From positions 124,001 to 188,000 of the forward strand of contig NZ_NIHE01000001.1 in NCBI RefSeq assembly GCF_002806995.1: DNA of 64,000 nt. The letters are read 5' to 3'. A model generated the notes under the pieces. The model was not told where the DNA came from. It made no database searches and saw only the letters and a program-made list of their open reading frames with translations. The translations under genes were made by a program, and so were the position numbers. This DNA comes from Confluentibacter lentus. GTDB taxonomy: Bacteria > Bacteroidota > Bacteroidia > Flavobacteriales > Flavobacteriaceae. Below, piece by piece: positions 1 to 64,000 of the stretch (the stretch's first letter is position 1; each line of letters begins with the position of its first letter).

Positions 1-940
1 GAAGCCCTGTTAAATCACATGCTATTCCCAATCCGAAACACGTCACCGCAATGGTTTGGGCAATATCTGGAGCATTTTGAAGGTTCAAAGTTAAAGGCTC
101 AAGATTTATGGATTCTTTTTTTAACGTAACCGTATTATTTTTAAAAGTTGATGTTACTCCAAAGTGTTTGTAAATATCTACCAACAAAGAATCACCTTGC
201 AATGAATGTTCTTTATACGAAGACAATGAGATTTCTGTACCAATATCGCATAAAGCCACAATGCTAAAGTAATAAGACGCAGAAGACCAATCGGATTCAA
301 CCGTTAGGGTTTTGGGTTTTGGGTTATGGGCACTGGGTTTAACATTGATAGTATTTCCAATAAAGGATGTTTCCACTCCAATTTCATCCAAAAGTGCCAA
401 TGTCATTTTTATGTATGGAATCGATGTAATTTCTCCTTCTAGTGTTAATTCCAATCCGTTTTCAAGTCGAGATGCAATTAATAATAATGCAGAAATGTAT
501 TGGCTGCTTACATTTGCTTGGAGTGACACTTTATTTTTCGTCAGCTTTTTTCCCTTTATCCTTAAGGGTGGAAAGCCTTCATTTTCGGTATAACTAATAT
601 CTGCACCAAGCTCATTTAAAGCATCGACTAAAATTTTAATCGGACGCTCCTTCATACGTTGAGACCCTGTAATAATAACCTCTTTTCCTTCTTGTATAGA
701 CAAAAAAGCGGTTAAAAAACGCATGGCTGTTCCTGCATGATGAATATCTATAATATCAGAATCTGAAATTAATGCTTGGGTCATTAAATTACTATCATCA
801 GAATTTGAAATGTTTTCCAAAGTAAATTCTGGGTACAAAGCTTTTAATAAGAGCAACCGATTAGATTCACTCTTAGAGCCCGTTATAATGATGTTGTGAT
901 TTTTATTTTCTATTTGCGATTTGTGAAGTGTAATATCCAT
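1..940 (-). CDS. aroA: 3-phosphoshikimate 1-carboxyvinyltransferase (EPSP synthase), partial
   Basis: Shikimate-pathway enzyme that joins PEP to shikimate 3-phosphate. The frame stays open to the left edge, so about 313 N-terminal residues are visible and the C-terminus is missing. Visible motifs are the substrate-binding start SKSESNRLLLL, the GTAMRFLTAF segment and GSQRMKERPI, all typical of EPSP synthase. The ATG at 940 gives the start MDITLHKSQ. A short low-complexity GGGTTTT-type stretch near 305-335 encodes Pro/Lys residues just before the conserved VESDWSSASYY segment. The gene lies 12 bases or so downstream of the terminator-like hairpin that follows the MazG gene. Aromatic synthesis is consistent with the Phe/Tyr operon a few kilobases away. 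Confidence 0.95.
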   Translation of the reverse strand, partial: MDITLHKSQIENKNHNIIITGSKSESNRLLLLKALYPEFTLENISNSDDSNLMTQALISDSDIIDIHHAGTAMRFLTAFLSIQEGKEVIITGSQRMKERPIKILVDALNELGADISYTENEGFPPLRIKGKKLTKNKVSLQANVSSQYISALLLIASRLENGLELTLEGEITSIPYIKMTLALLDEIGVETSFIGNTINVKPSAHNPKPKTLTVESDWSSASYYFSIVALCDIGTEISLSSYKEHSLQGDSLLVDIYKHFGVTSTFKNNTVTLKKESINLEPLTLNLQNAPDIAQTIAVTCFGLGIACDLTGL

Positions 941-951
941 TATAATGTATT

Positions 952-978
952 AAAAAACGCTTCCTAAAAAGAAGCGTT
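952..978 (-). terminator. Rho-independent terminator after the MazG gene, overlapping the aroA start region
   Basis: On the minus strand AACGCTTC and GAAGCGTT form an 8-bp stem around a 7-base T-rich loop, followed by a run of T. It lies between the stop of the MazG gene and the aroA ATG at 940. Confidence 0.7.
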
Positions 979-986
979 CAAAGATA
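979..986 (-). promoter_or_regulatory. possible -7 promoter element for aroA (TATCTTTG)
   Basis: TATCTTTG matches the Bacteroidota -7 consensus TAnnTTTG. No TTG is seen at the usual distance upstream. A start about 6 bases downstream would fall inside the 5' arm of the terminator hairpin, so the hairpin would be incomplete in aroA transcripts. Confidence 0.35.
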
Positions 987-994
987 CTTATAAA

Positions 995-1321
995 TTATTT
1001 TAATTTTTCATTATTATGATGCCTATCATGGTCGCGTTTTCCTTTCTTGTCCATGCGCTTATCGAAAGCCTCTTGTAAATCGATGCCCGTTTGGTTTGCC
1101 AAGCATAATACCACAAATAAAACATCGGCTAATTCCTCGCCCAAATCTTTATCCTTATCACTTTCTTTTTCACTTTGTTCACCATATCGGCGCGCTATAA
1201 TACGTGCCACCTCACCTACTTCTTCGGTAAGTTGGGCCATATTGGTTAACTCATTAAAGTAACGAACGCCATGATTTTTTATCCAGTTATCTACTATTAT
1301 TTGTGCGTTTTTAATATCCAT
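995..1321 (-). CDS. MazG-like nucleotide pyrophosphohydrolase
   Basis: A 108-residue all-alpha NTP pyrophosphohydrolase of the MazG/dUTPase-like superfamily, probably hydrolysing a non-canonical or excess (d)NTP to the monophosphate. The metal-binding signature is visible: EEVGE at residues 33-37 and EELAD at 62-66, giving the ExxE...ExxD arrangement. It is a single-domain protein, much shorter than the two-domain E. coli MazG. The His/Lys/Asp-rich tail after about residue 88 is probably disordered. Its ATG shares one base with the stop of the upstream DUF3857 gene (TAATG), so translation is likely coupled. The substrate cannot be read from sequence. Confidence 0.88.
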   Translation of the reverse strand: MDIKNAQIIVDNWIKNHGVRYFNELTNMAQLTEEVGEVARIIARRYGEQSEKESDKDKDLGEELADVLFVVLCLANQTGIDLQEAFDKRMDKKGKRDHDRHHNNEKLK

Positions 1322-3327
1322 TATATTTTAGTAAGAATGATTTGTTCTGCTTCTTTTTCAATAAATTTATTAAAATATTCTTTTAAACTATCATAATACA
1401 TAGGCGAAATAATAGGCGCATTCATTTTCGTTGAAACTATTACTTGAATACTTTTTTCATTTCCAGAAACATTATATTTAAATTCTGCCAAATTATCTGG
1501 CATCATTACCACTGCGGGTTGCGGCATACTTTCAACTTTATAGCCTTCAGGCACATTTATTATCATTCTATATGCAGTTTCTGAGGGATATCCAAAATCT
1601 ACAGGAAACTCTCTTTTTTCTAATTTAAAAGGATTTTCATTTGTCTTTAAAAAGAACAAAGGCGAAAAGTAGAGCTTATTCCCAATAACATCTGCCTGAC
1701 TTTCTAATGAAAATTTATATGTTTCTGTAATAGGCTCCGATAAATCATAATCGTTTTTAACTTCATAATCTGAAATTTCCATGCCTTTATATTTGTTTTC
1801 AAGATTTTCTAAAAATTGGGTCTTATCTGTTTCTAAATATTTTTCCCGATAGGACATGGCATCATGATTGGTTTTTATAGACCTATAATTCCCTTCTATA
1901 TTTCCGCTTTCATCTAAATTAGCCAACATTGTTATCGTATTTCTAGACTGTTCACTTGGATATAAACTTATTGTTGACGAACTTTTATTCTTTCTAATGA
2001 TTCGCCCTTCCCAATTTAAAGCTTTAGTTGGTAAAATGTTTGGCATTGTAAACTTGTTACTCGCATCCAATAGTACGACACCTTGTTCTGTTTCTATACC
2101 TGATATAACATAATTATAGCCATCTATTGTTGGGAATAATGGAATCCCATTTTGCCGTGTACTAACCAAAACTGGATTTGCATTTAAGCCAGCGTGACGC
2201 AACATGGCTGTTAACATGAGATTTATTTCGGCAACGTTTCCTGTTTGGTCTTTGTAAGCCTTTCTAACCCCATCTCTACATGATATGCCATTATACCCAT
2301 TCCACTTCACTTTGGTTTTTACAAAATTAAAAATCGATGCCGCTCTTGCCATTGGGTCTGAAATACTTGATATTAATACATTAACATCATCCTCAAAATA
2401 ACCGGTTTTATTTAATTCATCGCCAAAACTAGAACTTTCATATATGGTTTTAACCACGTCTTCCCAAGTGGTAGAATAATATTTTATAGGTGAGTTAGGA
2501 AATTTGGTAAAAGATAATTCATATTGAATAGCCGAACGGTAATTACCAATATTGTTTACATAAGGCTCATCTTTTAATGCAGGAATATTTGATAAGTTAT
2601 AAGAAGTCAAAGTAGTTATATGATCCAATGTTGATGCGCTTCGTGCTGGTGTTACCGAAAGCCCTTCTCTAACTTCCCTAGTTGCTGGAAAATAAATCTG
2701 ACCACTTTTAGTTTCCACATTAGGAGTTACTAGTAAATACCCTTTGGTGTTTAATTTAAAATTAAAATATTCTGGTGTTTCAAAGGACGCTTCAAGTTTT
2801 TTTACTGGAATTGCATGTTGAAATACAAAATCATCCACATTCCAGTAAAAAGGAGACACGATGGTATATTTGTATTCAATTACACTACCTTCCTTAATAT
2901 TTGGCATTGTAAACTTGGTTTCATTGTAATATTTAGAAACCTCTGTTTTAAAAATACCATCTTTTTCTAGTTTAGTTTCTTCTATTTTTCCATCTACCAA
3001 ATTATAGGTAATGGCCTTTAGACTGGAAACTTTTTCCTCATCGCTTCCACTTTTATAAAGCTCTACTTGTCTGGTTGCATAATCAAATCCTTCTTGGTTA
3101 TATATTTTTATACGTTCGTGGATATCGGTTATAAGTTGAAATCCAAAACTTTGTTCATACTTGATGTACGTCCTTCGGTTTTTATACAAATAGGTAGCGT
3201 TTGCAGCCGTATCTAGCGGGTTTAGTTTTTCCTCTAGTTCTTCTTTTGACACTTTTCCAAAGTCATAATTTTGAGCTAATGTCGTTATGGAAAAACATAA
3301 GACTAGCAATAATGTGGTGGTTTTCAT
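1321..3327 (-). CDS. secreted DUF3857/transglutaminase-like protein lacking the catalytic Cys
   Basis: A 668-residue exported protein with a clear signal peptide (MKTTTLLLVLCFSITTLAQ). The N-terminal half resembles DUF3857 and the middle a transglutaminase-like core, as found in many Bacteroidota surface or periplasmic proteins. In the core the usual G-x-C is replaced by TGNV (residues 362-365), and the His of the triad appears as Asn405 in GYNYVI; the Asp in LLDAS (421) is kept. So I infer a non-peptidase or binding role rather than a working Cys enzyme. It follows a longer-conserved paralog at 3418-5331 in the same direction and is coupled to the MazG gene. Function unknown. Confidence 0.85.
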   Translation of the reverse strand: MKTTTLLLVLCFSITTLAQNYDFGKVSKEELEEKLNPLDTAANATYLYKNRRTYIKYEQSFGFQLITDIHERIKIYNQEGFDYATRQVELYKSGSDEEKVSSLKAITYNLVDGKIEETKLEKDGIFKTEVSKYYNETKFTMPNIKEGSVIEYKYTIVSPFYWNVDDFVFQHAIPVKKLEASFETPEYFNFKLNTKGYLLVTPNVETKSGQIYFPATREVREGLSVTPARSASTLDHITTLTSYNLSNIPALKDEPYVNNIGNYRSAIQYELSFTKFPNSPIKYYSTTWEDVVKTIYESSSFGDELNKTGYFEDDVNVLISSISDPMARAASIFNFVKTKVKWNGYNGISCRDGVRKAYKDQTGNVAEINLMLTAMLRHAGLNANPVLVSTRQNGIPLFPTIDGYNYVISGIETEQGVVLLDASNKFTMPNILPTKALNWEGRIIRKNKSSSTISLYPSEQSRNTITMLANLDESGNIEGNYRSIKTNHDAMSYREKYLETDKTQFLENLENKYKGMEISDYEVKNDYDLSEPITETYKFSLESQADVIGNKLYFSPLFFLKTNENPFKLEKREFPVDFGYPSETAYRMIINVPEGYKVESMPQPAVVMMPDNLAEFKYNVSGNEKSIQVIVSTKMNAPIISPMYYDSLKEYFNKFIEKEAEQIILTKI

Positions 3328-3417
3328 ATGTAGATATTTATTGTTTTTTATTTGTCATATGTTATTCGTATACCGTAATCAGTATCTGTGACCAATTTTA
3401 GGTTATACTCATTTCAT

Positions 3418-5331
3418 TTATGGTTGGTTTTTGATTAGTACTACTTTGGCGTTATCTTGTTTTGATACTTCTATGTTAAATTCCCGAAAGGCTTCATAGT
3501 CTTCTTTTGGAAACTCTCCATCCTTTATAATAAATTGTCGTTTGTAAACTAGTGCATGTTCACCTTTTTTCTCGATTTCAACATGATAGCTTCCAAATTT
3601 ATTTTCTATGGAAACATTGTTGGGCATGGCTTCAATTTTATAATCTGATGGCAATGTAATTTCAACTTCATCTACATCTTTAAAGCCTCTTTTAATTTTA
3701 AGCGGAAATTTTCTATCTCTATATCGGTCTGGAATTTGTGTCTGCCTATTTAAAGCATTTAATGTAACCAACATTCTATCGCCAGCTTTGTTAGAATAAT
3801 TACTGGCAACAAAATTAATATCTTCAATAAACGCGATACGTTCTTTATCGTTGGTAATTTGAATATTATTAATGGTTATGCCGTTTACATAATTCCATCT
3901 ATTTTTATAGTAGGTATCTAAATCCCTTTGGGTTTGGGTTTCATACATATATTTATCATCATACTGAATGCCTTTAGAATTCACATTGACCTTCACATTA
4001 ATATCTCCAGCATTTGATATTGTATAATGTCCTATTACATGTTGGGTGTTTTCTTCGGTAGTATATTTTTTGGTGCGCTGAATTTTACCCCCTTCTGGCG
4101 TTACAACCAGCACATCTCTATCATCGGTAAAATCACCTATAAAACCAAAAGGCGCTTTTTGACTGGTACATTCTAACCAAAGTGTATCATTTTCTGTTGG
4201 AATGGATAAAATAGCATGATTACCTTGCATGGAAGCAAAATCATGATCTATATTTCTTTGATTTTCACCTGCATATAAAACAGTATAGTTTGACTCTATA
4301 TTAGCCACTTTAAGCAAACACATGGTGTAATTTGTTAAAGCTTTACAATCTCCATAACTCAATCTATCAACTTCGGATGCATTAAAAGGTTTCCACCCGC
4401 CTATACCTACTTGCACGCTAATATATCTAGATTTATCTTGCACATATTGATATATTTTTTTCGCTTTATCAATATCATTCTTTTCATCTTTAACCAAATC
4501 TTGAATGAAAGACACCGTTTGGGGAGATAAATCGTGTGTATTTTGCAATAAATCCTTATAAACCCATTTCCCAAAATCATTCCAATTTTCAACCTGGGCC
4601 GACACGCCTTCTAATGTGAATTTTTTTGAAGCGAATAGTACTTTTGGGGACATATCTACCAAAGCAGGGCTAAAATCTTCTGGCTTCATAGCCTCCACAT
4701 TCTTCACTGCATAGCTAATTTTATTTGAAAGCTCTTCTTTCGTCACATCAATACCTCCTAAATTCATTTCTTTGGTTCTAATAGGCGTATCTGCTGAAAA
4801 GTTTATAGTATAAGAACTATTCTGAACACTTAAAAAATAACTATTAATAGGCATGAAAGGCTCAATAAATGCCGTATTCGTTGTGTTTGTTGAGTAAATA
4901 AACTCCATGGTATAAGGATACGAAATGGGTGTATATTCTAAATATTTAACTCTTGAATCAGAATACAAGGTACCTCCATCTACGGCACTGACATCTTTAA
5001 AATCGTTCTTTTTGATTTTTTTTATTTCATTCCCTAACTGATTGAAAACCCTAACTTCTAATTCTTTAATTTTTACGTTATTATCATAATGTACATAAGC
5101 ATCAATATTGTCATTACCTTCTTTGTTTAAAACAGTAATAATTCGTTTTTCAGAAACATCCATATTGTTTATGGAATTTACCGAAACATTTATTTCATGA
5201 TGTCTAACAACTGCATTGGCATTTTGTTTAAGATTTTCAGGAATTGAAGCGGAAGAATATAAATTTTCTTGTGAAAAAAGATATGTTGCTGAGAATAAAA
5301 TAAAAATAATCGCTATGCTTTTTACATTCAT
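3418..5331 (-). CDS. secreted DUF3857/transglutaminase-like protein with intact Cys-His pair
   Basis: A 637-residue exported protein, signal peptide MNVKSIAIIFILFSATYLFS. The order is a DUF3857 beta-rich region (about 45-220), a transglutaminase-like core (about 270-400) and a C-terminal beta region. The core has Cys329 in YGDCKAL, His372 in GNHAIL and an acidic residue Glu387 in WLECT, so a catalytic triad is plausible. It is the upstream member of a tandem paralog pair. The partner lacks the Cys. Family members occur widely in Flavobacteriia, often near polysaccharide or cell-surface genes, but no substrate is established that I can name. Confidence 0.85.
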   Translation of the reverse strand: MNVKSIAIIFILFSATYLFSQENLYSSASIPENLKQNANAVVRHHEINVSVNSINNMDVSEKRIITVLNKEGNDNIDAYVHYDNNVKIKELEVRVFNQLGNEIKKIKKNDFKDVSAVDGGTLYSDSRVKYLEYTPISYPYTMEFIYSTNTTNTAFIEPFMPINSYFLSVQNSSYTINFSADTPIRTKEMNLGGIDVTKEELSNKISYAVKNVEAMKPEDFSPALVDMSPKVLFASKKFTLEGVSAQVENWNDFGKWVYKDLLQNTHDLSPQTVSFIQDLVKDEKNDIDKAKKIYQYVQDKSRYISVQVGIGGWKPFNASEVDRLSYGDCKALTNYTMCLLKVANIESNYTVLYAGENQRNIDHDFASMQGNHAILSIPTENDTLWLECTSQKAPFGFIGDFTDDRDVLVVTPEGGKIQRTKKYTTEENTQHVIGHYTISNAGDINVKVNVNSKGIQYDDKYMYETQTQRDLDTYYKNRWNYVNGITINNIQITNDKERIAFIEDINFVASNYSNKAGDRMLVTLNALNRQTQIPDRYRDRKFPLKIKRGFKDVDEVEITLPSDYKIEAMPNNVSIENKFGSYHVEIEKKGEHALVYKRQFIIKDGEFPKEDYEAFREFNIEVSKQDNAKVVLIKNQP

Positions 5332-5504
5332 TTATTGTGAAAAATATGATTAAAGCATTAAATATATTATTTTTAAGCTTACAATTACATGAGAAAAATC
5401 ATAATTCGTTGTAATGCTTAGCTTTTTAGTTTATAAGCTAAAATCTTACATATAAGATAATAAAATAAGGGAAGGACTATATATTTAATTAATTAGAGCT
5501 TGGA

Positions 5505-5957
5505 TTACTCCCTATTTTTTGAATCAATTATTATAGTAACCGGGCCATCATTAATGAGTTCCACTTTCATATCGGCGCCAAATTGTCCCGTGTGAACTTT
5601 TTTATTTAAATCTAATTCCAATTGATTTACAAAGGTTTCATATAGTGGAATGGCAACATCTGGCTTTGCTGCTTTTATATAGCTTGGGCGATTGCCTTTT
5701 TTAGTTGAAGCATGTAATGTAAACTGACTTACCACAATAATATCACCATATATTTCTAAAACGGATTTATTCATCACGCCGTTTTCATCACCAAAAATGC
5801 GAAGGTTGGTAATCTTATTAGAAAGCCAATTAATGTCTTCTTGAGTGTCTTCATCAACAATTCCCAAAAGAATTAAAAGTCCATTTCCTATTGAAGCTAC
5901 TATGTTGCTTTCAATCGTGACACTTGCTTTTGATACTCTTTGAATGACTACCTTCAT
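5505..5957 (-). CDS. dtd: D-aminoacyl-tRNA deacylase
   Basis: A cytoplasmic proofreading enzyme that frees tRNA from mischarged D-amino acids and glycine. At 150 residues it is the usual family length. The start MKVVIQRVSKASV, the SQFTL motif (77-81) and the GPVT motif (138-141) form the chirality-checking active site of the family. It lies about 75 bases after rsgA in the same direction, which suggests one transcript. Confidence 0.97.
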   Translation of the reverse strand: MKVVIQRVSKASVTIESNIVASIGNGLLILLGIVDEDTQEDINWLSNKITNLRIFGDENGVMNKSVLEIYGDIIVVSQFTLHASTKKGNRPSYIKAAKPDVAIPLYETFVNQLELDLNKKVHTGQFGADMKVELINDGPVTIIIDSKNRE

Positions 5958-6031
5958 AAGCCCCTAAATCCCCAAAGGGGACTTGTTTTTTTGTTTAATT
6001 TATAAGTCTGTTAGCTGAAATTGTAAACTGA

Positions 6032-6982
6032 TTATTCCCGTTCCCAATCTTCCGTTCTATAATGTTCATCATCACCTTCAAGTATTTGTAAATAACTACG
6101 ATAACGTGAATATGCAATCTCATCGGCTTCCAAAGCCGATTTCACGGCACATTTAGGCTCTTGCACATGCAAGCAATTATGGAATTTACATTGTTGTTTA
6201 AGGGCAAAAAATTCGGGGAAATAATCGCCTACTTCTTCTTTATCCATATCTACCACACCAAAACCTTTAATGCCAGGTGTATCAATAATTTTAGCATTAA
6301 AGCTTAAATCAAACATTTCTGCAAAGGTTGTGGTATGTTGCCCCTGCATGTGCAAGGTTGAAATTTCCTTGGTTTTAATATCCAAAGTTGGTTCAATAGT
6401 ATTTACAAGTGTCGATTTTCCCACTCCTGAATGACCGGAAAACATATTAACTTTTCCCTTCATAATGGCTTTAACTTTATCAACATTTTTACCTGTTTTT
6501 GCTGAAACCCCAATACATTCATACCCAATTTTCCTGTACACATGAGCCAGAAATTTTACTTCATTTAAGGTCTCCTCATCGTAAGTATCAATTTTATTGA
6601 AAAGTAGAATCGTTTTTATTTGATAAGCATTGGCAGTGACTAAAAACCTATCGATAAAACTGGTTAACGTAGGCGGATTATTTATGGTAATCAACAAAAA
6701 AACCTGATCAATATTAGCTGCAATGATATGTGTTTGTTTGGATAAATTGACAGATTTCCGAATAATGTAATTCTTCCTATCGTGGATATTATTGATAATT
6801 CCAGAAACTTGATTATTATCGGTTTCCAATTCAAAATCTACAACGTCGCCAACTGCAATAGGGTTGGTACTTTTAATGCCTTTCATTCGGAATTTACCTT
6901 TAATACGGCACTCGTAAGTGTCGCCTAAATCGGTTTTAACAGTGTACCAACTTCCAGTAGATTTATAAACAAGTCCTGTCAT
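6032..6982 (-). CDS. rsgA: ribosome small subunit-dependent GTPase A
   Basis: A circularly permuted GTPase that helps late 30S subunit maturation. Domains in order are an N-terminal OB fold (about 1-75), a G domain with G4 NKID (129-132) before G1 GHSGVGKS (183-190) and G3 DTPG (234-237), and a C-terminal zinc knuckle with Cys265, Cys270, His272 and Cys278. The order G4-G1-G3 is diagnostic. Length (316) is normal. It stands between the terminator of the Phe/Tyr operon and dtd. Confidence 0.97.
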   Translation of the reverse strand: MTGLVYKSTGSWYTVKTDLGDTYECRIKGKFRMKGIKSTNPIAVGDVVDFELETDNNQVSGIINNIHDRKNYIIRKSVNLSKQTHIIAANIDQVFLLITINNPPTLTSFIDRFLVTANAYQIKTILLFNKIDTYDEETLNEVKFLAHVYRKIGYECIGVSAKTGKNVDKVKAIMKGKVNMFSGHSGVGKSTLVNTIEPTLDIKTKEISTLHMQGQHTTTFAEMFDLSFNAKIIDTPGIKGFGVVDMDKEEVGDYFPEFFALKQQCKFHNCLHVQEPKCAVKSALEADEIAYSRYRSYLQILEGDDEHYRTEDWERE

Positions 6983-7063
6983 TAAAATTCAATAATTGCT
7001 TATACAAATTAACAACATTTAGATATAATATGCTGTGGGATGAAATCATAAATTATAGAGAAT

Positions 7064-7089
7064 AAAAAAAGCCCCGCAATCGCGAGGCT
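7064..7089 (-). terminator. Rho-independent terminator of the Phe/Tyr operon
   Basis: On the minus strand AGCCTCGC and GCGGGGCT form an 8-bp stem (one G-U pair) with loop GATT, followed by seven T. It lies right after the stop of the DAHP synthase gene and separates the operon from rsgA. Confidence 0.85.
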
Positions 7090-7095
7090 ATTTTT

Positions 7096-8178
7096 TTAAC
7101 CATTTATAATCTTCTCTTGATGATTGATGGATTCTTGATGAATAGCCTTAAACATTTTTAAAACAAATTCTTCGCTTAATCCTTTAGATTCTCCTTCAAG
7201 AACCATTTTACCTAATATTTCATTCCAACGTTTAGATTGTAAAACAGCCACGTTTTTTTGTTTTTTAAGGGCTCCAATACTATCGGCAGCTTTCATACGC
7301 TTACCTAACAAATCTATAATTTGATTATCAACAATATCAATTTGAGCTCTTAAATTATCAAGTTGCTTATTGTAATCCGCTTCTGGATCGCTCTCTTTTT
7401 TTATTTTCAAATCTTTCATAATTTGAATCAACACTTTTGGTGTTACTTGCTGAGACGCATCACTCCAAGCATTATCTGGATCAAAATGGGTTTCAATCAT
7501 GAGTCCGTCAAAATTCAAATCCAATGCCGTTTGCGACACATCAAAAATCATATCACGTTTTCCTGTAATGTGCGATGGATCGTTAATTATTGGTAAATCT
7601 GGAAACTTGGTTTGCAACTCGATTGCCAATTGCCATTCTGGATTGTTTCTATATTTTGTTTTTTCGTAAGTTGAAAATCCTCTATGGATAACGCCTAATT
7701 TTTTAATGTTGGCCGTTGCCAAACGCTCAATCGCGCCCAACCACAACGGCAAATCTGGATTTACTGGGTTTTTTACCAATATAATTTTATCGGTTCCTTG
7801 TAAAGCATCGGCAATTTCTTGAACGATAAAAGGACTCACTGTAGAACGCGCACCAATCCATAATAAATCGACATCATGTTCTAAAGCCAATTTTACGTGG
7901 GCAGCGTTAGCAACTTCGGTCGCTGTTTTCATACCCGTTTCATCTTTTACTTTTTGCAACCATTTCAAACCTAAAGCACCAACACCTTCAAACATGCCTG
8001 GTCTTGTTCTTGGTTTCCAAATACCTGCTCTATAATAGTTAACATCCGTATCTTTTAGCTCATGAGCTATCCTTAACACTTGTTCTTCAGTTTCGGCACT
8101 GCATGGTCCTGCGATAACCAAAGGATGATCTAATTTTAAATCATCTAACCAGCCTCTTAATTCCTTCTTGTTTTCCAT
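7096..8178 (-). CDS. bifunctional 3-deoxy-7-phosphoheptulonate synthase / chorismate mutase
   Basis: Catalyses the first step of the shikimate pathway (PEP plus erythrose 4-phosphate) and the chorismate-to-prephenate rearrangement. Residues 1 to about 255 are a type Ibeta DAHP synthase domain (VIAGPCSAE, GIWKPRTRPG, NDPSHITGKRD). The last 95 or so residues are an AroQ-type chorismate mutase helix bundle (LRAQIDIVDNQIIDLLGKR...IHQES). I chose the ATG at 8178 (MENKKELRGWLDDL), which matches the family start. An in-frame ATG at 8211 would add 11 poorly conserved residues. It is the last gene of the operon. The fusion places branch-point and entry enzymes in one chain, a form in which prephenate or chorismate feedback is common. 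Confidence 0.95.
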   Translation of the reverse strand: MENKKELRGWLDDLKLDHPLVIAGPCSAETEEQVLRIAHELKDTDVNYYRAGIWKPRTRPGMFEGVGALGLKWLQKVKDETGMKTATEVANAAHVKLALEHDVDLLWIGARSTVSPFIVQEIADALQGTDKIILVKNPVNPDLPLWLGAIERLATANIKKLGVIHRGFSTYEKTKYRNNPEWQLAIELQTKFPDLPIINDPSHITGKRDMIFDVSQTALDLNFDGLMIETHFDPDNAWSDASQQVTPKVLIQIMKDLKIKKESDPEADYNKQLDNLRAQIDIVDNQIIDLLGKRMKAADSIGALKKQKNVAVLQSKRWNEILGKMVLEGESKGLSEEFVLKMFKAIHQESINHQEKIING

Positions 8179-8271
8179 AATCTTTAATAAAATTTCAAAA
8201 TTAAATTCCAAATTCCAAATCTTTATATTTTTTATAAATTGGATTTTAAAATTTTGTTTTGGGTTTTGTTT

Positions 8272-9123
8272 TTAAATAATTCCGTTTAAAATGTCTTTTA
8301 TATGATTGGTGTTTTTCATCTCATTATAAATGGCTTCAAAGTCATCTTCTTTCATCATATCCCTAAAATGAGTGAGATTTGTAATATATTCTTCTAATGA
8401 TTCAATAACATTCTCTTTGTTTTGTCTGAATATGGGAGACCACATTTCTGGTGAACTTTTAGCCAATCTTACTGTTGAAGCAAATCCACTACCTGCCATA
8501 TCGAAAATATCGCGTTCATTTTTTTCTTTTTCAATAACGGTTTTCCCCAACATAAATGAGCTAATATGCGATAAATGAGAAACATATGCAATATGCTTAT
8601 CATGTGAGTCTGGATTCATACGTCTCAATTTCATACCAATTGCGGTAAAAAAATCCAATACCTTATTTTTAAGAGCTTCATCTGTTTTATCTTCTTCACA
8701 AATGATATTTGTTTTATTCTGAAACAAATTATATATAGCTGCTTTTGGTCCAGAGTATTCAGTACCTGCAATAGGATGCATCGCTAAAAAGTGTTTTCTT
8801 TTAGGGTGATTTTCAACCACTTTACAAATTGCTTCTTTCGTTGACCCAACATCAATGACCAATCCTGTTTCCGATATTTTGTCTAAAAGCGTTGGCAATA
8901 ATTTTACGGATGCATCAACAGGTATGGAAAGAATCACTAAATCAGCATTAGGAATATCATCAATAGTTGCTTTTCTATCAATTAAATTAAGCGCCAAAGC
9001 TTCATCAAGTGTTGATTCTTTTCTACTTATGCCATAAATAGTGACCGTTGGGTCTAGCCTTTTAATTTCTAAAGCTAGACTCCCACCAATTAAACCAACT
9101 CCTATGATGTATATATTTTTCAT
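8272..9123 (-). CDS. tyrA: prephenate dehydrogenase
   Basis: Oxidative decarboxylation of prephenate to 4-hydroxyphenylpyruvate, for tyrosine. The NAD(P)-binding motif GVGLIGGS (8-15) and the family motif HPIAGTE (116-122) are present. At 283 residues it is monofunctional: there is no chorismate mutase domain and no clear C-terminal ACT domain. Chorismate mutase is supplied by the next gene. It sits between the aminotransferase and DAHP synthase-mutase genes, downstream of the Phe/Tyr attenuator. Confidence 0.95.
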   Translation of the reverse strand: MKNIYIIGVGLIGGSLALEIKRLDPTVTIYGISRKESTLDEALALNLIDRKATIDDIPNADLVILSIPVDASVKLLPTLLDKISETGLVIDVGSTKEAICKVVENHPKRKHFLAMHPIAGTEYSGPKAAIYNLFQNKTNIICEEDKTDEALKNKVLDFFTAIGMKLRRMNPDSHDKHIAYVSHLSHISSFMLGKTVIEKEKNERDIFDMAGSGFASTVRLAKSSPEMWSPIFRQNKENVIESLEEYITNLTHFRDMMKEDDFEAIYNEMKNTNHIKDILNGII

Positions 9124-9168
9124 TACTCTCTAAACCCTCTTCAAAGAAAAGTGTTTTTAAAATTTAAA

Positions 9169-10314
9169 TTATTTCACTCTTTTTATAGCTTCCTCCAATT
9201 CTTCTTCTGAAGCGCATAAAGAAAACCTGATATATCCTTCGCCTTTGGTTCCAAAAATAGTTCCCGGTGTAATGAATATATAATTGTTTTTTAATACCGA
9301 ATCAATAAATTCTTCAGACTTTACATTTGAAGGCAGCTTTGCCCAAACAAACAATCCAGTTGCTTGTTCATCATACGTACAGTTTAATGCTTTTGCCAAT
9401 TTCCACACCAGCTCCCTACGTTTTCTGTAAACACTATTTAAGGTAACAAACCACATGCTTGAACATTTCAAGGCTTCAATAGCACCTTTTTGGATACCAT
9501 AAAACATCCCAGAATCCATATTGCTTTTAACTTTTAAAATATGACTTATATAATTGCTGTCGCCTACAACCATACCAACACGCCAGCCAGCCATATTAAA
9601 AGTTTTACTTAGCGAATTAAGCTCTAAACAAACCTCTTTTGCTCCCGCAATGTTCATAATACTTTTAGGTGAATCATTCAGTACAAAACTATACGGATTA
9701 TCATTAATAATCAATATATTATGTTTTTTAGCAAAAGCAATTAAATCTTTAAATAACTTATCTGTAGCGCCTGCTCCTGTTGGCATATGTGGATAATTTA
9801 CCCACATTAACTTTACCTTACTTAAATCTTGTTTTTCAATGGCTTTAAAATCTGGAAACCAATGGTTGGCTTCATCAAGATCATAAAGAAATGTTTTGGC
9901 TCCGACTAAATTTGTCACCGATTGATAGGTTGGATATCCCGGATTCGGAATTAAAACCCCATCACCTTCATTCAAAAAAGCCATAGAAATGTGCATGATG
10001 CCTTCCTTACTTCCCATTAATGGTAAAATCTCGGTTGTAGGGCTTAAAGACACATTAAAATGGTCTTTATAGAATTTAGCCATACCTTCCCTTAAAGCTG
10101 GCAAACCTTGATAACTCTGGTATTGATGTGCTTTAGCATCTTGCAAACCTTCAATTAAAGCATCAACCACTTTTTGAGGTGGTGCCATATCTGGGCTACC
10201 AATACCTAAGTTAATAACGGGTTTTCCACTGGCAATAAGCATCCCAACCTCCCTTAGTTTTTTTGAGAAGTAGTATTCTTCAACCGTGTTCAATCTATTG
10301 GCAGCTTCAATCAT
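9169..10314 (-). CDS. class I/II PLP aminotransferase of the Phe/Tyr operon
   Basis: A fold-type I pyridoxal-phosphate aminotransferase of 381 residues. The PLP lysine is Lys237 in SLSKTFNMAGWRVG, and the substrate/cofactor region NYPHMPTGA is at 173-181. Its start overlaps the pheA stop by 4 bases (ATGA), so it is translationally coupled. From this context I infer that it makes Phe and Tyr from phenylpyruvate and hydroxyphenylpyruvate, or acts on prephenate. The family also contains diaminopimelate, aspartate and methionine aminotransferases, so the exact substrate is not fixed by sequence. Confidence 0.88.
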   Translation of the reverse strand: MIEAANRLNTVEEYYFSKKLREVGMLIASGKPVINLGIGSPDMAPPQKVVDALIEGLQDAKAHQYQSYQGLPALREGMAKFYKDHFNVSLSPTTEILPLMGSKEGIMHISMAFLNEGDGVLIPNPGYPTYQSVTNLVGAKTFLYDLDEANHWFPDFKAIEKQDLSKVKLMWVNYPHMPTGAGATDKLFKDLIAFAKKHNILIINDNPYSFVLNDSPKSIMNIAGAKEVCLELNSLSKTFNMAGWRVGMVVGDSNYISHILKVKSNMDSGMFYGIQKGAIEALKCSSMWFVTLNSVYRKRRELVWKLAKALNCTYDEQATGLFVWAKLPSNVKSEEFIDSVLKNNYIFITPGTIFGTKGEGYIRFSLCASEEELEEAIKRVK

Positions 10315-11138
10315 TTTTTTGCATTTTTATATTCACCCAATACTTTAAAATTAATGGCCATAATGTCTATAATAGATTTTGCTTTTTTAAAATCGGCATA
10401 CGTTTCAAAAGTAACATCCACAAAAAAAGCATATTTCCAAGGTGTCTCTATAATGGGCATGGATTGTATTTTGGTCAAATTCAATTTACAATCGCTCATC
10501 ACATTCAATATGGTTGCTAAACTGCCGCGTTTATGGTCTGCTTCAAATTTTAATGACGCTTTATTAATTTCATGTTCTGGAACTTCAGAATTTACTCTTT
10601 TTACAATCGCAAATCTGGTTTCATTATGTTTTATGGTTTGAATGCTGTGCGCCAATATATCCAATTCAAAAATTTCCGCAGCCATAACACTCGCAATAGC
10701 ACCAACATTTTTAAGCTGTTGTTTATGAATACGCTCTGAAACCTCAGCCGTATCTTTATCTTCAACAAGTTTGATATGCGGATAATCCTTAAAAAATTCT
10801 TTGCACTGCAACAAAGCCATAGGATGCGAATACACTTCCTTAATATCTTCGATAGTTTGATTCGGCAACGCCATCAAATTATGCTGAATATCCAAATAAT
10901 GTTCGCCCACAATATGCAAATCGTATTTATCGATTAGTGCATAATTTGGCAAAATGGAGCCTGCAATGGAATTTTCCAAAGCCATAATTACAGCATCGCT
11001 CTCATTTGTTACTAGGGATTCCACAACCCCATCAAAAGTCATACATTCAATAACATCAACAGGCTTTTCAAAATATTGCAATGACACAATATGGTGAAAA
11101 GATCCTCTAATTCCTTGTATGGCAACCGTTTTTATCAT
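10311..11138 (-). CDS. pheA: prephenate dehydratase
   Basis: Converts prephenate to phenylpyruvate for phenylalanine. The N-terminal 185 residues are the dehydratase domain with ENSIAGS (55-61) and the catalytic TRF motif (174-176). The C-terminal ACT domain (from about 195: GSLATILNVMSDCKLNLTKI) is the Phe-binding allosteric part, although the usual ESRP is here QSMP. There is no chorismate mutase domain. The ATG lies only a few bases after the T-run of the attenuator terminator, and the gene is first in the four-gene operon. Confidence 0.96.
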   Translation of the reverse strand: MIKTVAIQGIRGSFHHIVSLQYFEKPVDVIECMTFDGVVESLVTNESDAVIMALENSIAGSILPNYALIDKYDLHIVGEHYLDIQHNLMALPNQTIEDIKEVYSHPMALLQCKEFFKDYPHIKLVEDKDTAEVSERIHKQQLKNVGAIASVMAAEIFELDILAHSIQTIKHNETRFAIVKRVNSEVPEHEINKASLKFEADHKRGSLATILNVMSDCKLNLTKIQSMPIIETPWKYAFFVDVTFETYADFKKAKSIIDIMAINFKVLGEYKNAKK

Positions 11139-11141
11139 ACA

Positions 11142-11171
11142 TAAAAAAAGTCCCGATTTTCATCGAGACTT
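11142..11171 (-). terminator. attenuator terminator in the pheA leader
   Basis: On the minus strand AAGTCTCGAT pairs with ATCGGGACTT (10 bp, one G-U) around a GAAA-type tetraloop, followed at once by T7 and then the pheA ATG at 11138. The 5' arm contains GTCTCGAT, which can instead pair with ATCGAGGC at 11208-11215 inside the leader reading frame. That would form an antiterminator. Confidence 0.85.
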
Positions 11172-11194
11172 ATATTAAATTTATATCCTATAAA

Positions 11195-11272
11195 TTATAC
11201 ATACAACGCCTCGATCCTTTTGCTAAAAAAGAAATAAAAGTTGCTAAAATATGTATAATACGCTGTTCTCAT
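11195..11272 (-). CDS. Phe/Tyr-rich leader peptide of the pheA operon
   Basis: A 25-codon frame from the ATG at 11272 to TAA at 11195. It begins MRTAYYTYFSNFYFFFS; five Tyr and five Phe make up 10 of 25 residues, most of them in codons 5-16. Codons 20-22 carry ATCGAGGC, which is complementary to the 5' arm of the downstream terminator. Ribosomes stalled on Phe or Tyr codons would leave this segment free to form the antiterminator. Ribosomes reaching the stop would cover it and let the terminator fold. It is too short for standard gene callers. The role is inferred, but composition, position and pairing all fit. Confidence 0.85.
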   Translation of the reverse strand: MRTAYYTYFSNFYFFFSKRIEALYV

Positions 11273-11282
11273 AATTACGCCG

Positions 11283-11313
11283 CTAAAGTAACTAATATTT
11301 TAATATATCAAAA
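11283..11313 (-). promoter_or_regulatory. promoter of the pheA operon (TTTTG, 18-base spacer, TACTTTAG)
   Basis: On the minus strand a -33 element TTTTG (11309-11313) is followed by an 18-base AT-rich spacer and TACTTTAG (11283-11290), one mismatch from TAnnTTTG. The predicted start would leave a 5' leader of only a few bases before the leader-peptide ATG. It is divergent from gldA. Confidence 0.6.
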
Positions 11314-11392
11314 TCGAATATTTATTTTTTTTCATTTTCATCAAAAGTTTTAAAGATTTTACATCAAATCTTACATTACACGATATAATCGT

Positions 11393-11400
11393 TATTTTTG
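11393..11400 (+). promoter_or_regulatory. -7 element upstream of gldA (TATTTTTG)
   Basis: TATTTTTG fits TAnnTTTG exactly, 16 bases before the gldA ATG. A good TTG at -33 is not seen, so the call is weak. Confidence 0.4.
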
Positions 11401-11416
11401 AACAAATTATTTAAAT

Positions 11417-12313
11417 ATGTCAATAGAAGTTAAAGGTATTTCTAAACTTTATGGAAGCCAAAAAGCTCTAAATAATGTGTCATTTAAGATAAATAACCCA
11501 GAAATAGTTGGCTTTTTAGGCCCAAATGGCGCCGGAAAATCGACTATGATGAAAATTTTAACCACGTTTCTTAAAAGTGATGTTGGCAATGCCAAGGTTA
11601 ACGGACATGATATTAACGACAATATTGAAGGCGTTCAAAAAAGTGTTGGGTATTTACCTGAAAACAATCCGCTATATTTAGAGATGTACGTTAAAGAATA
11701 TCTATCCTTCAATGCCAATATCTATCATGTTTCCAAAGACAGAATTAATGAAGTTATTGAACAAACCGGTTTAACGCCAGAATCGCATAAAAAAATTGGT
11801 CAGCTTTCCAAAGGTTACAGACAACGCGTGGGATTGGCAAATGCCTTGTTGCATGACCCAGAAGTTTTGATTCTTGATGAACCTACAACAGGTTTAGACC
11901 CTAACCAATTAGTGGATATCAGACATTTAATCAAAACCATTGGAAAGAGAAAAACCGTGTTTCTCTCCACGCACATTATGCAAGAGGTAGAAGCGATGTG
12001 CGACCGTGTTATCATTATAAATAAAGGAGAAATTGTTGCCGATAAGAAACTACAGGAGCTACGTGATAGTAAAGAACAAATTGTTGTGGTGGAATTTGAT
12101 TATAGAGTTGAAGATGCCTTTTTATTGAAATTACCAAAAGTTAAAAGCGTTATAAATACACACGATTTTGTATATGAAATAACCTTTTCGACTTCAGATG
12201 ACATGCGCGCTCATGTGTTTGATTTTGCACATGATAATCAATTGAAGATTTTACAGCTTAATCAAAAAAATGCCAGTTTAGAATCTCTTTTTAGAGATTT
12301 AACTTCAAAATAA
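11417..12313 (+). CDS. gldA: gliding-motility ABC transporter ATPase GldA
   Basis: ATP-binding subunit of an ABC transporter that in Flavobacterium johnsoniae works with GldF and GldG and is linked to gliding. Walker A GPNGAGKS (35-42), signature LSKGYRQRVGLA, Walker B VLILDEPTTGLD and the switch His in LSTH are all present. The C-terminal region after about residue 220 is a small accessory domain. Length (298) and overall pattern match GldA. GldF/GldG genes are not next to it here; the next gene is pta. Related single-gene ABC ATPases exist, so the gliding role is inferred from family similarity. Confidence 0.85.
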   Translation: MSIEVKGISKLYGSQKALNNVSFKINNPEIVGFLGPNGAGKSTMMKILTTFLKSDVGNAKVNGHDINDNIEGVQKSVGYLPENNPLYLEMYVKEYLSFNANIYHVSKDRINEVIEQTGLTPESHKKIGQLSKGYRQRVGLANALLHDPEVLILDEPTTGLDPNQLVDIRHLIKTIGKRKTVFLSTHIMQEVEAMCDRVIIINKGEIVADKKLQELRDSKEQIVVVEFDYRVEDAFLLKLPKVKSVINTHDFVYEITFSTSDDMRAHVFDFAHDNQLKILQLNQKNASLESLFRDLTSK

Positions 12314-12381
12314 TACTGTCCTTTCTTCTGCAATTTTTGAGAGGTATGATATAAATCAGTTTTACAAATATATGAAGACGT

Positions 12382-12389
12382 TAATTTTG
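12382..12389 (+). promoter_or_regulatory. -7 element upstream of pta (TAATTTTG)
   Basis: TAATTTTG matches TAnnTTTG, 27 bases before the pta ATG. The -33 region reads TTTTA rather than a clear TTG. Confidence 0.4.
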
Positions 12390-12416
12390 CGTATATTTTA
12401 AAAACAAAAGCTAATT

Positions 12417-14507
12417 ATGAGTAAAGGGATATATGTTGCCGCCATTGAACCAAGTAGTGGCAAATCGGTTGTTGTTTTAGGCCTTATGCGTATGTTGTTG
12501 GGTAAAACGGCAAAAGTAGGGTATTTTAGACCCATCATTGATGATACTGATGAAGGTGAAATCGATAATCATATCAATACGGTATTGTCATACTTTGAAA
12601 TTAATATTGACTACAAAAAATGTTTCGCCTTTACTAGAAATGAAGTTCTTAACCTATACAATCAAGGGAAATCTGGTGATGTTATTGATGAAATCATTCG
12701 TAAATACAAATATCTTGAAGACCAATTTGATATTGTTTTAGTGGAAGGTACCGACTTTTCACATGAAAACTCTAGTCTGGAATTAGATATTAACATGCTC
12801 ATTTCAAAAAATTTGGGATTACCTGTAATTATCGTTACCAGAGGTGATAAAAATGATTTAAAGGACATTGTTGATAATGTGCAATTGGCTTACGACACCT
12901 TTAAACAAGAAGCTGATGTGCTTTCCATTATGACCAATAAAGTGCATCCCCATAATCTTAAAGAATTAAAACGCTTATTAAAAGAGCGTATAAACAATGA
13001 TACCGATATTACCGTTATCCCCATAATCCATAGCTTATCAAGCCCTACCATAAAAGAAATTGTAAAATTATTACATGGAAAAGTTCTTTTTGGAAACGAT
13101 ATGTTACACAATCTTTCCGAAAATTTTAGTGTTGGCGCTATGCAATTGCGTAATTATTTAACGCATTTAAAAGATAATGCTTTGGTAATTACCCCAGGAG
13201 ATCGTGCCGATATCATTCTTGGCGCATTACAAGCCAATATCTCGAAAAACTATCCAAAAATTTCTGGGATTATTTTAACAGGTGGTCTTATTCCTGAAGA
13301 ATCCATACTAAAACTCATTGAAGGTCTTTCAAGTATTGTTCCTATAATCAGCGTTAACGGTGGTACCTACTCCGTCACCAATAGTATTGGCACCATCAAG
13401 CCAAGAATATATGCTGATAATACTGAAAAAATCACAACAGCCATTGCCACATTTGAAAAGCATGTAGATACCGATAAGTTAGCGGATAAATTAATAACCT
13501 TTGAATCGGATATATTTACACCTAGAATGTTCCAATATAATTTATTGCAACGAGCTTTAAAAAACAAAAAACACATTGTATTGCCTGAAGGTTATGACGA
13601 ACGTGTATTGCGTGCAGCAGCCCGTTTAATTAATGCACAAGTTGTAAAATTAACGCTTATAGGCAACGAAGATAAGATTAAAGAACTGGTTGAAAAATTT
13701 GATATTCCTTTAGATTTAAAAAAGGTAAACATTGTATATCCTACAAAATCACCCCATTTTGAAGATTATGTTAACACACTTTATGAATTAAGAAAACATA
13801 AAAATGTTAATTTAGCAATGGCGAGGGATGCCATGGCCGATGTATCTTATTTTGGAACAATGATGATTTATAAAGGCCATGCCGATGGTATGGTTTCAGG
13901 AGCAGTACACACCACACAACACACCTTACTACCAGCTTTGCAATTCATTAAAACCAAACCCGGTGTTAATATTGTATCGTCTATATTCTTTATGTGTTTA
14001 GAAGATAGAATTTCTGTTTTTGGTGATTGTGCCATAAACCCAAATCCAAATGCTACTGAGTTAGCAGAAATTGCTATTTCATCTGCCCAAACCGCTAAAG
14101 ATTTTGGTATTGAACCCAAAGTGGCCATGCTATCTTATTCATCGGGTGCTTCAGGAAAGGGCGCTGATGTTGAAAAAGTAAGGGAAGCCACAGAAATTGT
14201 TAAAACACAGGCACCAGATATAAAAATTGAAGGGCCTATTCAATATGATGCCGCTGTAGATATGCGTATTGGAAAAAGTAAAATGCCTGATTCTGAAGTT
14301 GCCGGACATGCCAGTGTACTCATTTTTCCAGATTTAAATACTGGTAACAACACGTACAAAGCAGTACAACGTGAAACAGGCGCTTTGGCTATTGGTCCTG
14401 TTTTACAAGGACTGAACAAACCCGTTAACGACCTAAGTAGAGGGTGCACAGTAGATGATATTTACAGCACCGTCATTATAACCGCTATTCAAGCTCAAGA
14501 ACTTTAA
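12417..14507 (+). CDS. pta: phosphate acetyltransferase
   Basis: Interconverts acetyl-CoA and acetyl phosphate. This is the long form (696 residues). It has an N-terminal P-loop-type domain of the dethiobiotin synthetase class (AAIEPSSGKSVVV, about 1-210), a DRTGG domain (about 215-330) and the catalytic PTA/PTB domain (about 370-690, with VLPEGYDERVLRAA and the SYSSGASGKG region). The N-terminal domains are regulatory in the characterised long enzymes. It is followed after 7 bases by ackA, giving the standard acetate-overflow / substrate-level ATP operon. Confidence 0.97.
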   Translation: MSKGIYVAAIEPSSGKSVVVLGLMRMLLGKTAKVGYFRPIIDDTDEGEIDNHINTVLSYFEINIDYKKCFAFTRNEVLNLYNQGKSGDVIDEIIRKYKYLEDQFDIVLVEGTDFSHENSSLELDINMLISKNLGLPVIIVTRGDKNDLKDIVDNVQLAYDTFKQEADVLSIMTNKVHPHNLKELKRLLKERINNDTDITVIPIIHSLSSPTIKEIVKLLHGKVLFGNDMLHNLSENFSVGAMQLRNYLTHLKDNALVITPGDRADIILGALQANISKNYPKISGIILTGGLIPEESILKLIEGLSSIVPIISVNGGTYSVTNSIGTIKPRIYADNTEKITTAIATFEKHVDTDKLADKLITFESDIFTPRMFQYNLLQRALKNKKHIVLPEGYDERVLRAAARLINAQVVKLTLIGNEDKIKELVEKFDIPLDLKKVNIVYPTKSPHFEDYVNTLYELRKHKNVNLAMARDAMADVSYFGTMMIYKGHADGMVSGAVHTTQHTLLPALQFIKTKPGVNIVSSIFFMCLEDRISVFGDCAINPNPNATELAEIAISSAQTAKDFGIEPKVAMLSYSSGASGKGADVEKVREATEIVKTQAPDIKIEGPIQYDAAVDMRIGKSKMPDSEVAGHASVLIFPDLNTGNNTYKAVQRETGALAIGPVLQGLNKPVNDLSRGCTVDDIYSTVIITAIQAQEL

Positions 14508-14514
14508 CAAATAT

Positions 14515-15702
14515 ATGCAGGTACTCGTTTTAAACTCAGGAAGCTCCTCTTTAAAATTTCAATTATTCTCTATGCCAGATGAAACTATTCTTTGCTCTGG
14601 ATTAATTGATCGTATTGGTTTTAATGATGCTAATTTTAGATTCAAAACCCAAAAAGAAACCATTGATTTTGAAACTCAAATTTTAAGTCATAAATCCGCC
14701 CTAAAATTAGTATCACAGTATTTATTGGACAAAGATCATGGTGTGATAAAATCCCCTGAGGATATTTCTGTTGTTGGCCATAGAGTGGTTCACGGAGGCA
14801 GTTATTTTAGCGACACCACTGAAATCACAAAAGATGTAAAAGATAAAATACGATTTTTATCGTCTTTAGCACCGCTTCATAACCCTCCAAATTTAGAAGG
14901 CATAGAAGTAGCCGAAGATATTTTCCCCAATGCCAAACAAGTCGCTGTTTTCGATACAGCATTCCTTCAATCTATTCCAGAAGTGGCATACAAGTATGCC
15001 ATTCCGAATGAGTTTTTAACCGAACATCAAATTCGTTTGTATGGTTTTCATGGAACAAGCCACAAATATGTTTCGGAAAAAGCTATTGGTTTTTTAGGCA
15101 AAAAAGAGTCTAAAATAATTACCATCCATTTAGGAAATGGTTGCAGTATGACAGCTATTAAAAATGGAAAAAGTGTTGATCATTCTATGGGATTTTCTCC
15201 TTTAGACGGATTAATTATGGGTACACGGTCTGGCGACATTGATCCTTCCATCATCTTTTATTTAAAGGACAAACTAAAATACCATTTAAAGGATATAAAT
15301 ACTTTATTGAATAAAAAGAGCGGCATGCTTGGACTCACGGGTTATAGTGATTTAAGAGACATAGAAGCCATGGCCTCCAAAGGCAATCCCGATTGCTTAT
15401 TGGCTTTGCATATGAACGCCTATCGCATAAAAAAATATATAGGAAGCTATGCTGCTGTGTTAAACGGATTGGATGCTATCGTATTTACGGGTGGCATTGG
15501 TGAAAATTCAAAATTTATGAGACAATTGGTTTGTGAAAATTTAGAGTTTCTAGGCATTGAAATAGATGCTGAAAAAAACACGCATGACACTAAAGGCATT
15601 CGTGCTATAAATACTGAAAACTCTAAAGTAAACATTTTGGTGGTTCCCACTAATGAAGAATTGGAAATCGCCAAGCAGTCCGTAAATTTATTTAAAAATT
15701 AA
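14515..15702 (+). CDS. ackA: acetate kinase
   Basis: Transfers phosphate from acetyl phosphate to ADP, giving acetate and ATP. ASKHA-fold motifs are NSGSSSLKF near residue 7, the HRVVHGG segment, GTRSGDIDPS and the FTGGIGENS loop. Length 395 is normal. It is coupled to pta. Its last 15 bases overlap the 3' end of the convergent adhesin-like gene at 15688, an unusual tail-to-tail overlap with no terminator visible between them. Confidence 0.97.
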   Translation: MQVLVLNSGSSSLKFQLFSMPDETILCSGLIDRIGFNDANFRFKTQKETIDFETQILSHKSALKLVSQYLLDKDHGVIKSPEDISVVGHRVVHGGSYFSDTTEITKDVKDKIRFLSSLAPLHNPPNLEGIEVAEDIFPNAKQVAVFDTAFLQSIPEVAYKYAIPNEFLTEHQIRLYGFHGTSHKYVSEKAIGFLGKKESKIITIHLGNGCSMTAIKNGKSVDHSMGFSPLDGLIMGTRSGDIDPSIIFYLKDKLKYHLKDINTLLNKKSGMLGLTGYSDLRDIEAMASKGNPDCLLALHMNAYRIKKYIGSYAAVLNGLDAIVFTGGIGENSKFMRQLVCENLEFLGIEIDAEKNTHDTKGIRAINTENSKVNILVVPTNEELEIAKQSVNLFKN

Positions 15703-16434
15703 TCGCCCTTTATATTGTTCAAGAACATCAACGATTGGTGGTTGGTTTAAGCAAATAACGTCTCCTGTTCCCGAGATTTTTCCTGTTATGGATTGTTGTG
15801 GATTTAAAATCATATCATTTGAACTTCTATTCCAAAACGTTACATTCTGGGCAACAAGATTTCCACCTTCAAACCTTGATCCTCCAGATGCGAAAGTAAT
15901 ATTTAAGTTATTGGTAGTTCCCGAAACAAAGCAATTCGATATATTATTAAATACAATGGTAAAAGCATCATTATTTAATTGCAAATAAAAATTGCCAATG
16001 GTAAAACTATCTGGCACACTAAAATCTTCAGATAAAATGGTTAAATTAGGATAGGTTAATACCCCATCAGAACTTATATTATACTGTGTTGAACTTCTAA
16101 TTTCAGTAATGTTTGGAGACGTTACATACACCTTTGTAATGCCATAATCCCGAACGTAATTGCAAATATTATTATCTGTCAAAATGAGTCTTCCATCTGT
16201 AACGACTGCATCTACATCATTTAATAAATTCTTACCTGTTTCAATGATTACTTGTTGTTTTGCACCTTCTTTTACAATCAATTCGATATCTCTATTCACT
16301 AAAATTTTATCGAAAATATTAAGGCTTATTTCATGCTGAATAATGCCACCCGTTGTTTGAAAACAATCGCCTGCTTGTTCGCTATTACAAGCAAAAATCA
16401 AAATAGACATTAATATGCAAACTAATTTTCTCAT
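15688..16434 (-). CDS. putative lipoprotein with head-GIN (DUF2807) beta-helix domain
   Basis: A 248-residue exported protein. The N-terminus MRKLVCILMSILIFAC reads as a lipoprotein signal with a lipobox Cys at about residue 16. The rest is a repetitive beta pattern rich in Asn, Ser and Thr (for example NITEIRSSTQYNISSDG, LQLNNDAFTIVFNNISNC), typical of DUF2807 putative autotransporter-adhesin-like domains. Its 3' end overlaps ackA from the opposite strand. No enzymatic motif is seen, and a surface role is inferred from the family only. Confidence 0.8.
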   Translation of the reverse strand: MRKLVCILMSILIFACNSEQAGDCFQTTGGIIQHEISLNIFDKILVNRDIELIVKEGAKQQVIIETGKNLLNDVDAVVTDGRLILTDNNICNYVRDYGITKVYVTSPNITEIRSSTQYNISSDGVLTYPNLTILSEDFSVPDSFTIGNFYLQLNNDAFTIVFNNISNCFVSGTTNNLNITFASGGSRFEGGNLVAQNVTFWNRSSNDMILNPQQSITGKISGTGDVICLNQPPIVDVLEQYKGRLIFK

Positions 16435-16464
16435 CTTCTTGTCATTGACTTCGTCGAATCTTCA

Positions 16465-16487
16465 ATTTCCTGCTAAAGCAGGAATCC
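16465..16487. repeat. short hairpin repeat TTCCTGC-n4-GCAGGAA, copy 1
   Basis: A perfect 7-bp inverted repeat, loop TAAA, followed by TCC. Copies with the same arms occur at 18606 and 46230, always between genes. Confidence 0.7.
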
Positions 16488-16507
16488 AATATTATTTTTA
16501 AGTTCTA

Positions 16508-17608
16508 TTATAACCTCACTCCTATTCCAAATTCAACAGCTTCAGCCTTGGCTCCATGTGATTTCAAGGTTAAAGCACCAAACCACTTGTTATCAATATA
16601 ACGTTTTAAACCGACCCTAAAATAGGTTCGTCCTTCAAAATCGTATGGATAATAGGTATAATAGCCTAATTGCGTGACTAAGGACGTTTTATTAACAAAC
16701 AACTCATGGCCCACAAAAAAACCAACACGTTTATAATCTTCATCTCCAGTAGTTGACTCCTCTGGATATGACACCGACCTATAATAAATATACTCTTTTA
16801 AAAAATTGGAAAAAAATACTTCCGTTCCAAACTGAAAAGCACTTTTCACATTAATCCGTTTATCAATATAAGCCGAGACTATATAAAATGGGAATTGTCC
16901 ACTACCAACAACATCACTTTCATTAACCCCAGTTCTAAAAACGAAATTGTATTTTATTGGCTGCGTGAATTTTTCTTTGCTATTTTCAGATAATGTTGAG
17001 ATGTATTCTGGTTCTTCGTCATCTAAACTATAGGTAACCCCTAAATTAAATGTGATGGAATTAATGCTTGTATTAGGTGCTTTTACATTCGCATTCGAAT
17101 AATGGATTAAAGATAATCCAGCCTGTAACCCAAAATTATCAATAATCTTTTCCTTTTTATAATTAAGCATCACATAGGTGCTACTCAATAATTTAGACCC
17201 GAACGCATTATTTCTATAATTGGATTCTTTGTCGTATGGGTTTGTGGTTAAAGCCAAACCTTGTCCGATACGCATCATTAAATTCCGTTTTAAAAAGTAG
17301 AAATTATAATGTCCGTAAACGGAATAATTATTCCCTAAAACATCATTTTTTAAATTCTGATAAATGAAAGACGCTCCGAAATCTGGATAGTTATAGCGCT
17401 GTTCCCAATCATTAAATCCGTAGGTTTTTTTATTCCAACTTAAAATAACCCCTTCAGGGTGCCCATTAATTAAATGAAGAATATCATTATTATGAAGTGC
17501 AATGTTTCCCTTAAAATAATTGACATCAAAATACGATGTATGCTGTTTATCTTGTGAAAAACCAAAGATTGAAATTAGAATAAAGGCGTAGGTTAAAAAT
17601 GGTCTCAT
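16508..17608 (-). CDS. acyloxyacyl hydrolase / PagL-like lipid A deacylase
   Basis: A probable outer-membrane beta-barrel enzyme that removes a lipid A acyl chain. I chose the ATG at 17608 because it opens a signal peptide (MRPFLTYAFILISIFGFSQ). The longer frame from 17662 would overlap metF and add 18 non-signal residues. The PagL His-x-Ser pair is seen in LIHYSNANVK (His169 and Ser171 from this start). The acidic third residue is not obvious. The rest consists of alternating beta strands ending in an aromatic-poor FGIGVRL. Its position after metF looks incidental. Confidence 0.75.
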   Translation of the reverse strand: MRPFLTYAFILISIFGFSQDKQHTSYFDVNYFKGNIALHNNDILHLINGHPEGVILSWNKKTYGFNDWEQRYNYPDFGASFIYQNLKNDVLGNNYSVYGHYNFYFLKRNLMMRIGQGLALTTNPYDKESNYRNNAFGSKLLSSTYVMLNYKKEKIIDNFGLQAGLSLIHYSNANVKAPNTSINSITFNLGVTYSLDDEEPEYISTLSENSKEKFTQPIKYNFVFRTGVNESDVVGSGQFPFYIVSAYIDKRINVKSAFQFGTEVFFSNFLKEYIYYRSVSYPEESTTGDEDYKRVGFFVGHELFVNKTSLVTQLGYYTYYPYDFEGRTYFRVGLKRYIDNKWFGALTLKSHGAKAEAVEFGIGVRL

Positions 17609-17642
17609 TAAAGCATTTGCTTGTTCAGTAAATGTACCATAT

Positions 17643-18599
17643 TTAAAATAAAGCAGCCGCAATTGCTTTTATATTATCACTTTTACCCATGGAATAATAA
17701 TGCAAAACAGGAACACCTGCCTCTTTTAACTCTTTGGATTGTTGGATAGCAAACTCAATACCCACTTGCCTTACGGCATTATTATCTTTACACGCTTCAA
17801 CTGCTTCAATAAGTTCTTGTGGAATATCGATTTTAAAAACTTGAGGCAATAATTGCAAATGACGTTTTACTGCAATCGGTTTAATCCCCGGAATAATTGG
17901 CACGGTAATCCCTGCGGCTCTTGCTTTTTCAACAAATTCAAAAAATTTATTGTTATCAAAAAACATTTGCGTCACCACATAATCAGCACCAGCATCCACT
18001 TTGGCTTTTAAACGTTTCAAATCCGTTACCAAAGATGGTGCCTCCATATGTTTTTCAGGATAGCCTGCAACTCCAATACAAAAATCGGAATTATGTTCTA
18101 CCACCACGTCATCATGTAAATATTTACCACGATTTAAATTAGCAATTTGTGCAACCAACTCGCTGGCAAACGCATTCCCTCCTTCAACTGGCCGGAAATA
18201 AGGCTCATCTTTCATGGAATCTCCTCGCAAAGCCATCACGTTATCAATGCCTAAATAATGGCAATCGACCAACACATACTCAGTTTCTTCTTTGGTAAAG
18301 CCACCACAAAGCAAATGCGGGATGGCATCAACACCATATTTATACATAATAGAGGCGCAAATACCAACAGTTCCCGGGCGCATACGGGTGATGCGTTTAT
18401 CTAAAAGTCCGTTGCCTTTATCTAAATAAACATATTCCTCCCTTGAAGTTGTTACATCAATAAAAGGTGGTTTAAACTCCATTAAAGGATTTATATTATC
18501 ATATAATTCTTGAATATTCTTCCCTTTTTGAGGAGGAATTACTTCAAAAGAAAATAATGTTTTTCCGTTGGCTTTTTGTATGTGATCTGTTACTTTCAT
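17643..18599 (-). CDS. metF: methylenetetrahydrofolate reductase
   Basis: Reduces 5,10-methylene-THF to 5-methyl-THF, the methyl donor for MetH. It is a 318-residue bacterial-type single-domain TIM barrel with FAD. The catalytic acid Glu19 lies in FSFEVIPP, the flavin-interacting Asp127 in ALRGD and the folate-binding Gln211 in VVTQMFFDN. I chose the ATG at 18599 (MKVTDH) over the one two codons upstream. It lies downstream of metH and the MTHFR-like paralog in the same direction, with a 195-base gap that may hold its own promoter. Confidence 0.96.
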   Translation of the reverse strand: MKVTDHIQKANGKTLFSFEVIPPQKGKNIQELYDNINPLMEFKPPFIDVTTSREEYVYLDKGNGLLDKRITRMRPGTVGICASIMYKYGVDAIPHLLCGGFTKEETEYVLVDCHYLGIDNVMALRGDSMKDEPYFRPVEGGNAFASELVAQIANLNRGKYLHDDVVVEHNSDFCIGVAGYPEKHMEAPSLVTDLKRLKAKVDAGADYVVTQMFFDNNKFFEFVEKARAAGITVPIIPGIKPIAVKRHLQLLPQVFKIDIPQELIEAVEACKDNNAVRQVGIEFAIQQSKELKEAGVPVLHYYSMGKSDNIKAIAAALF

Positions 18600-18605
18600 T
18601 CCCAT

Positions 18606-18623
18606 TTCCTGCGAAGGCAGGAA
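18606..18623. repeat. short hairpin repeat TTCCTGC-n4-GCAGGAA, copy 2
   Basis: Same 7-bp arms as at 16467 and 46230, loop GAAG. It lies a few bases upstream of the metF start, so it would be in the metF 5' leader and could affect translation. Confidence 0.7.
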
Positions 18624-18798
18624 TCTTATTTAATATTAATTCTTATTTTTATTCGACGCGAATACAAAAATAAATTTCTAAAATTTTAATTATTTTAAGT
18701 GTTACCGCTCCTAATAGTCTTTGGACTTTCCTCTGCAAATGTAAAACATCACGTTTTAAATAATATGTATAAGTATCCCTAACACAAACATAATATTC

Positions 18799-19743
18799 TT
18801 ATTCAGATGCTATAGCAGAATATTGATATTTATCCATCAATAATTTCACTTCTATAAGTAACTCAATTGAAGCCTCAATTTCAGCCTTTCGTATTGAAAC
18901 ACTTTCAATATTAAATCCAATTGGTATATTTTTATCTTTACAGTAATCCAATAACTCCTCTGCAATACTTTTACATATTTCAATTGACTTTGAAAGGATA
19001 TCCTTTGAGTGTTTTAAATCGTTTTTCAACCATTTTGGAATATCAATTCCCAGCCATTCCATGAACTCCATTGTTTTTATAGAACCACATGGTGTTAATG
19101 TAAATATAATGGGATGCAAGTCTCTATTATTATCCAATGAGCTATAATAATAATCAGAAAGAAAATTTTTAGTATTATCAATGTTGTAAACACATTGTGA
19201 AATAAAAAAATGACATCCTTTATCTATTTTATTAAATAATCTAATATGCTCATCATTCTTTTTATAATGACGCTCAGGAATTATAACACCTCCCAATTTA
19301 ATTGAATTAACCGAATTTTCATTAATATGATAGGCATCGTTTAATGATAGATTGGACTTCTGTCTGATTGATGGTGTTCCCACAAAAACAGAATAGTCAA
19401 TGTTTTTACCATATTTATTAATCCATGCATTAAGCTCATCTACAGAATATTTGCCAACACTCTTATATATTATCTTGGGAACTTTTAGCTCTTTTAGATA
19501 AGTTGTACTATAAGTATCTGGGCTTAAAGTTTCCATAAAAGGAAATGGTCTAGGCTGGTCATTCCTAGAAGACTCATCTTGAATATCATACAATACTAAA
19601 CCATCAATTTCTAATGCACTTATACGTTCAATTTGTTTATCGGCAATGACTTTAATTTTATACTCATCTGTATGCAACTTAGGAGGGGTTAATCCATAAA
19701 GTAAAACTCCAGACTTTCTGTTGTTAATTTTATTTTCTAACAT
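18799..19743 (-). CDS. divergent MTHFR-fold protein, paralog of MetF
   Basis: A 314-residue protein that aligns by eye with MetF across the barrel. YGLTPP corresponds to FEVIPP, SQCVYNIDN to TQMFFDNNK, and PIIFTLTPCGS...GIDIP to PIIPGIKPIAV...KIDIP. The folate-type Gln is kept (Gln183). The catalytic Glu is Gly17 and the LRGD Asp is Thr123 (FVGTPS), so MetF chemistry is unlikely to be intact. It also has an IDGLVLYDIQDES segment near residues 46-58 that I associate with a distinct MTHFR-like subfamily. It overlaps the 83-residue gene upstream by 7 bases and sits between metH and metF. The reaction is unknown. Codons look more AT-rich than in metF or metH. Confidence 0.7.
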   Translation of the reverse strand: MLENKINNRKSGVLLYGLTPPKLHTDEYKIKVIADKQIERISALEIDGLVLYDIQDESSRNDQPRPFPFMETLSPDTYSTTYLKELKVPKIIYKSVGKYSVDELNAWINKYGKNIDYSVFVGTPSIRQKSNLSLNDAYHINENSVNSIKLGGVIIPERHYKKNDEHIRLFNKIDKGCHFFISQCVYNIDNTKNFLSDYYYSSLDNNRDLHPIIFTLTPCGSIKTMEFMEWLGIDIPKWLKNDLKHSKDILSKSIEICKSIAEELLDYCKDKNIPIGFNIESVSIRKAEIEASIELLIEVKLLMDKYQYSAIASE

Positions 19744-19988
19744 TCCTGTGAAACTAATAGTTTTTTCAACTCATTATAGTCTTCTTTATATTCCCAATAA
19801 ATCCATCGTCCATCCACATAATCGGTTAAAATATATTTTTCGCTAACTGATTTTATTCTGGAAATAGGTATGATTTTCTTCGAGAAAGTATCCGAAGCAA
19901 TCGACTCCATCATTTCTTTATTTTTGGCATTATACCCATGGGATATGATGTAACTACCTAATGTTAATTCTATGAATTTGTCTGTCAT
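19737..19988 (-). CDS. small protein of unknown function coupled to the MTHFR-like gene
   Basis: 83 residues with no signal peptide or membrane segment. It is rich in charged and aromatic residues; the C-terminal half (YVDGRWIYWEYKEDYNELKK) suggests a compact beta-alpha fold. Its stop overlaps the start of the MTHFR-like gene, so the two are very probably made together. I do not recognise the family. A partner or regulator of the MTHFR-like protein is only an inference from coupling. Confidence 0.6.
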   Translation of the reverse strand: MTDKFIELTLGSYIISHGYNAKNKEMMESIASDTFSKKIIPISRIKSVSEKYILTDYVDGRWIYWEYKEDYNELKKLLVSQEC

Positions 19989-20007
19989 TTCTAAATTAAA
20001 TTGGTTT

Positions 20008-20075
20008 CGTCATTGCGAATGAAATGAAGCAATCTGTTCATAAGATTACTTGGTCACTCACTCCTCGTAATGACG
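20008..20075. repeat. REP-like palindrome (CGTCATTGCG ... CGTAATGACG)
   Basis: An imperfect 68-base inverted repeat with outer arms CGTCATTGCGA and TCGTAATGACG and inner complementarity (GAAGCAATCT with AGATTACTT). It lies between the metH stop and the 83-residue gene. The outer-arm sequence is like REP elements seen in many bacteria. It would fold in RNA and may stabilise metH mRNA or end transcription. Confidence 0.65.
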
Positions 20076-20083
20076 TTGGCTTT

Positions 20084-22759
20084 TTATTCATCCGCAATCG
20101 TTGGATGTAGCCATTTTCTAGCTTTTTCCTTTGAAATACCTTTTCTAACGGCATAATCAGTTACTTGATCATCGGTGATTTTACCTAATCCGAAATATTT
20201 CGCCTCAGGATTTCCAAAGTAATACCCCGAAACTGCTGCCGCTGGCCACATGGCTAGACTTTCAGTTAAGGTCACACCAATAACTTTTTCAACCTCCAAC
20301 AACTCCCAAATGGTTTCTTTTTCCAAATGGTCTGGACATGCTGGATAACCTGGTGCCGGACGAATGCCTTTATAGCTTTCCTGAATTAAATCATCGTTGG
20401 TCAAATCCTCATTTTCGGCATAACCCCAATGTTTAGTCCGCACTTGTTTGTGTAAATATTCCGCTAAAGCTTCAGCAAACCTATCCGCAATCGCTTGTGC
20501 CATGATAGCGTTATAATCATCCTCTTTTTTTCTGTAACTATCTGCCAATTCTTGTGCTCCAAAAATAGCCACACAAAAGGCACCCATATAATCGGTTTTC
20601 CCAGTTTCCTTTGGCGCAATAAAATCGGCTAAAGCAATGTTTGGAATACCTTCACGTTTGCTCAATTGCTGACGTAAGGTTCTAAAAACAACGATTTCTT
20701 TTCCTTTTTTATGAACGGAAATATCATCATGATGAATGGTATTTGCTTCAAACAATCCGAAAACTGCTCTGGGTTTTAATAACTGCTTCGCTATTATTTT
20801 CTCAATCATTTTTTGAGCTTCATGAAACATAATGGTGGCTTGCTCTCCTACAACCTCATCCGTTAAAATATCTGGATATTTGCCATGTAAATCCCAACTT
20901 CTAAAAAACGGACTCCAGTCTATAAACGGTACTAATTCTTTTAAGCTTAACTGCTTTAAAACCTGAATTCCCAATTCTTTAGGCTTGAAAATTTCAGACG
21001 TTTCCCAATCTATTTTAAACTTTCGCTTTCTAGCTTCATTAATGGAAATATAAGATTTCTCTTTACCTCGTTTTAAAAACTTGGTACGAAACTCATCGTA
21101 ATCTTTCTTTAAATTGGCCACATATTCGTTGACAGTCTTCTTATTTAGTAAATCACCCACAACGGTAACGGCCCTAGACGCATCATTCACATGAACCACG
21201 GCATTTTTATATTGAGGATCAATTTTTACAGCTGTATGTGCTTTTGAAGTCGTTGCACCACCAATGAGTAATGGAATACTGAAATTCTGACGTTCCATTT
21301 CTTTGGCTAAATACACCATTTCATCAAGGGAAGGTGTTATTAATCCAGACAATCCAATAGCATCTACATTGTGCAACTTAGCTTCAGAAATAATACGTTC
21401 TGGCGGCACCATCACACCCAAATCCACTATCTCATAATTATTACAAGCCAATACCACACTTACAATATTTTTACCAATATCATGTACATCGCCTTTTACA
21501 GTCGCCATCAATACTTTACCAACTGGTTCTTGCAAATCTCCTTTTTCGGCTTCAATAAACGGATTTAAATAACCCACCGCTTTTTTCATAACTCGAGCCG
21601 ACTTAACAACTTGCGGCAAGAACATTTTTCCAGCACCAAATAAATCGCCCACAACATTCATTCCAATCATTAAATGGCCTTCAATAACATCAATAGGTTT
21701 TTCAGCCTGTAATCTGGCTTCTTCAACATCTTCAATGATAAAGGCATCAATACCCTTTACCAGCGCATGTGTAATTCTATCTTGAACGGGATTTTCACGC
21801 CACGATAAATCGACGCCCACTTCTTTTTTAGACCCTTTAACGGTTTCAGCAAAATCCAATAAGCGTTCGGTAGCATCGTCTCTCCTATCTAAAATTACAT
21901 CTTCAACACGCTCTAATAAATCTTTTGGAATATCATCATACACTTCTAAAAGTGAAGGATTTACAATACCCATATTCATACCTGCTTGAATGGCATGGTA
22001 TAAAAACACGGAGTGCATCGCTTCACGCACACCATCGTTCCCTCTGAATGAAAACGACACATTACTCACACCGCCACTCACGCTGACGTTTGGTAAATTT
22101 TGACGTACCCAACGGGTAGCTTCAATAAAATCGATGGCATTTCTTTTGTGCTCATCCATACCCGTTGCCACAGGAAATATGTTTAAATCAAAAATAATAT
22201 CTTCTGAAGGAAAGCCTACTTTATTCACTAAAATGCCATAAGAACGCTTACATATTTCTATTCGACGTTCATAATTATCAGCTTGTCCAACCTCATCAAA
22301 TGCCATCACAACCACAGCGGCACCGTAGCGTTTTATTTGCTTGGCTTCCCAAATAAATTTATCTTCCCCTTCTTTTAAGGAAATGGAATTAACCACGCAT
22401 TTGCCTTGTACCACTTTTAAACCAGCTTCAATAATTTCCCATTTCGAGCTGTCAATCATAATTGGTACTCGGGAAATATCAGGTTCAGCAGCAATCAGAT
22501 TTAGAAAACGCACCATCGATTCTTTGCCATCAATAAGACCATCGTCCATATTAATGTCAATAATCTGTGCGCCACCATCTACCTGATGACGTGCAACAGC
22601 TAGGGCTTCATCAAATTTTTCTTCTTTAATTAATCGTAAAAACATACGTGAACCCGCCACATTAGTACGTTCACCAACGTTTACAAAGTTGCTGTTTTCG
22701 TTTAGGACTAGGGGTTCTAATCCTGACAATTTCATATATTTTGTTTGTTTAATCTCCAT
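20084..22759 (-). CDS. metH: cobalamin-dependent methionine synthase, folate/B12/activation part
   Basis: Transfers methyl from methyl-THF via cobalamin to homocysteine, together with the separate homocysteine-binding protein encoded just upstream. Domains are pterin-binding (about 20-300; [11 protein letters not shown]), B12-binding (about 320-560; the cobalt-ligand motif DVHDIGKN near residues 424-431, GLSGLITPS) and the SAM-dependent activation domain (about 600-890; [12 protein letters not shown]). I chose the ATG at 22759 (MEIKQ), 4 bases after the upstream stop; an earlier ATG at 22780 would overlap it. It is controlled by the SAM-I riboswitch at 23843-23977. The split into two genes is common in Flavobacteriia. 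Confidence 0.96.
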
Positions 22760-22763
22760 CTTT

Positions 22764-23780
22764 TTAATGTGTCCCTTCAACTGCGCTCAAGGCAATAGCA
22801 CGTGGCTTATACTTTGCCGCTAATTGCGCTATGACTTTAATATGTTCTGGCGTTGTTCCGCAACAACCTCCAATAATATTGATTAAATTTTTCTTTAAAT
22901 ATTCTTCTATTTGTTCACCCATTTCTTCTGGAGATTCATCATACTCACCAAAAGCATTTGGCAAGCCCGCATTAGGATGCGCTGAAATAGCAAAGTCTGT
23001 TTTATTGGCAATCGCTTCCAAATGTGGTTGCAATAAATTAGCTCCTAAAGCACAATTAAATCCAATAGACAATAATGGAATATGTGACACAGAAATTAAA
23101 AAAGCTTCCGCTGTTTGTCCTGACAAGGTTCTACCTGAAGCATCGGTAATGGTGCCACTTAACATGATAGGAATGTCCAAATGGCGTTCCTCTTTAACTT
23201 CTTCAATGGCAAATAAGGCTGCTTTGGCATTTAGGGTGTCAAAAACGGTTTCAACCAACAATAAATCGACACCACCATCAATTAATGCTTCCACTTGCTG
23301 TTTGTAAGCAATACGTAATTCATCAAAAGTCACGGCTCTATAACCGGGATCGTTAACGTCGGGTGACATACTAGCTGTTCGATTAGTTGGCCCGATAGAA
23401 CCCGCAACAAAACGTGGTTTATTTGGTTCTTTGGCTGTGAATTCATCCGCAACTTCTCTGGCTAATTTAGCGGATTGGTAATTGAGTTCATATACTAAAT
23501 CTTCCATTTGATAATCGGCCATAGCGATGGTTGTGCCAGAAAATGTATTAGTTTCCACAATATCTGCCCCTGCTTCAAAATATTTGGCATGAATGGTTTT
23601 AATCGCTTCAGGCTGCGTAATGGAAAGTAAATCGTTATTGCCCTGCAAGGGTGTTGGATAGTCCTTAAAACGTTCTCCCCTAAAATCTTCTTCAGTAAAT
23701 TTATATTGCTGAAGCATGGTTCCCATGGCACCATCTAGCACTAAAATACGTTGTTGTAAAGCTTGTTGTATGTTTGACAT
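22764..23780 (-). CDS. metH: homocysteine S-methyltransferase domain protein (N-terminal part of split MetH)
   Basis: Zinc-dependent homocysteine-binding barrel of methionine synthase, encoded apart from the rest of MetH. It starts [20 protein letters not shown] at 23780; the longer in-frame start at 23819 lies in the riboswitch-to-gene leader and adds 13 unlikely residues. Zinc ligands are visible as Cys in GFNCALG and the pair in [10 protein letters not shown]. The 338-residue length matches the first module of E. coli MetH. It is the first gene after the SAM-I riboswitch and is followed after 4 bases by the second part. Confidence 0.95.
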
Positions 23781-23842
23781 TTTTGATATTTTTGATATTT
23801 TATATCTGCATGTCATCAAGAAAAGTAAAAGAAATACTTTTC

Positions 23843-23977
23843 GTTATCTTTCTGAATAGTTCCTGAAATACATTCAGAACATGCAGTAGAACGTAGCACC
23901 TTCTTCATCCAGATAACTACCGGAAAAAGGGTTGCCAAGGCTTCAACGGGTCTATTCCCTCTACCTTTCTTGATAAC
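23843..23977 (-). promoter_or_regulatory. SAM-I (S-box) riboswitch upstream of split metH
   Basis: On the minus strand the S-box core is present: AAGAAAGG after the P1 5' arm GTTATC, then GAGGGA, GACCC, GAAGCC, TTGGCAACC and GGTGCTA followed by TTCTAC. The P1 3' arm GATAAC closes the aptamer at 23843-23848, and a P4-like hairpin (GTTCTGAA with TTCAGGAAC) precedes it. Downstream GAAAAGTA and TACTTTTC form an 8-bp hairpin without a good T-run, so the output may be translational or use a weak terminator. It should lower metH expression when SAM is high. Confidence 0.92.
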
Positions 23978-24005
23978 ATAATTAATACGTTTATGAACGA
24001 GCGAA

Positions 24006-24013
24006 CAAAAATA
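24006..24013 (-). promoter_or_regulatory. -7 element for the metH riboswitch transcript (TATTTTTG)
   Basis: TATTTTTG on the minus strand matches TAnnTTTG and would start RNA about 20 bases upstream of the aptamer. No clear TTG is seen at -33. Confidence 0.45.
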
Positions 24014-24058
24014 CTAACAATATTTTTTTTATCCGCATTATTTATGAAAAATCGCCTT

Positions 24059-24946
24059 TTATTCAAATAATGTTGAAGACAAATATCGGTCTCCTCTATC
24101 ACAAATAATGGCAACAATGACACCACTTTCTAAAGTTTTAGCTAATTTTAACGCTGTAAATACAGAACCGCCGCTACTCATGCCTGCAAAAACGCCTTCT
24201 TCCTTTGCTAGTCTTTGAGTCATCGCTTTGGCTTCTTCTTCACTCACATCAATAACAATATCTACTTTAGACCTATCAAAAAATTTAGGCACATAGTCTG
24301 GTGACCACTTTCTAATCCCTGGAATTTTAGCTCCATCTGCTGGTTGTGCGCCCACTATAGTTATATTTTTATTCTTCTCTTTTAAATAAGTTGAAACGCC
24401 CATAATAGTTCCCGTGGTTCCCATGGCAGACACAAAATGAGTCACTTCACCTTGAGTATCTCTCCAAATTTCAGGTCCTGTAGTTTTATAATGTGCTTTC
24501 CAGTTATCATCGTTTTCAAACTGATTTAAAAGCATATATCCTTTTTCGTCACGCAATTGAAAAGCAACATCCCTAGAACCTTCAATACCAATATCAGCAG
24601 GTGTTAAAACAACCTCGGCACCATAAGCTCGCATGGTTTTAACACGCTCTTCGGTTGAGTTGTCGGGCATCACCAAAACCATTTTCAAACCTAATAAGTT
24701 AGCAATAAATGCCAATGCAATACCGGTATTTCCGCTTGTAGCTTCCACTAAAGTACCACCTTGTTTTATCTCTCCACGCTTTAATGCTTCCGAAATCATA
24801 TTGAATGCTGCTCGATCTTTAACGCTTCCGCCAGGATTATCACCTTCAAGCTTCAATAAAAGAGTAACATTTTTATTTTGAATGATATGACTGGCTTCCA
24901 CCAAAGGGGTATTGCCTATTCTATCTGTAATACTAGCGTATGCCAT
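24059..24946 (-). CDS. cysM: cysteine synthase B
   Basis: PLP enzyme that makes cysteine from O-acetylserine and sulfide (or thiosulfate in CysM types). PLP Lys lies in GGSVKDRAA, the substrate loop is EATSGNTG, and the phosphate-binding loop is MGTTGTIMG. The 295-residue length and the DGAKIPGIRKW segment fit CysM rather than CysK. Its start overlaps the cysE stop by 14 bases, so the two are coupled. Confidence 0.94.
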   Translation of the reverse strand: MAYASITDRIGNTPLVEASHIIQNKNVTLLLKLEGDNPGGSVKDRAAFNMISEALKRGEIKQGGTLVEATSGNTGIALAFIANLLGLKMVLVMPDNSTEERVKTMRAYGAEVVLTPADIGIEGSRDVAFQLRDEKGYMLLNQFENDDNWKAHYKTTGPEIWRDTQGEVTHFVSAMGTTGTIMGVSTYLKEKNKNITIVGAQPADGAKIPGIRKWSPDYVPKFFDRSKVDIVIDVSEEEAKAMTQRLAKEEGVFAGMSSGGSVFTALKLAKTLESGVIVAIICDRGDRYLSSTLFE

Positions 24947-25706
24947 TTTTCTTTGGTCTTATTTTAATTTCCGTTTGATACGTCACCAGTGAGTTCTCCG
25001 GAACGGATTGGGTTATCCAAACGTTGGCACCAATGGTACTATTTGCTCCTATAACAATATCACCACCTAAAATGGTGGCATTGGCATAAATAGTCACATT
25101 ATCTTCAATAGTTGGGTGACGTTTGGTAGATTCTAATTGCTTTTTAACTTGAATGCCCCCTAAAGTAACTCCTTGAAAAATCTTTACGTTATTTTTGATG
25201 ATGGATGTTTCTCCAATCACGATTCCTGTTCCATGGTCGACAAAAAAGGACTCACCAATGGTTGCTCCTGGATGAATGTCGATGCCTGTAATGCCATGCA
25301 CATATTCACTCATCATTCTTGGAAGAATAGGCACTTTTTGAACATATAATTGGTGACTTAATCTATATATGGAAATGGCGTAAAATCCTGGACATGCCAT
25401 GTAAACTTCCTCTAAACTTTTGGTAGCAGGATCGAAATTTACAACGGCTACAGCATCTAAGTCCAATTTTACTCTAATAGCTGGGAACTCGCTTTTGAAC
25501 TCCTCCCAAACCGCCTCGTTATTTTCGATGTTTAAATTATCGGTAATATCTAAAAAGGTCTTTTTTAAAGATTGAAGCTCATTGTCGTGTTCATCAAAAA
25601 TATAATAGAATAATCGTTTCGTAAACGTTTTTACAACATCTTTTAAACGCACATTATATTTTTTTTGAATCAACTTCTCGTTCAATTCTTCGCATGGATC
25701 CATCAT
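24933..25706 (-). CDS. cysE: serine O-acetyltransferase
   Basis: Makes O-acetylserine from serine and acetyl-CoA, the sulfide acceptor for cysteine synthesis. It has an N-terminal helical region (about 1-110) and a left-handed beta-helix of hexapeptide repeats (VDHGTGIVIGETSIIKNNVK, QGVTLGG, ATILGGDIVIGANSTIGANV). The 257-residue length and the C-terminus resemble the EpsC-type bacterial serine acetyltransferases. It is directly upstream of and overlapping cysM. An 82-base gap separates it from the flavin reductase gene. Confidence 0.93.
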   Translation of the reverse strand: MMDPCEELNEKLIQKKYNVRLKDVVKTFTKRLFYYIFDEHDNELQSLKKTFLDITDNLNIENNEAVWEEFKSEFPAIRVKLDLDAVAVVNFDPATKSLEEVYMACPGFYAISIYRLSHQLYVQKVPILPRMMSEYVHGITGIDIHPGATIGESFFVDHGTGIVIGETSIIKNNVKIFQGVTLGGIQVKKQLESTKRHPTIEDNVTIYANATILGGDIVIGANSTIGANVWITQSVPENSLVTYQTEIKIRPKKNGIR

Positions 25707-25788
25707 ATAAACTATTTTTAATTATCTAATGATTGTCGTTATTCAATCCTGAAATTTACAACAATAATGATTTAGATAAAAAATCTTT

Positions 25789-26841
25789 TTATTGAATGGA
25801 TTGCACAACCGCTTTTGGTGCTTCTTTACGTGTACCATCAAAACCATCAACACCACTAACAGTTGTATATTTTAGGACATACTTTTTACCTGGATTGATG
25901 ATTCTATAAGCTGCTTGACACATTAGAGTCGCTTCATGAAAACCACAAAGAATTAATTTTAATTTTTCCGGATAGGTGTTGACGTCGCCAATAGCAAAAA
26001 TCCCTGGGATATTGGTTTGATAGTTTAAAGAATTATCAACTTTTATAGCATTTTTTTCAATTTCCAATCCCCAATCGGCAATAGGCCCTAATTTAGGTGA
26101 CAAGCCAAATAATGGAATAAAATGATCGGTTGCAATTTGACTTAATTCACCATCTATATTTACTGTAACTGCTTCAATTTTACCGTTGCCATGTAACTCT
26201 ACAACTTCGGCAGGCGTTACTAAATTGATTTTTCCTTGCTCTTTTAATTCACTTACTTTTTCAACGGAATCAAGAGCACCTCTAAACTCATTTCTTCTGT
26301 GTATCAATGTTACCTCTGAAGCCACATTAGACAAGAATATACTCCAATCTAAAGCTGAATCACCTCCACCAGAAATAACCACTCTTTTGTTTCTATATAC
26401 TTCTGGATCTTTAATGAAATACTCTAAACCATTATCTTCATAAATTTCCAGATTATCCAAGGCTGGTTTTCTAGGTTCGAAAGACCCTAAACCACCCGCA
26501 ATGGCAACTACAGGTGCTTGGTGTTTTGTTCCTTTGTTTGTCGTTACAATAAACGACCCATCGTCTTGTTTTTCTATAGTTTCTGCACGTTCCCCCAATG
26601 TAAAACCAGGCTCAAACTGTTTACCCTGTTCTAATAAGTTTCTAGTTAAATCACCTGCCAATATTTCTGGGAAACCAGGAATATCATAAATAGGTTTTTT
26701 AGGGTATATTTCTGAACATTGTCCACCTGGCTGAGGCAATGCATCTATTAAATGGCATTTTAGTTTTAACAATCCCGCCTCAAAAACCGTGAATAATCCC
26801 GTTGGTCCTGCACCTATTATGAGTATATCTGTTTTAATCAT
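25789..26841 (-). CDS. ferredoxin-NADP reductase-type flavoprotein (thioredoxin reductase fold)
   Basis: A 350-residue two-dinucleotide-domain FAD/NAD(P) protein: FAD motif IIGAGPTGLF near the N-terminus, NADPH motif ISGGGDSALDW near 160 and C-terminal FAD motif FAIGDVNTYPEK. The CxxC of true thioredoxin reductases is absent, as in the TrxR-like ferredoxin-NADP reductases of Bacillus and Chlorobium. I chose the ATG at 26841 (MIKTDILII), which overlaps the siroheme gene by 8 bases. Within the sulfate-assimilation operon it probably supplies electrons, via ferredoxin or flavodoxin, to the sulfite reductase. That role is inferred. Confidence 0.85.
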   Translation of the reverse strand: MIKTDILIIGAGPTGLFTVFEAGLLKLKCHLIDALPQPGGQCSEIYPKKPIYDIPGFPEILAGDLTRNLLEQGKQFEPGFTLGERAETIEKQDDGSFIVTTNKGTKHQAPVVAIAGGLGSFEPRKPALDNLEIYEDNGLEYFIKDPEVYRNKRVVISGGGDSALDWSIFLSNVASEVTLIHRRNEFRGALDSVEKVSELKEQGKINLVTPAEVVELHGNGKIEAVTVNIDGELSQIATDHFIPLFGLSPKLGPIADWGLEIEKNAIKVDNSLNYQTNIPGIFAIGDVNTYPEKLKLILCGFHEATLMCQAAYRIINPGKKYVLKYTTVSGVDGFDGTRKEAPKAVVQSIQ

Positions 26842-27427
26842 TTTGCACTTTTTTTTCAATTAATCCTTTGGTAAATTCGTTGAGTGTTTCCACTTTTTCT
26901 TGAAAATCACCTTTTATTGTTTTTCTATATTCATTCAAATTTTTAACCAAGTCATCTACATTTTCTGGAATAACATCCTCGAAAAACTGACGTAAACGTT
27001 TGGCAGTTGTGGGCGACTTTCCGTTAGTGGAAATTGCCACTTTTACATTGCCTTTAGTTACGATGCCACCCATGTAAAAATCGCAATACGGTGGATTATC
27101 GGCAACATTGACTAAAATGCTACGCTTTCTGCAATGTTTGTAAACTTTCACGTTTATAGCAGGCACATCAGTGGTTGCAATCACCAAGTGTTTTCCTTTT
27201 AAAAAACGTTTGCTATATCTGTTCTTTATTAGCTTGACATTACCTTGTTCAGCCAAAGATAAAGCACCTTCCCGAAACATAGGTGACACCATTGTTACAC
27301 AAGCATCTGGACTGGATTTTAATATAAATGATAATTTTTCTTCTGCAACATTTCCGCCACCAACGATGAGCACTTTAAGGTTACTTAGTTTTAAAAAAAT
27401 GGGATATAGATTGTTTCTTTCTTCCAT
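26834..27427 (-). CDS. precorrin-2 dehydrogenase / sirohydrochlorin ferrochelatase (Met8-like)
   Basis: Completes siroheme synthesis: oxidises precorrin-2 with NAD and may insert iron. The 197-residue Met8/CysG-N type starts FLKLSNLKVLIVGGGNVAEEKL (NAD-binding GGGNVA), followed by the VNVADNPPYCDFYMGG segment and the ISTNGKSPTTAKRLRQ segment of the family. It lies one base after cobA in the same direction and supplies the cofactor for the sulfite reductase encoded upstream. Confidence 0.92.
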   Translation of the reverse strand: MEERNNLYPIFLKLSNLKVLIVGGGNVAEEKLSFILKSSPDACVTMVSPMFREGALSLAEQGNVKLIKNRYSKRFLKGKHLVIATTDVPAINVKVYKHCRKRSILVNVADNPPYCDFYMGGIVTKGNVKVAISTNGKSPTTAKRLRQFFEDVIPENVDDLVKNLNEYRKTIKGDFQEKVETLNEFTKGLIEKKVQND

Positions 27428-27428
27428 G

Positions 27429-28196
27429 TTAACCTAAATTCTCATTCAAATTCTCAACTAAAGATGAAAGTTGAACCCGCTCTTTCACCACATCGCCGAT
27501 AACAATAATTGCAGGAGAAGTCAATTGTTTTTCTTCAACAACCTGCTGAATGGTGCTAATCGTCCCAATCCCTACTTTTTCATTAACCGTTGTGCCTTCT
27601 TGAATAATCGCTACAGCCGTATCTTGTTTGTTTTCATCTGAAAAAACCTTTACAATCTCTTCCAACTTAGCCATTCCCATGAGAATTACAATGGTTGCAG
27701 TCGACTTTGCTGCAATAGCAACATCTTCAGATAACTGATGATTTTTAGTTGTTCCTGTAATCACCCAAAAACTTTCAGCAGCATGTCGTTTTGTTAAAGG
27801 TATTCCTTGATAAGCTGGCACAGCACTTATAGAGGATATCCCAGGCACCACATAGGTTTCCAACCCAAAAGGTTGTACATAATCAATCTCCTCCGCCCCT
27901 CTTCCAAATATGAAAGGGTCGCCTCCTTTTAACCGCACAACATGTCCTTTTTCTTTAGCTTTCGAAACAATGAGTTCATTAATTTGTTCTTGCTGAAAGG
28001 CATAACAGCCTTTGCGTTTGCCCACAAAAATAACCTCAGCATTTGTTGAAGCATATTTTAGCAACCCCTCATTAATAAGCGCATCGTATAATATCACATC
28101 GGCAGATTCAATCGCCTTGATGGCTTTGATTGTAATTAAATCGACATCACCAGGCCCTGCACCTACGACTGTTAATTTTGGAGTTTTATTGTTCAT
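27429..28196 (-). CDS. cobA: uroporphyrinogen-III C-methyltransferase
   Basis: SAM-dependent double methylation of uroporphyrinogen III to precorrin-2, the branch point to siroheme and B12. Motifs are VGAGPGDVDLIT near residue 11, RLKGGDPFIFGRGAEE and ILMGMAKL. The 255-residue single-domain form lacks the CysG N-terminal part, which is the next gene. It lies 9 bases after the sulfite reductase stop, so siroheme is made together with the enzyme that uses it. Confidence 0.95.
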   Translation of the reverse strand: MNNKTPKLTVVGAGPGDVDLITIKAIKAIESADVILYDALINEGLLKYASTNAEVIFVGKRKGCYAFQQEQINELIVSKAKEKGHVVRLKGGDPFIFGRGAEEIDYVQPFGLETYVVPGISSISAVPAYQGIPLTKRHAAESFWVITGTTKNHQLSEDVAIAAKSTATIVILMGMAKLEEIVKVFSDENKQDTAVAIIQEGTTVNEKVGIGTISTIQQVVEEKQLTSPAIIVIGDVVKERVQLSSLVENLNENLG

Positions 28197-28205
28197 TTCT
28201 ATCTT

Positions 28206-30308
28206 TTAAACAGCCGCTTTCTCAAGCTTGTTTTCTTCTTCTCTATATGTTCTTACTTTATCTAAAAACAGATTGGCACTTTCAATGTATTTAGAGGCGA
28301 AATCTTCGGTCGGTGCATTTTTATTAATCTGATAAATCAATTCAGAGAAAGAAACCCCTAAATTAATTTTACCACTTTCTATAAACAATTCATCAAACTG
28401 ACTGATGATGCCTGCATGTGTGTTTGTGCTTTTATTTTCGGCTATAAGCAATGCTTTCGCAGAATTTACCATAGAACTATAGGCATGATAAATAGCACTA
28501 GAATACACTTTGTTATCGAATGATACTTTAGCATTTTCTATTTTCTCTTCACTTTCAAAAAACAAGGTTGCAATTAAATCAATCACCACACCAGCACATT
28601 CACCGATACCGATTTCCTTAACGTAATCTTCGTTGGTTCCCCAATCAATAAAATCATCTTGGGTTAAATTGGTAACATCCTGAAGGTCATTTAACAAATC
28701 GTAAAAATAACGTTCCCCTGTTACTTGGTAATACTCATAAAATGTTTTTCCGTTAGCATTGGCTTCAAAATCATTTAAAATTCTACGCAACGCTTCAGGC
28801 CCTCTTTTACTTGGCACTTTTACCACTTTATCTGCAAAAGCTCCTTTACCATTTTTTAAATTTTCACCACCTAATAGCACTTGTAAAGCAGGTGCTACTA
28901 ATTTATCTGGTGTACGAACGGACATGCCTTGGAAACCAATATTCGCCATATTGTGCTGTCCACACGCATTCATACAACCACTTATTTTTATTACTAAATC
29001 ATCTTTAGTTAAATATTGTGGATATTCGGTTTTTATAACACGTTCCAATTCATCTGCAATACCAGTGCTACTTGCAATACCTAAATTACAGGTATCCGTT
29101 CCAGGGCATGCGGTAATATCAACGGCTTTATTATAACCTGCTTCTACAAAACCTAATTTTTCCAATTCGTTGTAGAAGAAAGGCACTAAATCTTCCTTAA
29201 CAAAAGGAATCACAATGTTTTGACGCAATGACAAACGTATTTCGCCAGCGGCATATTTTTCAACTAAATCCGCTAACAAACGTGCTTTATCTGTATAAAA
29301 ATCACCCAACAATACTTTGATTCCGATGGCTACATAACCTTCCTGTTTTTGAGGTATGAGGTTAGTAGATTTCCATAAATCGAAGGCTTTTTGGTCTTTA
29401 ATCTCAACTTGAGGCGCTTCAACCGAAACTGGTTTCAACACTGGATAAGCACTGGCATCAATTGCTACCGATTTATGTTCAATCGCATTTTGCTCTTCTT
29501 CAACCAACTTAATAAAAGCATCTAATCCGATATCTTTAATTAAGAATTTCATACGCGCTTTGGCACGACTTTTACGTTCGCCGTAACGGTCAAACACACG
29601 AACAACACCTTCCATAGTTGGAATGATTTTGTCTGTTGGCAAAAAATCATAAAGCACATCCGCTTCACGAGGCTGAGACCCTAATCCGCCACCAATCATC
29701 ACTTTAAACCCACGTACACCATTTTCAATCTTAGCTATAAAACCTAAATCGTGCATGTATGATAATCCCGTATCGTCATCAGAAGATGAAAAGGACACTT
29801 TAAATTTCCGTCCCATTTCCTGACAAATAGGATTTCTTAAAAAGAAACGAAACATCGCATCGGCATACGGCGACACATCAAATGGCTCTTTGATATCGAT
29901 TCCCGCAAGTTCTGAAGCGGTGATATTTCTAACGGTATTACCACAAGCTTCCCTAATGGTAACATCGTCTTTATCCAATTGCGACCAAAGTTCTGGTGTT
30001 CTGTTGATATCAACATAATGAATCTGAATATCTTGACGTGTTGTGATGTGTAATCGTCCACGAGAATATTCATCTGACACATCAGAAATCCGACGTAGTT
30101 GATTGCTCTTTACCTTTCCGTAAGGCAATTTAATACGAATCATTTGTACGCCTTCTTGACGTTGACCGTAGATACCACGAGCTAAACGAAGACTTCTAAA
30201 TTTTTCTTCGTCTATTTTGCCATTTTGAAAAAGCTCAATTTTTTTAGCTAAATCGATAATATCTTTTTCTACAACTTGATTTTCTATTTCTGTTCTAAAA
30301 GTTTGCAT
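28206..30308 (-). CDS. siroheme nitrite/sulfite reductase with C-terminal HEPN-like domain
   Basis: Six-electron reduction of sulfite to sulfide (the context argues against nitrite). From the chosen ATG at 30308 (MQTFRTEIENQ) the protein has 700 residues. It shows the two-fold ferredoxin-like/sulfite reductase repeats and the 4Fe4S-siroheme ligands Cys401 and Cys407 (CPGTDTC) and Cys445 and Cys449 (GCMNAC). The last 110 or so residues (from about 586) are a helical HEPN-like extension with the YSSAIYHAYSSMVNSAKALL pattern, not found in classical CysI or Sir. It lies 10 bases after cysN. Known in Bacteroidota annotations; the purpose of the HEPN part is unclear. Confidence 0.9.
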   Translation of the reverse strand: MQTFRTEIENQVVEKDIIDLAKKIELFQNGKIDEEKFRSLRLARGIYGQRQEGVQMIRIKLPYGKVKSNQLRRISDVSDEYSRGRLHITTRQDIQIHYVDINRTPELWSQLDKDDVTIREACGNTVRNITASELAGIDIKEPFDVSPYADAMFRFFLRNPICQEMGRKFKVSFSSSDDDTGLSYMHDLGFIAKIENGVRGFKVMIGGGLGSQPREADVLYDFLPTDKIIPTMEGVVRVFDRYGERKSRAKARMKFLIKDIGLDAFIKLVEEEQNAIEHKSVAIDASAYPVLKPVSVEAPQVEIKDQKAFDLWKSTNLIPQKQEGYVAIGIKVLLGDFYTDKARLLADLVEKYAAGEIRLSLRQNIVIPFVKEDLVPFFYNELEKLGFVEAGYNKAVDITACPGTDTCNLGIASSTGIADELERVIKTEYPQYLTKDDLVIKISGCMNACGQHNMANIGFQGMSVRTPDKLVAPALQVLLGGENLKNGKGAFADKVVKVPSKRGPEALRRILNDFEANANGKTFYEYYQVTGERYFYDLLNDLQDVTNLTQDDFIDWGTNEDYVKEIGIGECAGVVIDLIATLFFESEEKIENAKVSFDNKVYSSAIYHAYSSMVNSAKALLIAENKSTNTHAGIISQFDELFIESGKINLGVSFSELIYQINKNAPTEDFASKYIESANLFLDKVRTYREEENKLEKAAV

Positions 30309-30318
30309 AATCTTGTTT

Positions 30319-31566
30319 TTATTGAATGAAGCCAGCTCCAACCGTATTGTTGGATTGTGTATCAATTAAAATAAACGAACCGTTGGTTCTGTGATTTTTA
30401 AATTGATCGTAAAAAATAGGCTTATTTAATTTGAATGTTACCGAAGCGATATCGTTTACCCCTAATTCCGTAACATTTTTTTCTATTCCAGAATAATCTG
30501 GATGTATCTTATGGTTGATTCTCTCAACCTTTCCTAAAACTTTATTAACGCCATGTTGCACTACATATTTAGCGCCTGGCACTAATTGTTTAGAATCCAT
30601 CCAACATACATTGGCTGTGAATTCTTTATCAATGGTTGGCAAATCGCCATCCTTCACAATCATATCACCACGACTGACGTTAATGTCGTTTTCCAAAGTA
30701 ATTGTTACTGAAGAACGTCTGGAAGCCGTTTGGTATTTCTGATCGTAAAAATAAATATCTTTAATTTTAGATCTTGTTTTTGAAGGCAACACTAAAATAT
30801 CATCACCAACGCTTAACTCGCCACCATATACTTTACCAGCATAGCCTCTAAAATCATGGAATTCTTCCGTTTTTGGACGAATGACATATTGCACTGGAAA
30901 GCGAGGTGTACCCACATTAAAAATATCAGCTTTATCCAATTGCTCAAAATGCTCTAACAATGACTGACCTTTGTACCAAGGCATGCTTTGTGATCTATTC
31001 ACCACATTATCCCCTTTTAAAGCACTTACGGGAATAAATGTTATTTTTTGGTCTTGGTAATCCCTTTTACTCATTAATTCAGTAAAATCAGCTTTGATTT
31101 TATTATAAATATCCTCTGAATAATCCACCAAATCCATTTTGTTAATAGCAACTACCACATCTTTAATTCGCAATAAATTATTGATGAAGAAATGACGGTT
31201 GGTTTGCTCAATCACCCCTTTTCTAGCATCAATTAAAATGATAGATGCTTGTGATGTGGATGCCCCAGTAACCATGTTTCTGGTATACTCCACATGCCCA
31301 GGCGTATCGGCAATGATGTAACTTTTTTTAGCTGTTGAAAAATAGATATGCGCCACATCAATGGTGATACCTTGTTCTCTTTCAGCAACCAAACCATCTG
31401 TAGCCAAAGAAAAATCGAGATAATCATAGCCTCTTTGTTTACTGGTTTTTTCAATAGCTTCTAACTTATCGGTCGTCAATGATTTTGTATCGTAAAGTAT
31501 GCGCCCTATCAAGGTACTTTTTCCGTCATCTACACTTCCTGCTGTTGCAATTTTTATTACTTCCAT
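30319..31566 (-). CDS. cysN: sulfate adenylyltransferase subunit 1 (GTPase)
   Basis: The GTP-driven partner of CysD for making APS from sulfate and ATP. Elongation-factor-like motifs are GSVDDGKSTLIGRIL (G1), DTPGHVEYTRNM (G3) and NKMD (G4), followed by two beta-barrel domains. At 415 residues it is the single-function form; the APS kinase (CysC) extension seen in NodQ/CysNC proteins is absent. It is downstream of cysD with a 94-base gap full of short near-repeats (GCTTTA/GCTTATA type). Confidence 0.96.
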   Translation of the reverse strand: MEVIKIATAGSVDDGKSTLIGRILYDTKSLTTDKLEAIEKTSKQRGYDYLDFSLATDGLVAEREQGITIDVAHIYFSTAKKSYIIADTPGHVEYTRNMVTGASTSQASIILIDARKGVIEQTNRHFFINNLLRIKDVVVAINKMDLVDYSEDIYNKIKADFTELMSKRDYQDQKITFIPVSALKGDNVVNRSQSMPWYKGQSLLEHFEQLDKADIFNVGTPRFPVQYVIRPKTEEFHDFRGYAGKVYGGELSVGDDILVLPSKTRSKIKDIYFYDQKYQTASRRSSVTITLENDINVSRGDMIVKDGDLPTIDKEFTANVCWMDSKQLVPGAKYVVQHGVNKVLGKVERINHKIHPDYSGIEKNVTELGVNDIASVTFKLNKPIFYDQFKNHRTNGSFILIDTQSNNTVGAGFIQ

Positions 31567-31660
31567 TATTTTATGCTTTATGCTGTAGGCTTTACGCTTT
31601 AAGCAACCTACTTAAATCTTAATTTGTTTTAGCTTATAGCTTATGGCATATAGCCTATTG

Positions 31661-32575
31661 CTAAAAGTACCCCTGTTGTTTACGTTTTTCCATCGCGGCT
31701 TCAGAGCGTTTATCGTCTATACGTGCACCACGTTCGGAAATGGTGGATTCCCTAATTTCGGCAACTACTTTTGAAATGGTTGTTGCTTCAGATAATACCG
31801 CTGCCGTACAACTCATATCACCTACCGTTCTAAAACGCACCAATTCCTCAATCACTTCCTCATGATCATCTCTATAAACCACTTCATCTTCGGCTGACCA
31901 AATCATGCCATCCCTTAAAAATACTTTACGTTTGTGCGCAAAATAAATGGATGGAATTTCAATATTCTCTTGTTCAATATAAGACCAAACATCTAACTCT
32001 GTCCAGTTTGAAATTGGGAACACACGTACATTTTGACCTAAATTAATTTGGCCATTTAGCATATCAAACAACTCCGGCCGTTGGTTTTTTTCGTCCCACT
32101 GACCAAAATCATCACGAACCGAAAAAATACGTTCTTTAGCTCTTGCTTTTTCTTCATCACGACGCGCTCCACCAATACAAGCATCAAATTTAAATTCTTC
32201 AATAGCATCTAAAAGCGTGGTGGTTTGTAATTGGTTCCTACTTGCATATCTACCAGATTCTTCCTTTACTTTACCTTCATCAATGGAATCTTGAACATTT
32301 CTAACAATTAATTCCAATCCTAATTCCTTAACCAACTTATCCCTAAATTCAATCGTTTCAGGGAAATTATGCCCTGTATCGATATGCATTAATGGAAACG
32401 GAATTTTAGCTGGATAAAATGCTTTAACAGCTAATCTCACCAAAGTGATAGAATCCTTTCCGCCAGAAAATAGCAATACCGGTTTTTCAAACTGGGCTGC
32501 TACTTCCCTTAAAATATAAATTGCTTCGTTTTCTAATGAATTTATATGTGATGTGTCTTTTTTTATTGTACTCAT
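31661..32575 (-). CDS. cysD: sulfate adenylyltransferase subunit 2
   Basis: Catalytic ATP sulfurylase subunit. The PP-loop SGGKDS is in the segment LLFSGGKDSITLVRLA, with HIDTGHNFPET and GGARRDEEKARAKERIFSVRD following. It ends with the conserved MEKRKQQGYF tail. Length 304 is normal. It works with CysN. It lies between cysH and cysN in the sulfate-assimilation operon. Confidence 0.97.
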   Translation of the reverse strand: MSTIKKDTSHINSLENEAIYILREVAAQFEKPVLLFSGGKDSITLVRLAVKAFYPAKIPFPLMHIDTGHNFPETIEFRDKLVKELGLELIVRNVQDSIDEGKVKEESGRYASRNQLQTTTLLDAIEEFKFDACIGGARRDEEKARAKERIFSVRDDFGQWDEKNQRPELFDMLNGQINLGQNVRVFPISNWTELDVWSYIEQENIEIPSIYFAHKRKVFLRDGMIWSAEDEVVYRDDHEEVIEELVRFRTVGDMSCTAAVLSEATTISKVVAEIRESTISERGARIDDKRSEAAMEKRKQQGYF

Positions 32576-32672
32576 AATATCTTTATAGTTGATAGTTTTC
32601 GGTTGTTCGTTATTGGTTTCAAAAACTAATCACTAACAACTTTTAACTTTGTACTTTTTACTTTTAACTTCC

Positions 32673-33293
32673 TTAGGCGTGTAACCCGCACTCTCTATTT
32701 TCCAATGCTTTTGTTGGATCGAAATATTTAAATTCGTTTGGCAAATTGTGTTCTGCTAAGTATTTATCTAAATCGGCATCTGACCAATAATAAAACGGAC
32801 TTACCTTTAAAACACCATCTTTACTAACACTGAAAATACCAATACTATCCCTAAATGCTGTTTGGCCTTGGCGCAAATTGGTAAACCACACTTTTGGTTT
32901 GTGTTCTTCCATAGCACGTCTAAAAGGCTCTAACTTAACTTGCTCAGTAAAAAGAGCATGTTCTGGCGCATCTACACCTGGAATACCCATAACCACATCT
33001 CTATGTGCCGATGTTTGTTTAGGCACGTATAGAAACACGTTTAAATTCAAATCCTTTATTACTTTTTCGGCGTGTCTGTAAGTTTGTGGGGTATTATAAC
33101 CTGTATCGCACCAAACTACTGGCACATTGACCTCAACGATATTTACAGCATGTAAAATAGCTGCTTCATACGGCCTGAAATTTGTTGTTACTACCGCTTC
33201 TTTACTAAGTTCAAAAGCCTTCTGTATGATTTCAGAGGGCTTTGCACTTTTATAAGCGTCGTTTAATTCTTTTATTTGATTTTCCGTTATCAT
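32673..33293 (-). CDS. cysH: phosphoadenylyl-sulfate reductase
   Basis: Thioredoxin-linked reduction of activated sulfate to sulfite. It is short (206 residues) and ends in the catalytic ECGLH motif. The paired Cys and CxxC that hold the 4Fe4S cluster in APS-using enzymes are absent: only the Cys in VVWCDTG and the one in ECGLH are present. By established family knowledge this points to PAPS as substrate, which requires an APS kinase; no cysC is in the window. It lies 9 bases after the DUF2061 gene. Confidence 0.9.
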   Translation of the reverse strand: MITENQIKELNDAYKSAKPSEIIQKAFELSKEAVVTTNFRPYEAAILHAVNIVEVNVPVVWCDTGYNTPQTYRHAEKVIKDLNLNVFLYVPKQTSAHRDVVMGIPGVDAPEHALFTEQVKLEPFRRAMEEHKPKVWFTNLRQGQTAFRDSIGIFSVSKDGVLKVSPFYYWSDADLDKYLAEHNLPNEFKYFDPTKALENRECGLHA

Positions 33294-33302
33294 TATAATC
33301 TT

Positions 33303-33566
33303 TTATTTACCCCAATTAATTGAATTCCAAATACGTTCGTGAAAAAAGTACAATATCATTTTTGTAATGACCTCTACGCCCCCTATTAAAAGCGCCGTAT
33401 TTAAGTGACCTGTAACAATCCATGAAATAATCATGGTATCTATGGTTCCTACGATCCTCCAACTAATAGATTTTACCACACTTCTAATGGGCTTTTCTTT
33501 GGCCACATCCTTTTTATAGGTCGCTTTCTCGGTTTGAGCTGAATTTGTTAGTACTTGGTCAATCAT
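33303..33566 (-). CDS. DUF2061 membrane protein heading the sulfate-assimilation operon
   Basis: 87 residues with two predicted membrane segments (about 35-52 and 58-76) and the family signature RSVVKSISWRIVGTIDTMIISW, ending FFHERIWNSINWGK. DUF2061 genes occur next to cysH or cysteine genes in many genomes, but no biochemical role is known to me. As the first gene after the promoter and only 9 bases before cysH, it is probably co-expressed with sulfate reduction. Confidence 0.9.
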   Translation of the reverse strand: MIDQVLTNSAQTEKATYKKDVAKEKPIRSVVKSISWRIVGTIDTMIISWIVTGHLNTALLIGGVEVITKMILYFFHERIWNSINWGK

Positions 33567-33606
33567 TCTTTGTATTATATTATTCCTATCGATTTAATAG
33601 AGATTG

Positions 33607-33637
33607 CAAAAATAATACTTTTTGCTACAACTCAAAA
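33607..33637 (-). promoter_or_regulatory. promoter of the sulfate-assimilation operon (TTTTG, 18-base spacer, TATTTTTG)
   Basis: On the minus strand TTTTG at 33633-33637, an 18-base spacer and a perfect -7 element TATTTTTG at 33607-33614. The spacing is the same as at the pheA promoter. It lies between the Rrf2 regulator gene and the DUF2061 gene, so an Rrf2 binding site here is plausible. Confidence 0.65.
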
Positions 33638-33658
33638 TATATTTATACTTTTTTTAGG

Positions 33659-34069
33659 CTACTTTGATATATCCTCTAAGGTGTTATTTTTAAACACATT
33701 TAGCGTACTATCCCGCACTTGAATCATTAATTTATGAACACTACAAGTCGCTTCATCGGGGCAATCATTACATTTTTCATAAAAATTTAAACTTACGCAA
33801 GACACTAATGCTATGGGACCTTCTAAAACACGCATGACATCGGTCATTAAAATCTCAGACGGTTTTTTTATCAAATAATAACCGCCGTGCTTGCCTTTTT
33901 TGGAACCTAAAAAGCCAGATTTCCTTAGCGTAAGCAAAATGCTCTCTAAAAACTTCTGAGAAATCTGTTCATGTTTAGCAATCTCACCAATTTGTACGGG
34001 TTCATTATTGCCTTTTCTGGCAATATAGGTAAGTGCCTTTAAACCGTATTTTGTTTTTTTAGATAGCAT
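33659..34069 (-). CDS. Rrf2-family transcriptional regulator
   Basis: A 136-residue winged-helix regulator from the ATG at 34069 (MLSKKTKYGLKALTYIA); a frame from 34084 adds five residues. The recognition region IAKHEQISQKFLESILLTLRKSGFLGSKKGKHGGYYLIK is typical of Rrf2. The C-terminal part has a cluster of Cys (SCVSLNFYEKCNDCPDEATC), which in IscR/NsrR-type members holds an Fe-S cluster and in CymR-type members is absent. Its position directly before the cys operon suggests it controls sulfur assimilation, either by cluster state or through the cysteine synthase machinery. This is inferred. Confidence 0.88.
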   Translation of the reverse strand: MLSKKTKYGLKALTYIARKGNNEPVQIGEIAKHEQISQKFLESILLTLRKSGFLGSKKGKHGGYYLIKKPSEILMTDVMRVLEGPIALVSCVSLNFYEKCNDCPDEATCSVHKLMIQVRDSTLNVFKNNTLEDISK

Positions 34070-34163
34070 GTTGCGAAGATACATATTTTAACAAAAGTTT
34101 TACGATACAGAAAAATTTTACGGAGAATATGTATATTTAGTGAGGATATTATAATTTCCAATT

Positions 34164-35450
34164 ATGAAGAAAAACTTAGCAATAATTATTACTATTTTAA
34201 TATTATCAAATTCTTATTCTCAATGCAAAGATATATTTATCGGAAATTTATATCAATTTAAAAATAACGACTTGTTTTTAGCAAAGATTCTTGATAATAA
34301 TAGTTCTGATTACTACATCGATATTTTTTTTAAAGATGAATTTGATAAGAACAATCTCGATTTAAAAACAATTGATGATTTTGAAAACTCACGGCAAACA
34401 ATCAAAAAAGAAATTGCTATTAAAGCTTTTAATTTGAAAGGTTTAGATACAATTTATTTTTACAGTAATTCAAATGAATTAATTGGATATGGTATATATA
34501 AACAATCTGAATACTATGAAAATATGATTGAATCCAGATATATTGCTACCTACACTCCTTATCTTTATGATTCTTCTCAAAAACCTTATTACGCTTCAAA
34601 TTGTAAGACTAGCCATAGAAATACTAAGTGGATTGAATCAGCCAACAATGTTTTAGAAAACAAAATATTAAACACCTATAAAATTAATAAGAGCTCAATA
34701 ATTAAAGTAAGTCATTTCACTGATTCTAACAGTACTACAACTTACTCGATTATATCGTATAGTCTCCCTGATTTAAATTCAATAATTGTTAAATATCAAA
34801 ATGAAAAACTGACAAAAATCTATGAAACAGGAAGTGACTATATTTTAGACGATATGTTTATTTCTTCATTTGAATATAATAATAACCCTATAATTATTAC
34901 AGAACTGACATTACCTGAAAGTGATTATTTTGACAATGCGCCTATATTCTACAATGGGGAAGAATATAGTTTTAAAAAGGGAGATAGAAGTGATACAGAA
35001 AACGCAAAAGGAGATTTCAATGGAGATGGAATAACTGAATATATTTTCATTGAAAAACCGACATTTGCAGATGAATATGGTGAATGTATCGGGAATTGCA
35101 ACTGTTATTTAAAATTCACAAACGAAAATATTACACCAATAAAAATTGAAAACTGCATAGGAGGAATACCAGAAAATTTAGATGATTTAAACAATAATGG
35201 AAACGATGAAATTGGAATTCAAGTAAATTGGTGGAGTCCTTTAGGCGGACGCTATCAAGTATTTACTTTTAAAAATGGAGAATGGAAGTATTTGGTTGAC
35301 CCTATTTCAACGCATTGTTATTCTTGTCCAGAGAATTACAAACCTATAGAGAAAGACCCAGATATTGAAGGCAATGTAATAATCAGATATACAGAAATGT
35401 TACAAGATGGAGAATTTACTTTAAAATCAAAATCGATAAAAGTTGATTAA
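34164..35450 (+). CDS. secreted protein of unknown function with FG-GAP-like calcium motifs
   Basis: 428 residues beginning with a signal peptide (MKKNLAIIITILILSNSYS). The middle contains two Asp/Asn loops of FG-GAP/VCBS type (GDFNGDGITEYIFIEKP, DDLNNNGNDEIGIQ), which usually bind Ca2+ in beta-propeller-like repeats. Several Cys pairs near the C-terminus (GECIGNCNC, HCYSCPENY) may form disulfides. The coding sequence is more AT-rich than the neighbouring metabolic genes, and the gene opens a small plus-strand cassette between two minus-strand blocks, consistent with an acquired insert. I do not recognise a specific family. Confidence 0.7.
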   Translation: MKKNLAIIITILILSNSYSQCKDIFIGNLYQFKNNDLFLAKILDNNSSDYYIDIFFKDEFDKNNLDLKTIDDFENSRQTIKKEIAIKAFNLKGLDTIYFYSNSNELIGYGIYKQSEYYENMIESRYIATYTPYLYDSSQKPYYASNCKTSHRNTKWIESANNVLENKILNTYKINKSSIIKVSHFTDSNSTTTYSIISYSLPDLNSIIVKYQNEKLTKIYETGSDYILDDMFISSFEYNNNPIIITELTLPESDYFDNAPIFYNGEEYSFKKGDRSDTENAKGDFNGDGITEYIFIEKPTFADEYGECIGNCNCYLKFTNENITPIKIENCIGGIPENLDDLNNNGNDEIGIQVNWWSPLGGRYQVFTFKNGEWKYLVDPISTHCYSCPENYKPIEKDPDIEGNVIIRYTEMLQDGEFTLKSKSIKVD

Positions 35451-35471
35451 AAATGCTAAAGTTCACTAAAT

Positions 35472-36026
35472 ATGAATACAAAAATTCCTAATCAAGAAAA
35501 ACCCAGCTTGAGTGAATGGCGAAAACAAAATCCTGGAATGTCAATAAATGATTATTTTAGGATTTTTGGCAAAACTTCTCATTCCTCAAGCACAAATAGT
35601 TATTCAAATGAATATGAAATAACTATGCTTCAAAGAGAATTAAATGAGAAAAAATCTAGCTCATTTTCTTGGTCTTATATTTTTATCATACTTATTATAT
35701 TAGTTGGTTTTTTATCAAACCCTAAAGTAGAAGAACATAGAGAGGCACTAAGAATTAAATTAACTGGAATGGTTGAGAAAGATTTATCAAAAAACACAGA
35801 CAATATACTTATATATGGATTAGGAAAATCATTTATGGATTATTTGATAGATGAGGGTTTAAAAAATGTTTCATCAGATAATTATCTCTTGTTTTCTTTA
35901 ACAAAGTTCAATTTTGCTTCTGAGTCTAAAATAATAGGATTTGGATTTTTTGGAAAAGTTTATATTGCAGAAAAAATAAATGAGGATATGTTTAAAAAAC
36001 TTAATGAAAGTATTAGTTCTAAATAA
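35472..36026 (+). CDS. small membrane protein of unknown function
   Basis: 184 residues. The N-terminal cytoplasmic stretch starts KPSLSEWRKQNPGMSINDYFRIFG, a pattern I associate with uncharacterised flavobacterial proteins. One membrane segment follows (about 68-85, YIFIILIILVGFLSNP), then a soluble C-terminal domain that may resemble DUF4359. It lies 21 bases after the secreted FG-GAP-like protein gene in the same direction. Function unknown. Confidence 0.6.
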   Translation: MNTKIPNQEKPSLSEWRKQNPGMSINDYFRIFGKTSHSSSTNSYSNEYEITMLQRELNEKKSSSFSWSYIFIILIILVGFLSNPKVEEHREALRIKLTGMVEKDLSKNTDNILIYGLGKSFMDYLIDEGLKNVSSDNYLLFSLTKFNFASESKIIGFGFFGKVYIAEKINEDMFKKLNESISSK

Positions 36027-36034
36027 TTAACAGT

Positions 36035-36193
36035 ATGGAAAAAGGCACTCACGGAATTAATGAAGAAAAAGATTTATTAGACGACCGTTTAACTAATCAT
36101 AATGCTAATCCCAATAATGGTAGAAGTTGGGATTCTATAAAATCATATTTACAAAATATGCCTCATAATTATAGCAATAAACCTAAAACTTAA
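36035..36193 (+). CDS. short hydrophilic ORF of unknown function
   Basis: A 52-codon frame, ATG at 36035 and TAA at 36191, starting 8 bases after the previous stop, so co-transcription is likely. The product is hydrophilic and rich in Asn, His and Asp (for example DDRLTNHNANPNNGRSWDS). It has no signal or membrane segment. It could be a genuine small protein or the remnant of a longer gene. It ends 18 bases before the convergent phzF stop. Confidence 0.4.
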   Translation: MEKGTHGINEEKDLLDDRLTNHNANPNNGRSWDSIKSYLQNMPHNYSNKPKT

Positions 36194-36211
36194 CTTGAGT
36201 TAATTGAAGAT

Positions 36212-37009
36212 TTAGAATTTATCCCACTCCACCAAAAGCTCAGCCATAATAACACAATCACCTCTTAAAAGCACTCTATCATTACCAGATATTTCACAAT
36301 TTACCACACCACCACGTTTTGAAGCTTGGTAACCAATAAGTGTATTTTTAGAGAGTTTATCACTCCAATAATTTGCCAAATAACAATGTGCCGAACCTGT
36401 AACAGGATCTTCGTCAATGCCAAAATCGGGGGCGAACATCCTTGAAACAAAATCGTATTCTTTCTCAGAAGATTTCGCTGTGATGATAAATTTCTTTTTG
36501 GAGTGCTTCTTTAACAATTCAAATTGAGGTTTTAAATTACGAATCAAATCACTGTAGCTGACTTCAACCAAACACCAATCCTTATCGCTATTGACGGTTA
36601 TGGGCTTTTCACCAAAAAATGCTTCTAATATGGCATCGTTCGGATTTTCAGGTTGCGTTTTACCAATGGGGAAATCCATTTCCAATTGATTTTCCTTCTT
36701 TTTCACTGTTAAAAGTCCACTTCTAGTGTTGAATTCAAGAACATCTTTAGTGACATTTAACTTCTCAAAAAGAATTTTAGCCGTAGCCAAAGTAGCATGT
36801 CCACAAAGGTCTATTTCTAGAGTTGGCGTGAACCATCTAAGTCGGTAACGCCCATCTTCTTCATACACAAAAGCCGTTTCAGAAAGATTCATCTCTTGCG
36901 CAATATCAATATAAGTAGCTTCAGAAAGCGGCTTTTCTAAAACACAAACAGCCGCGGGATTCCCTTTAAAAGGGACGTTTGTAAATGCATCAACAGTAAA
37001 TAATCTCAT
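36212..37009 (-). CDS. PhzF-family isomerase/epimerase-like protein
   Basis: A 265-residue diaminopimelate-epimerase-fold protein of the PhzF family: start FTVDAFTNVPFKGNPAAVC, then LSETAFVYEED, the GHATLATAKIL loop and GIDEDPVTGSAHCYL, all typical. It lies one base after metZ in the same direction. Most family members have no known substrate, and phenazine synthesis is not suggested by any neighbour. Confidence 0.88.
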   Translation of the reverse strand: MRLFTVDAFTNVPFKGNPAAVCVLEKPLSEATYIDIAQEMNLSETAFVYEEDGRYRLRWFTPTLEIDLCGHATLATAKILFEKLNVTKDVLEFNTRSGLLTVKKKENQLEMDFPIGKTQPENPNDAILEAFFGEKPITVNSDKDWCLVEVSYSDLIRNLKPQFELLKKHSKKKFIITAKSSEKEYDFVSRMFAPDFGIDEDPVTGSAHCYLANYWSDKLSKNTLIGYQASKRGGVVNCEISGNDRVLLRGDCVIMAELLVEWDKF

Positions 37010-37010
37010 A

Positions 37011-38186
37011 TCAATGTTCTAAAGCTTGTTTTAAATCCGTAATAATATCATCTATATGTTCCAACCCCACCGAAATCCTAACCAATCCATCGGTAATACT
37101 CACTTGCAATCTATCCGCTTCCAATAATTTGCTGTGTGTTGTAGAAGATGGATGTGTGACTATCGTTCTGGTGTCTCCTAAGTTTGCCGCCAACGAACAC
37201 ATTTTGATGGCATTCAAAAATTTACGCCCACCTTCAATACCGCCTTTCACTTCAAAAGCAACAATATTTCCGCCTAATTTCATTTGCTTTTTAGCAACTT
37301 CGTATTGCGGATGCGATTTCAAAAATGGGTATTTTACCCAATTCACGTTGGAATGACTTTCCAAAAACTCCGCGACTTTTAAAGCATTATCGCAATGTTT
37401 ATCGACTCTAACAGCTAATGTTTCTAAACTTTTTGATAATATCCACGCATTGAATGGTGATAGTGCTGGCCCTGTATTTCTGGAGAATAGATAGATTTCC
37501 CGAATTAAATCGGCATTTCCAACCGTTATACCTCCTAACACACGCCCTTGACCATCAATTAACTTGGTTGCCGAATGAATCACCAAATGTGCGCCATACT
37601 TTATAGGCTGTTGCAAATATGGCGTTGCAAAACAATTATCAATGATTAAAATTAAATTGTGCTTTTTGGCAATGTTTCCAAGCAATTCCAAATCTATGAT
37701 ATCGACTGCGGGATTGGTTGGTGTTTCAGCATACAGGATTTTAGTGTTTGGCGTAATGAAACTTTCAATGGTTTCAGGTTCATTGACATTAAAATAACTG
37801 GTTGTAATGTTCCATTTAGGAAGATAATTGACAAATAACGCATGTGTAGAACCAAATACCGAACGTGCCGATACTATATGATCCCCGCTTTTTAATAGTG
37901 CTGCAAACGTTGAAAACACAGCTGCCATACCCGTTGCGAACGCATACCCACTTTCGGCACTTTCCATGTTGCATATTTTATCTACAAATTCCGTAGTGTT
38001 CGGATTTGAAAAACGGCTGTAAATATTGCGTTCTTTTTCTTCTGTAAAAGAAGCACGCATATCTTCGGCATCTTCAAATACAAAACTGGATGTTAGGTAT
38101 ATAGGGCTTGTATGTTCTAAAAATTCGCTACGTTCTATTTGCGTACGAATGGCTTCAGTTTCAAATTGCTTTCTTTCTTCGCTCAT
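37011..38186 (-). CDS. metZ: trans-sulfuration PLP enzyme, O-succinyl/acetylhomoserine sulfhydrylase type
   Basis: A 391-residue Cys/Met-metabolism PLP enzyme. The phosphate-binding ATGMAAVFSTFAALL, the aspartate in LIIDNCFATPYLQQP and the PLP Lys in IHSATKLIDGQG are visible. The start with YSRFSNPNTTEF is MetZ/MetB-like. With MetX and MetY encoded in the same run it may act as a second sulfhydrylase, cystathionine gamma-synthase or gamma-lyase; sequence alone does not decide. It is separated from the metX fusion gene by a 148-base stretch holding a REP-like repeat. Confidence 0.85.
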   Translation of the reverse strand: MSEERKQFETEAIRTQIERSEFLEHTSPIYLTSSFVFEDAEDMRASFTEEKERNIYSRFSNPNTTEFVDKICNMESAESGYAFATGMAAVFSTFAALLKSGDHIVSARSVFGSTHALFVNYLPKWNITTSYFNVNEPETIESFITPNTKILYAETPTNPAVDIIDLELLGNIAKKHNLILIIDNCFATPYLQQPIKYGAHLVIHSATKLIDGQGRVLGGITVGNADLIREIYLFSRNTGPALSPFNAWILSKSLETLAVRVDKHCDNALKVAEFLESHSNVNWVKYPFLKSHPQYEVAKKQMKLGGNIVAFEVKGGIEGGRKFLNAIKMCSLAANLGDTRTIVTHPSSTTHSKLLEADRLQVSITDGLVRISVGLEHIDDIITDLKQALEH

Positions 38187-38220
38187 GTTTTATTTTTTAT
38201 TGAATAAAGACTATTATTAC

Positions 38221-38334
38221 TTGTCACTTCGAGTGAATTTGTAAAGTAAAACGAAACAAATTTGTATCGAGAAGTATTACAAAATAGGTTCTCGATACAA
38301 TTCTGAACAAGTTCAGAATCACTCGAACTGACAA
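38221..38334. repeat. REP-like composite palindrome between metX-thrA and metZ
   Basis: Outer arms TTGTCACTTCGAGTGA and TCACTCGAACTGACAA enclose a second pair (TTGTATCGAGAA with TTCTCGATACAA) and a perfect hairpin TTCTGAAC-AA-GTTCAGAA at 38301-38318. The nested structure is typical of interspersed repeats in flavobacterial intergenic DNA. In RNA it would be a strong fold at the 3' end of metX-thrA. Confidence 0.7.
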
Positions 38335-41300
38335 CTAATTTATATGTTTTGACAACCTCAAAATGTCTCCAAAAACACCACGCGCAGTGACTTCTGCTCC
38401 AGCACCAGCGCCTTGAATGACGATAGGTTGTTCACCATACGATTCTGTAAATATTTCGAAAATAGCATCGCTTCCTTTGATTTGCCCTAAGGTACTATCG
38501 CCAGGAATGGACACTAATTTGACTTCTAAGTTTCCTTTGTCTTTTGATAAATCGCCCGACAAATCACCGACATATCGCAATACATGACCTGGTTTTTGAT
38601 TAGCTTTTATCTTCTGAAATTCAGCATCCAAAACATGCAACTGTTTTAAAAATTCAGGTACTGAGATATCTCTGTAGGCTTCTGGAATTAAATTTTGAAC
38701 CGATACATCTTCAAATTCATTTTGCAAATCCAACTCCCTTGCTAAAATCAATAATTTTCTAGCCACATCATTTCCAGAGAAATCTTCCCTTGGGTCAGGT
38801 TCGGTAAATCCTTTATCGATCGTTTCTTGAACAATCACACTAAACGGTTTGTCTTGCACTGAGAAATTATTGAACAAATAACTCAATGTCCCGGAAAACA
38901 CACCACGTATTCTGGTAATATTCTCACCGGATTCGTGTAATAATTTAATGGTATCTATCAACGGTAAACCAGCGCCAACCGTGGTTTCGTATAGGTACTG
39001 TTTGTTGTTTTCTTTTAATTTCACACGTAAATCGGTGTAAAACTGATGTGAAATGGTATTGGCAATTTTGTTTGAAGACACCAAGTCGAAACCAGCTTCA
39101 ATCAACGGCACATAATTTTTATAAAAATCTGGGCTAGCTGTGTTATCTACGGCGATTAAATTTTCTAAATGGTGTGTTTTTGCAAACGCAATGATATCAT
39201 GAATGGAAGTTTCAAGTGAAGCCGACTTTATGGCATCTTTCCAATTTAAATCCGCTCCTTTTTTGTTTAAAAGCAACTTCTTGGAATTCGCAATAGCAAA
39301 TACATTCAGGTTGATGCCTTTTCGGTTTTCAATATCATCCTTAGATTTTAAAATCTGATTTATTAGAGCCCCACCAACGCCACCATGACCAAAAATGGCA
39401 ATATTTATTTTCTTTGAAATTCCGAAAATCTCACCATGAATCACGTTCATGGCTTTATGCAATTGGTCTTTTTTAACAACCAAACTCACGTTTTTCCCAG
39501 TCACCGTATTATTGAATAACAATGGTGTGATTTGGTTTTTAATCAATGCATTAAATGGTTTGTGAAATGAACTCAATTCAATTCCAATAATGGAGAGCAC
39601 CGATACATCATCCACCACACCAATTTTATTGACATCTTGGGAATAAAAATCGTTTTCAAACTCACGCTCTAAAGCGATAACCGCTTGGGTTGCTTGGTCA
39701 GAATTGATAACCAAACCAATGCCTCTTTCTGATGATCCTTGTGAAATGATACTGACACTAATATTATGATTTGCCAATGCTCCAAAAATCCGGGCATCTA
39801 CACCACTTTTTCCTAATAAGCCGCGTCCTTCTAAATTCAATAACGATACATTATCTAAAACCGAAAGTGAGGTGACTTCTTTTGAATTTGGTTTTGCTGT
39901 AATTAATGTGCCTTCATCATCTGGATTAAAGGTATTTAAAATCCGAAGATTGATGTTTTTTTCAACCAACGGAATGATGGTTTTGGCATGTAAAACGGTG
40001 GTTCCAAAATTTGCTAATTCGTTGGCTTCACTAAACGACAATTCACGTATTTTTTTGGCATCTTCCACCAAATCTGGATTGGCCGTGTAAATACCATTGA
40101 CATGTGTATAATTTTGCAATTCTTCAGCATCTAAATAATTAGCCAACAAAGCAGCGGTGTAATTACTACCGTTTCTGCCTAAGGTTGTGGTTTCATTTTT
40201 AGCGTTTGAGGCAATGAATCCTGTAACAATATTCACAACATCTTTACCGCTGTTCTTATAAAAATTCTTAACGTTCTCTTTAGATAATTGTACAATAGGT
40301 TGCGCATTCCCAAAAGAACCATCCGTTTTGATGAGTTCCCTAGAATCGACTACGGACGCTTTAATGCCTTTTTTATTTAGCAGTGCAGAAATTAGTTTTA
40401 CGGAAAGCAATTCGCCTTGTGCTAAAATTTCATCTTTAGTTTTATTGCTGTAATCACCTAATAAGCTGACGCCTTCAAACAATTTATCTAAAATGGAGAA
40501 TTCTTTGGAGAAATCAATATCCTTTAAAGGTTCCGTTTGATAATCTTTAAAAACCTGTAACACTTCTTTATACGGATGTCCTTTTGAAGCTTTATTCAAT
40601 ATGTTTTCTAAATCATCGGTAGCAGAACTTCTGGCAGATACCACCACCGTTATTTTTTCGCCTTCCTTAACCTTATTTTCAATGATTGAAATCACGGTAT
40701 TTAACCCTTCGCCATTTGCCAAAGATTTGCCTCCAAACTTTAATACTTTCATGCGTCTCTTTTTAGAACTTGGCACAAAAATGCCTTCTATTATTTTTTC
40801 TAATTGCTCGTATTCCATTAAAAATGCATCGTGTCCATGCACGGAATTAATCTCATTATAAGTGACATTGGGGTTTGTCAACGCCAATTGCTTGTGGGTT
40901 TGCCTATTTTCTTCAGCCGTAAAAAACAAATCGGAATCCACTCCAATAATGTAAATATTCCCATGGATGCTTTCCAAAACATTGAAATCGTTCGGTCTAT
41001 TTTTAGTGACATCAATGGTTTTCAGTAACTGATTCATTAATTTATATGCGGAAAGTTGAAAACGTTCCTGCAATTTTTTTCCGTGGTGCAACAACCAACT
41101 TTCTACATTAAAAATTTCCAACTCCTCATTTTTAGAACGGTGGAAACGTGCGTTAAAAGATTCTGGTGTTCTGTAACATAACATGGCGTGCATTCTGGCA
41201 TCGTGCACGGGGTTTCTGGAATTCAATAAAAATTGCTCTTGAATTTGGCAATTGGCAATCAACCAATCGGTCGATTTCCAGTCGGTTGCCACAGGTATTA

Positions 41301-41736
41301 AATTCTCGGTAATATCTGGATTTAAAACCGCCATTTCCCAAGCAATACCGCCGCCTAACGAACCGCCAATTAACGCAAAAAGTTTATCTACTTTAAGTTC
41401 CTTTAAACCAATTAAAAATAATTTGGCAATGTCCCTCGCTACAAAGTCCTTATAGTTTTCAATCACAAAACCATCAAACCCATTGCCCGGAATATTAAAC
41501 GCCAGAACGGTGTAGAGTTTGGTATCGATGACTTTATCGTCGCCTACCAAATCGGTCCACCACCCATTTTCTCCAGCCACGTTACTATTCCCTGTTAACG
41601 CATGATTCACCAATACCACAGGCGCAGTGCCCAACGTTTTACCAAATAGCTGATAGCTTAATTTGATTTCAGAAATAGGCACGTTGTTTTCCGTAATATA
41701 ATCTGTGATGATGATATGTTGCAATTCCTTTTTCAA
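38335..41736 (-). CDS. thrA: trifunctional fusion: homoserine O-acetyltransferase-like (MetX) - aspartate kinase - homoserine dehydrogenase
   Basis: One 1133-residue frame. Residues 1 to about 320 are an alpha/beta hydrolase of the MetX family, with nucleophile Ser126 in GGSLGGG, Asp267 in GVDSD and His302 in GHDAF. Residues 329 to about 780 are an aspartokinase starting KVLKFGGKSLANGEG, with ACT-type regulatory segments. Residues from about 790 to 1133 are homoserine dehydrogenase (GHGGVGGALINQIL). The enzyme would cover aspartate to homoserine entry plus the homoserine activation that commits it to methionine. Met329 at 40752 could be an internal start for a bifunctional product. It lies 8 bases after metY under the second SAM riboswitch. 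Confidence 0.93.
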   Translation of the reverse strand: MKKELQHIIITDYITENNVPISEIKLSYQLFGKTLGTAPVVLVNHALTGNSNVAGENGWWTDLVGDDKVIDTKLYTVLAFNIPGNGFDGFVIENYKDFVARDIAKLFLIGLKELKVDKLFALIGGSLGGGIAWEMAVLNPDITENLIPVATDWKSTDWLIANCQIQEQFLLNSRNPVHDARMHAMLCYRTPESFNARFHRSKNEELEIFNVESWLLHHGKKLQERFQLSAYKLMNQLLKTIDVTKNRPNDFNVLESIHGNIYIIGVDSDLFFTAEENRQTHKQLALTNPNVTYNEINSVHGHDAFLMEYEQLEKIIEGIFVPSSKKRRMKVLKFGGKSLANGEGLNTVISIIENKVKEGEKITVVVSARSSATDDLENILNKASKGHPYKEVLQVFKDYQTEPLKDIDFSKEFSILDKLFEGVSLLGDYSNKTKDEILAQGELLSVKLISALLNKKGIKASVVDSRELIKTDGSFGNAQPIVQLSKENVKNFYKNSGKDVVNIVTGFIASNAKNETTTLGRNGSNYTAALLANYLDAEELQNYTHVNGIYTANPDLVEDAKKIRELSFSEANELANFGTTVLHAKTIIPLVEKNINLRILNTFNPDDEGTLITAKPNSKEVTSLSVLDNVSLLNLEGRGLLGKSGVDARIFGALANHNISVSIISQGSSERGIGLVINSDQATQAVIALEREFENDFYSQDVNKIGVVDDVSVLSIIGIELSSFHKPFNALIKNQITPLLFNNTVTGKNVSLVVKKDQLHKAMNVIHGEIFGISKKINIAIFGHGGVGGALINQILKSKDDIENRKGINLNVFAIANSKKLLLNKKGADLNWKDAIKSASLETSIHDIIAFAKTHHLENLIAVDNTASPDFYKNYVPLIEAGFDLVSSNKIANTISHQFYTDLRVKLKENNKQYLYETTVGAGLPLIDTIKLLHESGENITRIRGVFSGTLSYLFNNFSVQDKPFSVIVQETIDKGFTEPDPREDFSGNDVARKLLILARELDLQNEFEDVSVQNLIPEAYRDISVPEFLKQLHVLDAEFQKIKANQKPGHVLRYVGDLSGDLSKDKGNLEVKLVSIPGDSTLGQIKGSDAIFEIFTESYGEQPIVIQGAGAGAEVTARGVFGDILRLSKHIN

Positions 41737-41744
41737 CTGAAAAA

Positions 41745-43022
41745 TTATTTAATGGTTTTAAATGCTTCTGTTAAATCGGCTTTTAAATCGTCTATATCTT
41801 CAAGACCAACCGACAAACGGATTAAATCCCTTGGAGCGCCAGCCGATGCTTGCTCAGCTTCGGTTAATTGTTGATGCGTTGTACTTGCTGGATGAATGAT
41901 TAATGATTTTGTATCCCCAATATTTGCCAATAATGAAAATAATTTCGAATTATCCACTATCGCTTTAGCAGCCTCATAGCCCCCTTTTGCCCCAAAGGTA
42001 ACAATTCCACTTTGTCCTTTTGGTAAATATTTATCTGATAAGGCTTTATATTTACTCGTAGCCAATCCTGGATAATTTACCCAAGCGACTTCGTCTTGCT
42101 GTTCTAACCATTTGGCTAGCTCTAAAGCATTTTCGCTGTGTTGTTTTATTCTGACTGGTAATGTTTCTAAACCTTGAATTATTTGAAAGGCGTTAAACGG
42201 ACTCAATGCACCACCAAAATCTCTTAAACCTTCTAAAATCAATTTAAAAGTATAGGCTGCAGCACCCAAGGCTTCATGATATACCAACCCATGGTATCCT
42301 GCTGAAGGTTGGGTGAATTCTGGGAATTTCCCATTCGACCAATCAAAAGTCCCCGCATCAATAATAGCACCGCCTAAAGATGTTCCTTGGCCGCCAATAT
42401 ATTTAGTTAATGAATGAATGACAATGTTGGCTCCATGTTTTATAGGATTTAATAAAACTGGAGACGCTACAGTATTATCCACAATAAACGGCACGCCTGC
42501 TGCTTTTGAATGCACGGCAATCGCTTCCAAATCCAACACATCCAATTTCGGATTTCCTAATGATTCCACAAAAAACGCTCTCGTATTATCTTGAACTGCC
42601 GCAGCAAAATTATCTGGATTATCGGCATCCACAAACGTGGTTGTAATGCCCAATCGTGGTAAGGTTACTTTTAATAAATTATACGTACCACCATATAAAC
42701 TACTAGACGCCACAATGTGGTCGCCTGCTTTTAAAAGAGTTAACAAACCTGTTGAAATCGCTGCCGTTCCCGAAGCAAAAACAACGGCTCCAATTCCTCC
42801 CTCAACAGCCGCTAAACGTTCTTGTAGGATTTGGTTGGTTGGATTATTAAGTCTAGTGTAAATAAATCCTAATTCCTTTAACGAAAATAGATTCGCTGCA
42901 TGATCGGAATTATTAAAAACATACGATGTTGTTTGATAAATTGGAACCGCTCTAGTTCCTGCGTTTGCTTTTACATCATGCCCGGCATGTAATGCGTTAG
43001 TTGCTAATTTTAATGTACTCAT
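41745..43022 (-). CDS. metY: O-acetylhomoserine sulfhydrylase
   Basis: Makes homocysteine from O-acetylhomoserine and sulfide. The 425-residue length is the large MetY class. PLP-site features are ASGTAAISTGLLTLL, VDNTVASPVLLNP and the Lys in IHSLTKYIGGQG. It joins the sulfide made by the cys genes with the acetylhomoserine made by the MetX part of the next gene. It is the first gene after the SAM-I riboswitch at 43140-43258. Confidence 0.96.
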   Translation of the reverse strand: MSTLKLATNALHAGHDVKANAGTRAVPIYQTTSYVFNNSDHAANLFSLKELGFIYTRLNNPTNQILQERLAAVEGGIGAVVFASGTAAISTGLLTLLKAGDHIVASSSLYGGTYNLLKVTLPRLGITTTFVDADNPDNFAAAVQDNTRAFFVESLGNPKLDVLDLEAIAVHSKAAGVPFIVDNTVASPVLLNPIKHGANIVIHSLTKYIGGQGTSLGGAIIDAGTFDWSNGKFPEFTQPSAGYHGLVYHEALGAAAYTFKLILEGLRDFGGALSPFNAFQIIQGLETLPVRIKQHSENALELAKWLEQQDEVAWVNYPGLATSKYKALSDKYLPKGQSGIVTFGAKGGYEAAKAIVDNSKLFSLLANIGDTKSLIIHPASTTHQQLTEAEQASAGAPRDLIRLSVGLEDIDDLKADLTEAFKTIK

Positions 43023-43139
43023 TTTTCTAATTTTTTAGTTAATAATTAAACGAACCAAAAGTCAAATGCATCAAATTTGATGTACTTAATAGAAAAATGT
43101 TAAAAAGAAATAGGAAATTACCGTGAGCAATTTCGTTTG

Positions 43140-43258
43140 GTTATCTATCCATTAATTCCGAAAAATGATTCAGAAGTGGGTAGAATTTAGCACCTTCTTT
43201 ACTGATAAAGGGTTGCTAAGGCTTCACAGGGTCTAATCCCTCCACCTTTCTTGATAAC
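43140..43258 (-). promoter_or_regulatory. SAM-I (S-box) riboswitch upstream of metY
   Basis: Minus strand: P1 arm GTTATC, then AAGAAAGGTGGAGGGA, GACCC, GAAGCC, TTAGCAACCC and GGTGCTA followed by TTCTAC, closed by GATAAC at 43140-43145. Downstream GAAATT and AATTTC form a short hairpin followed by a T-rich stretch, a possible weak terminator. It should repress metY and metX-thrA when SAM is plentiful. The whole 316-base gap between the neighbouring genes is explained by this element and its leader. Confidence 0.93.
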
Positions 43259-43338
43259 ATTTCAATATGTTTTTGAACTTTGTGAATGCAAATATTCAGT
43301 CAGAAAAATTTAAAATCCTAATTTTTTGAATATTTTTT

Positions 43339-44898
43339 TCAATGACTTTTATGTTTTCCCAAATTATCATGAAACTTATTTCTAATAACAAGTCCAATTG
43401 GTCTGTTTTGGATTTTAGATTCCAACCATGAAATAATGTCTAAATACAAGAACGCTCTGCTTTGATATGGGTCATCCTCAAATTCTTTTAGTTTTTTGTG
43501 AAGCTTGATGAATTCGTTCCTTACTTCATGCGGATAAATATCGCCCAAACCTCTTAAAAATTTAATGAATTCTTTTTGTACTTCATATAAATCCTCCATT
43601 TTAATCAAGAATTTATAGGTGCTTTTTATGAGGACATCCAAATGGTAATCTAAGCCCGATTCGTAATGCGCTACCAAATTCAAAATTCTGGTAAAACACA
43701 ACAAATCCTCTCGCATTTGCAACGATTTATTCGCAATTATTTTCTCTAAATAATAAATGCATTTTTTGTTTTCGCCTGCACCAAAATACATACTGGCTAT
43801 TTTATAATAAAACACCATGATATGGTGTTCATCAATCCTATCGTGAAAATCTTTCAGCTTAAACACCACCTCATCAATCAAAGGCAAGCCTTCTTCAAAA
43901 CTGCCTTCCATAAAATGAAGATTGAACTTATTGTTATAAATGTATAGGAATGACAAGCCTTCCAAATTATCATCCACCGGAAACCAAGGTTCTTTAGTGA
44001 TGGATTCCAATCTGATTAAGGATTCTTTGAATTTTTCGTAATGTCTTAAATAAAATAAAGCCTCCAACAAGTAATGATTTCCGCGTAAAAAGAACACGGG
44101 ATTTAAGGTAATCATCTCTTTATTTTCATAAAACAGATTCACCCATTTGGTCGCATATTTATAACAAGCTAAAAAATCGTGCGTTAAAAAACTATACCAT
44201 AAATACGCTTTGTAAAGCCACAATTTTTCCCTAAACCCAAGTTCGTTGATATCGTATTTTGGCAATCTGGCTTCAAAATATTTTACAATACGTTTTGTTT
44301 CCTTATCATTTTTTACATACCCTGTTTTTAAAAAAAGACCATATAATTGAAGGGATAAATTAGATAATTTGCTCGCCAACACGTTTTGCTGACTCAATTC
44401 TTTTGCCTGAATGGAAAGCTCATCGGCCCGAGTACTTAAACTTCTGGTGATGTATTGGGATTCAATAATTTTTTCTAGTTCAACAATTTCGTAGGCCACA
44501 TTTTTTTCTTCATGTGAAATTGCCATGGATTTTGCTTTTTCTAGAATTTTCAGACTTTGCTTATACAAGCCTTTGTGATATAGTATGGTAGCAAAATCCA
44601 ATTGCTCGCGAATTTGAATCCTGATATCTTGATGCGACGGATTTAATCTCAAACTGATTAAAATCTGTTTATATAGATGGGCCTTGAGATTTGATAATTG
44701 TTGCTTTTTTACAATCCCTTTTTTTAAAATAACCGATTCGTCATAAACAGATAGCTTTTCTAAAATATCGAAAAGCGTTAAAAATTTAGAATCTTCATTG
44801 ACGCCTAAACGTCCAACATATAGTTTAAACTGCCTTTTCTCTGATTTCGATAACGATTTTATTAATACAAACAAATTATCTTTTTGCTCCTTTGTCAT
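43339..44898 (-). CDS. conserved alpha-helical repeat protein of unknown function
   Basis: 519 residues, cytoplasmic (no signal or membrane segment), almost wholly helical. The N-terminus MTKEQKDNLFVLIKSLSKSEKRQFKLYVG is basic; the rest reads as TPR-like helical pairs (YHKGLYKQSLKILEKAK, CYKYATKWVNLFYENKEMI). I recognise it as a type common in Bacteroidota but know no function. It is divergent from leuA and upstream of the metY riboswitch in the same direction; no link to methionine is evident. Confidence 0.75.
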   Translation of the reverse strand: MTKEQKDNLFVLIKSLSKSEKRQFKLYVGRLGVNEDSKFLTLFDILEKLSVYDESVILKKGIVKKQQLSNLKAHLYKQILISLRLNPSHQDIRIQIREQLDFATILYHKGLYKQSLKILEKAKSMAISHEEKNVAYEIVELEKIIESQYITRSLSTRADELSIQAKELSQQNVLASKLSNLSLQLYGLFLKTGYVKNDKETKRIVKYFEARLPKYDINELGFREKLWLYKAYLWYSFLTHDFLACYKYATKWVNLFYENKEMITLNPVFFLRGNHYLLEALFYLRHYEKFKESLIRLESITKEPWFPVDDNLEGLSFLYIYNNKFNLHFMEGSFEEGLPLIDEVVFKLKDFHDRIDEHHIMVFYYKIASMYFGAGENKKCIYYLEKIIANKSLQMREDLLCFTRILNLVAHYESGLDYHLDVLIKSTYKFLIKMEDLYEVQKEFIKFLRGLGDIYPHEVRNEFIKLHKKLKEFEDDPYQSRAFLYLDIISWLESKIQNRPIGLVIRNKFHDNLGKHKSH

Positions 44899-45013
44899 AG
44901 TTGTAAAAACAATATTAAATATATGATATACAAATAGTTAAATCAATAATAAAAGTGTTAAACATCGTAAAAGTTACTTGATGAATACTGATTTTGACAA
45001 ACCAAAATATAAA

Positions 45014-45031
45014 TTCGTATAAGAATACGAA
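45014..45031. promoter_or_regulatory. inverted repeat upstream of leuA (TTCGTAT-AAGA-ATACGAA)
   Basis: A perfect 7-bp inverted repeat ending 15 bases before the leuA ATG, so it would sit in the leader RNA or be an operator. No Leu-rich leader peptide is seen nearby. Confidence 0.35.
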
Positions 45032-45046
45032 AATATATTTTAATAA

Positions 45047-46219
45047 ATGTCGAATAACAACGTTCAAATTTTTGATACTACCCTTCGTGATGGTGAGCAA
45101 GTTCCTGGCTGTAAATTAAACACAGAACAGAAACTTATTATTGCTGAACAACTTGATATTTTAGGAGTAGATGTTATTGAAGCTGGTTTCCCTGTGTCTA
45201 GCCCAGGCGATTTTAAATCGGTTGAAGCCATTTCAAAAATAATAAAAAACGCCACCGTTTGCGGATTAACGCGTGCTGTTGAAAATGATATAAAAGTAGC
45301 TGCCGAAGCATTAAAATATGCAAAGCGCGCAAGAATACATACGGGTATTGGTACATCGGACTCTCACATAAAATTTAAGTTCAACTCTAATAGAGAAGAC
45401 ATTATAGAACGTGCAGTAAAAGCCGTTAGTTATGCCAAATCTTTTGTTGAAGATGTGGAATTTTATGCGGAAGATGCTGGTAGAACTGATAACGACTATT
45501 TAGCTCGTGTGTGTGAAGCTGTCATTAAAGCAGGTGCCACCGTTTTAAACATTCCAGATACCACAGGATATTGTTTACCAAGTGAATACGGTGCCAAAAT
45601 TAAATACCTAAAGGAGAATGTTAAGGGGATTGATAAAGCTATTTTGTCTTGCCATTGCCATAACGATTTAGGATTAGCTACGGCTAATTCTATTGAAGGT
45701 GTTATTAACGGTGCCAGACAAATTGAATGTACCATTAATGGTATAGGCGAACGTGCCGGGAATACAGCTTTAGAGGAAGTGGTCATGATTTTAAAACAAC
45801 ACCCTTATCTTAATTTAGATACGAGAATTAAAACCGAAATGCTTTATGGCATCAGTCAATTAGTGTCTGATAGCATGGGTATTTACACCCAACCAAACAA
45901 AGCGATTGTTGGTGCAAATGCCTTTGCACACAGTTCTGGTATTCATCAAGATGGGGTTATAAAACAACGTGAAACTTACGAAATTATAGACCCAAAAGAT
46001 GTTGGCGTAACGGAATCTGCTATCGTGCTGACTGCAAGAAGCGGTAGAGCCGCTCTAGCTTACAGAGCCAAAAATTTAGGGTATGCATTAACAAAGCTAC
46101 AGCTAGATGAGATATATACTAGCTTTCTAGATTTTGCTGATAACAAGAAAGAAGTGAATGATGATGATATTCATCAAATCATAGAACAGAGTAAAATTTA
46201 CAACGAAATATCATCTTAA
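45047..46219 (+). CDS. leuA: 2-isopropylmalate synthase, short form
   Basis: Condenses acetyl-CoA with 2-ketoisovalerate, the first step of leucine synthesis. The TIM-barrel HMGL-like domain is complete: [15 protein letters not shown] at the start, [23 protein letters not shown] and [15 protein letters not shown]. At 390 residues it lacks the C-terminal allosteric domain of the 500-residue LeuA, so leucine feedback inhibition of the usual kind is not expected. The [12 protein letters not shown] segment supports LeuA over homocitrate or citramalate synthase; the leuB neighbour supports it too. Confidence 0.9.
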
Positions 46220-46229
46220 ATGTTTGTCA

Positions 46230-46247
46230 TTCCTGCGCAGGCAGGAA
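46230..46247. repeat. short hairpin repeat TTCCTGC-n4-GCAGGAA, copy 3
   Basis: Same 7-bp arms as copies at 16467 and 18606, loop GCAG, in the 48-base gap between leuA and leuB. Like copy 1 it is preceded by or near GTCATT and followed by TCC. Confidence 0.7.
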
Positions 46248-46267
46248 TCCATAAATAAAAAAAGTAT

Positions 46268-47386
46268 ATGAAGTTAAATATTGCCGTTTTACCAGGCGAT
46301 GGTATTGGTCCAGAAGTTACAGCACAAGCCGTTAAGGTCTTGAAAGCGATTGCTATGGAATTCAATCATATATTTACTTTTGATTACGGAGTGGTGGGTG
46401 CTTCTGCCATTGACAAAATGGGTGTTGCCCTTCCGCAGGAAACGATTGCACTTTGCGAAAAAGCTGATGCTATTTTGTTTGGTGCCATTGGGAATGCTGT
46501 ATACGATATGGATCCCATGGCGAAAATAAGACCCGAACAAGGTCTGCTAGGTTTACGCAAAACATTCGATTTATATGCCGACGTAAGACCCGTCATCGCG
46601 TATGAAGATATTTTAGACAAATCGTCTTTAAAAAAGAAACAAATTAAGGACACCGATATTCTTATTTACAGAGAACTTACCGCGGGTATTTATTTTGGTG
46701 ATAAAATTTTTAGTGACGATGGCAACACGGCTACGGACACCTGTCAGTACACCCGTTTTCAAATAGAGCGTATTGCACATTTAGCTTTTGAAGCCGCACA
46801 AAAAAGAAAACGCAAATTAACCTTGGTTGATAAAGCCAATGTTTTGGCAAGCTCCAAATTATGGCGTAAAGTCATTCAAGAAATGGCGCCTCAATATCCA
46901 GATGTTGCTGTTAGTTATATGTACATAGATAAAGCGGCTATGGAATTGGCCATTAACCCTAGACAATTTGATGTTATTTTAACCGAAAACATGTTCGGGG
47001 ATATATTATCAGAACTTGCAGGCGTTATTGTAGGCTCAATAGGTTTATTGGCTTCGGCATCTTTTAGCGATAAAAAAGCCATGTTCCAGCCCATTCACGG
47101 TGCTTATAATAAAGCCTCTAACCAAGGCATTGCAAACCCCATTGCTGCTATTTTATCGGCTGCGATGTTATTAGATCATTTTGAATTATATGACGAAGCT
47201 TCTTTAGTAAGGGAAGGCGTAGATAAATCGTTGAAGCTTCATATCACTACGCCCGATTTAAATACTAAATACCAACATATCACCACAATCAAGGTTGGGG
47301 ACTTCATAGAGGATTTTATTAATAATCCTGACGAAACCAATCTAAACTTTACCAACATTCATTTAGGACAGTCCACAATTATTTAA
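46268..47386 (+). CDS. leuB: 3-isopropylmalate dehydrogenase
   Basis: NAD-dependent oxidative decarboxylation in leucine synthesis. Motifs are AVLPGDGIGPEVTAQA, the substrate-binding Arg in LGLRKTFDLYADVRPV, RELTAGIYFG, VDKANVLASSKLWR and the NAD site PIHGAYNKASNQGIANP. (Most LeuB proteins have HGSAPD here; GAYNKA is a variant.) Length 372 is normal. It follows leuA and precedes a strong terminator. leuC and leuD are not in the window. Confidence 0.93.
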   Translation: MKLNIAVLPGDGIGPEVTAQAVKVLKAIAMEFNHIFTFDYGVVGASAIDKMGVALPQETIALCEKADAILFGAIGNAVYDMDPMAKIRPEQGLLGLRKTFDLYADVRPVIAYEDILDKSSLKKKQIKDTDILIYRELTAGIYFGDKIFSDDGNTATDTCQYTRFQIERIAHLAFEAAQKRKRKLTLVDKANVLASSKLWRKVIQEMAPQYPDVAVSYMYIDKAAMELAINPRQFDVILTENMFGDILSELAGVIVGSIGLLASASFSDKKAMFQPIHGAYNKASNQGIANPIAAILSAAMLLDHFELYDEASLVREGVDKSLKLHITTPDLNTKYQHITTIKVGDFIEDFINNPDETNLNFTNIHLGQSTII

Positions 47387-47427
47387 TTATTTGAGTTAGT
47401 CACCAAATTATAATTTTTGGGATCCTT

Positions 47428-47458
47428 AAAGCGCACTTTTAGAAGTGCGCTTTTTTTA
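47428..47458 (+). terminator. strong Rho-independent terminator after leuB
   Basis: AAAGCGCACTT and AAGTGCGCTTT form an 11-bp stem with loop TTAG, followed by a T-run. It lies between convergent genes and could work in both directions, although the T-run is better on the plus strand. Confidence 0.92.
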
Positions 47459-47471
47459 TTTTGGTTTATCA

Positions 47472-48221
47472 TTAGAATCCAACCATTAAAGAACGATTAG
47501 GGTTACTAATTGAAAATTTAATTTTTATTAGATTTCCAACTTCTTGCTTACCTATACTTTTTCCTGCCTTGAAAGTTCCTTGATAAATTTCATCATCATA
47601 CTTAAACTCATAAGTAACCAATTGCTTATAATAACCTCTTCCTATGTGATACATTTGTGTCTTTACGACTGTAGCTTGAGTGAATGTAGTATTTTGTCCA
47701 ATAAATTTCAGTTCCCCAGTATACCAATTATAAATAATTACAGACAAAAAAATAATAATTAAAATTGAAAGTAACGCTTTCTTTACATCTGCGATTTTTT
47801 CTTTCTTTTTTCTAATAAGAAATTTTTCTTTCCATTTTTTATACTTTAAGGGATCTATAGATTCCTTACTTTTATAATCATTCTTTTCTTTTATAAACTT
47901 ATATTTCTTTTTGAATTCTCCATCTCTTTTATAATATGAAACGAGAATTTCTGTCATTTGTTGAATTGTATTTGGAGCAGAATAAATTATAAATTCCTGA
48001 TTTTTTTCTTTATAAACACAAGCCAATCCATCTCCACTTAAATTTCCAGACAAACTAATCCAGTCATTACAACTTTTACTGAGATTAACTATTTGGAAAT
48101 CATTCCAATCAAGACTATTCATAATTTCTATTATAATCTCAATTGAGGTTATAGATTGTTTTAGTAATGGCTTTGAACCATAATCAGAGATTACTTCTAT
48201 TTCAAAATTGTTATGATTCAT
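47472..48221 (-). CDS. membrane protein of unknown function with DUF3592-like C-terminus
   Basis: 249 residues. The N-terminal 110 residues are soluble (SLDWNDFQIVNLSKSCNDWISL...), followed by a Lys/Glu-rich stretch, one membrane helix (about 149-167, LLSILIIIFLSVIIYNW) and an extracytoplasmic beta domain resembling DUF3592 (ATVVKTQMYHIGRGYYKQLVTYEFKYDDEIYQG). No enzyme motif is seen. The gene is AT-rich. It lies 21 bases downstream of the esterase gene but shows no evident functional link. Unknown function. Confidence 0.65.
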   Translation of the reverse strand: MNHNNFEIEVISDYGSKPLLKQSITSIEIIIEIMNSLDWNDFQIVNLSKSCNDWISLSGNLSGDGLACVYKEKNQEFIIYSAPNTIQQMTEILVSYYKRDGEFKKKYKFIKEKNDYKSKESIDPLKYKKWKEKFLIRKKKEKIADVKKALLSILIIIFLSVIIYNWYTGELKFIGQNTTFTQATVVKTQMYHIGRGYYKQLVTYEFKYDDEIYQGTFKAGKSIGKQEVGNLIKIKFSISNPNRSLMVGF

Positions 48222-48242
48222 ATAATTAAAACTTACAATATA

Positions 48243-49502
48243 TCAATTACTAAAAACCTCAACCAAAATCTCTTCGTTTTCTTTAATAGTCAACACATAA
48301 TCTTCTTTATCAGTAGGATGTTTATGAGCATACACCGCTTGATTGTAAATACTAGGTGATAAATCACGTTGGCGTATATAATCACTCCATGCTTTAATAT
48401 CTGCTTCCGTAAGTTCGCGTTTTCGTTGTTTTTCCATCATAGTAATCATAAAAGGATCTCGAGAATTACTGGTCCATCGTGTGGCATCTTGCCTGACATC
48501 TACTTTGTAGGTTCCTCCAACGGTCCCTTGATCTTTCGGTACATAAAACCGACCCAGTTCGCCCGTTCCCGTATTATTGATGTATATCACTACAGGCGGA
48601 TTATTTTTGTTGTCAACAGGCGTTAAAATAACCATGCCTTTTTTAAGTGGTTCGCCATCTAATTTCACCACACCTTTTAAGGCTATTTGAGGTTTTTCGG
48701 TTAAAAAACCACCTGACCATAACCAGTTATACAATAAGTGTTTCCATTCGCCCAAAATAGGATCGCCAACGGCAAAACCTGTTCCGTGAATACCATTTCT
48801 AAAAAAATGGGCTTCTACAGGCGCTCCTGCCTGAAACATTTTAGTGTACATATTCAACATACCGTTTTGACTGCTCCTATCTTCTACCGTACCATACATG
48901 AACGTTGGTGGCAATTTGGCAATGGTTTCATTATCTAAAGATTCTGGAAGTCTAGTAGAACCATAACTTAAAATCATGAAATTAGGTTTGGATGGCATTC
49001 GGTCCAATAAATCAGTAGCATTGGGTTGCGCTTCTAAATAATTTAAGGACATATCTGCTATTAAATCGGCTCCGGCTGAAAAGCCTACAGTACCTACTCG
49101 GTCTGTAGAAATATTATAATCTTTGGCATGCGCTCGAATATACTGCATGGCTCGTTGCCCATCATTACGCCAATGCTCTCTATCGTAGATAGGCCGCAAT
49201 CTATAACATAATAAAAATGCTGTAAAGCCTTGTTCCTTTAACCATTGCGCTACCAAAACACCTTCATGATCTACTGCACGAATGGTAAAACCACCACCGG
49301 GTACCACCAAAATAGCGGCTCCATTATGTTTATCAGCATCTGGAATAAATGGAATGACGGCTGGTTTATCTTCATCACTTGTGCCAGTAGCACCGGGAGC
49401 ACCATTAGGCCACAGCAACATAGGTTTTTCCAATTCCTGAGCGAAAACGGATAAGGATATTAAAAATAAAGCTAGGTGAAAAATGAGTTTGGTTGGTTTC
49501 AT
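48243..49502 (-). CDS. secreted alpha/beta-hydrolase (esterase) with an extra C-terminal domain
   Basis: From the ATG at 49502 (signal peptide MKPTKLIFHLALFLISLSVFA) the protein has 419 residues. The hydrolase part (about 25-265) has the oxyanion PGGGF segment, nucleophile GFSAGAD, Asp in GTVEDRS and His in GIHGTGF, close to acetyl-xylan esterase or BD-FAE-type enzymes. After about residue 270 a beta-rich segment (KGVVKLDGEPLKKGMVILTP) resembles a carboxypeptidase-regulatory or Ig-like domain. The GH2 gene lies upstream in the same direction, so both may act on the same plant or algal polysaccharide. Substrate unproven. Confidence 0.85.
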   Translation of the reverse strand: MKPTKLIFHLALFLISLSVFAQELEKPMLLWPNGAPGATGTSDEDKPAVIPFIPDADKHNGAAILVVPGGGFTIRAVDHEGVLVAQWLKEQGFTAFLLCYRLRPIYDREHWRNDGQRAMQYIRAHAKDYNISTDRVGTVGFSAGADLIADMSLNYLEAQPNATDLLDRMPSKPNFMILSYGSTRLPESLDNETIAKLPPTFMYGTVEDRSSQNGMLNMYTKMFQAGAPVEAHFFRNGIHGTGFAVGDPILGEWKHLLYNWLWSGGFLTEKPQIALKGVVKLDGEPLKKGMVILTPVDNKNNPPVVIYINNTGTGELGRFYVPKDQGTVGGTYKVDVRQDATRWTSNSRDPFMITMMEKQRKRELTEADIKAWSDYIRQRDLSPSIYNQAVYAHKHPTDKEDYVLTIKENEEILVEVFSN

Positions 49503-49626
49503 GAGTTTAATCGTTTTAATAGCATGCCAAAAATTTAGCACATACAAACGAATGTAGTTATTTTTCCTCTCGAAATCAACTAAAAAACTATAGTAAAAAA
49601 TTGAATACTAATATTTTAACAAATGC

Positions 49627-52362
49627 TTATTTACTAATTATATTAACAATAGCCATCTCTAAACCATTCGATTTAGCAGTGACTTTTATGTTGCCTTTTA
49701 CATCTTTTTTAGACCGAACAACAACTAACGCTAGTCCATTAAAAGCGTTGCGCTTTTTGGAAACAAAAGCCGTTAAATCTGATGCATCACCATTATCGGT
49801 CGCTAAAATCTCTCCGGGTCCTTCTATTTCAAATTCTATTGAATTATTAGCGGTTGGAACTATCAATCCATTTTTATCTTTTACTTCTATGGTTATAAAA
49901 GACAAATCTTTTCCATCGCCATCAATCGTCGTTCTATCTGCCTTTGCCATTAATTTAGAAGCTTCCTCAGTCGTTTTTACGATTTTATCTGCCCAAACTT
50001 TTCCATTTTTATAAGCAATAGCTTTTAATTCTCCGGGTTGATACATCACATCATCCCAACGCAAACGGTATTCATAGGCGCCCTTTTTCTTTTTTCCTAG
50101 CGATTTTCCGTTAAGAAACAATTCAACTTCATCACCCGATGTAAATACATGCACGGGAGTGATTTTGCCAATACGTTCTGGCCAATTCCAATGGGGCAAT
50201 ATATGAACCATTGGTAAATCTGGTCGCCATCTCGATTGGTATAAATAAAAGCGGTCTTTCGGGAAACCTGCTAAATCAATAATGCCGTTATAAGAACTTC
50301 TGGCATCATAATAAGGCGTTGGTTCGCCTAGGTAATCAAACCCCGTCCACACGAATTCCCCAGCCGAATAAGGATGTTTGTCCAACGACGCAAAAACCTT
50401 ATCAGCACTAGATCCAAAATCAACAGCATACAGCTCGTAAGCACTCACTTGTTTTATTTTAGAATCGCCGCCCATCCCATCGCGAATGGGTGAACTCATT
50501 AAATCTGACACAGGAAACAAATACACACCACGACTACTGGCAGCCGAGGCCGTTTCGCTACTGAGAATCACTTTATTTGGAAACTTTTTGTGATACGGTT
50601 CGTATTGTGGTATTGTTTTAATTCTATCGGTAATGTTATCAAAAATGGGATCTTGACGAATGCCTTCCCCTTGATAATTAAAGCTTATCACATCCATGGC
50701 GTTTGAAAAAGGCATATCTGATTTTGCCCAATTCATGGCACTGGTAGTAGGTCTGGTTGGGTCTTCTTCTTTCACGATATCGGACAATCTTTTACCTATG
50801 GCTGCGCCTTCCTCGTCTGTATATTGCTCACCAACTTCATTGCCGTAACTCCACATTATAATGGAAGGATGGTTTTTATCCCTGCGCACCATGGCTCTAA
50901 TGTCAGCTTCATGCCAATCTGGAAAAATCAAATGGAAATCATGGGGTGTTTTCTTTCGTTCCCAGGAATCGAACACTTCATCAATAACCAAAAAGCCCAT
51001 TTTATCTGTTAATTCTAACAATTCTGGAGCGGGTGGATTGTGTGCCATACGAATAGCATTCACACCCATATCCTTTAAAATTTCCAATTTACGCTCAGCC
51101 GCACGCACATTAAATGCCGCACCCATGGCACCAAAATCGTGATGTTCGTTGACGCCTTGTATTTTGATTAATTCGCCATTGACCAATATGCCTTGATTTG
51201 GGTCTAATTTAACATCCTTGATACCAAATATTGTTTCATATTCATCTATCAAAATACCTTCACTCACAATGGAAGTGATGGCTTTGTAAAGATTTGGCGT
51301 TTGGGTTGGTGGCGGCCCCCAAAGTTTTGGATTTTCAATAGTTACTGAACCTTTTATTGTTCTATTTTTTCCTGCTGAAATTTTAGAATTAGTCTTTTCA
51401 ATAGTGGCAACCTGTGTTCCATTATCATTGTTTTTTAGTTCGTAAATTTTTGTGATGGTTTCAATGTCTGAATCCGAATCAGAATTATTTTCAACCGTAA
51501 CATCAAAATGAATGTCTGCCGATTCTTTGGAGACATTTGAGGTTATTACCGTTGTTCCCCAATGAGACACATGCACTTTATTGGTTTTGGTTAACCATAC
51601 ATTTCTATAAATGCCACCACCCGGATACCAACGTGCGGAATGGTTTGGATTATCCAAACGAATGGCCAATTGATTTTTGCCTTCAAAATTAATGTACGGC
51701 GTTAAATCCAATCGAAACGAATTATAACCGTAAGGCCAACCGCCCACCAACTTCCCATTTAACCAAACGATGGTATACGACATGGCGCCATCCATATCCA
51801 AATAAATCGATTTGTTTTTATCGGCTTCCGTAACCTCAATTTTTCTTCTGTACCAAGCAATACCATTGCTAGGCAAACGTCCCATGCCACCGCCGACTTC
51901 AGCATTCGAACCTTCCTGAAACGGCCCTTTTATCGCCCAATCGTGTGGCAAGTTTACATTCTCCCAGCTACTATCATCAAATGTTGCCTGAACAAATGGA
52001 AAATCGCTTCCTGGATGCCCTTCTGGACGTTTATGATGCTTAGATTTATCTTTTATAAACGGATTCGCCGTTGGCAAGATATAGGGTTTTAAAGCTTTTT
52101 TAGAAGCCTCCAATTTTTCAGCTTCTGTTGCAGGAGTATCGGCATCTTTTGAATCATTCGCATTAACTACTTCTGGACGAACATCATAAAATAAATCATC
52201 TGCGTCTTCTGAAGAGGCGTATTTCATAAACTTCCAGCCATCATTTATGGAAATACGTTCTCTAGGGGATTCATCATGAGTTGTTGGTGATTTACAAGAT
52301 ATTATAATAATAAAACATATTAATATCAATAAATCAAGTACACGAGAAGTCAATTTGCACAT
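49627..52362 (-). CDS. glycoside hydrolase family 2 lipoprotein (beta-galactosidase-like)
   Basis: 911 residues with a lipoprotein signal (lipobox IIISC, Cys23), so probably surface- or periplasm-anchored. It has the GH2 jelly roll (about 130-265), Ig-like domain (about 270-390) and catalytic barrel (about 390-690), with the acid/base Glu509 in MWSYGNEVGE and the nucleophile Glu603 in LSSETAS. It ends in DUF4982-type and invasin/Ig-like domains. Bacteroidota GH2 proteins of this shape act on galactosides, glucuronides or ulvan-like sugars; the exact specificity is not readable. No SusC/SusD pair is next to it. Confidence 0.9.
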   Translation of the reverse strand: MCKLTSRVLDLLILICFIIIISCKSPTTHDESPRERISINDGWKFMKYASSEDADDLFYDVRPEVVNANDSKDADTPATEAEKLEASKKALKPYILPTANPFIKDKSKHHKRPEGHPGSDFPFVQATFDDSSWENVNLPHDWAIKGPFQEGSNAEVGGGMGRLPSNGIAWYRRKIEVTEADKNKSIYLDMDGAMSYTIVWLNGKLVGGWPYGYNSFRLDLTPYINFEGKNQLAIRLDNPNHSARWYPGGGIYRNVWLTKTNKVHVSHWGTTVITSNVSKESADIHFDVTVENNSDSDSDIETITKIYELKNNDNGTQVATIEKTNSKISAGKNRTIKGSVTIENPKLWGPPPTQTPNLYKAITSIVSEGILIDEYETIFGIKDVKLDPNQGILVNGELIKIQGVNEHHDFGAMGAAFNVRAAERKLEILKDMGVNAIRMAHNPPAPELLELTDKMGFLVIDEVFDSWERKKTPHDFHLIFPDWHEADIRAMVRRDKNHPSIIMWSYGNEVGEQYTDEEGAAIGKRLSDIVKEEDPTRPTTSAMNWAKSDMPFSNAMDVISFNYQGEGIRQDPIFDNITDRIKTIPQYEPYHKKFPNKVILSSETASAASSRGVYLFPVSDLMSSPIRDGMGGDSKIKQVSAYELYAVDFGSSADKVFASLDKHPYSAGEFVWTGFDYLGEPTPYYDARSSYNGIIDLAGFPKDRFYLYQSRWRPDLPMVHILPHWNWPERIGKITPVHVFTSGDEVELFLNGKSLGKKKKGAYEYRLRWDDVMYQPGELKAIAYKNGKVWADKIVKTTEEASKLMAKADRTTIDGDGKDLSFITIEVKDKNGLIVPTANNSIEFEIEGPGEILATDNGDASDLTAFVSKKRNAFNGLALVVVRSKKDVKGNIKVTAKSNGLEMAIVNIISK

Positions 52363-52461
52363 ATATTTCCTTTTAATTATTATTATCTAAAACCGAATGA
52401 TATTCTATTTTTAAACCTGTTCAAGATAAGAAATCTTGGATAAATTCCATTGAAGTTTGCT

Positions 52462-53430
52462 TTATGGATATGGTCGTCTCGCTAATCTTGAAGCAATGAC
52501 ACTAATAATCAATATTTGAATGGCGTGAAATAGCATAAGGGGTAACAAAATAATACCAATGGAAGCCATATTTCCAAACAATATTTTAGAAAAAACGGTA
52601 CCATGTACCAAGGATTTTTTGGTACCGCAAAACTGCGCGGTAATTTGGTCTTCTTTATTGAAATCTAACTTTTTGCCCATAAAACCAGTCAAGAAAAAAG
52701 CTATGATAAATAATACTATAACCCCTATAAAGAGTAATAACAAATCTAAAATAGATACCGAACTAAATATGTTTTCTTCGAACGATTCGGCAAAACTTTT
52801 ATAGATAATTAATAAGATGATTGACTTATCAAAGAGCGTCAATTTGGCACTGTGTTTCAAAGCAAAAGCGCCTAGAAAACGTTGTAACAGTATCCCTAAA
52901 ACTACTGGCAAAATAATTTGCAGCATGAGTTTTGTGTAGATTTCCGTAAAGTCGAAATCCGTTTGAGCCTGATTCACAAACAACCCCATCCATAATGGCG
53001 TAATGGCAATACCAATAATTCCAGAAATACTCGCATTAAAAATGGCAGCGGGGATGTTCCCTTTCGCCATAGACACCATCACCACAGATGATGATACCGT
53101 TGATGGTAAAACGGCTAAAAAAAAGAAACCCAACCACATGGTGGTTTGCTCTTCAGTTTGCAAAAATGGCCGGAAAAACAAAACGAGCAGCGGAAAAATT
53201 AAAAATGTAGATGCTTGTACCAAAACATGTAATTTCCAGTTTTTAAGCCCTGCTTTTAATTTCTCTGGACTTAATTTAAGCCCGTAAAAAAAGAAAATCA
53301 ATGAAATGCCAATATTGCTTATGGTATTAATAGGCACCGGACTTCCTACTACGCCCCATTGGGGAAAAAGATAAGCAATGCCTATTACTATGATAATAGC
53401 AATGACGAACTTATCAATTTTCATTTTCAT
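52462..53430 (-). CDS. SBF-like (bile acid:sodium symporter-family) transporter
   Basis: A 322-residue integral membrane protein with about 9-10 hydrophobic segments, of the YfeH/SBF_like type (QWGVVGSPVPINTISNIGISLIFF..., AVLPSTVSSSVVMVSMAKGN, AQFCGTKKSLVHG). The last motif, CGTKKSLVHG, is the conserved cation-site region. A start two codons later (53424) is possible. It begins 17 bases after argH in the same direction and may be read with the arg operon. Substrate unknown. Confidence 0.88.
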   Translation of the reverse strand: MKMKIDKFVIAIIIVIGIAYLFPQWGVVGSPVPINTISNIGISLIFFFYGLKLSPEKLKAGLKNWKLHVLVQASTFLIFPLLVLFFRPFLQTEEQTTMWLGFFFLAVLPSTVSSSVVMVSMAKGNIPAAIFNASISGIIGIAITPLWMGLFVNQAQTDFDFTEIYTKLMLQIILPVVLGILLQRFLGAFALKHSAKLTLFDKSIILLIIYKSFAESFEENIFSSVSILDLLLLFIGVIVLFIIAFFLTGFMGKKLDFNKEDQITAQFCGTKKSLVHGTVFSKILFGNMASIGIILLPLMLFHAIQILIISVIASRLARRPYP

Positions 53431-53447
53431 ATATTAATGGTGAAAAT

Positions 53448-54722
53448 CTAATTAGGAAACTTAGCCCGGATTTTGTCTAAACACAAATTATGAATACTGC
53501 CAACATGGGTGTGTTTTTTGGATGTATCCGGTTTATAAGTACCATCTTGTACTTGTCCGCCAATTTTTTGGTACGCTTCCCTAAAACTTTGCCCTTCAAC
53601 TACCAAAGTATTAATATTATCAACAGTGAATAAATATTTATATAAATCGCTATGTACATTAATATCTTTCACGATGATTTGCTGAATGGAATAATTGAAA
53701 ATATCCAAAATATCCTTAACATCTTCAAAAGCAGCAATCATGTTTTCTTTTAGCAACTGAAAGTCCCTGTGATAGCCACTTGGTAAATTATTAGTTATTA
53801 AAAGCATTTCGGTCTGTAAAGCTTGTATTTTATTGCACTTTCCTCTAATTAATTCAAAAACATCTGGATTTTTTTTATGTGGCATGATGCTACTACCCGT
53901 TGTTAAGGCGTCTGGAAAGGAAATAAATCCGAAATTCTGACTCATATATAAGCAGATATCCATAGCAAAACGTCCCATCGTGTTGCATAAACTGCCCAAG
54001 CTGGCAGCAATGGTGCGTTCGCTTTTTCCTCTGCTCATTTGAGCAGCAACCACATTGTATTTTAAAGTGGCGAAATCCATTTCTTTGGTTGTGAATTCTC
54101 TATCGATCGGGAATGAACTGCCATAACCAGCAGCAGAACCTAAGGGATTTTGATCAACCGTTTTTAAGGCGGCATTTAGTAAATAGACATCGTCAATCAA
54201 CACCTCAGCATACGCCGAAAACCACAATCCAAACGACGATGGCATGGCCACTTGCAAATGGGTATAGCCCGGAAGCACTTTAGTTTTATAAGTATCGGCT
54301 AAACCTAAAAGGGTTTCAAAAAGAATTTCCGTTTTTTGTTTTACAATGCCTAAATTTTCTTTGTAATATAACTGCAATGCTACTAAAACCTGATCGTTTC
54401 GTGAACGTGCTGTATGGATTTTTTTACCAACCTCACCCAAAGTTTTTGTTAGTTCAAACTCTATTTTAGAATGAACATCTTCAAATTGTGGATCAATAAA
54501 AAACGTACCATTATCAATTTGAGTTTCAATCTTTTTTAGACCACCTAATAATTCTATCAATTCGTTAGTGGTAAGAATCCCGATTTTTTGAAGCATTTTA
54601 GCATGCGCTCTTGATGCAATAACATCATATTTTGCTATATGAACATCAATTTCCCTATCGTTTCCAACAGTAAATTGCTCTATTTTTTTATCGATTGATA
54701 TGCCTTTGTCCCAGAGTTTCAT
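53448..54722 (-). CDS. argH: argininosuccinate lyase
   Basis: Final arginine step: splits argininosuccinate to arginine and fumarate. Fumarase-superfamily signature GSSIMPHKKNPD is present, with HTARSRNDQV and TGSS segments. Length 424 is slightly shorter than the 460-residue E. coli type. It is the last arg gene of the operon, 36 bases after argE. Confidence 0.96.
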   Translation of the reverse strand: MKLWDKGISIDKKIEQFTVGNDREIDVHIAKYDVIASRAHAKMLQKIGILTTNELIELLGGLKKIETQIDNGTFFIDPQFEDVHSKIEFELTKTLGEVGKKIHTARSRNDQVLVALQLYYKENLGIVKQKTEILFETLLGLADTYKTKVLPGYTHLQVAMPSSFGLWFSAYAEVLIDDVYLLNAALKTVDQNPLGSAAGYGSSFPIDREFTTKEMDFATLKYNVVAAQMSRGKSERTIAASLGSLCNTMGRFAMDICLYMSQNFGFISFPDALTTGSSIMPHKKNPDVFELIRGKCNKIQALQTEMLLITNNLPSGYHRDFQLLKENMIAAFEDVKDILDIFNYSIQQIIVKDINVHSDLYKYLFTVDNINTLVVEGQSFREAYQKIGGQVQDGTYKPDTSKKHTHVGSIHNLCLDKIRAKFPN

Positions 54723-54758
54723 TTTCTAAAATGTTTATGCGTTGATTTGTTGATTTGT

Positions 54759-55826
54759 TTAAACGATTACCCGATTCAACAATTCAACATATATTTTAAT
54801 TCCTTCTTCTATTTCATGCAAATAAATAAATTCGTCTGCTGAATGTGAACGAGGACTATCACCAGGCCCTAATTTTAATGACTTACAAGATAGCCATGCT
54901 TGATCTGATAAGGTTGGTGAGCCATAGGTTGTCCTACCTAATGCGATTCCTGCTTGTACCAATGGGTGTTCCAAAGGAATAGATGATGAATTTAAATGCA
55001 AGCTACGCGGCATAATACTAGAACATGGCGCGTTTTTTTGTAAAAATTCTGCAATTTCTGCATTGGTATATTTATCATTTACACGCACATCAATCACCAA
55101 TTCCACTTCAGCTGGCACGACATTATGTTGCTTCCCCGCATTAATTTGCGTGACGGTTAGCTTTACATCTCCCAAAGCTTCAGACGTTTTTTCAAACTTC
55201 AAATCTCTAAACCATTGCAAGGTCTCAATTATTTTATAAATAGGATTATCATCATTTGGATGTGCTGCATGACTCGCCGTTCCTTTTACTTTGGCATCAA
55301 AAACTACCAAACCTTTTTCTGCGACTGCTAAATTCATCAAGGTTGGCTCACCTACTATAGCGACATCAATCCTTGGAATGATTTTTAACATACTATTTAA
55401 TCCGTTGGGACCACTACTTTCTTCTTCCGCGGAAGCGACCAAAATTAAATTATATTTTAAATCAGTATGATCGTAAAAATGTGTAAATGTTGCTATGAGC
55501 GACACCAAACAACCACCCGCGTCGTTACTGCCTAAACCGTATAATTTCCCATCTTCAACAATGGCTTTAAATGGGTCTTTGGTATAAGCTGTATTTGGTT
55601 TTACGGTATCGTGATGTGAATTTAAAAGTAAATTTGGTTTGCTTTCATCAAAATATTTATTGACTGCCCAAACATTATTTTGGTTTCTTTTGTATTCGAT
55701 GTTATAGCGCTGCATCCAAGCTTCAATATGCGATGCCGTTTGGTCTTCTTCAGATGAAAAAGACGGTGTTTCTATTAATTTTTTTAATAGTGATATAGCA
55801 TCTTCTGTTAATTCTTGTAGCGTCAT
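54759..55826 (-). CDS. argE: M20-family N-acylornithine deacylase
   Basis: Zn-dependent deacylase releasing ornithine-pathway intermediates from their N-acyl form. Metal-binding motifs NSHHDTV, GSNDAGGC and AEEESSGPNG are visible, and LSDQAWLSC and SHSADEF near the C-terminus complete the site. In the Bacteroidota route with acyl-ornithine carbamoyltransferase the substrate is N-acyl-citrulline, here acetyl or succinyl. It lies one base after argB and 36 bases before argH. Confidence 0.92.
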   Translation of the reverse strand: MTLQELTEDAISLLKKLIETPSFSSEEDQTASHIEAWMQRYNIEYKRNQNNVWAVNKYFDESKPNLLLNSHHDTVKPNTAYTKDPFKAIVEDGKLYGLGSNDAGGCLVSLIATFTHFYDHTDLKYNLILVASAEEESSGPNGLNSMLKIIPRIDVAIVGEPTLMNLAVAEKGLVVFDAKVKGTASHAAHPNDDNPIYKIIETLQWFRDLKFEKTSEALGDVKLTVTQINAGKQHNVVPAEVELVIDVRVNDKYTNAEIAEFLQKNAPCSSIMPRSLHLNSSSIPLEHPLVQAGIALGRTTYGSPTLSDQAWLSCKSLKLGPGDSPRSHSADEFIYLHEIEEGIKIYVELLNRVIV

Positions 55827-55827
55827 T

Positions 55828-56610
55828 TTATAATGTTATTCTTGTAAAATTATCATTTTCTTGGGTTAACATAGAGGTGTTTCCCATATTTATGGTTTTT
55901 ACACCATTTTTTAAAGCATCGAAACAGTTTTCAAGTTTTGGAAGCATGCCATCTGCTATGATGCCTTGTTCTAATAATTCGTTATATGTATTAGAATCGA
56001 TATGCTTTATCACTGAGTTTTTATCATTGATGTTTTTTAAAACACCATTCAACTCAAAACAATAATAAATGGATGTTTCATAAAGTTCACTCATTCCAAT
56101 GGCCACTTGCGAAGTAATTGTATCGGCATTGGTGTTTAATAATTGTCCCATACCATTATGTGTAATGGCACAAAATACAGGAGTGAAATCCGCCTGAATT
56201 AATTTATCAATAGACTCGTGTGCCACTTTTTTAACATCGCCCACAAAACCAAAATCGACTTCCTTCACCGGTCTTTTTTCGGATGAAATACTATTGATAT
56301 CGGCACCTGTTAGTCCAATCGCATCCACGTGCAAGGATTGTAATTGGGCTACAATATTTTTATTTACCAATCCACCATAAACCATAGTGATAACCTCCAA
56401 GGTTTCAGCATCGGTAATACGCCTGCCGTTGACCATTTTAGATTCGATGCCCAATTTTAAGGCTATACTGGTAGCACGTTTTCCACCACCATGAACCAAA
56501 ATTTTCTTTCCTTTTAAGTTAGCAAATAGCTTTAGAAATGCTTTTAAAGACGCATCGTCCTCAATAATATTTCCTCCTATTTTTACTATGGATAGTTTTT
56601 CTTTAGCCAT
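55828..56610 (-). CDS. argB: N-acylglutamate kinase
   Basis: Phosphorylates N-acetyl- (or N-succinyl-) glutamate. Amino-acid kinase-fold motifs are KIGGNIIEDDASLKAFL, HGGGKRAT and the Lys/Asp-containing VVHVDAIGLTGADIN-type segment. Length 260. It overlaps the carbamoyltransferase gene by 8 bases and is followed directly by argE. Confidence 0.94.
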   Translation of the reverse strand: MAKEKLSIVKIGGNIIEDDASLKAFLKLFANLKGKKILVHGGGKRATSIALKLGIESKMVNGRRITDAETLEVITMVYGGLVNKNIVAQLQSLHVDAIGLTGADINSISSEKRPVKEVDFGFVGDVKKVAHESIDKLIQADFTPVFCAITHNGMGQLLNTNADTITSQVAIGMSELYETSIYYCFELNGVLKNINDKNSVIKHIDSNTYNELLEQGIIADGMLPKLENCFDALKNGVKTINMGNTSMLTQENDNFTRITL

Positions 56611-57541
56611 TCTCCAATATTTTTTTCAATACCAATTGCGCCGCATAGGTTCTATTATTGGCTTGTTGTATTACAATAGAGCTATCACTATCTAAAACAG
56701 CATCTTCAACGATGACATTTCTTCTAACCGGCAAACAATGCATAAATTTTGCATCACCTAATTTTTCTTTCGTAATCATCCAATTAGGGTCGGTGTTCAT
56801 TATTTTACCATAATCTTGGTAACTACTCCAGTTTTTCACATAAATAAAATCGGCATCCTTAAAAGCCTCATTTTGATTATGGGTTATTGGTGTATTGGCT
56901 GTTATCTCTGGATTTAAATTATAACCTTCAGGATTTGTAATGACAAACTCGACATCCATTTTTTGCATGGCTTGCACAAAACTATTGGCGACGGCGTGCG
57001 GTAAGGCTTTCACATGTGGTGCCCAGCTTAAAACGACTTTCGGCCTTGATTTTTTAGCATATTCTGAAATGGTAATAGCATCAGTCAAACCTTGAAGTGG
57101 ATGACCAGTAGCACTTTCCATATTCACAATTGGCACTGAGGCATATTTCATAAATGCATTAATAACCTGTTCGCTTTCATCGAATGCCTTATCAGTCAAC
57201 GTTGGAAACGCTCTAACCGCAATAATATCGCAATATTGGGAAACGACTGCAGCTGCTTCTTTAATGTGTTCAGCCGTATTACCGTTCATGATAGTGCCAT
57301 CTCCAAACTCAATGCCCCAAGCATCTCCGGAAACATTCATCACAATAGGATTCATTCCTAAATTTAAAGCTGCTTTTTGAGTACTTAAACGGGTTCGTAA
57401 ACTAGAATTAAAAAACAGCAAGCCAATGGTTTTATGCTTTCCTAAGTCAATATGCTTTAACGGATTTGCCTTCAATGCTTTGGCGTCCTCAATCCAAGAT
57501 TGGATGTTATCAATGTCGTTTATAGAGGTATAATGCTTCAT
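56603..57541 (-). CDS. argF: N-acylornithine carbamoyltransferase (acetyl- or succinylornithine type)
   Basis: Carbamoylates N-acylornithine to N-acylcitrulline. Carbamoyl-phosphate site SLRTRLSTQ, HPLQGLTD and the signature MHCLPVRRN identify the family. The extended N-acyl pocket segment GNTAEHIKEA and the VRAFP region resemble Xanthomonas acetylornithine and Bacteroides succinylornithine enzymes, not classical OTCase. At the residue that separates those two enzymes (Glu versus Pro) this protein appears to have Ala (in NTAEH). It lies 6 bases after proB and overlaps argB by 8. Confidence 0.92.
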   Translation of the reverse strand: MKHYTSINDIDNIQSWIEDAKALKANPLKHIDLGKHKTIGLLFFNSSLRTRLSTQKAALNLGMNPIVMNVSGDAWGIEFGDGTIMNGNTAEHIKEAAAVVSQYCDIIAVRAFPTLTDKAFDESEQVINAFMKYASVPIVNMESATGHPLQGLTDAITISEYAKKSRPKVVLSWAPHVKALPHAVANSFVQAMQKMDVEFVITNPEGYNLNPEITANTPITHNQNEAFKDADFIYVKNWSSYQDYGKIMNTDPNWMITKEKLGDAKFMHCLPVRRNVIVEDAVLDSDSSIVIQQANNRTYAAQLVLKKILENG

Positions 57542-57547
57542 TGTAAA

Positions 57548-58312
57548 TTATTTTATTTTGGTAAATGGTACTTTATTATTGAAAGCATTAATCATGAAAT
57601 TATCTTCCAATCCGTTTACAATCCACGTTTCTATATTTGCTTTTTTAGTTACGGCAGCCGCTTCAATCTTCGATTGCATACCACCACTGCCATGAGATGA
57701 TTTTGAACTCACCACTTGTTTTAATAACTCCTCAAAATCTTCCACTAACTCTATGGTTTTTGGCAACCCATTTTCCATAGATTCTTTGGTATAAATACCG
57801 TTTGTGTTGGTTGCAATGATAAATAAATCCACTTCTAAAAGCGACGCTGTTAGGGCTCCTAATTTATCGTTGTCCCCGAACTTAATCTCATCCGTTGCCA
57901 CCGTATCATTTTCATTGATGATGGGGATGTAATTATTAGCTACCAAAACATTGATGGTATTCATGATGTTCGTCCGACTTTGCTCTCTTTCAAAATCGGA
58001 ATAAGACAACAAACACTGCGATGTTAATAACCCTGCTTCCCTAAAAATTTCTTGATAAATATGAATCAAGTGGGGCTGTCCGATAGATGCTAACGCCTGT
58101 TTTACTGTAATTTCCTTGCCCTTACTCTCTAGCTTTACAAGTTGCTTTGCTGCGGCAATAGCACCAGAACTAACAATAATAAATTCGCAACTATCTTTTA
58201 AATAAGCGATTTGATTCGCCATATCCTCAATCTTACCTCTAGAAATATTATTGGTTTCTTTAGTAAGCGTATTGGAGCCTACTTTAAGTAATATTCTTTT
58301 CTTTTTCTGCAT
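57548..58312 (-). CDS. proB: glutamate 5-kinase, short form
   Basis: First proline step, makes glutamyl 5-phosphate. From the ATG at 58312 (MQKKKRILLKVGSNTLT) the protein has 254 residues and consists of the amino-acid kinase domain only; the C-terminal PUA domain of the 367-residue E. coli form is absent. Motifs are SSGAIAAAK, NENDTVATDEIKFGDND and GSGGMQSKI. Its start shares one base with the proA stop (TAATG), so translation is coupled. The longer frame from 58345 would overlap proA by 34 bases. Confidence 0.94.
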   Translation of the reverse strand: MQKKKRILLKVGSNTLTKETNNISRGKIEDMANQIAYLKDSCEFIIVSSGAIAAAKQLVKLESKGKEITVKQALASIGQPHLIHIYQEIFREAGLLTSQCLLSYSDFEREQSRTNIMNTINVLVANNYIPIINENDTVATDEIKFGDNDKLGALTASLLEVDLFIIATNTNGIYTKESMENGLPKTIELVEDFEELLKQVVSSKSSHGSGGMQSKIEAAAVTKKANIETWIVNGLEDNFMINAFNNKVPFTKIK

Positions 58313-59508
58313 TATCTTATTTGTCCATTCCCATGAACATACCATTTATTGGTTACTAAATGTTGCAAACCTATCGGACCTCTTTGGTGTAATTTATCGG
58401 TGCTAATGGCTAATTCACCACCCAAACCTAATTGAAACCCATCTGTAAAACGGGTTGAGGCGTTATGATATACAGCAGCATTATCAACATTTGCCATGAA
58501 TGTTTGCGCTTCATTGTCATTCTTTGTAATTATGGAAGAAGAATGCCCGCCAGAATAGGTATTTATCATAGCAATCGCATCTTGAGTTGACTCAATTTCG
58601 CCAATCACAATTTTATAATCTAAAAATTCTTCATACCAAACAGCGTTTGAAGGAATAGCTTCAACATCGTCATATTCAGACATGATTTCATCACCCAAAA
58701 TGGCGACTTTAAATGCTTTTAATTTTGATATAAGGTCTTTTACAAACGCTTCTTTATTTGGCAGATTTTTATCAATCAACACTTTATCCAATGCATTACA
58801 TGCTGAAATTTTAGTTGTTTTCGCATTGATAATCACATCCATGGCTATTTGTAAATCGGCTTCTTTATGCACATACACAAAATTGTTGCCTCGACCACTG
58901 ATAATAACAGGACACGTTGCATGTTCTTTTACAAAAGCAATCAATTTTTCGCCTCCACGAGGCACAATTAAATCCACTTTTTGAGTCGGTTTTTCCAAAA
59001 ATGCTTGGGTTTCTGTTCTATCGAATTGTAAATATTCTACCCAATCGGTTGATGCACCGTTCTCTTTTAAAGCTTGATGCCAGAGTTCAACAATTTTTAA
59101 ATTCGATTTTAAAGATTCTTTTCCTCCTTTAAGTAATATTTTATTTCCCGATTTAAAAGCAATGCCGGCGGCTTCCACCGTCACGTCTGGACGCGATTCA
59201 TAAATAATCAACACTGTTCCAAACGAGGCTGTTTTATTATAAACCTGCATCCCATTTTCATGTTTGAAAGCGAAACGCTCAACACCCACAGGATCGTCTT
59301 GGGATGCTAAATGCGTTACCGAGGCAATCATATCATCTACTTTGGAATCATCTACTTTTAAACGGTCGTACATAGAAATATCAGATCCATCATAAGCCTC
59401 TAAATCGGCTTTATTAATCTTAATAATAGCTGCTCTTTCTTTTTCCAAAAGTTCAGCCATTTTAAGCAATACGGCATTTCTTGTTTCTATGTTTAATAGT
59501 GTATTCAT
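58312..59508 (-). CDS. proA: glutamate-5-semialdehyde dehydrogenase
   Basis: NADPH reduction of glutamyl 5-phosphate. Aldehyde-dehydrogenase fold with the catalytic Cys in KISACNALDKVLID, GKESLKSN and the RGGEKLIAFV segment. I chose the ATG at 59508 (MNTLLNIETRNAVLLKMAEL); an in-frame ATG at 59556 adds 16 basic residues overlapping the leader. 398 residues. It is followed by proB with a one-base overlap. Confidence 0.95.
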   Translation of the reverse strand: MNTLLNIETRNAVLLKMAELLEKERAAIIKINKADLEAYDGSDISMYDRLKVDDSKVDDMIASVTHLASQDDPVGVERFAFKHENGMQVYNKTASFGTVLIIYESRPDVTVEAAGIAFKSGNKILLKGGKESLKSNLKIVELWHQALKENGASTDWVEYLQFDRTETQAFLEKPTQKVDLIVPRGGEKLIAFVKEHATCPVIISGRGNNFVYVHKEADLQIAMDVIINAKTTKISACNALDKVLIDKNLPNKEAFVKDLISKLKAFKVAILGDEIMSEYDDVEAIPSNAVWYEEFLDYKIVIGEIESTQDAIAMINTYSGGHSSSIITKNDNEAQTFMANVDNAAVYHNASTRFTDGFQLGLGGELAISTDKLHQRGPIGLQHLVTNKWYVHGNGQIR

Positions 59509-59564
59509 TTTTTTTGTTTTTAATTTTTGAAGTTTTAGGCTTCTGAATTTCAACAAACTTTATA

Positions 59565-60725
59565 CTAACCTTGAACTTCTAGTTCCTTATTTTCAACGTT
59601 GACCAATGCCTTTTTTAAGGCATCAAAAAAATCATCAACATGGTTTGTCTGAATGGTTAATGGTGGTAAAATTCTAATTAACTTTTTATTGGAAGCACCA
59701 CCAGTAAACATATGATGCTCATAAATAAGCTTTTTTCTGAGGTCACCGACTTCAAAGTCGAATTCCAAACCAATCATTAATCCTCTTCCCTTAATGTTCT
59801 TTATCTGCGGAATTGTTTTAGCTACGGAAATAAAATAATCTGAAACAGCATTGACATTATCCATTAATTTCTCTTCTTTAATGGTGTTTAAAACCGCCAA
59901 TCCAGCAGCACACGCCAAATGATTTCCGCCAAACGTGGTACCTAACATACCATGTTTTGCTTCAATACTTGGGTGGATTAAAATCCCACCAATTGGAAAT
60001 CCGTTCCCCATGCCTTTCGCTATGGAAATAACTTCAGGGGTGACGTTATAATACTGAAACGCAAAGAATTTCCCTGAACGTCCGTAACCTGATTGCACCT
60101 CATCAGCAATAAAATAGGTATTATTGGCTTTACAAAGCACATCTACTTGCTCAAAAAACTCTGCAGTTCCTTGACCCAATCCGCCAACACCTTGAATAAA
60201 CTCCACAATAACAGCACAGACATCTCCTTTTTCCAATTCCCTTTTAACACCTTCAATATCATTCAACGCTAAAAAAGTAACTTGTTGCTGAGCGTTAATT
60301 GGTGCTACAATATTTTTATTATCGGTTACTGCCACCGCTGCCGATGTACGTCCGTGAAACGCATTATCAAAAGCAATAACACGTGCTTTCCCTGTTTTGA
60401 ACGATGCTAATTTTAAAGCATTTTCGTTGGCTTCAGCCCCGGAATTGCATAAAAACAATTCGTAACCTTTACAACCTGATAATGTTTCGATTTTATCAGC
60501 TAGTTCAACCTGTAACGGATTTTGAATCGCATTGGAATAAAACCCAAGTTTAGAAACCTGATTGGTAACAGCTTCTACATAATTGGGATGTGAATGTCCA
60601 ATGGAAATCACGGCATGACCTCCGTAAAGGTCTAAATATTCAACTCCTTTTTCGTCGTAAACGTACATATCTTTTCCAGATACTGGAGTCACATTATATA
60701 ATGGATAAACGTCAAATAATGGCAT
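59565..60725 (-). CDS. argD: N-acylornithine aminotransferase
   Basis: Class III PLP aminotransferase for the fourth step of arginine synthesis. The PLP Lys is in SIAKGMGNGFPIGG, the Asp-containing FIADEVQSGYGRSGKFFAF and GTTFGGNHLACAAGLAVL are present. Start at 60725 (MPLFDVYPLYNVTPVSGKD), one base after proC; the longer frame from 60758 overlaps proC and is unlikely. In Bacteroidota it may accept succinyl- or acetylornithine. Confidence 0.95.
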   Translation of the reverse strand: MPLFDVYPLYNVTPVSGKDMYVYDEKGVEYLDLYGGHAVISIGHSHPNYVEAVTNQVSKLGFYSNAIQNPLQVELADKIETLSGCKGYELFLCNSGAEANENALKLASFKTGKARVIAFDNAFHGRTSAAVAVTDNKNIVAPINAQQQVTFLALNDIEGVKRELEKGDVCAVIVEFIQGVGGLGQGTAEFFEQVDVLCKANNTYFIADEVQSGYGRSGKFFAFQYYNVTPEVISIAKGMGNGFPIGGILIHPSIEAKHGMLGTTFGGNHLACAAGLAVLNTIKEEKLMDNVNAVSDYFISVAKTIPQIKNIKGRGLMIGLEFDFEVGDLRKKLIYEHHMFTGGASNKKLIRILPPLTIQTNHVDDFFDALKKALVNVENKELEVQG

Positions 60726-60726
60726 G

Positions 60727-61521
60727 TTAATTCTTTTTAATTTGGTTAATTTTCTCAAACGACGCCACGATACCCTGTATTAAAGCTGAACTCAATCCTT
60801 GGTGTTCCATTGCATTTAAACCTTCAATGGTACAACCACTTGGGGTTGTTACACGGTCTATTTCCTGCTCAGGATGTCTCCCAGATTCCAGCAACAAACT
60901 GGCAGCTCCAAAACATGTTTGCGTAGCTAATTCATGTGCCTGTTCTGCTTCAAAACCTAATTGTATGGCACCTTGTGTTGTAGCACGCACAAGGCGCATC
61001 CAAAACGCGATACCGCTCGCACAAATAACGGTGGCGGCTTGCACCAAATCCTCAGGAATCACCATCGTGGTTCCTAATTGGTTAAATATATTCTGCGCTA
61101 AAGATACTTTGTCTTGGGCTTTTTCGTTGGCAGCAATACAAGTCATTGATTTTCCTATGGAAATAGCCGTATTTGGCATGACGCGAATGATATTTTTATC
61201 TTTCCCTATAATGCCTTCAATTCTTGCAATATCTACACCAGCAGCCACAGAAATAACCACATGATTAGCGGTAATCTTAGAAGCAACACTTTCCAACACC
61301 GCATTGATATGTTTAGGTTGCAAGGCGAAAATAACCATATCGGACTGCTCTACGGCCAACATATTGTCGTTGGTAATAGTGACGTTTTCAACCGAATTAA
61401 AACTATTTACAGCCGTGGTATTCTTATCGCTTAAGTATAACGACGTAAACGTTTTGTTTTTAATAAGTCCCTTGGCGATGGAGCTCCCTAAATTTCCTGT
61501 TCCTATAATAGCTATTTTCAT
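60727..61521 (-). CDS. proC: pyrroline-5-carboxylate reductase
   Basis: Last proline step. Rossmann motif GTGNLGSSIAKGL at the start, VRVMPNTAISIGKSMT, and the C-terminal helical TTPSGCTIEGLNAME signature of P5C reductase. Start at 61521 (MKIAIIGTG); the frame from 61554 adds 11 poorly supported residues. 264 residues. It links the proline pathway into the arginine operon between argC and argD. Confidence 0.95.
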   Translation of the reverse strand: MKIAIIGTGNLGSSIAKGLIKNKTFTSLYLSDKNTTAVNSFNSVENVTITNDNMLAVEQSDMVIFALQPKHINAVLESVASKITANHVVISVAAGVDIARIEGIIGKDKNIIRVMPNTAISIGKSMTCIAANEKAQDKVSLAQNIFNQLGTTMVIPEDLVQAATVICASGIAFWMRLVRATTQGAIQLGFEAEQAHELATQTCFGAASLLLESGRHPEQEIDRVTTPSGCTIEGLNAMEHQGLSSALIQGIVASFEKINQIKKN

Positions 61522-61557
61522 ACTGTAGTTATTGGTTGTTGATGTTTTAATCAAACT

Positions 61558-62535
61558 CTAAAAATACGTTGCTTTCAATTGCAATCCTGTTGTTTCTTCT
61601 AAGCCAAACATTAAATTCATATTCTGAATCGCTTGTCCAGACGCTCCTTTTAAAAGGTTATCTATAATACTAGTCACTAACAATTTATTGTTGTATTTGT
61701 GCAAATGAATCAAGCATTTATTGGTATTTACCACTTGTTTTAAATGCAATACCTCGTCTGAAACAAACGTAAACTTAGCATCTTTATAAAACGTTTTGAA
61801 CAAATCTTTTGCTTCTTCTAAACTGCCTTCAAAATTGGTGTAAACCGTCGCAAAAATGCCTCTTGAAAAATTTCCTCGATTTGGCATAAAAAGAATTTCA
61901 GAAGAAAAATTGTTTTGTAGTTGTTTAACCGACTGATTAATTTCTCCTAAATGCTGGTGCGTAAACGGTTTATAATATGAAAAGTTATTATCGCGCCATG
62001 GAAAATGTGATGTTTCAGATAACGACGTTCCCGCTCCCGTAGCACCTGTAACAGCATTGACATGTACATCATCATTTAATAAATTTTGCTGAGCCAATGG
62101 CAATAATGCTAATTGAATGGCGGTTGCAAAACATCCTGGATTGGCTATATAATCTGCTTTCTTAATGTCTTCTCTTTGTAATTCTGGCAAGCCATATACA
62201 AAAGATTTTCCATTGAATGCTTTATCTTTTTCTAGTCTGAAATCGTTTCCTAAATCAATGATTTTAGTGCTATCTGAAAAGGTATTAGCTGATAAAAACT
62301 TCACCGAATTCCCATGACCCAAGCATAAAAATAACACCTCTACATTCGGGTTGATGGTATCCGTAAACTTAAGGTCTAAATCACCCAACAAATCTTGGTG
62401 AACACTACTAATTTTATTGCCCGCATTAGATGTGCTGTACACAAAATTAATCTCGGTTTCAGGATGATTGATAAGTAATCGTATCAATTCCCCCGCCGTG
62501 TAACCTGCGCCACCTATAATGCCTACTTGAATCAT
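61558..62535 (-). CDS. argC: N-acyl-gamma-glutamyl-phosphate reductase
   Basis: NADPH reduction of N-acylglutamyl phosphate. GGAGYTAGELIRLLINHPE NAD(P) motif, the catalytic Cys in NPGCFATAIQLALLPL and the GATGAGTS loop are visible. 325 residues, slightly shorter than the plant/E. coli types. It overlaps the argG stop by 4 bases. Confidence 0.95.
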   Translation of the reverse strand: MIQVGIIGGAGYTAGELIRLLINHPETEINFVYSTSNAGNKISSVHQDLLGDLDLKFTDTINPNVEVLFLCLGHGNSVKFLSANTFSDSTKIIDLGNDFRLEKDKAFNGKSFVYGLPELQREDIKKADYIANPGCFATAIQLALLPLAQQNLLNDDVHVNAVTGATGAGTSLSETSHFPWRDNNFSYYKPFTHQHLGEINQSVKQLQNNFSSEILFMPNRGNFSRGIFATVYTNFEGSLEEAKDLFKTFYKDAKFTFVSDEVLHLKQVVNTNKCLIHLHKYNNKLLVTSIIDNLLKGASGQAIQNMNLMFGLEETTGLQLKATYF

Positions 62536-63713
62536 GATTCGGAATTTACTTGTTGATATATTTTGTTCTGATTACCAAAAATCTTAATAAAACCTTTTGC
62601 TTCTTCTGGAGTCCATCCCTTATTTTCTTCGCCATAACTTCCAAACTTCGCATTCATCAAATCATGTTTAGATGAAATACCATCCAACGTAAAATGATAC
62701 GGCTTTAAAGTTACGACCACATCGCCACTGACTTTATCTTGGCTGCTTTCTAAAAACGCTTCGATATTTCTCATCACAGGATCTAAATATTGCCCTTCGT
62801 GCAAATGCATCCCATAAAAACTAGCTAAATATTCTTTATGCTGTAACTGCCATTTTGTAAGCGTGTGTTTTTCCAATAAATGATGTGCTTTAATGGTTAT
62901 TAAAGCCGCTGCAGCTTCAAAACCAACTCTCCCTTTTATACCCACAATGGTATCTCCCACATGAATATCCCTGCCAATGGCATACGCTTTCGCCAGATTG
63001 TTCAACACTTCAATATTGATTTCTGGGTCATTTTCTATGCCATTTATGGCTACCAATTCCCCTTTCATAAAAGTCAGTTTTACTTTCTCAGGCTCTGCAT
63101 GTTTCAGCTGAGAAGGATATGCTTCTTCTGGTAAAGGTTTATCAGATGTCAAGGTTTCCGAGCCGCCAACACTGGTTCCCCAAAGGCCTTTGTTAACGGA
63201 ATACTTCGCTTTTTCCCAAGACATATCAATTCCATTGGCTTTTAAATAATCTATTTCCTCTTGTCTGCTTAATTTTTTATCTCTAATTGGTGTTATGATT
63301 TGAATTTCTGGTGCCAATGTTTGAAATATCATATCAAAACGCACTTGGTCATTTCCAGCACCTGTGCTTCCATGAGCAATATATTCTGCGCCAATACTTT
63401 TAGCATACTCCACAATTTCGATAGCCTGAATGATTCTTTCTGCACTTACAGATAATGGATAAGTATTATTTTTTAATACATTTCCGAAAATCAAATACTT
63501 CACTACTTTTTGATAAAATGTGGCTACGGCATCAATATTTTTATACGTAGTAACACCCATTTTATAAGCATTACTTTCAATATGGTCTATTTCAGTTTTG
63601 GTAAATCCACCTGTGTTGACACTTACCGCATGTACATCAAATTCTTTTGATAAACTTACTGCACAGTATGACGTATCTAAACCACCACTGTATGCTATTA
63701 CTAATTTTTTCAT
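62532..63713 (-). CDS. argG: argininosuccinate synthase
   Basis: ATP-dependent ligation of citrulline and aspartate. PP-loop AYSGGLDTSYC at the N-terminus, EYIAHGSTGAGNDQVRFD and the GTSVGGSETLTSDKPLPEEAYPS segment are typical of the 390-400-residue bacterial class. It is the first complete gene of the arg/pro operon in the window and overlaps argC by 4 bases. Confidence 0.96.
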   Translation of the reverse strand: MKKLVIAYSGGLDTSYCAVSLSKEFDVHAVSVNTGGFTKTEIDHIESNAYKMGVTTYKNIDAVATFYQKVVKYLIFGNVLKNNTYPLSVSAERIIQAIEIVEYAKSIGAEYIAHGSTGAGNDQVRFDMIFQTLAPEIQIITPIRDKKLSRQEEIDYLKANGIDMSWEKAKYSVNKGLWGTSVGGSETLTSDKPLPEEAYPSQLKHAEPEKVKLTFMKGELVAINGIENDPEINIEVLNNLAKAYAIGRDIHVGDTIVGIKGRVGFEAAAALITIKAHHLLEKHTLTKWQLQHKEYLASFYGMHLHEGQYLDPVMRNIEAFLESSQDKVSGDVVVTLKPYHFTLDGISSKHDLMNAKFGSYGEENKGWTPEEAKGFIKIFGNQNKIYQQVNSES

Positions 63714-63742
63714 CGAAGATTATTTTTTATATAACTTATTCT

Positions 63743-64000
63743 TTATTTTAATTCTCTAATTTGAGCCTCGAAACATGCATTAACATAATACTTAAAATTA
63801 AGTTCATCACGTAATTTTCCTAATTTCTCAAGTTCTTGAACTAATACAGCAGACATTTTAGATAGTGTTACATGCGTCATTCCTAGAATTTCATTATAAT
63901 AATGAACTTTAGGCGTTTGTGCAATTGAAATAAGAAATGTATCGCTATAAAATTCGGTTATTCTAGCCATTAAAAGCAAACCAAGGTTGTAATTCCTATA
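63743..64000 (-). CDS. partial gene upstream of argG, family not identified
   Basis: The last 85 residues of a protein whose start lies beyond the right edge; the frame is open to base 64000. It has the segments RNYNLGLLLMARITEFYSDTF, SIAQTPKVHYYNEILGM and a helical tail ending VNACFEAQIREL. The middle is reminiscent of the end of a GNAT acetyltransferase (n-x-x-YYnxLGM), and a GNAT precedes argG in Bacteroides, but the tail does not match that protein as I remember it. It lies 29 bases before argG, so it is probably in the same transcript. Identity is open. Confidence 0.55.
   Translation of the reverse strand, partial: YRNYNLGLLLMARITEFYSDTFLISIAQTPKVHYYNEILGMTHVTLSKMSAVLVQELEKLGKLRDELNFKYYVNACFEAQIRELK

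Follow-up and report, generated by a model that had tools for sequence, protein, structure and literature searches.

Among described systems, the enterobacterial pheA leader (Rfam family RF01859) is a short reading frame rich in codons for the product of the operon, followed by alternative RNA pairings and a terminator ahead of pheA, and the same features were found upstream of a pheA-like gene of Confluentibacter lentus. The two differ in that the C. lentus frame carries both Phe and Tyr codons and precedes an operon that should make both amino acids, whereas the enterobacterial leader, to our knowledge, has no Tyr codons. That one leader should read several amino acids has parallels in the ilv and thr leaders and in the Leu/phe leader (RF01743), but these concern other amino acids and other organisms, RF01743 appearing in a published table as an entry for Lactococcus lactis. 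An attenuator survey by Vitreschak and colleagues in 2004 is said to name Bacteroidetes.

In the same phylum, Bacteroid-trp (RF01692, ‘Bacteroidete tryptophan peptide leader RNA’; listed in a passage of PMC2864571) is likewise a peptide leader of an amino-acid operon, and it occurs in the C. lentus genome itself, but it carries Trp codons and precedes another gene. Passages of two further papers mention leader-like short frames in Bacteroides thetaiotaomicron (PMC7366714) and, without naming pheA, a survey of leader genes that includes Bacteroidetes (PMC4833913). A study of 2021 comes closest: its main-text passages describe structured 5′ elements in Flavobacterium psychrophilum, those of pheA and hisG being present in other Flavobacteriaceae and without a match in Rfam, and offer strong indications that leader peptides attenuate amino-acid operons (PMC9723704). 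Its pheA element belongs to the same gene and the same family as the leader described here, but these passages do not describe a Phe/Tyr frame, the helices or matched change of their strands. The remark in the original prediction that its author knew of no described case in this family is therefore only partly right. Of the Phe/Tyr leader itself, no published description in Bacteroidota was found in the titles, abstract openings and passages of the matches listed. The type of attenuator is known, and in these sources its Phe/Tyr detail, reach and spacing were not found described.

Parts of the leader and the operon that follows

The window, a 64-kb stretch of C. lentus DNA, contains the leader on its minus strand, to which all coordinates in this section refer. 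At the upstream end a promoter-like TTG of the −33 type (11309–11311) is separated by an 18-nt gap from TACTTTAG (11283–11290), a promoter-like element of the −7 type that has a single mismatch to the Bacteroidota consensus TAnnTTTG. The leader frame that follows, MRTAYYTYFSNFYFFFSKRIEALYV (11195–11272), has 25 codons, five of them for Phe and five for Tyr; all ten had been placed in codons 5–16, but only nine lie there, the tenth being a Tyr codon at position 24. Codons 20–22 hold region 2, ATCGAGGC (11208–11215), which can form an 8-bp antiterminator, including one G-U pair, with GTCTCGAT (11162–11169). The latter is also part of region 3, AAGTCTCGAT (11162–11171), the 5′ arm of an intrinsic terminator of 10 bp, AAGTCTCGAT-GAAA-ATCGGGACTT (11148–11171), which has a GAAA loop, region 4, ATCGGGACTT (11148–11157), as its 3′ arm and a run of seven T (11143–11149). 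As GTCTCGAT is competed for by region 2 of the leader frame and by the 3′ arm of the terminator, the two helices are mutually exclusive. All four predicted parts, the promoter-like pair, the frame, the antiterminator and the terminator, were thus found again at their coordinates. The T run does not directly precede the start codon of pheA, as had been supposed, since the ATG at 11142 is out of frame and the pheA ORF begins at 11138, 4 nt beyond it.

A third, putative helix, absent from the original prediction, joins region 1, ATTATACATA (11250–11259), in the segment of Tyr codons 5–8, to TATGTATAAT (11194–11203), which lies across the end of the leader frame at its stop codon. With this 10-bp helix, referred to as the 1:2 helix and seen in the close group of relatives, the arrangement would come to look like the complete trp/phe design. 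Folding of the 184-nt leader RNA gave a z-score of −2.47, a value equalled by 5 of 200 shuffled sequences.

Four ORFs, whose functions are presumed from their sequences, make up the operon: a pheA-like prephenate dehydratase gene comes first (10311–11138), followed by an aminotransferase gene (9169–10314), a tyrA-like prephenate dehydrogenase gene (8272–9123) and a fusion of DAHP synthase and chorismate mutase (7096–8211). With the window PheA as query, the best 80 named loci were kept, the closest being the metagenome-assembled genome ‘Flavobacteriales bacterium 32-35-8’ (99% PheA identity) and Confluentibacter species. Downstream of pheA, relatives of the aminotransferase, tyrA-like and fusion genes were present in 80, 79 and 77 of these 80 loci, respectively, the last often being partial within the 2.5 kb examined. 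Given these genes, Phe as well as Tyr should be products of the operon, and the presence of both kinds of codon in the leader agrees with its gene content, as originally suggested.

The Phe/Tyr frame in relatives

The prediction had been staked on conservation of the leader upstream of pheA in other Flavobacteriaceae. Of 199 family genomes, 178 gave a match to the window PheA, and upstream regions were taken from 150 of these, leaving out the 28 most divergent; a total of 230 family loci came down to 211 once those identical over the 140 nt nearest the gene had been collapsed. A frame that starts with ATG and has six or more Phe/Tyr within 14 codons was present in 206 of the 211 distinct regions, so the frame is conserved in the family. 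Among the five regions that did not score, a contig end truncates two (L076 and L118), in which the terminator is still present, as is the end of the leader frame in L118; in L184 the frame lies further upstream. Only Gelidibacter salicanalis (L080) and L204 were real misses with no Phe/Tyr frame. The frame was also present in all of six additional family loci, and one of the 28 divergent genomes (G119), added later as L289, has a leader.

Outside the family the frame extends, less uniformly, over the class Bacteroidia. PheA was matched in 33 of 119 genomes of a class set (two, G300 and G222, were left out) and in 128 of 148 genomes of a wider set, from which 13 of 30 loci were scanned, the other 17 being genomes already covered. 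Scoring frames were found in 23 of 34 class loci outside the family, comprising 17 of 27 with 450 nt searched and 6 of 7 with 600 nt searched, so that 10 and 1, respectively, lacked one. Two of the ten (L240 and L248) have short Phe/Tyr/Trp frames followed by a terminator-like hairpin and are possibly leaders. Two order-level loci had no Phe/Tyr frame in the 600 nt searched. Beyond the class, 28 of the 95 genomes with a match were examined, picked to spread over families, and 3 of the 28 regions reached a score of at least six within 600 nt; this test is weak because many of the other 25 have a fused PheA, so that the 600 nt partly cover coding sequence. The three out-of-class genomes with a Phe/Tyr-rich frame (L288/L305, L296 and L326) are also those in which PheA scored highest outside the class, and judging from these sequences operon and leader may have been transferred to them together.

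Chance accounts for little of this enrichment. The threshold was reached by 224 of 239 family and class regions, compared with 99 of 1195 dinucleotide shuffles and 16 of the 239 opposite strands. When nine other residue pairs were counted in the 239 regions, the best was Asn/Tyr, which has Tyr in common with the pair of interest, with 77 regions at six or more. At least two Phe and at least two Tyr are present in 222 of the 224 leaders. For each residue both synonymous codons occur (TTT 816, TTC 350, TAT 716 and TAC 142 times), and a Trp codon is also present in 125 leaders.

A relaxed form of the promoter, TTG-N16-21-TANNTT[TA]G, picked after the window had been seen, occurred in the 120 nt preceding the leader in 158 of the 224 cases, compared with 4.1 of 224 in mononucleotide shuffles. 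With the stricter TTG-N16-21-TANNTTT the figures were 35 of 224 and 16.1 in shuffles.

Competing helices and the spacing of the Phe/Tyr codons

A terminator-like hairpin follows the frame in all 224 family and class regions under a lenient rule, and at a terminator score of at least 26 the count was 220 of 224, as opposed to 10 of 1120 shuffles. An alignment was made of 78 leaders of the close group, of which 77 distinct rows were counted; L015 had been cut back to match the frame in related leaders, and L076 and L080 were omitted because they lack a leader. In this alignment 100% of the cells of the terminator were paired, and so were 91.9% of those of the extended antiterminator, compared with at most 51.4% when it was slid along, the pair at columns 65 and 119 being unpaired in 55 of the 77 rows. 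Within the alignment no pair of either helix had changed on both sides, and the two are therefore conserved at this distance but not covarying. The 10-bp 1:2 helix was paired in 95.1% of its cells, and 11 cells had changed on both sides; the covariation score of this helix taken together with a 4-bp extension was reached by 1 of 500 shuffles. The extension itself was dropped, as only 53% of its cells were paired.

Pairing energies were compared with those of shuffled sequences over the full set of leaders. For the antiterminator, no more than 3 of 60 shuffles were as good as the native sequence in 167 of 224 leaders, and more than half were as good in only two leaders, whereas for the 1:2 helix the same low count was obtained in only 106 of 224. 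In a near-twin of the window leader the antiterminator was equalled by none of 60 shuffles and the 1:2 pairing by 10. In most of 16 folded examples (one of them, L208, misplaced by the script) the terminator was formed together with a hairpin of the 1:2 type, and the antiterminator appeared once region 4 was omitted; in L223 the 1:2 hairpin was kept instead.

Over larger distances the paired strands do change, and they change in step. Region 3 of the 224 leaders has the core GTCTCG in 143, GTCCCG in 41, GTCCTG in 16 and others in 24, so its diversity is limited, three cores covering 200 leaders; the 69 region-3 strings are in many cases nested, 33 of them not being contained in another. With GTCTCG in region 3, region 2 has CGAGAC or CGAGGC in 115 of 143 leaders, and with GTCCCG it has CGGGAC or CGGGGC in 25 of 41, while 23 of the 143 and 16 of the 41 had none of the six-base region-2 partners sought. 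Moreover, region 2 paired with its own region 3 at a score of at least 14 in 95% of the 224 leaders, compared with 30% of 2240 draws of a partner that shared no 6-mer. Both the core matches and the comparison of native with swapped pairing indicate that regions 2 and 3, and through the hairpin region 4, change together over a limited number of cores. The check for covariation of both stems, as originally proposed, thus came out positive between lineages, where antiterminator and terminator strands change together, but not within the close alignment.

Region 2 starts on average 13.5 nt, with a standard deviation of 1.9, from the first nucleotide of the Phe/Tyr codon that most closely precedes it. 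In 69 representatives, one leader for each paired string, this distance was 13.2 nt with a standard deviation of 2.8, compared with standard deviations of 8.5 and 9.0 for the distances of region 2 to the stop and start codons. As the leaders are full of Phe and Tyr, controls with swapped partners and random positions were added. In 86% of the 224 leaders region 2 began 12–15 nt past the last Phe/Tyr codon; swapped partners gave 33% and random positions 13%. Among the 69 representatives the values were 68%, 47% and 12%, so that the contrast with random positions stays clear and the advantage over swapped partners shrinks. Swapped partners seem often still to match the same G-rich stretch, which would weaken the contrast. 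A ribosome with that codon in its A site would cover about as many nucleotides ahead of it. The spacing therefore fits the reach of a stalled ribosome and predicts that one sitting at the control codons would leave region 2 free.

Predicted mechanism, alternatives and other leaders of the genome

The ribosome-mediated logic of enterobacterial pheA leaders, proposed for this locus from the start, is supported by the anatomy, the conservation, the matched strands and the spacing between the last Phe/Tyr codon and region 2, and as far as sequence can tell the element is very probably a transcription attenuator of this known type serving the Phe/Tyr biosynthesis operon. RNA polymerase would start just upstream of the leader frame with a ribosome following it. 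With ample charged Phe- and Tyr-tRNA the ribosome should reach the end of the leader and cover region 2, leaving regions 3 and 4 to form the terminator, and transcription would stop before pheA. Should either tRNA run short, the ribosome would wait within codons 5–16 with its front edge at about the start of region 2, which would then be free to pair with region 3, so that no terminator would form and the operon would be transcribed. In a leader that is not translated, region 2 would be held in the 1:2 hairpin and the terminator would form.

The same RNA switch could in principle be driven by the nascent leader peptide, if this arrested the ribosome in the manner of TnaC or SecM and sensed free Phe or Tyr or some other signal. 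The strong conservation of the peptide core YTYF..(W)FYFFFS in the close group, and the narrow range of the distance from the last Phe codon to region 2, are what such an arrest would predict. Over the family and class, however, the peptides vary widely (for example MTKQYFWNGFYFYFFFKRSTGLF, MNTNFFYYNNFYYFYTEAGRTL and MKLFNTYYFGYFYYFSKSRG), keeping their richness in Phe and Tyr with no fixed arrest motif seen by inspection, and the genome's own His and Trp leaders, described below, obey codon logic. Arrest by the peptide is thus very improbable.

Slightly less probable still is a switch in translation, in which the hairpin would hide the start site of pheA and not act on transcription. In the window the hairpin does lie where a ribosome would land, its T run ending 4 nt before the pheA ATG. 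Over the set of 224 leaders, however, the spacer between the T run and the beginning of the PheA match measures anything from 0 to 238 nt (median 29), being 30 nt or longer in 111 of them, whereas the 78 aligned leaders retain a T run, and a spacer of such variable length disfavours control at the start codon.

A conserved frame with its own promoter-like sequence might also be an ordinary small protein gene with a function of its own, the hairpin being its terminator. It is hard to reconcile this with the peptide, of which across the class only the Phe/Tyr content is kept, or with the match of region 2, inside the frame, to region 3. Furthermore, in four leaders (L023, L038, L040 and L051) a stop codon comes directly after ...FFFS and the region-2 RNA is retained, so that in these whatever follows the Phe/Tyr cluster has been preserved at the level of RNA and not of protein. 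We consider a small protein gene very unlikely. Three further leaders (L057, L066 and L069) likewise have an earlier stop codon, with little change in the region-2 RNA, and these seven leaders offer a natural test of whether constraint acts on the frame or on the RNA.

Riboswitch and T-box aptamers and protein-bound leaders commonly act through a terminator and a pairing that competes with it. Control of this kind is barely credible here, given that what has been conserved is a frame with many codons for the amino acids of the operon, that no Rfam family reached its gathering score at the pheA leader in a scan of the 64-kb window, and that the seven sub-threshold matches of a permissive scan of 321 bases at the leader include no T-box or riboswitch. 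In these scans Phe_leader (RF01859) scored 15.9 bits on the pheA leader, below its cut-off of 55, and Bacteroid-trp (RF01692) had no match in the window and was not among the seven weak ones.

With ribosome-mediated attenuation as the preferred reading, the locus offers what appears to be a clear and deeply conserved case in Bacteroidota, in which Phe and Tyr would be read by one leader. A bolder version, which we regard as possible but on balance doubtful, is that such attenuators form a family across the class Bacteroidia that senses the three aromatic amino acids jointly, Phe and Tyr throughout and Trp where the leader has Trp codons, with translation tracking transcription closely. Sensing of Trp is conceivable because the operon includes the common first (DAHP) step and because of the Trp codons in over half of the leaders, and on this reading the narrow spacing of 12–15 nt would mean that translation must keep close to transcription. 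We know of little direct evidence for transcription–translation coupling in Bacteroidota, which becomes directly testable here with a small reporter, with some two hundred natural leader variants in hand.

The pheA leader is also a candidate for a new Rfam family. A covariance model built from the close group and run against the genome (150 of 5490 first-look candidates being scored) gave one strong site, at pheA (E-value 2.6e-20), and a weak site of 77 bases (E-value 0.05) that was taken as chance.

Other amino-acid operons of the same genome were inspected by eye for ATG frames of 10–60 codons in the 250–330 nt upstream. Ahead of hisG the leader MTFIQAHHHHFQICTQAN (L260), with HHHH, is followed by a terminator-like hairpin, and no Rfam family matched it at gathering score. 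A trpE-like gene has the leader MNTILNNTWWWSFRNLNFVK with WWW (L261, 1058–1182), again with a terminator-like hairpin behind it; this one is Bacteroid-trp (RF01692, 61.8 bits) and served as a positive control. Upstream of a thrA-like gene (L328) the frame MHLNQNTRIAASSINEGHTSIFVIATTTTTLWGC contains five consecutive Thr codons with Ile codons nearby and is probably a Thr/Ile leader. The same inspection revealed no frame enriched in a matching amino acid upstream of two ilvD-like, a second trpE-like and two leuA-like genes or of two further aspartokinase genes. Taken with the pheA leader, those for His and Trp and the probable one for Thr suggest enterobacterial-style control of several amino-acid operons in this group.

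Two SAM riboswitches (RF00162) were found in the window at gathering score, both on the minus strand: one at 23841–23979 (68.0 bits) before what is presumably a pair of methionine-synthase-like ORFs, and one at 43138–43260 (71.8 bits) before a gene that we take to be O-acetylhomoserine-sulfhydrylase-like, followed by a large fused ORF, presumably acetyltransferase/aspartokinase/homoserine-dehydrogenase-like.
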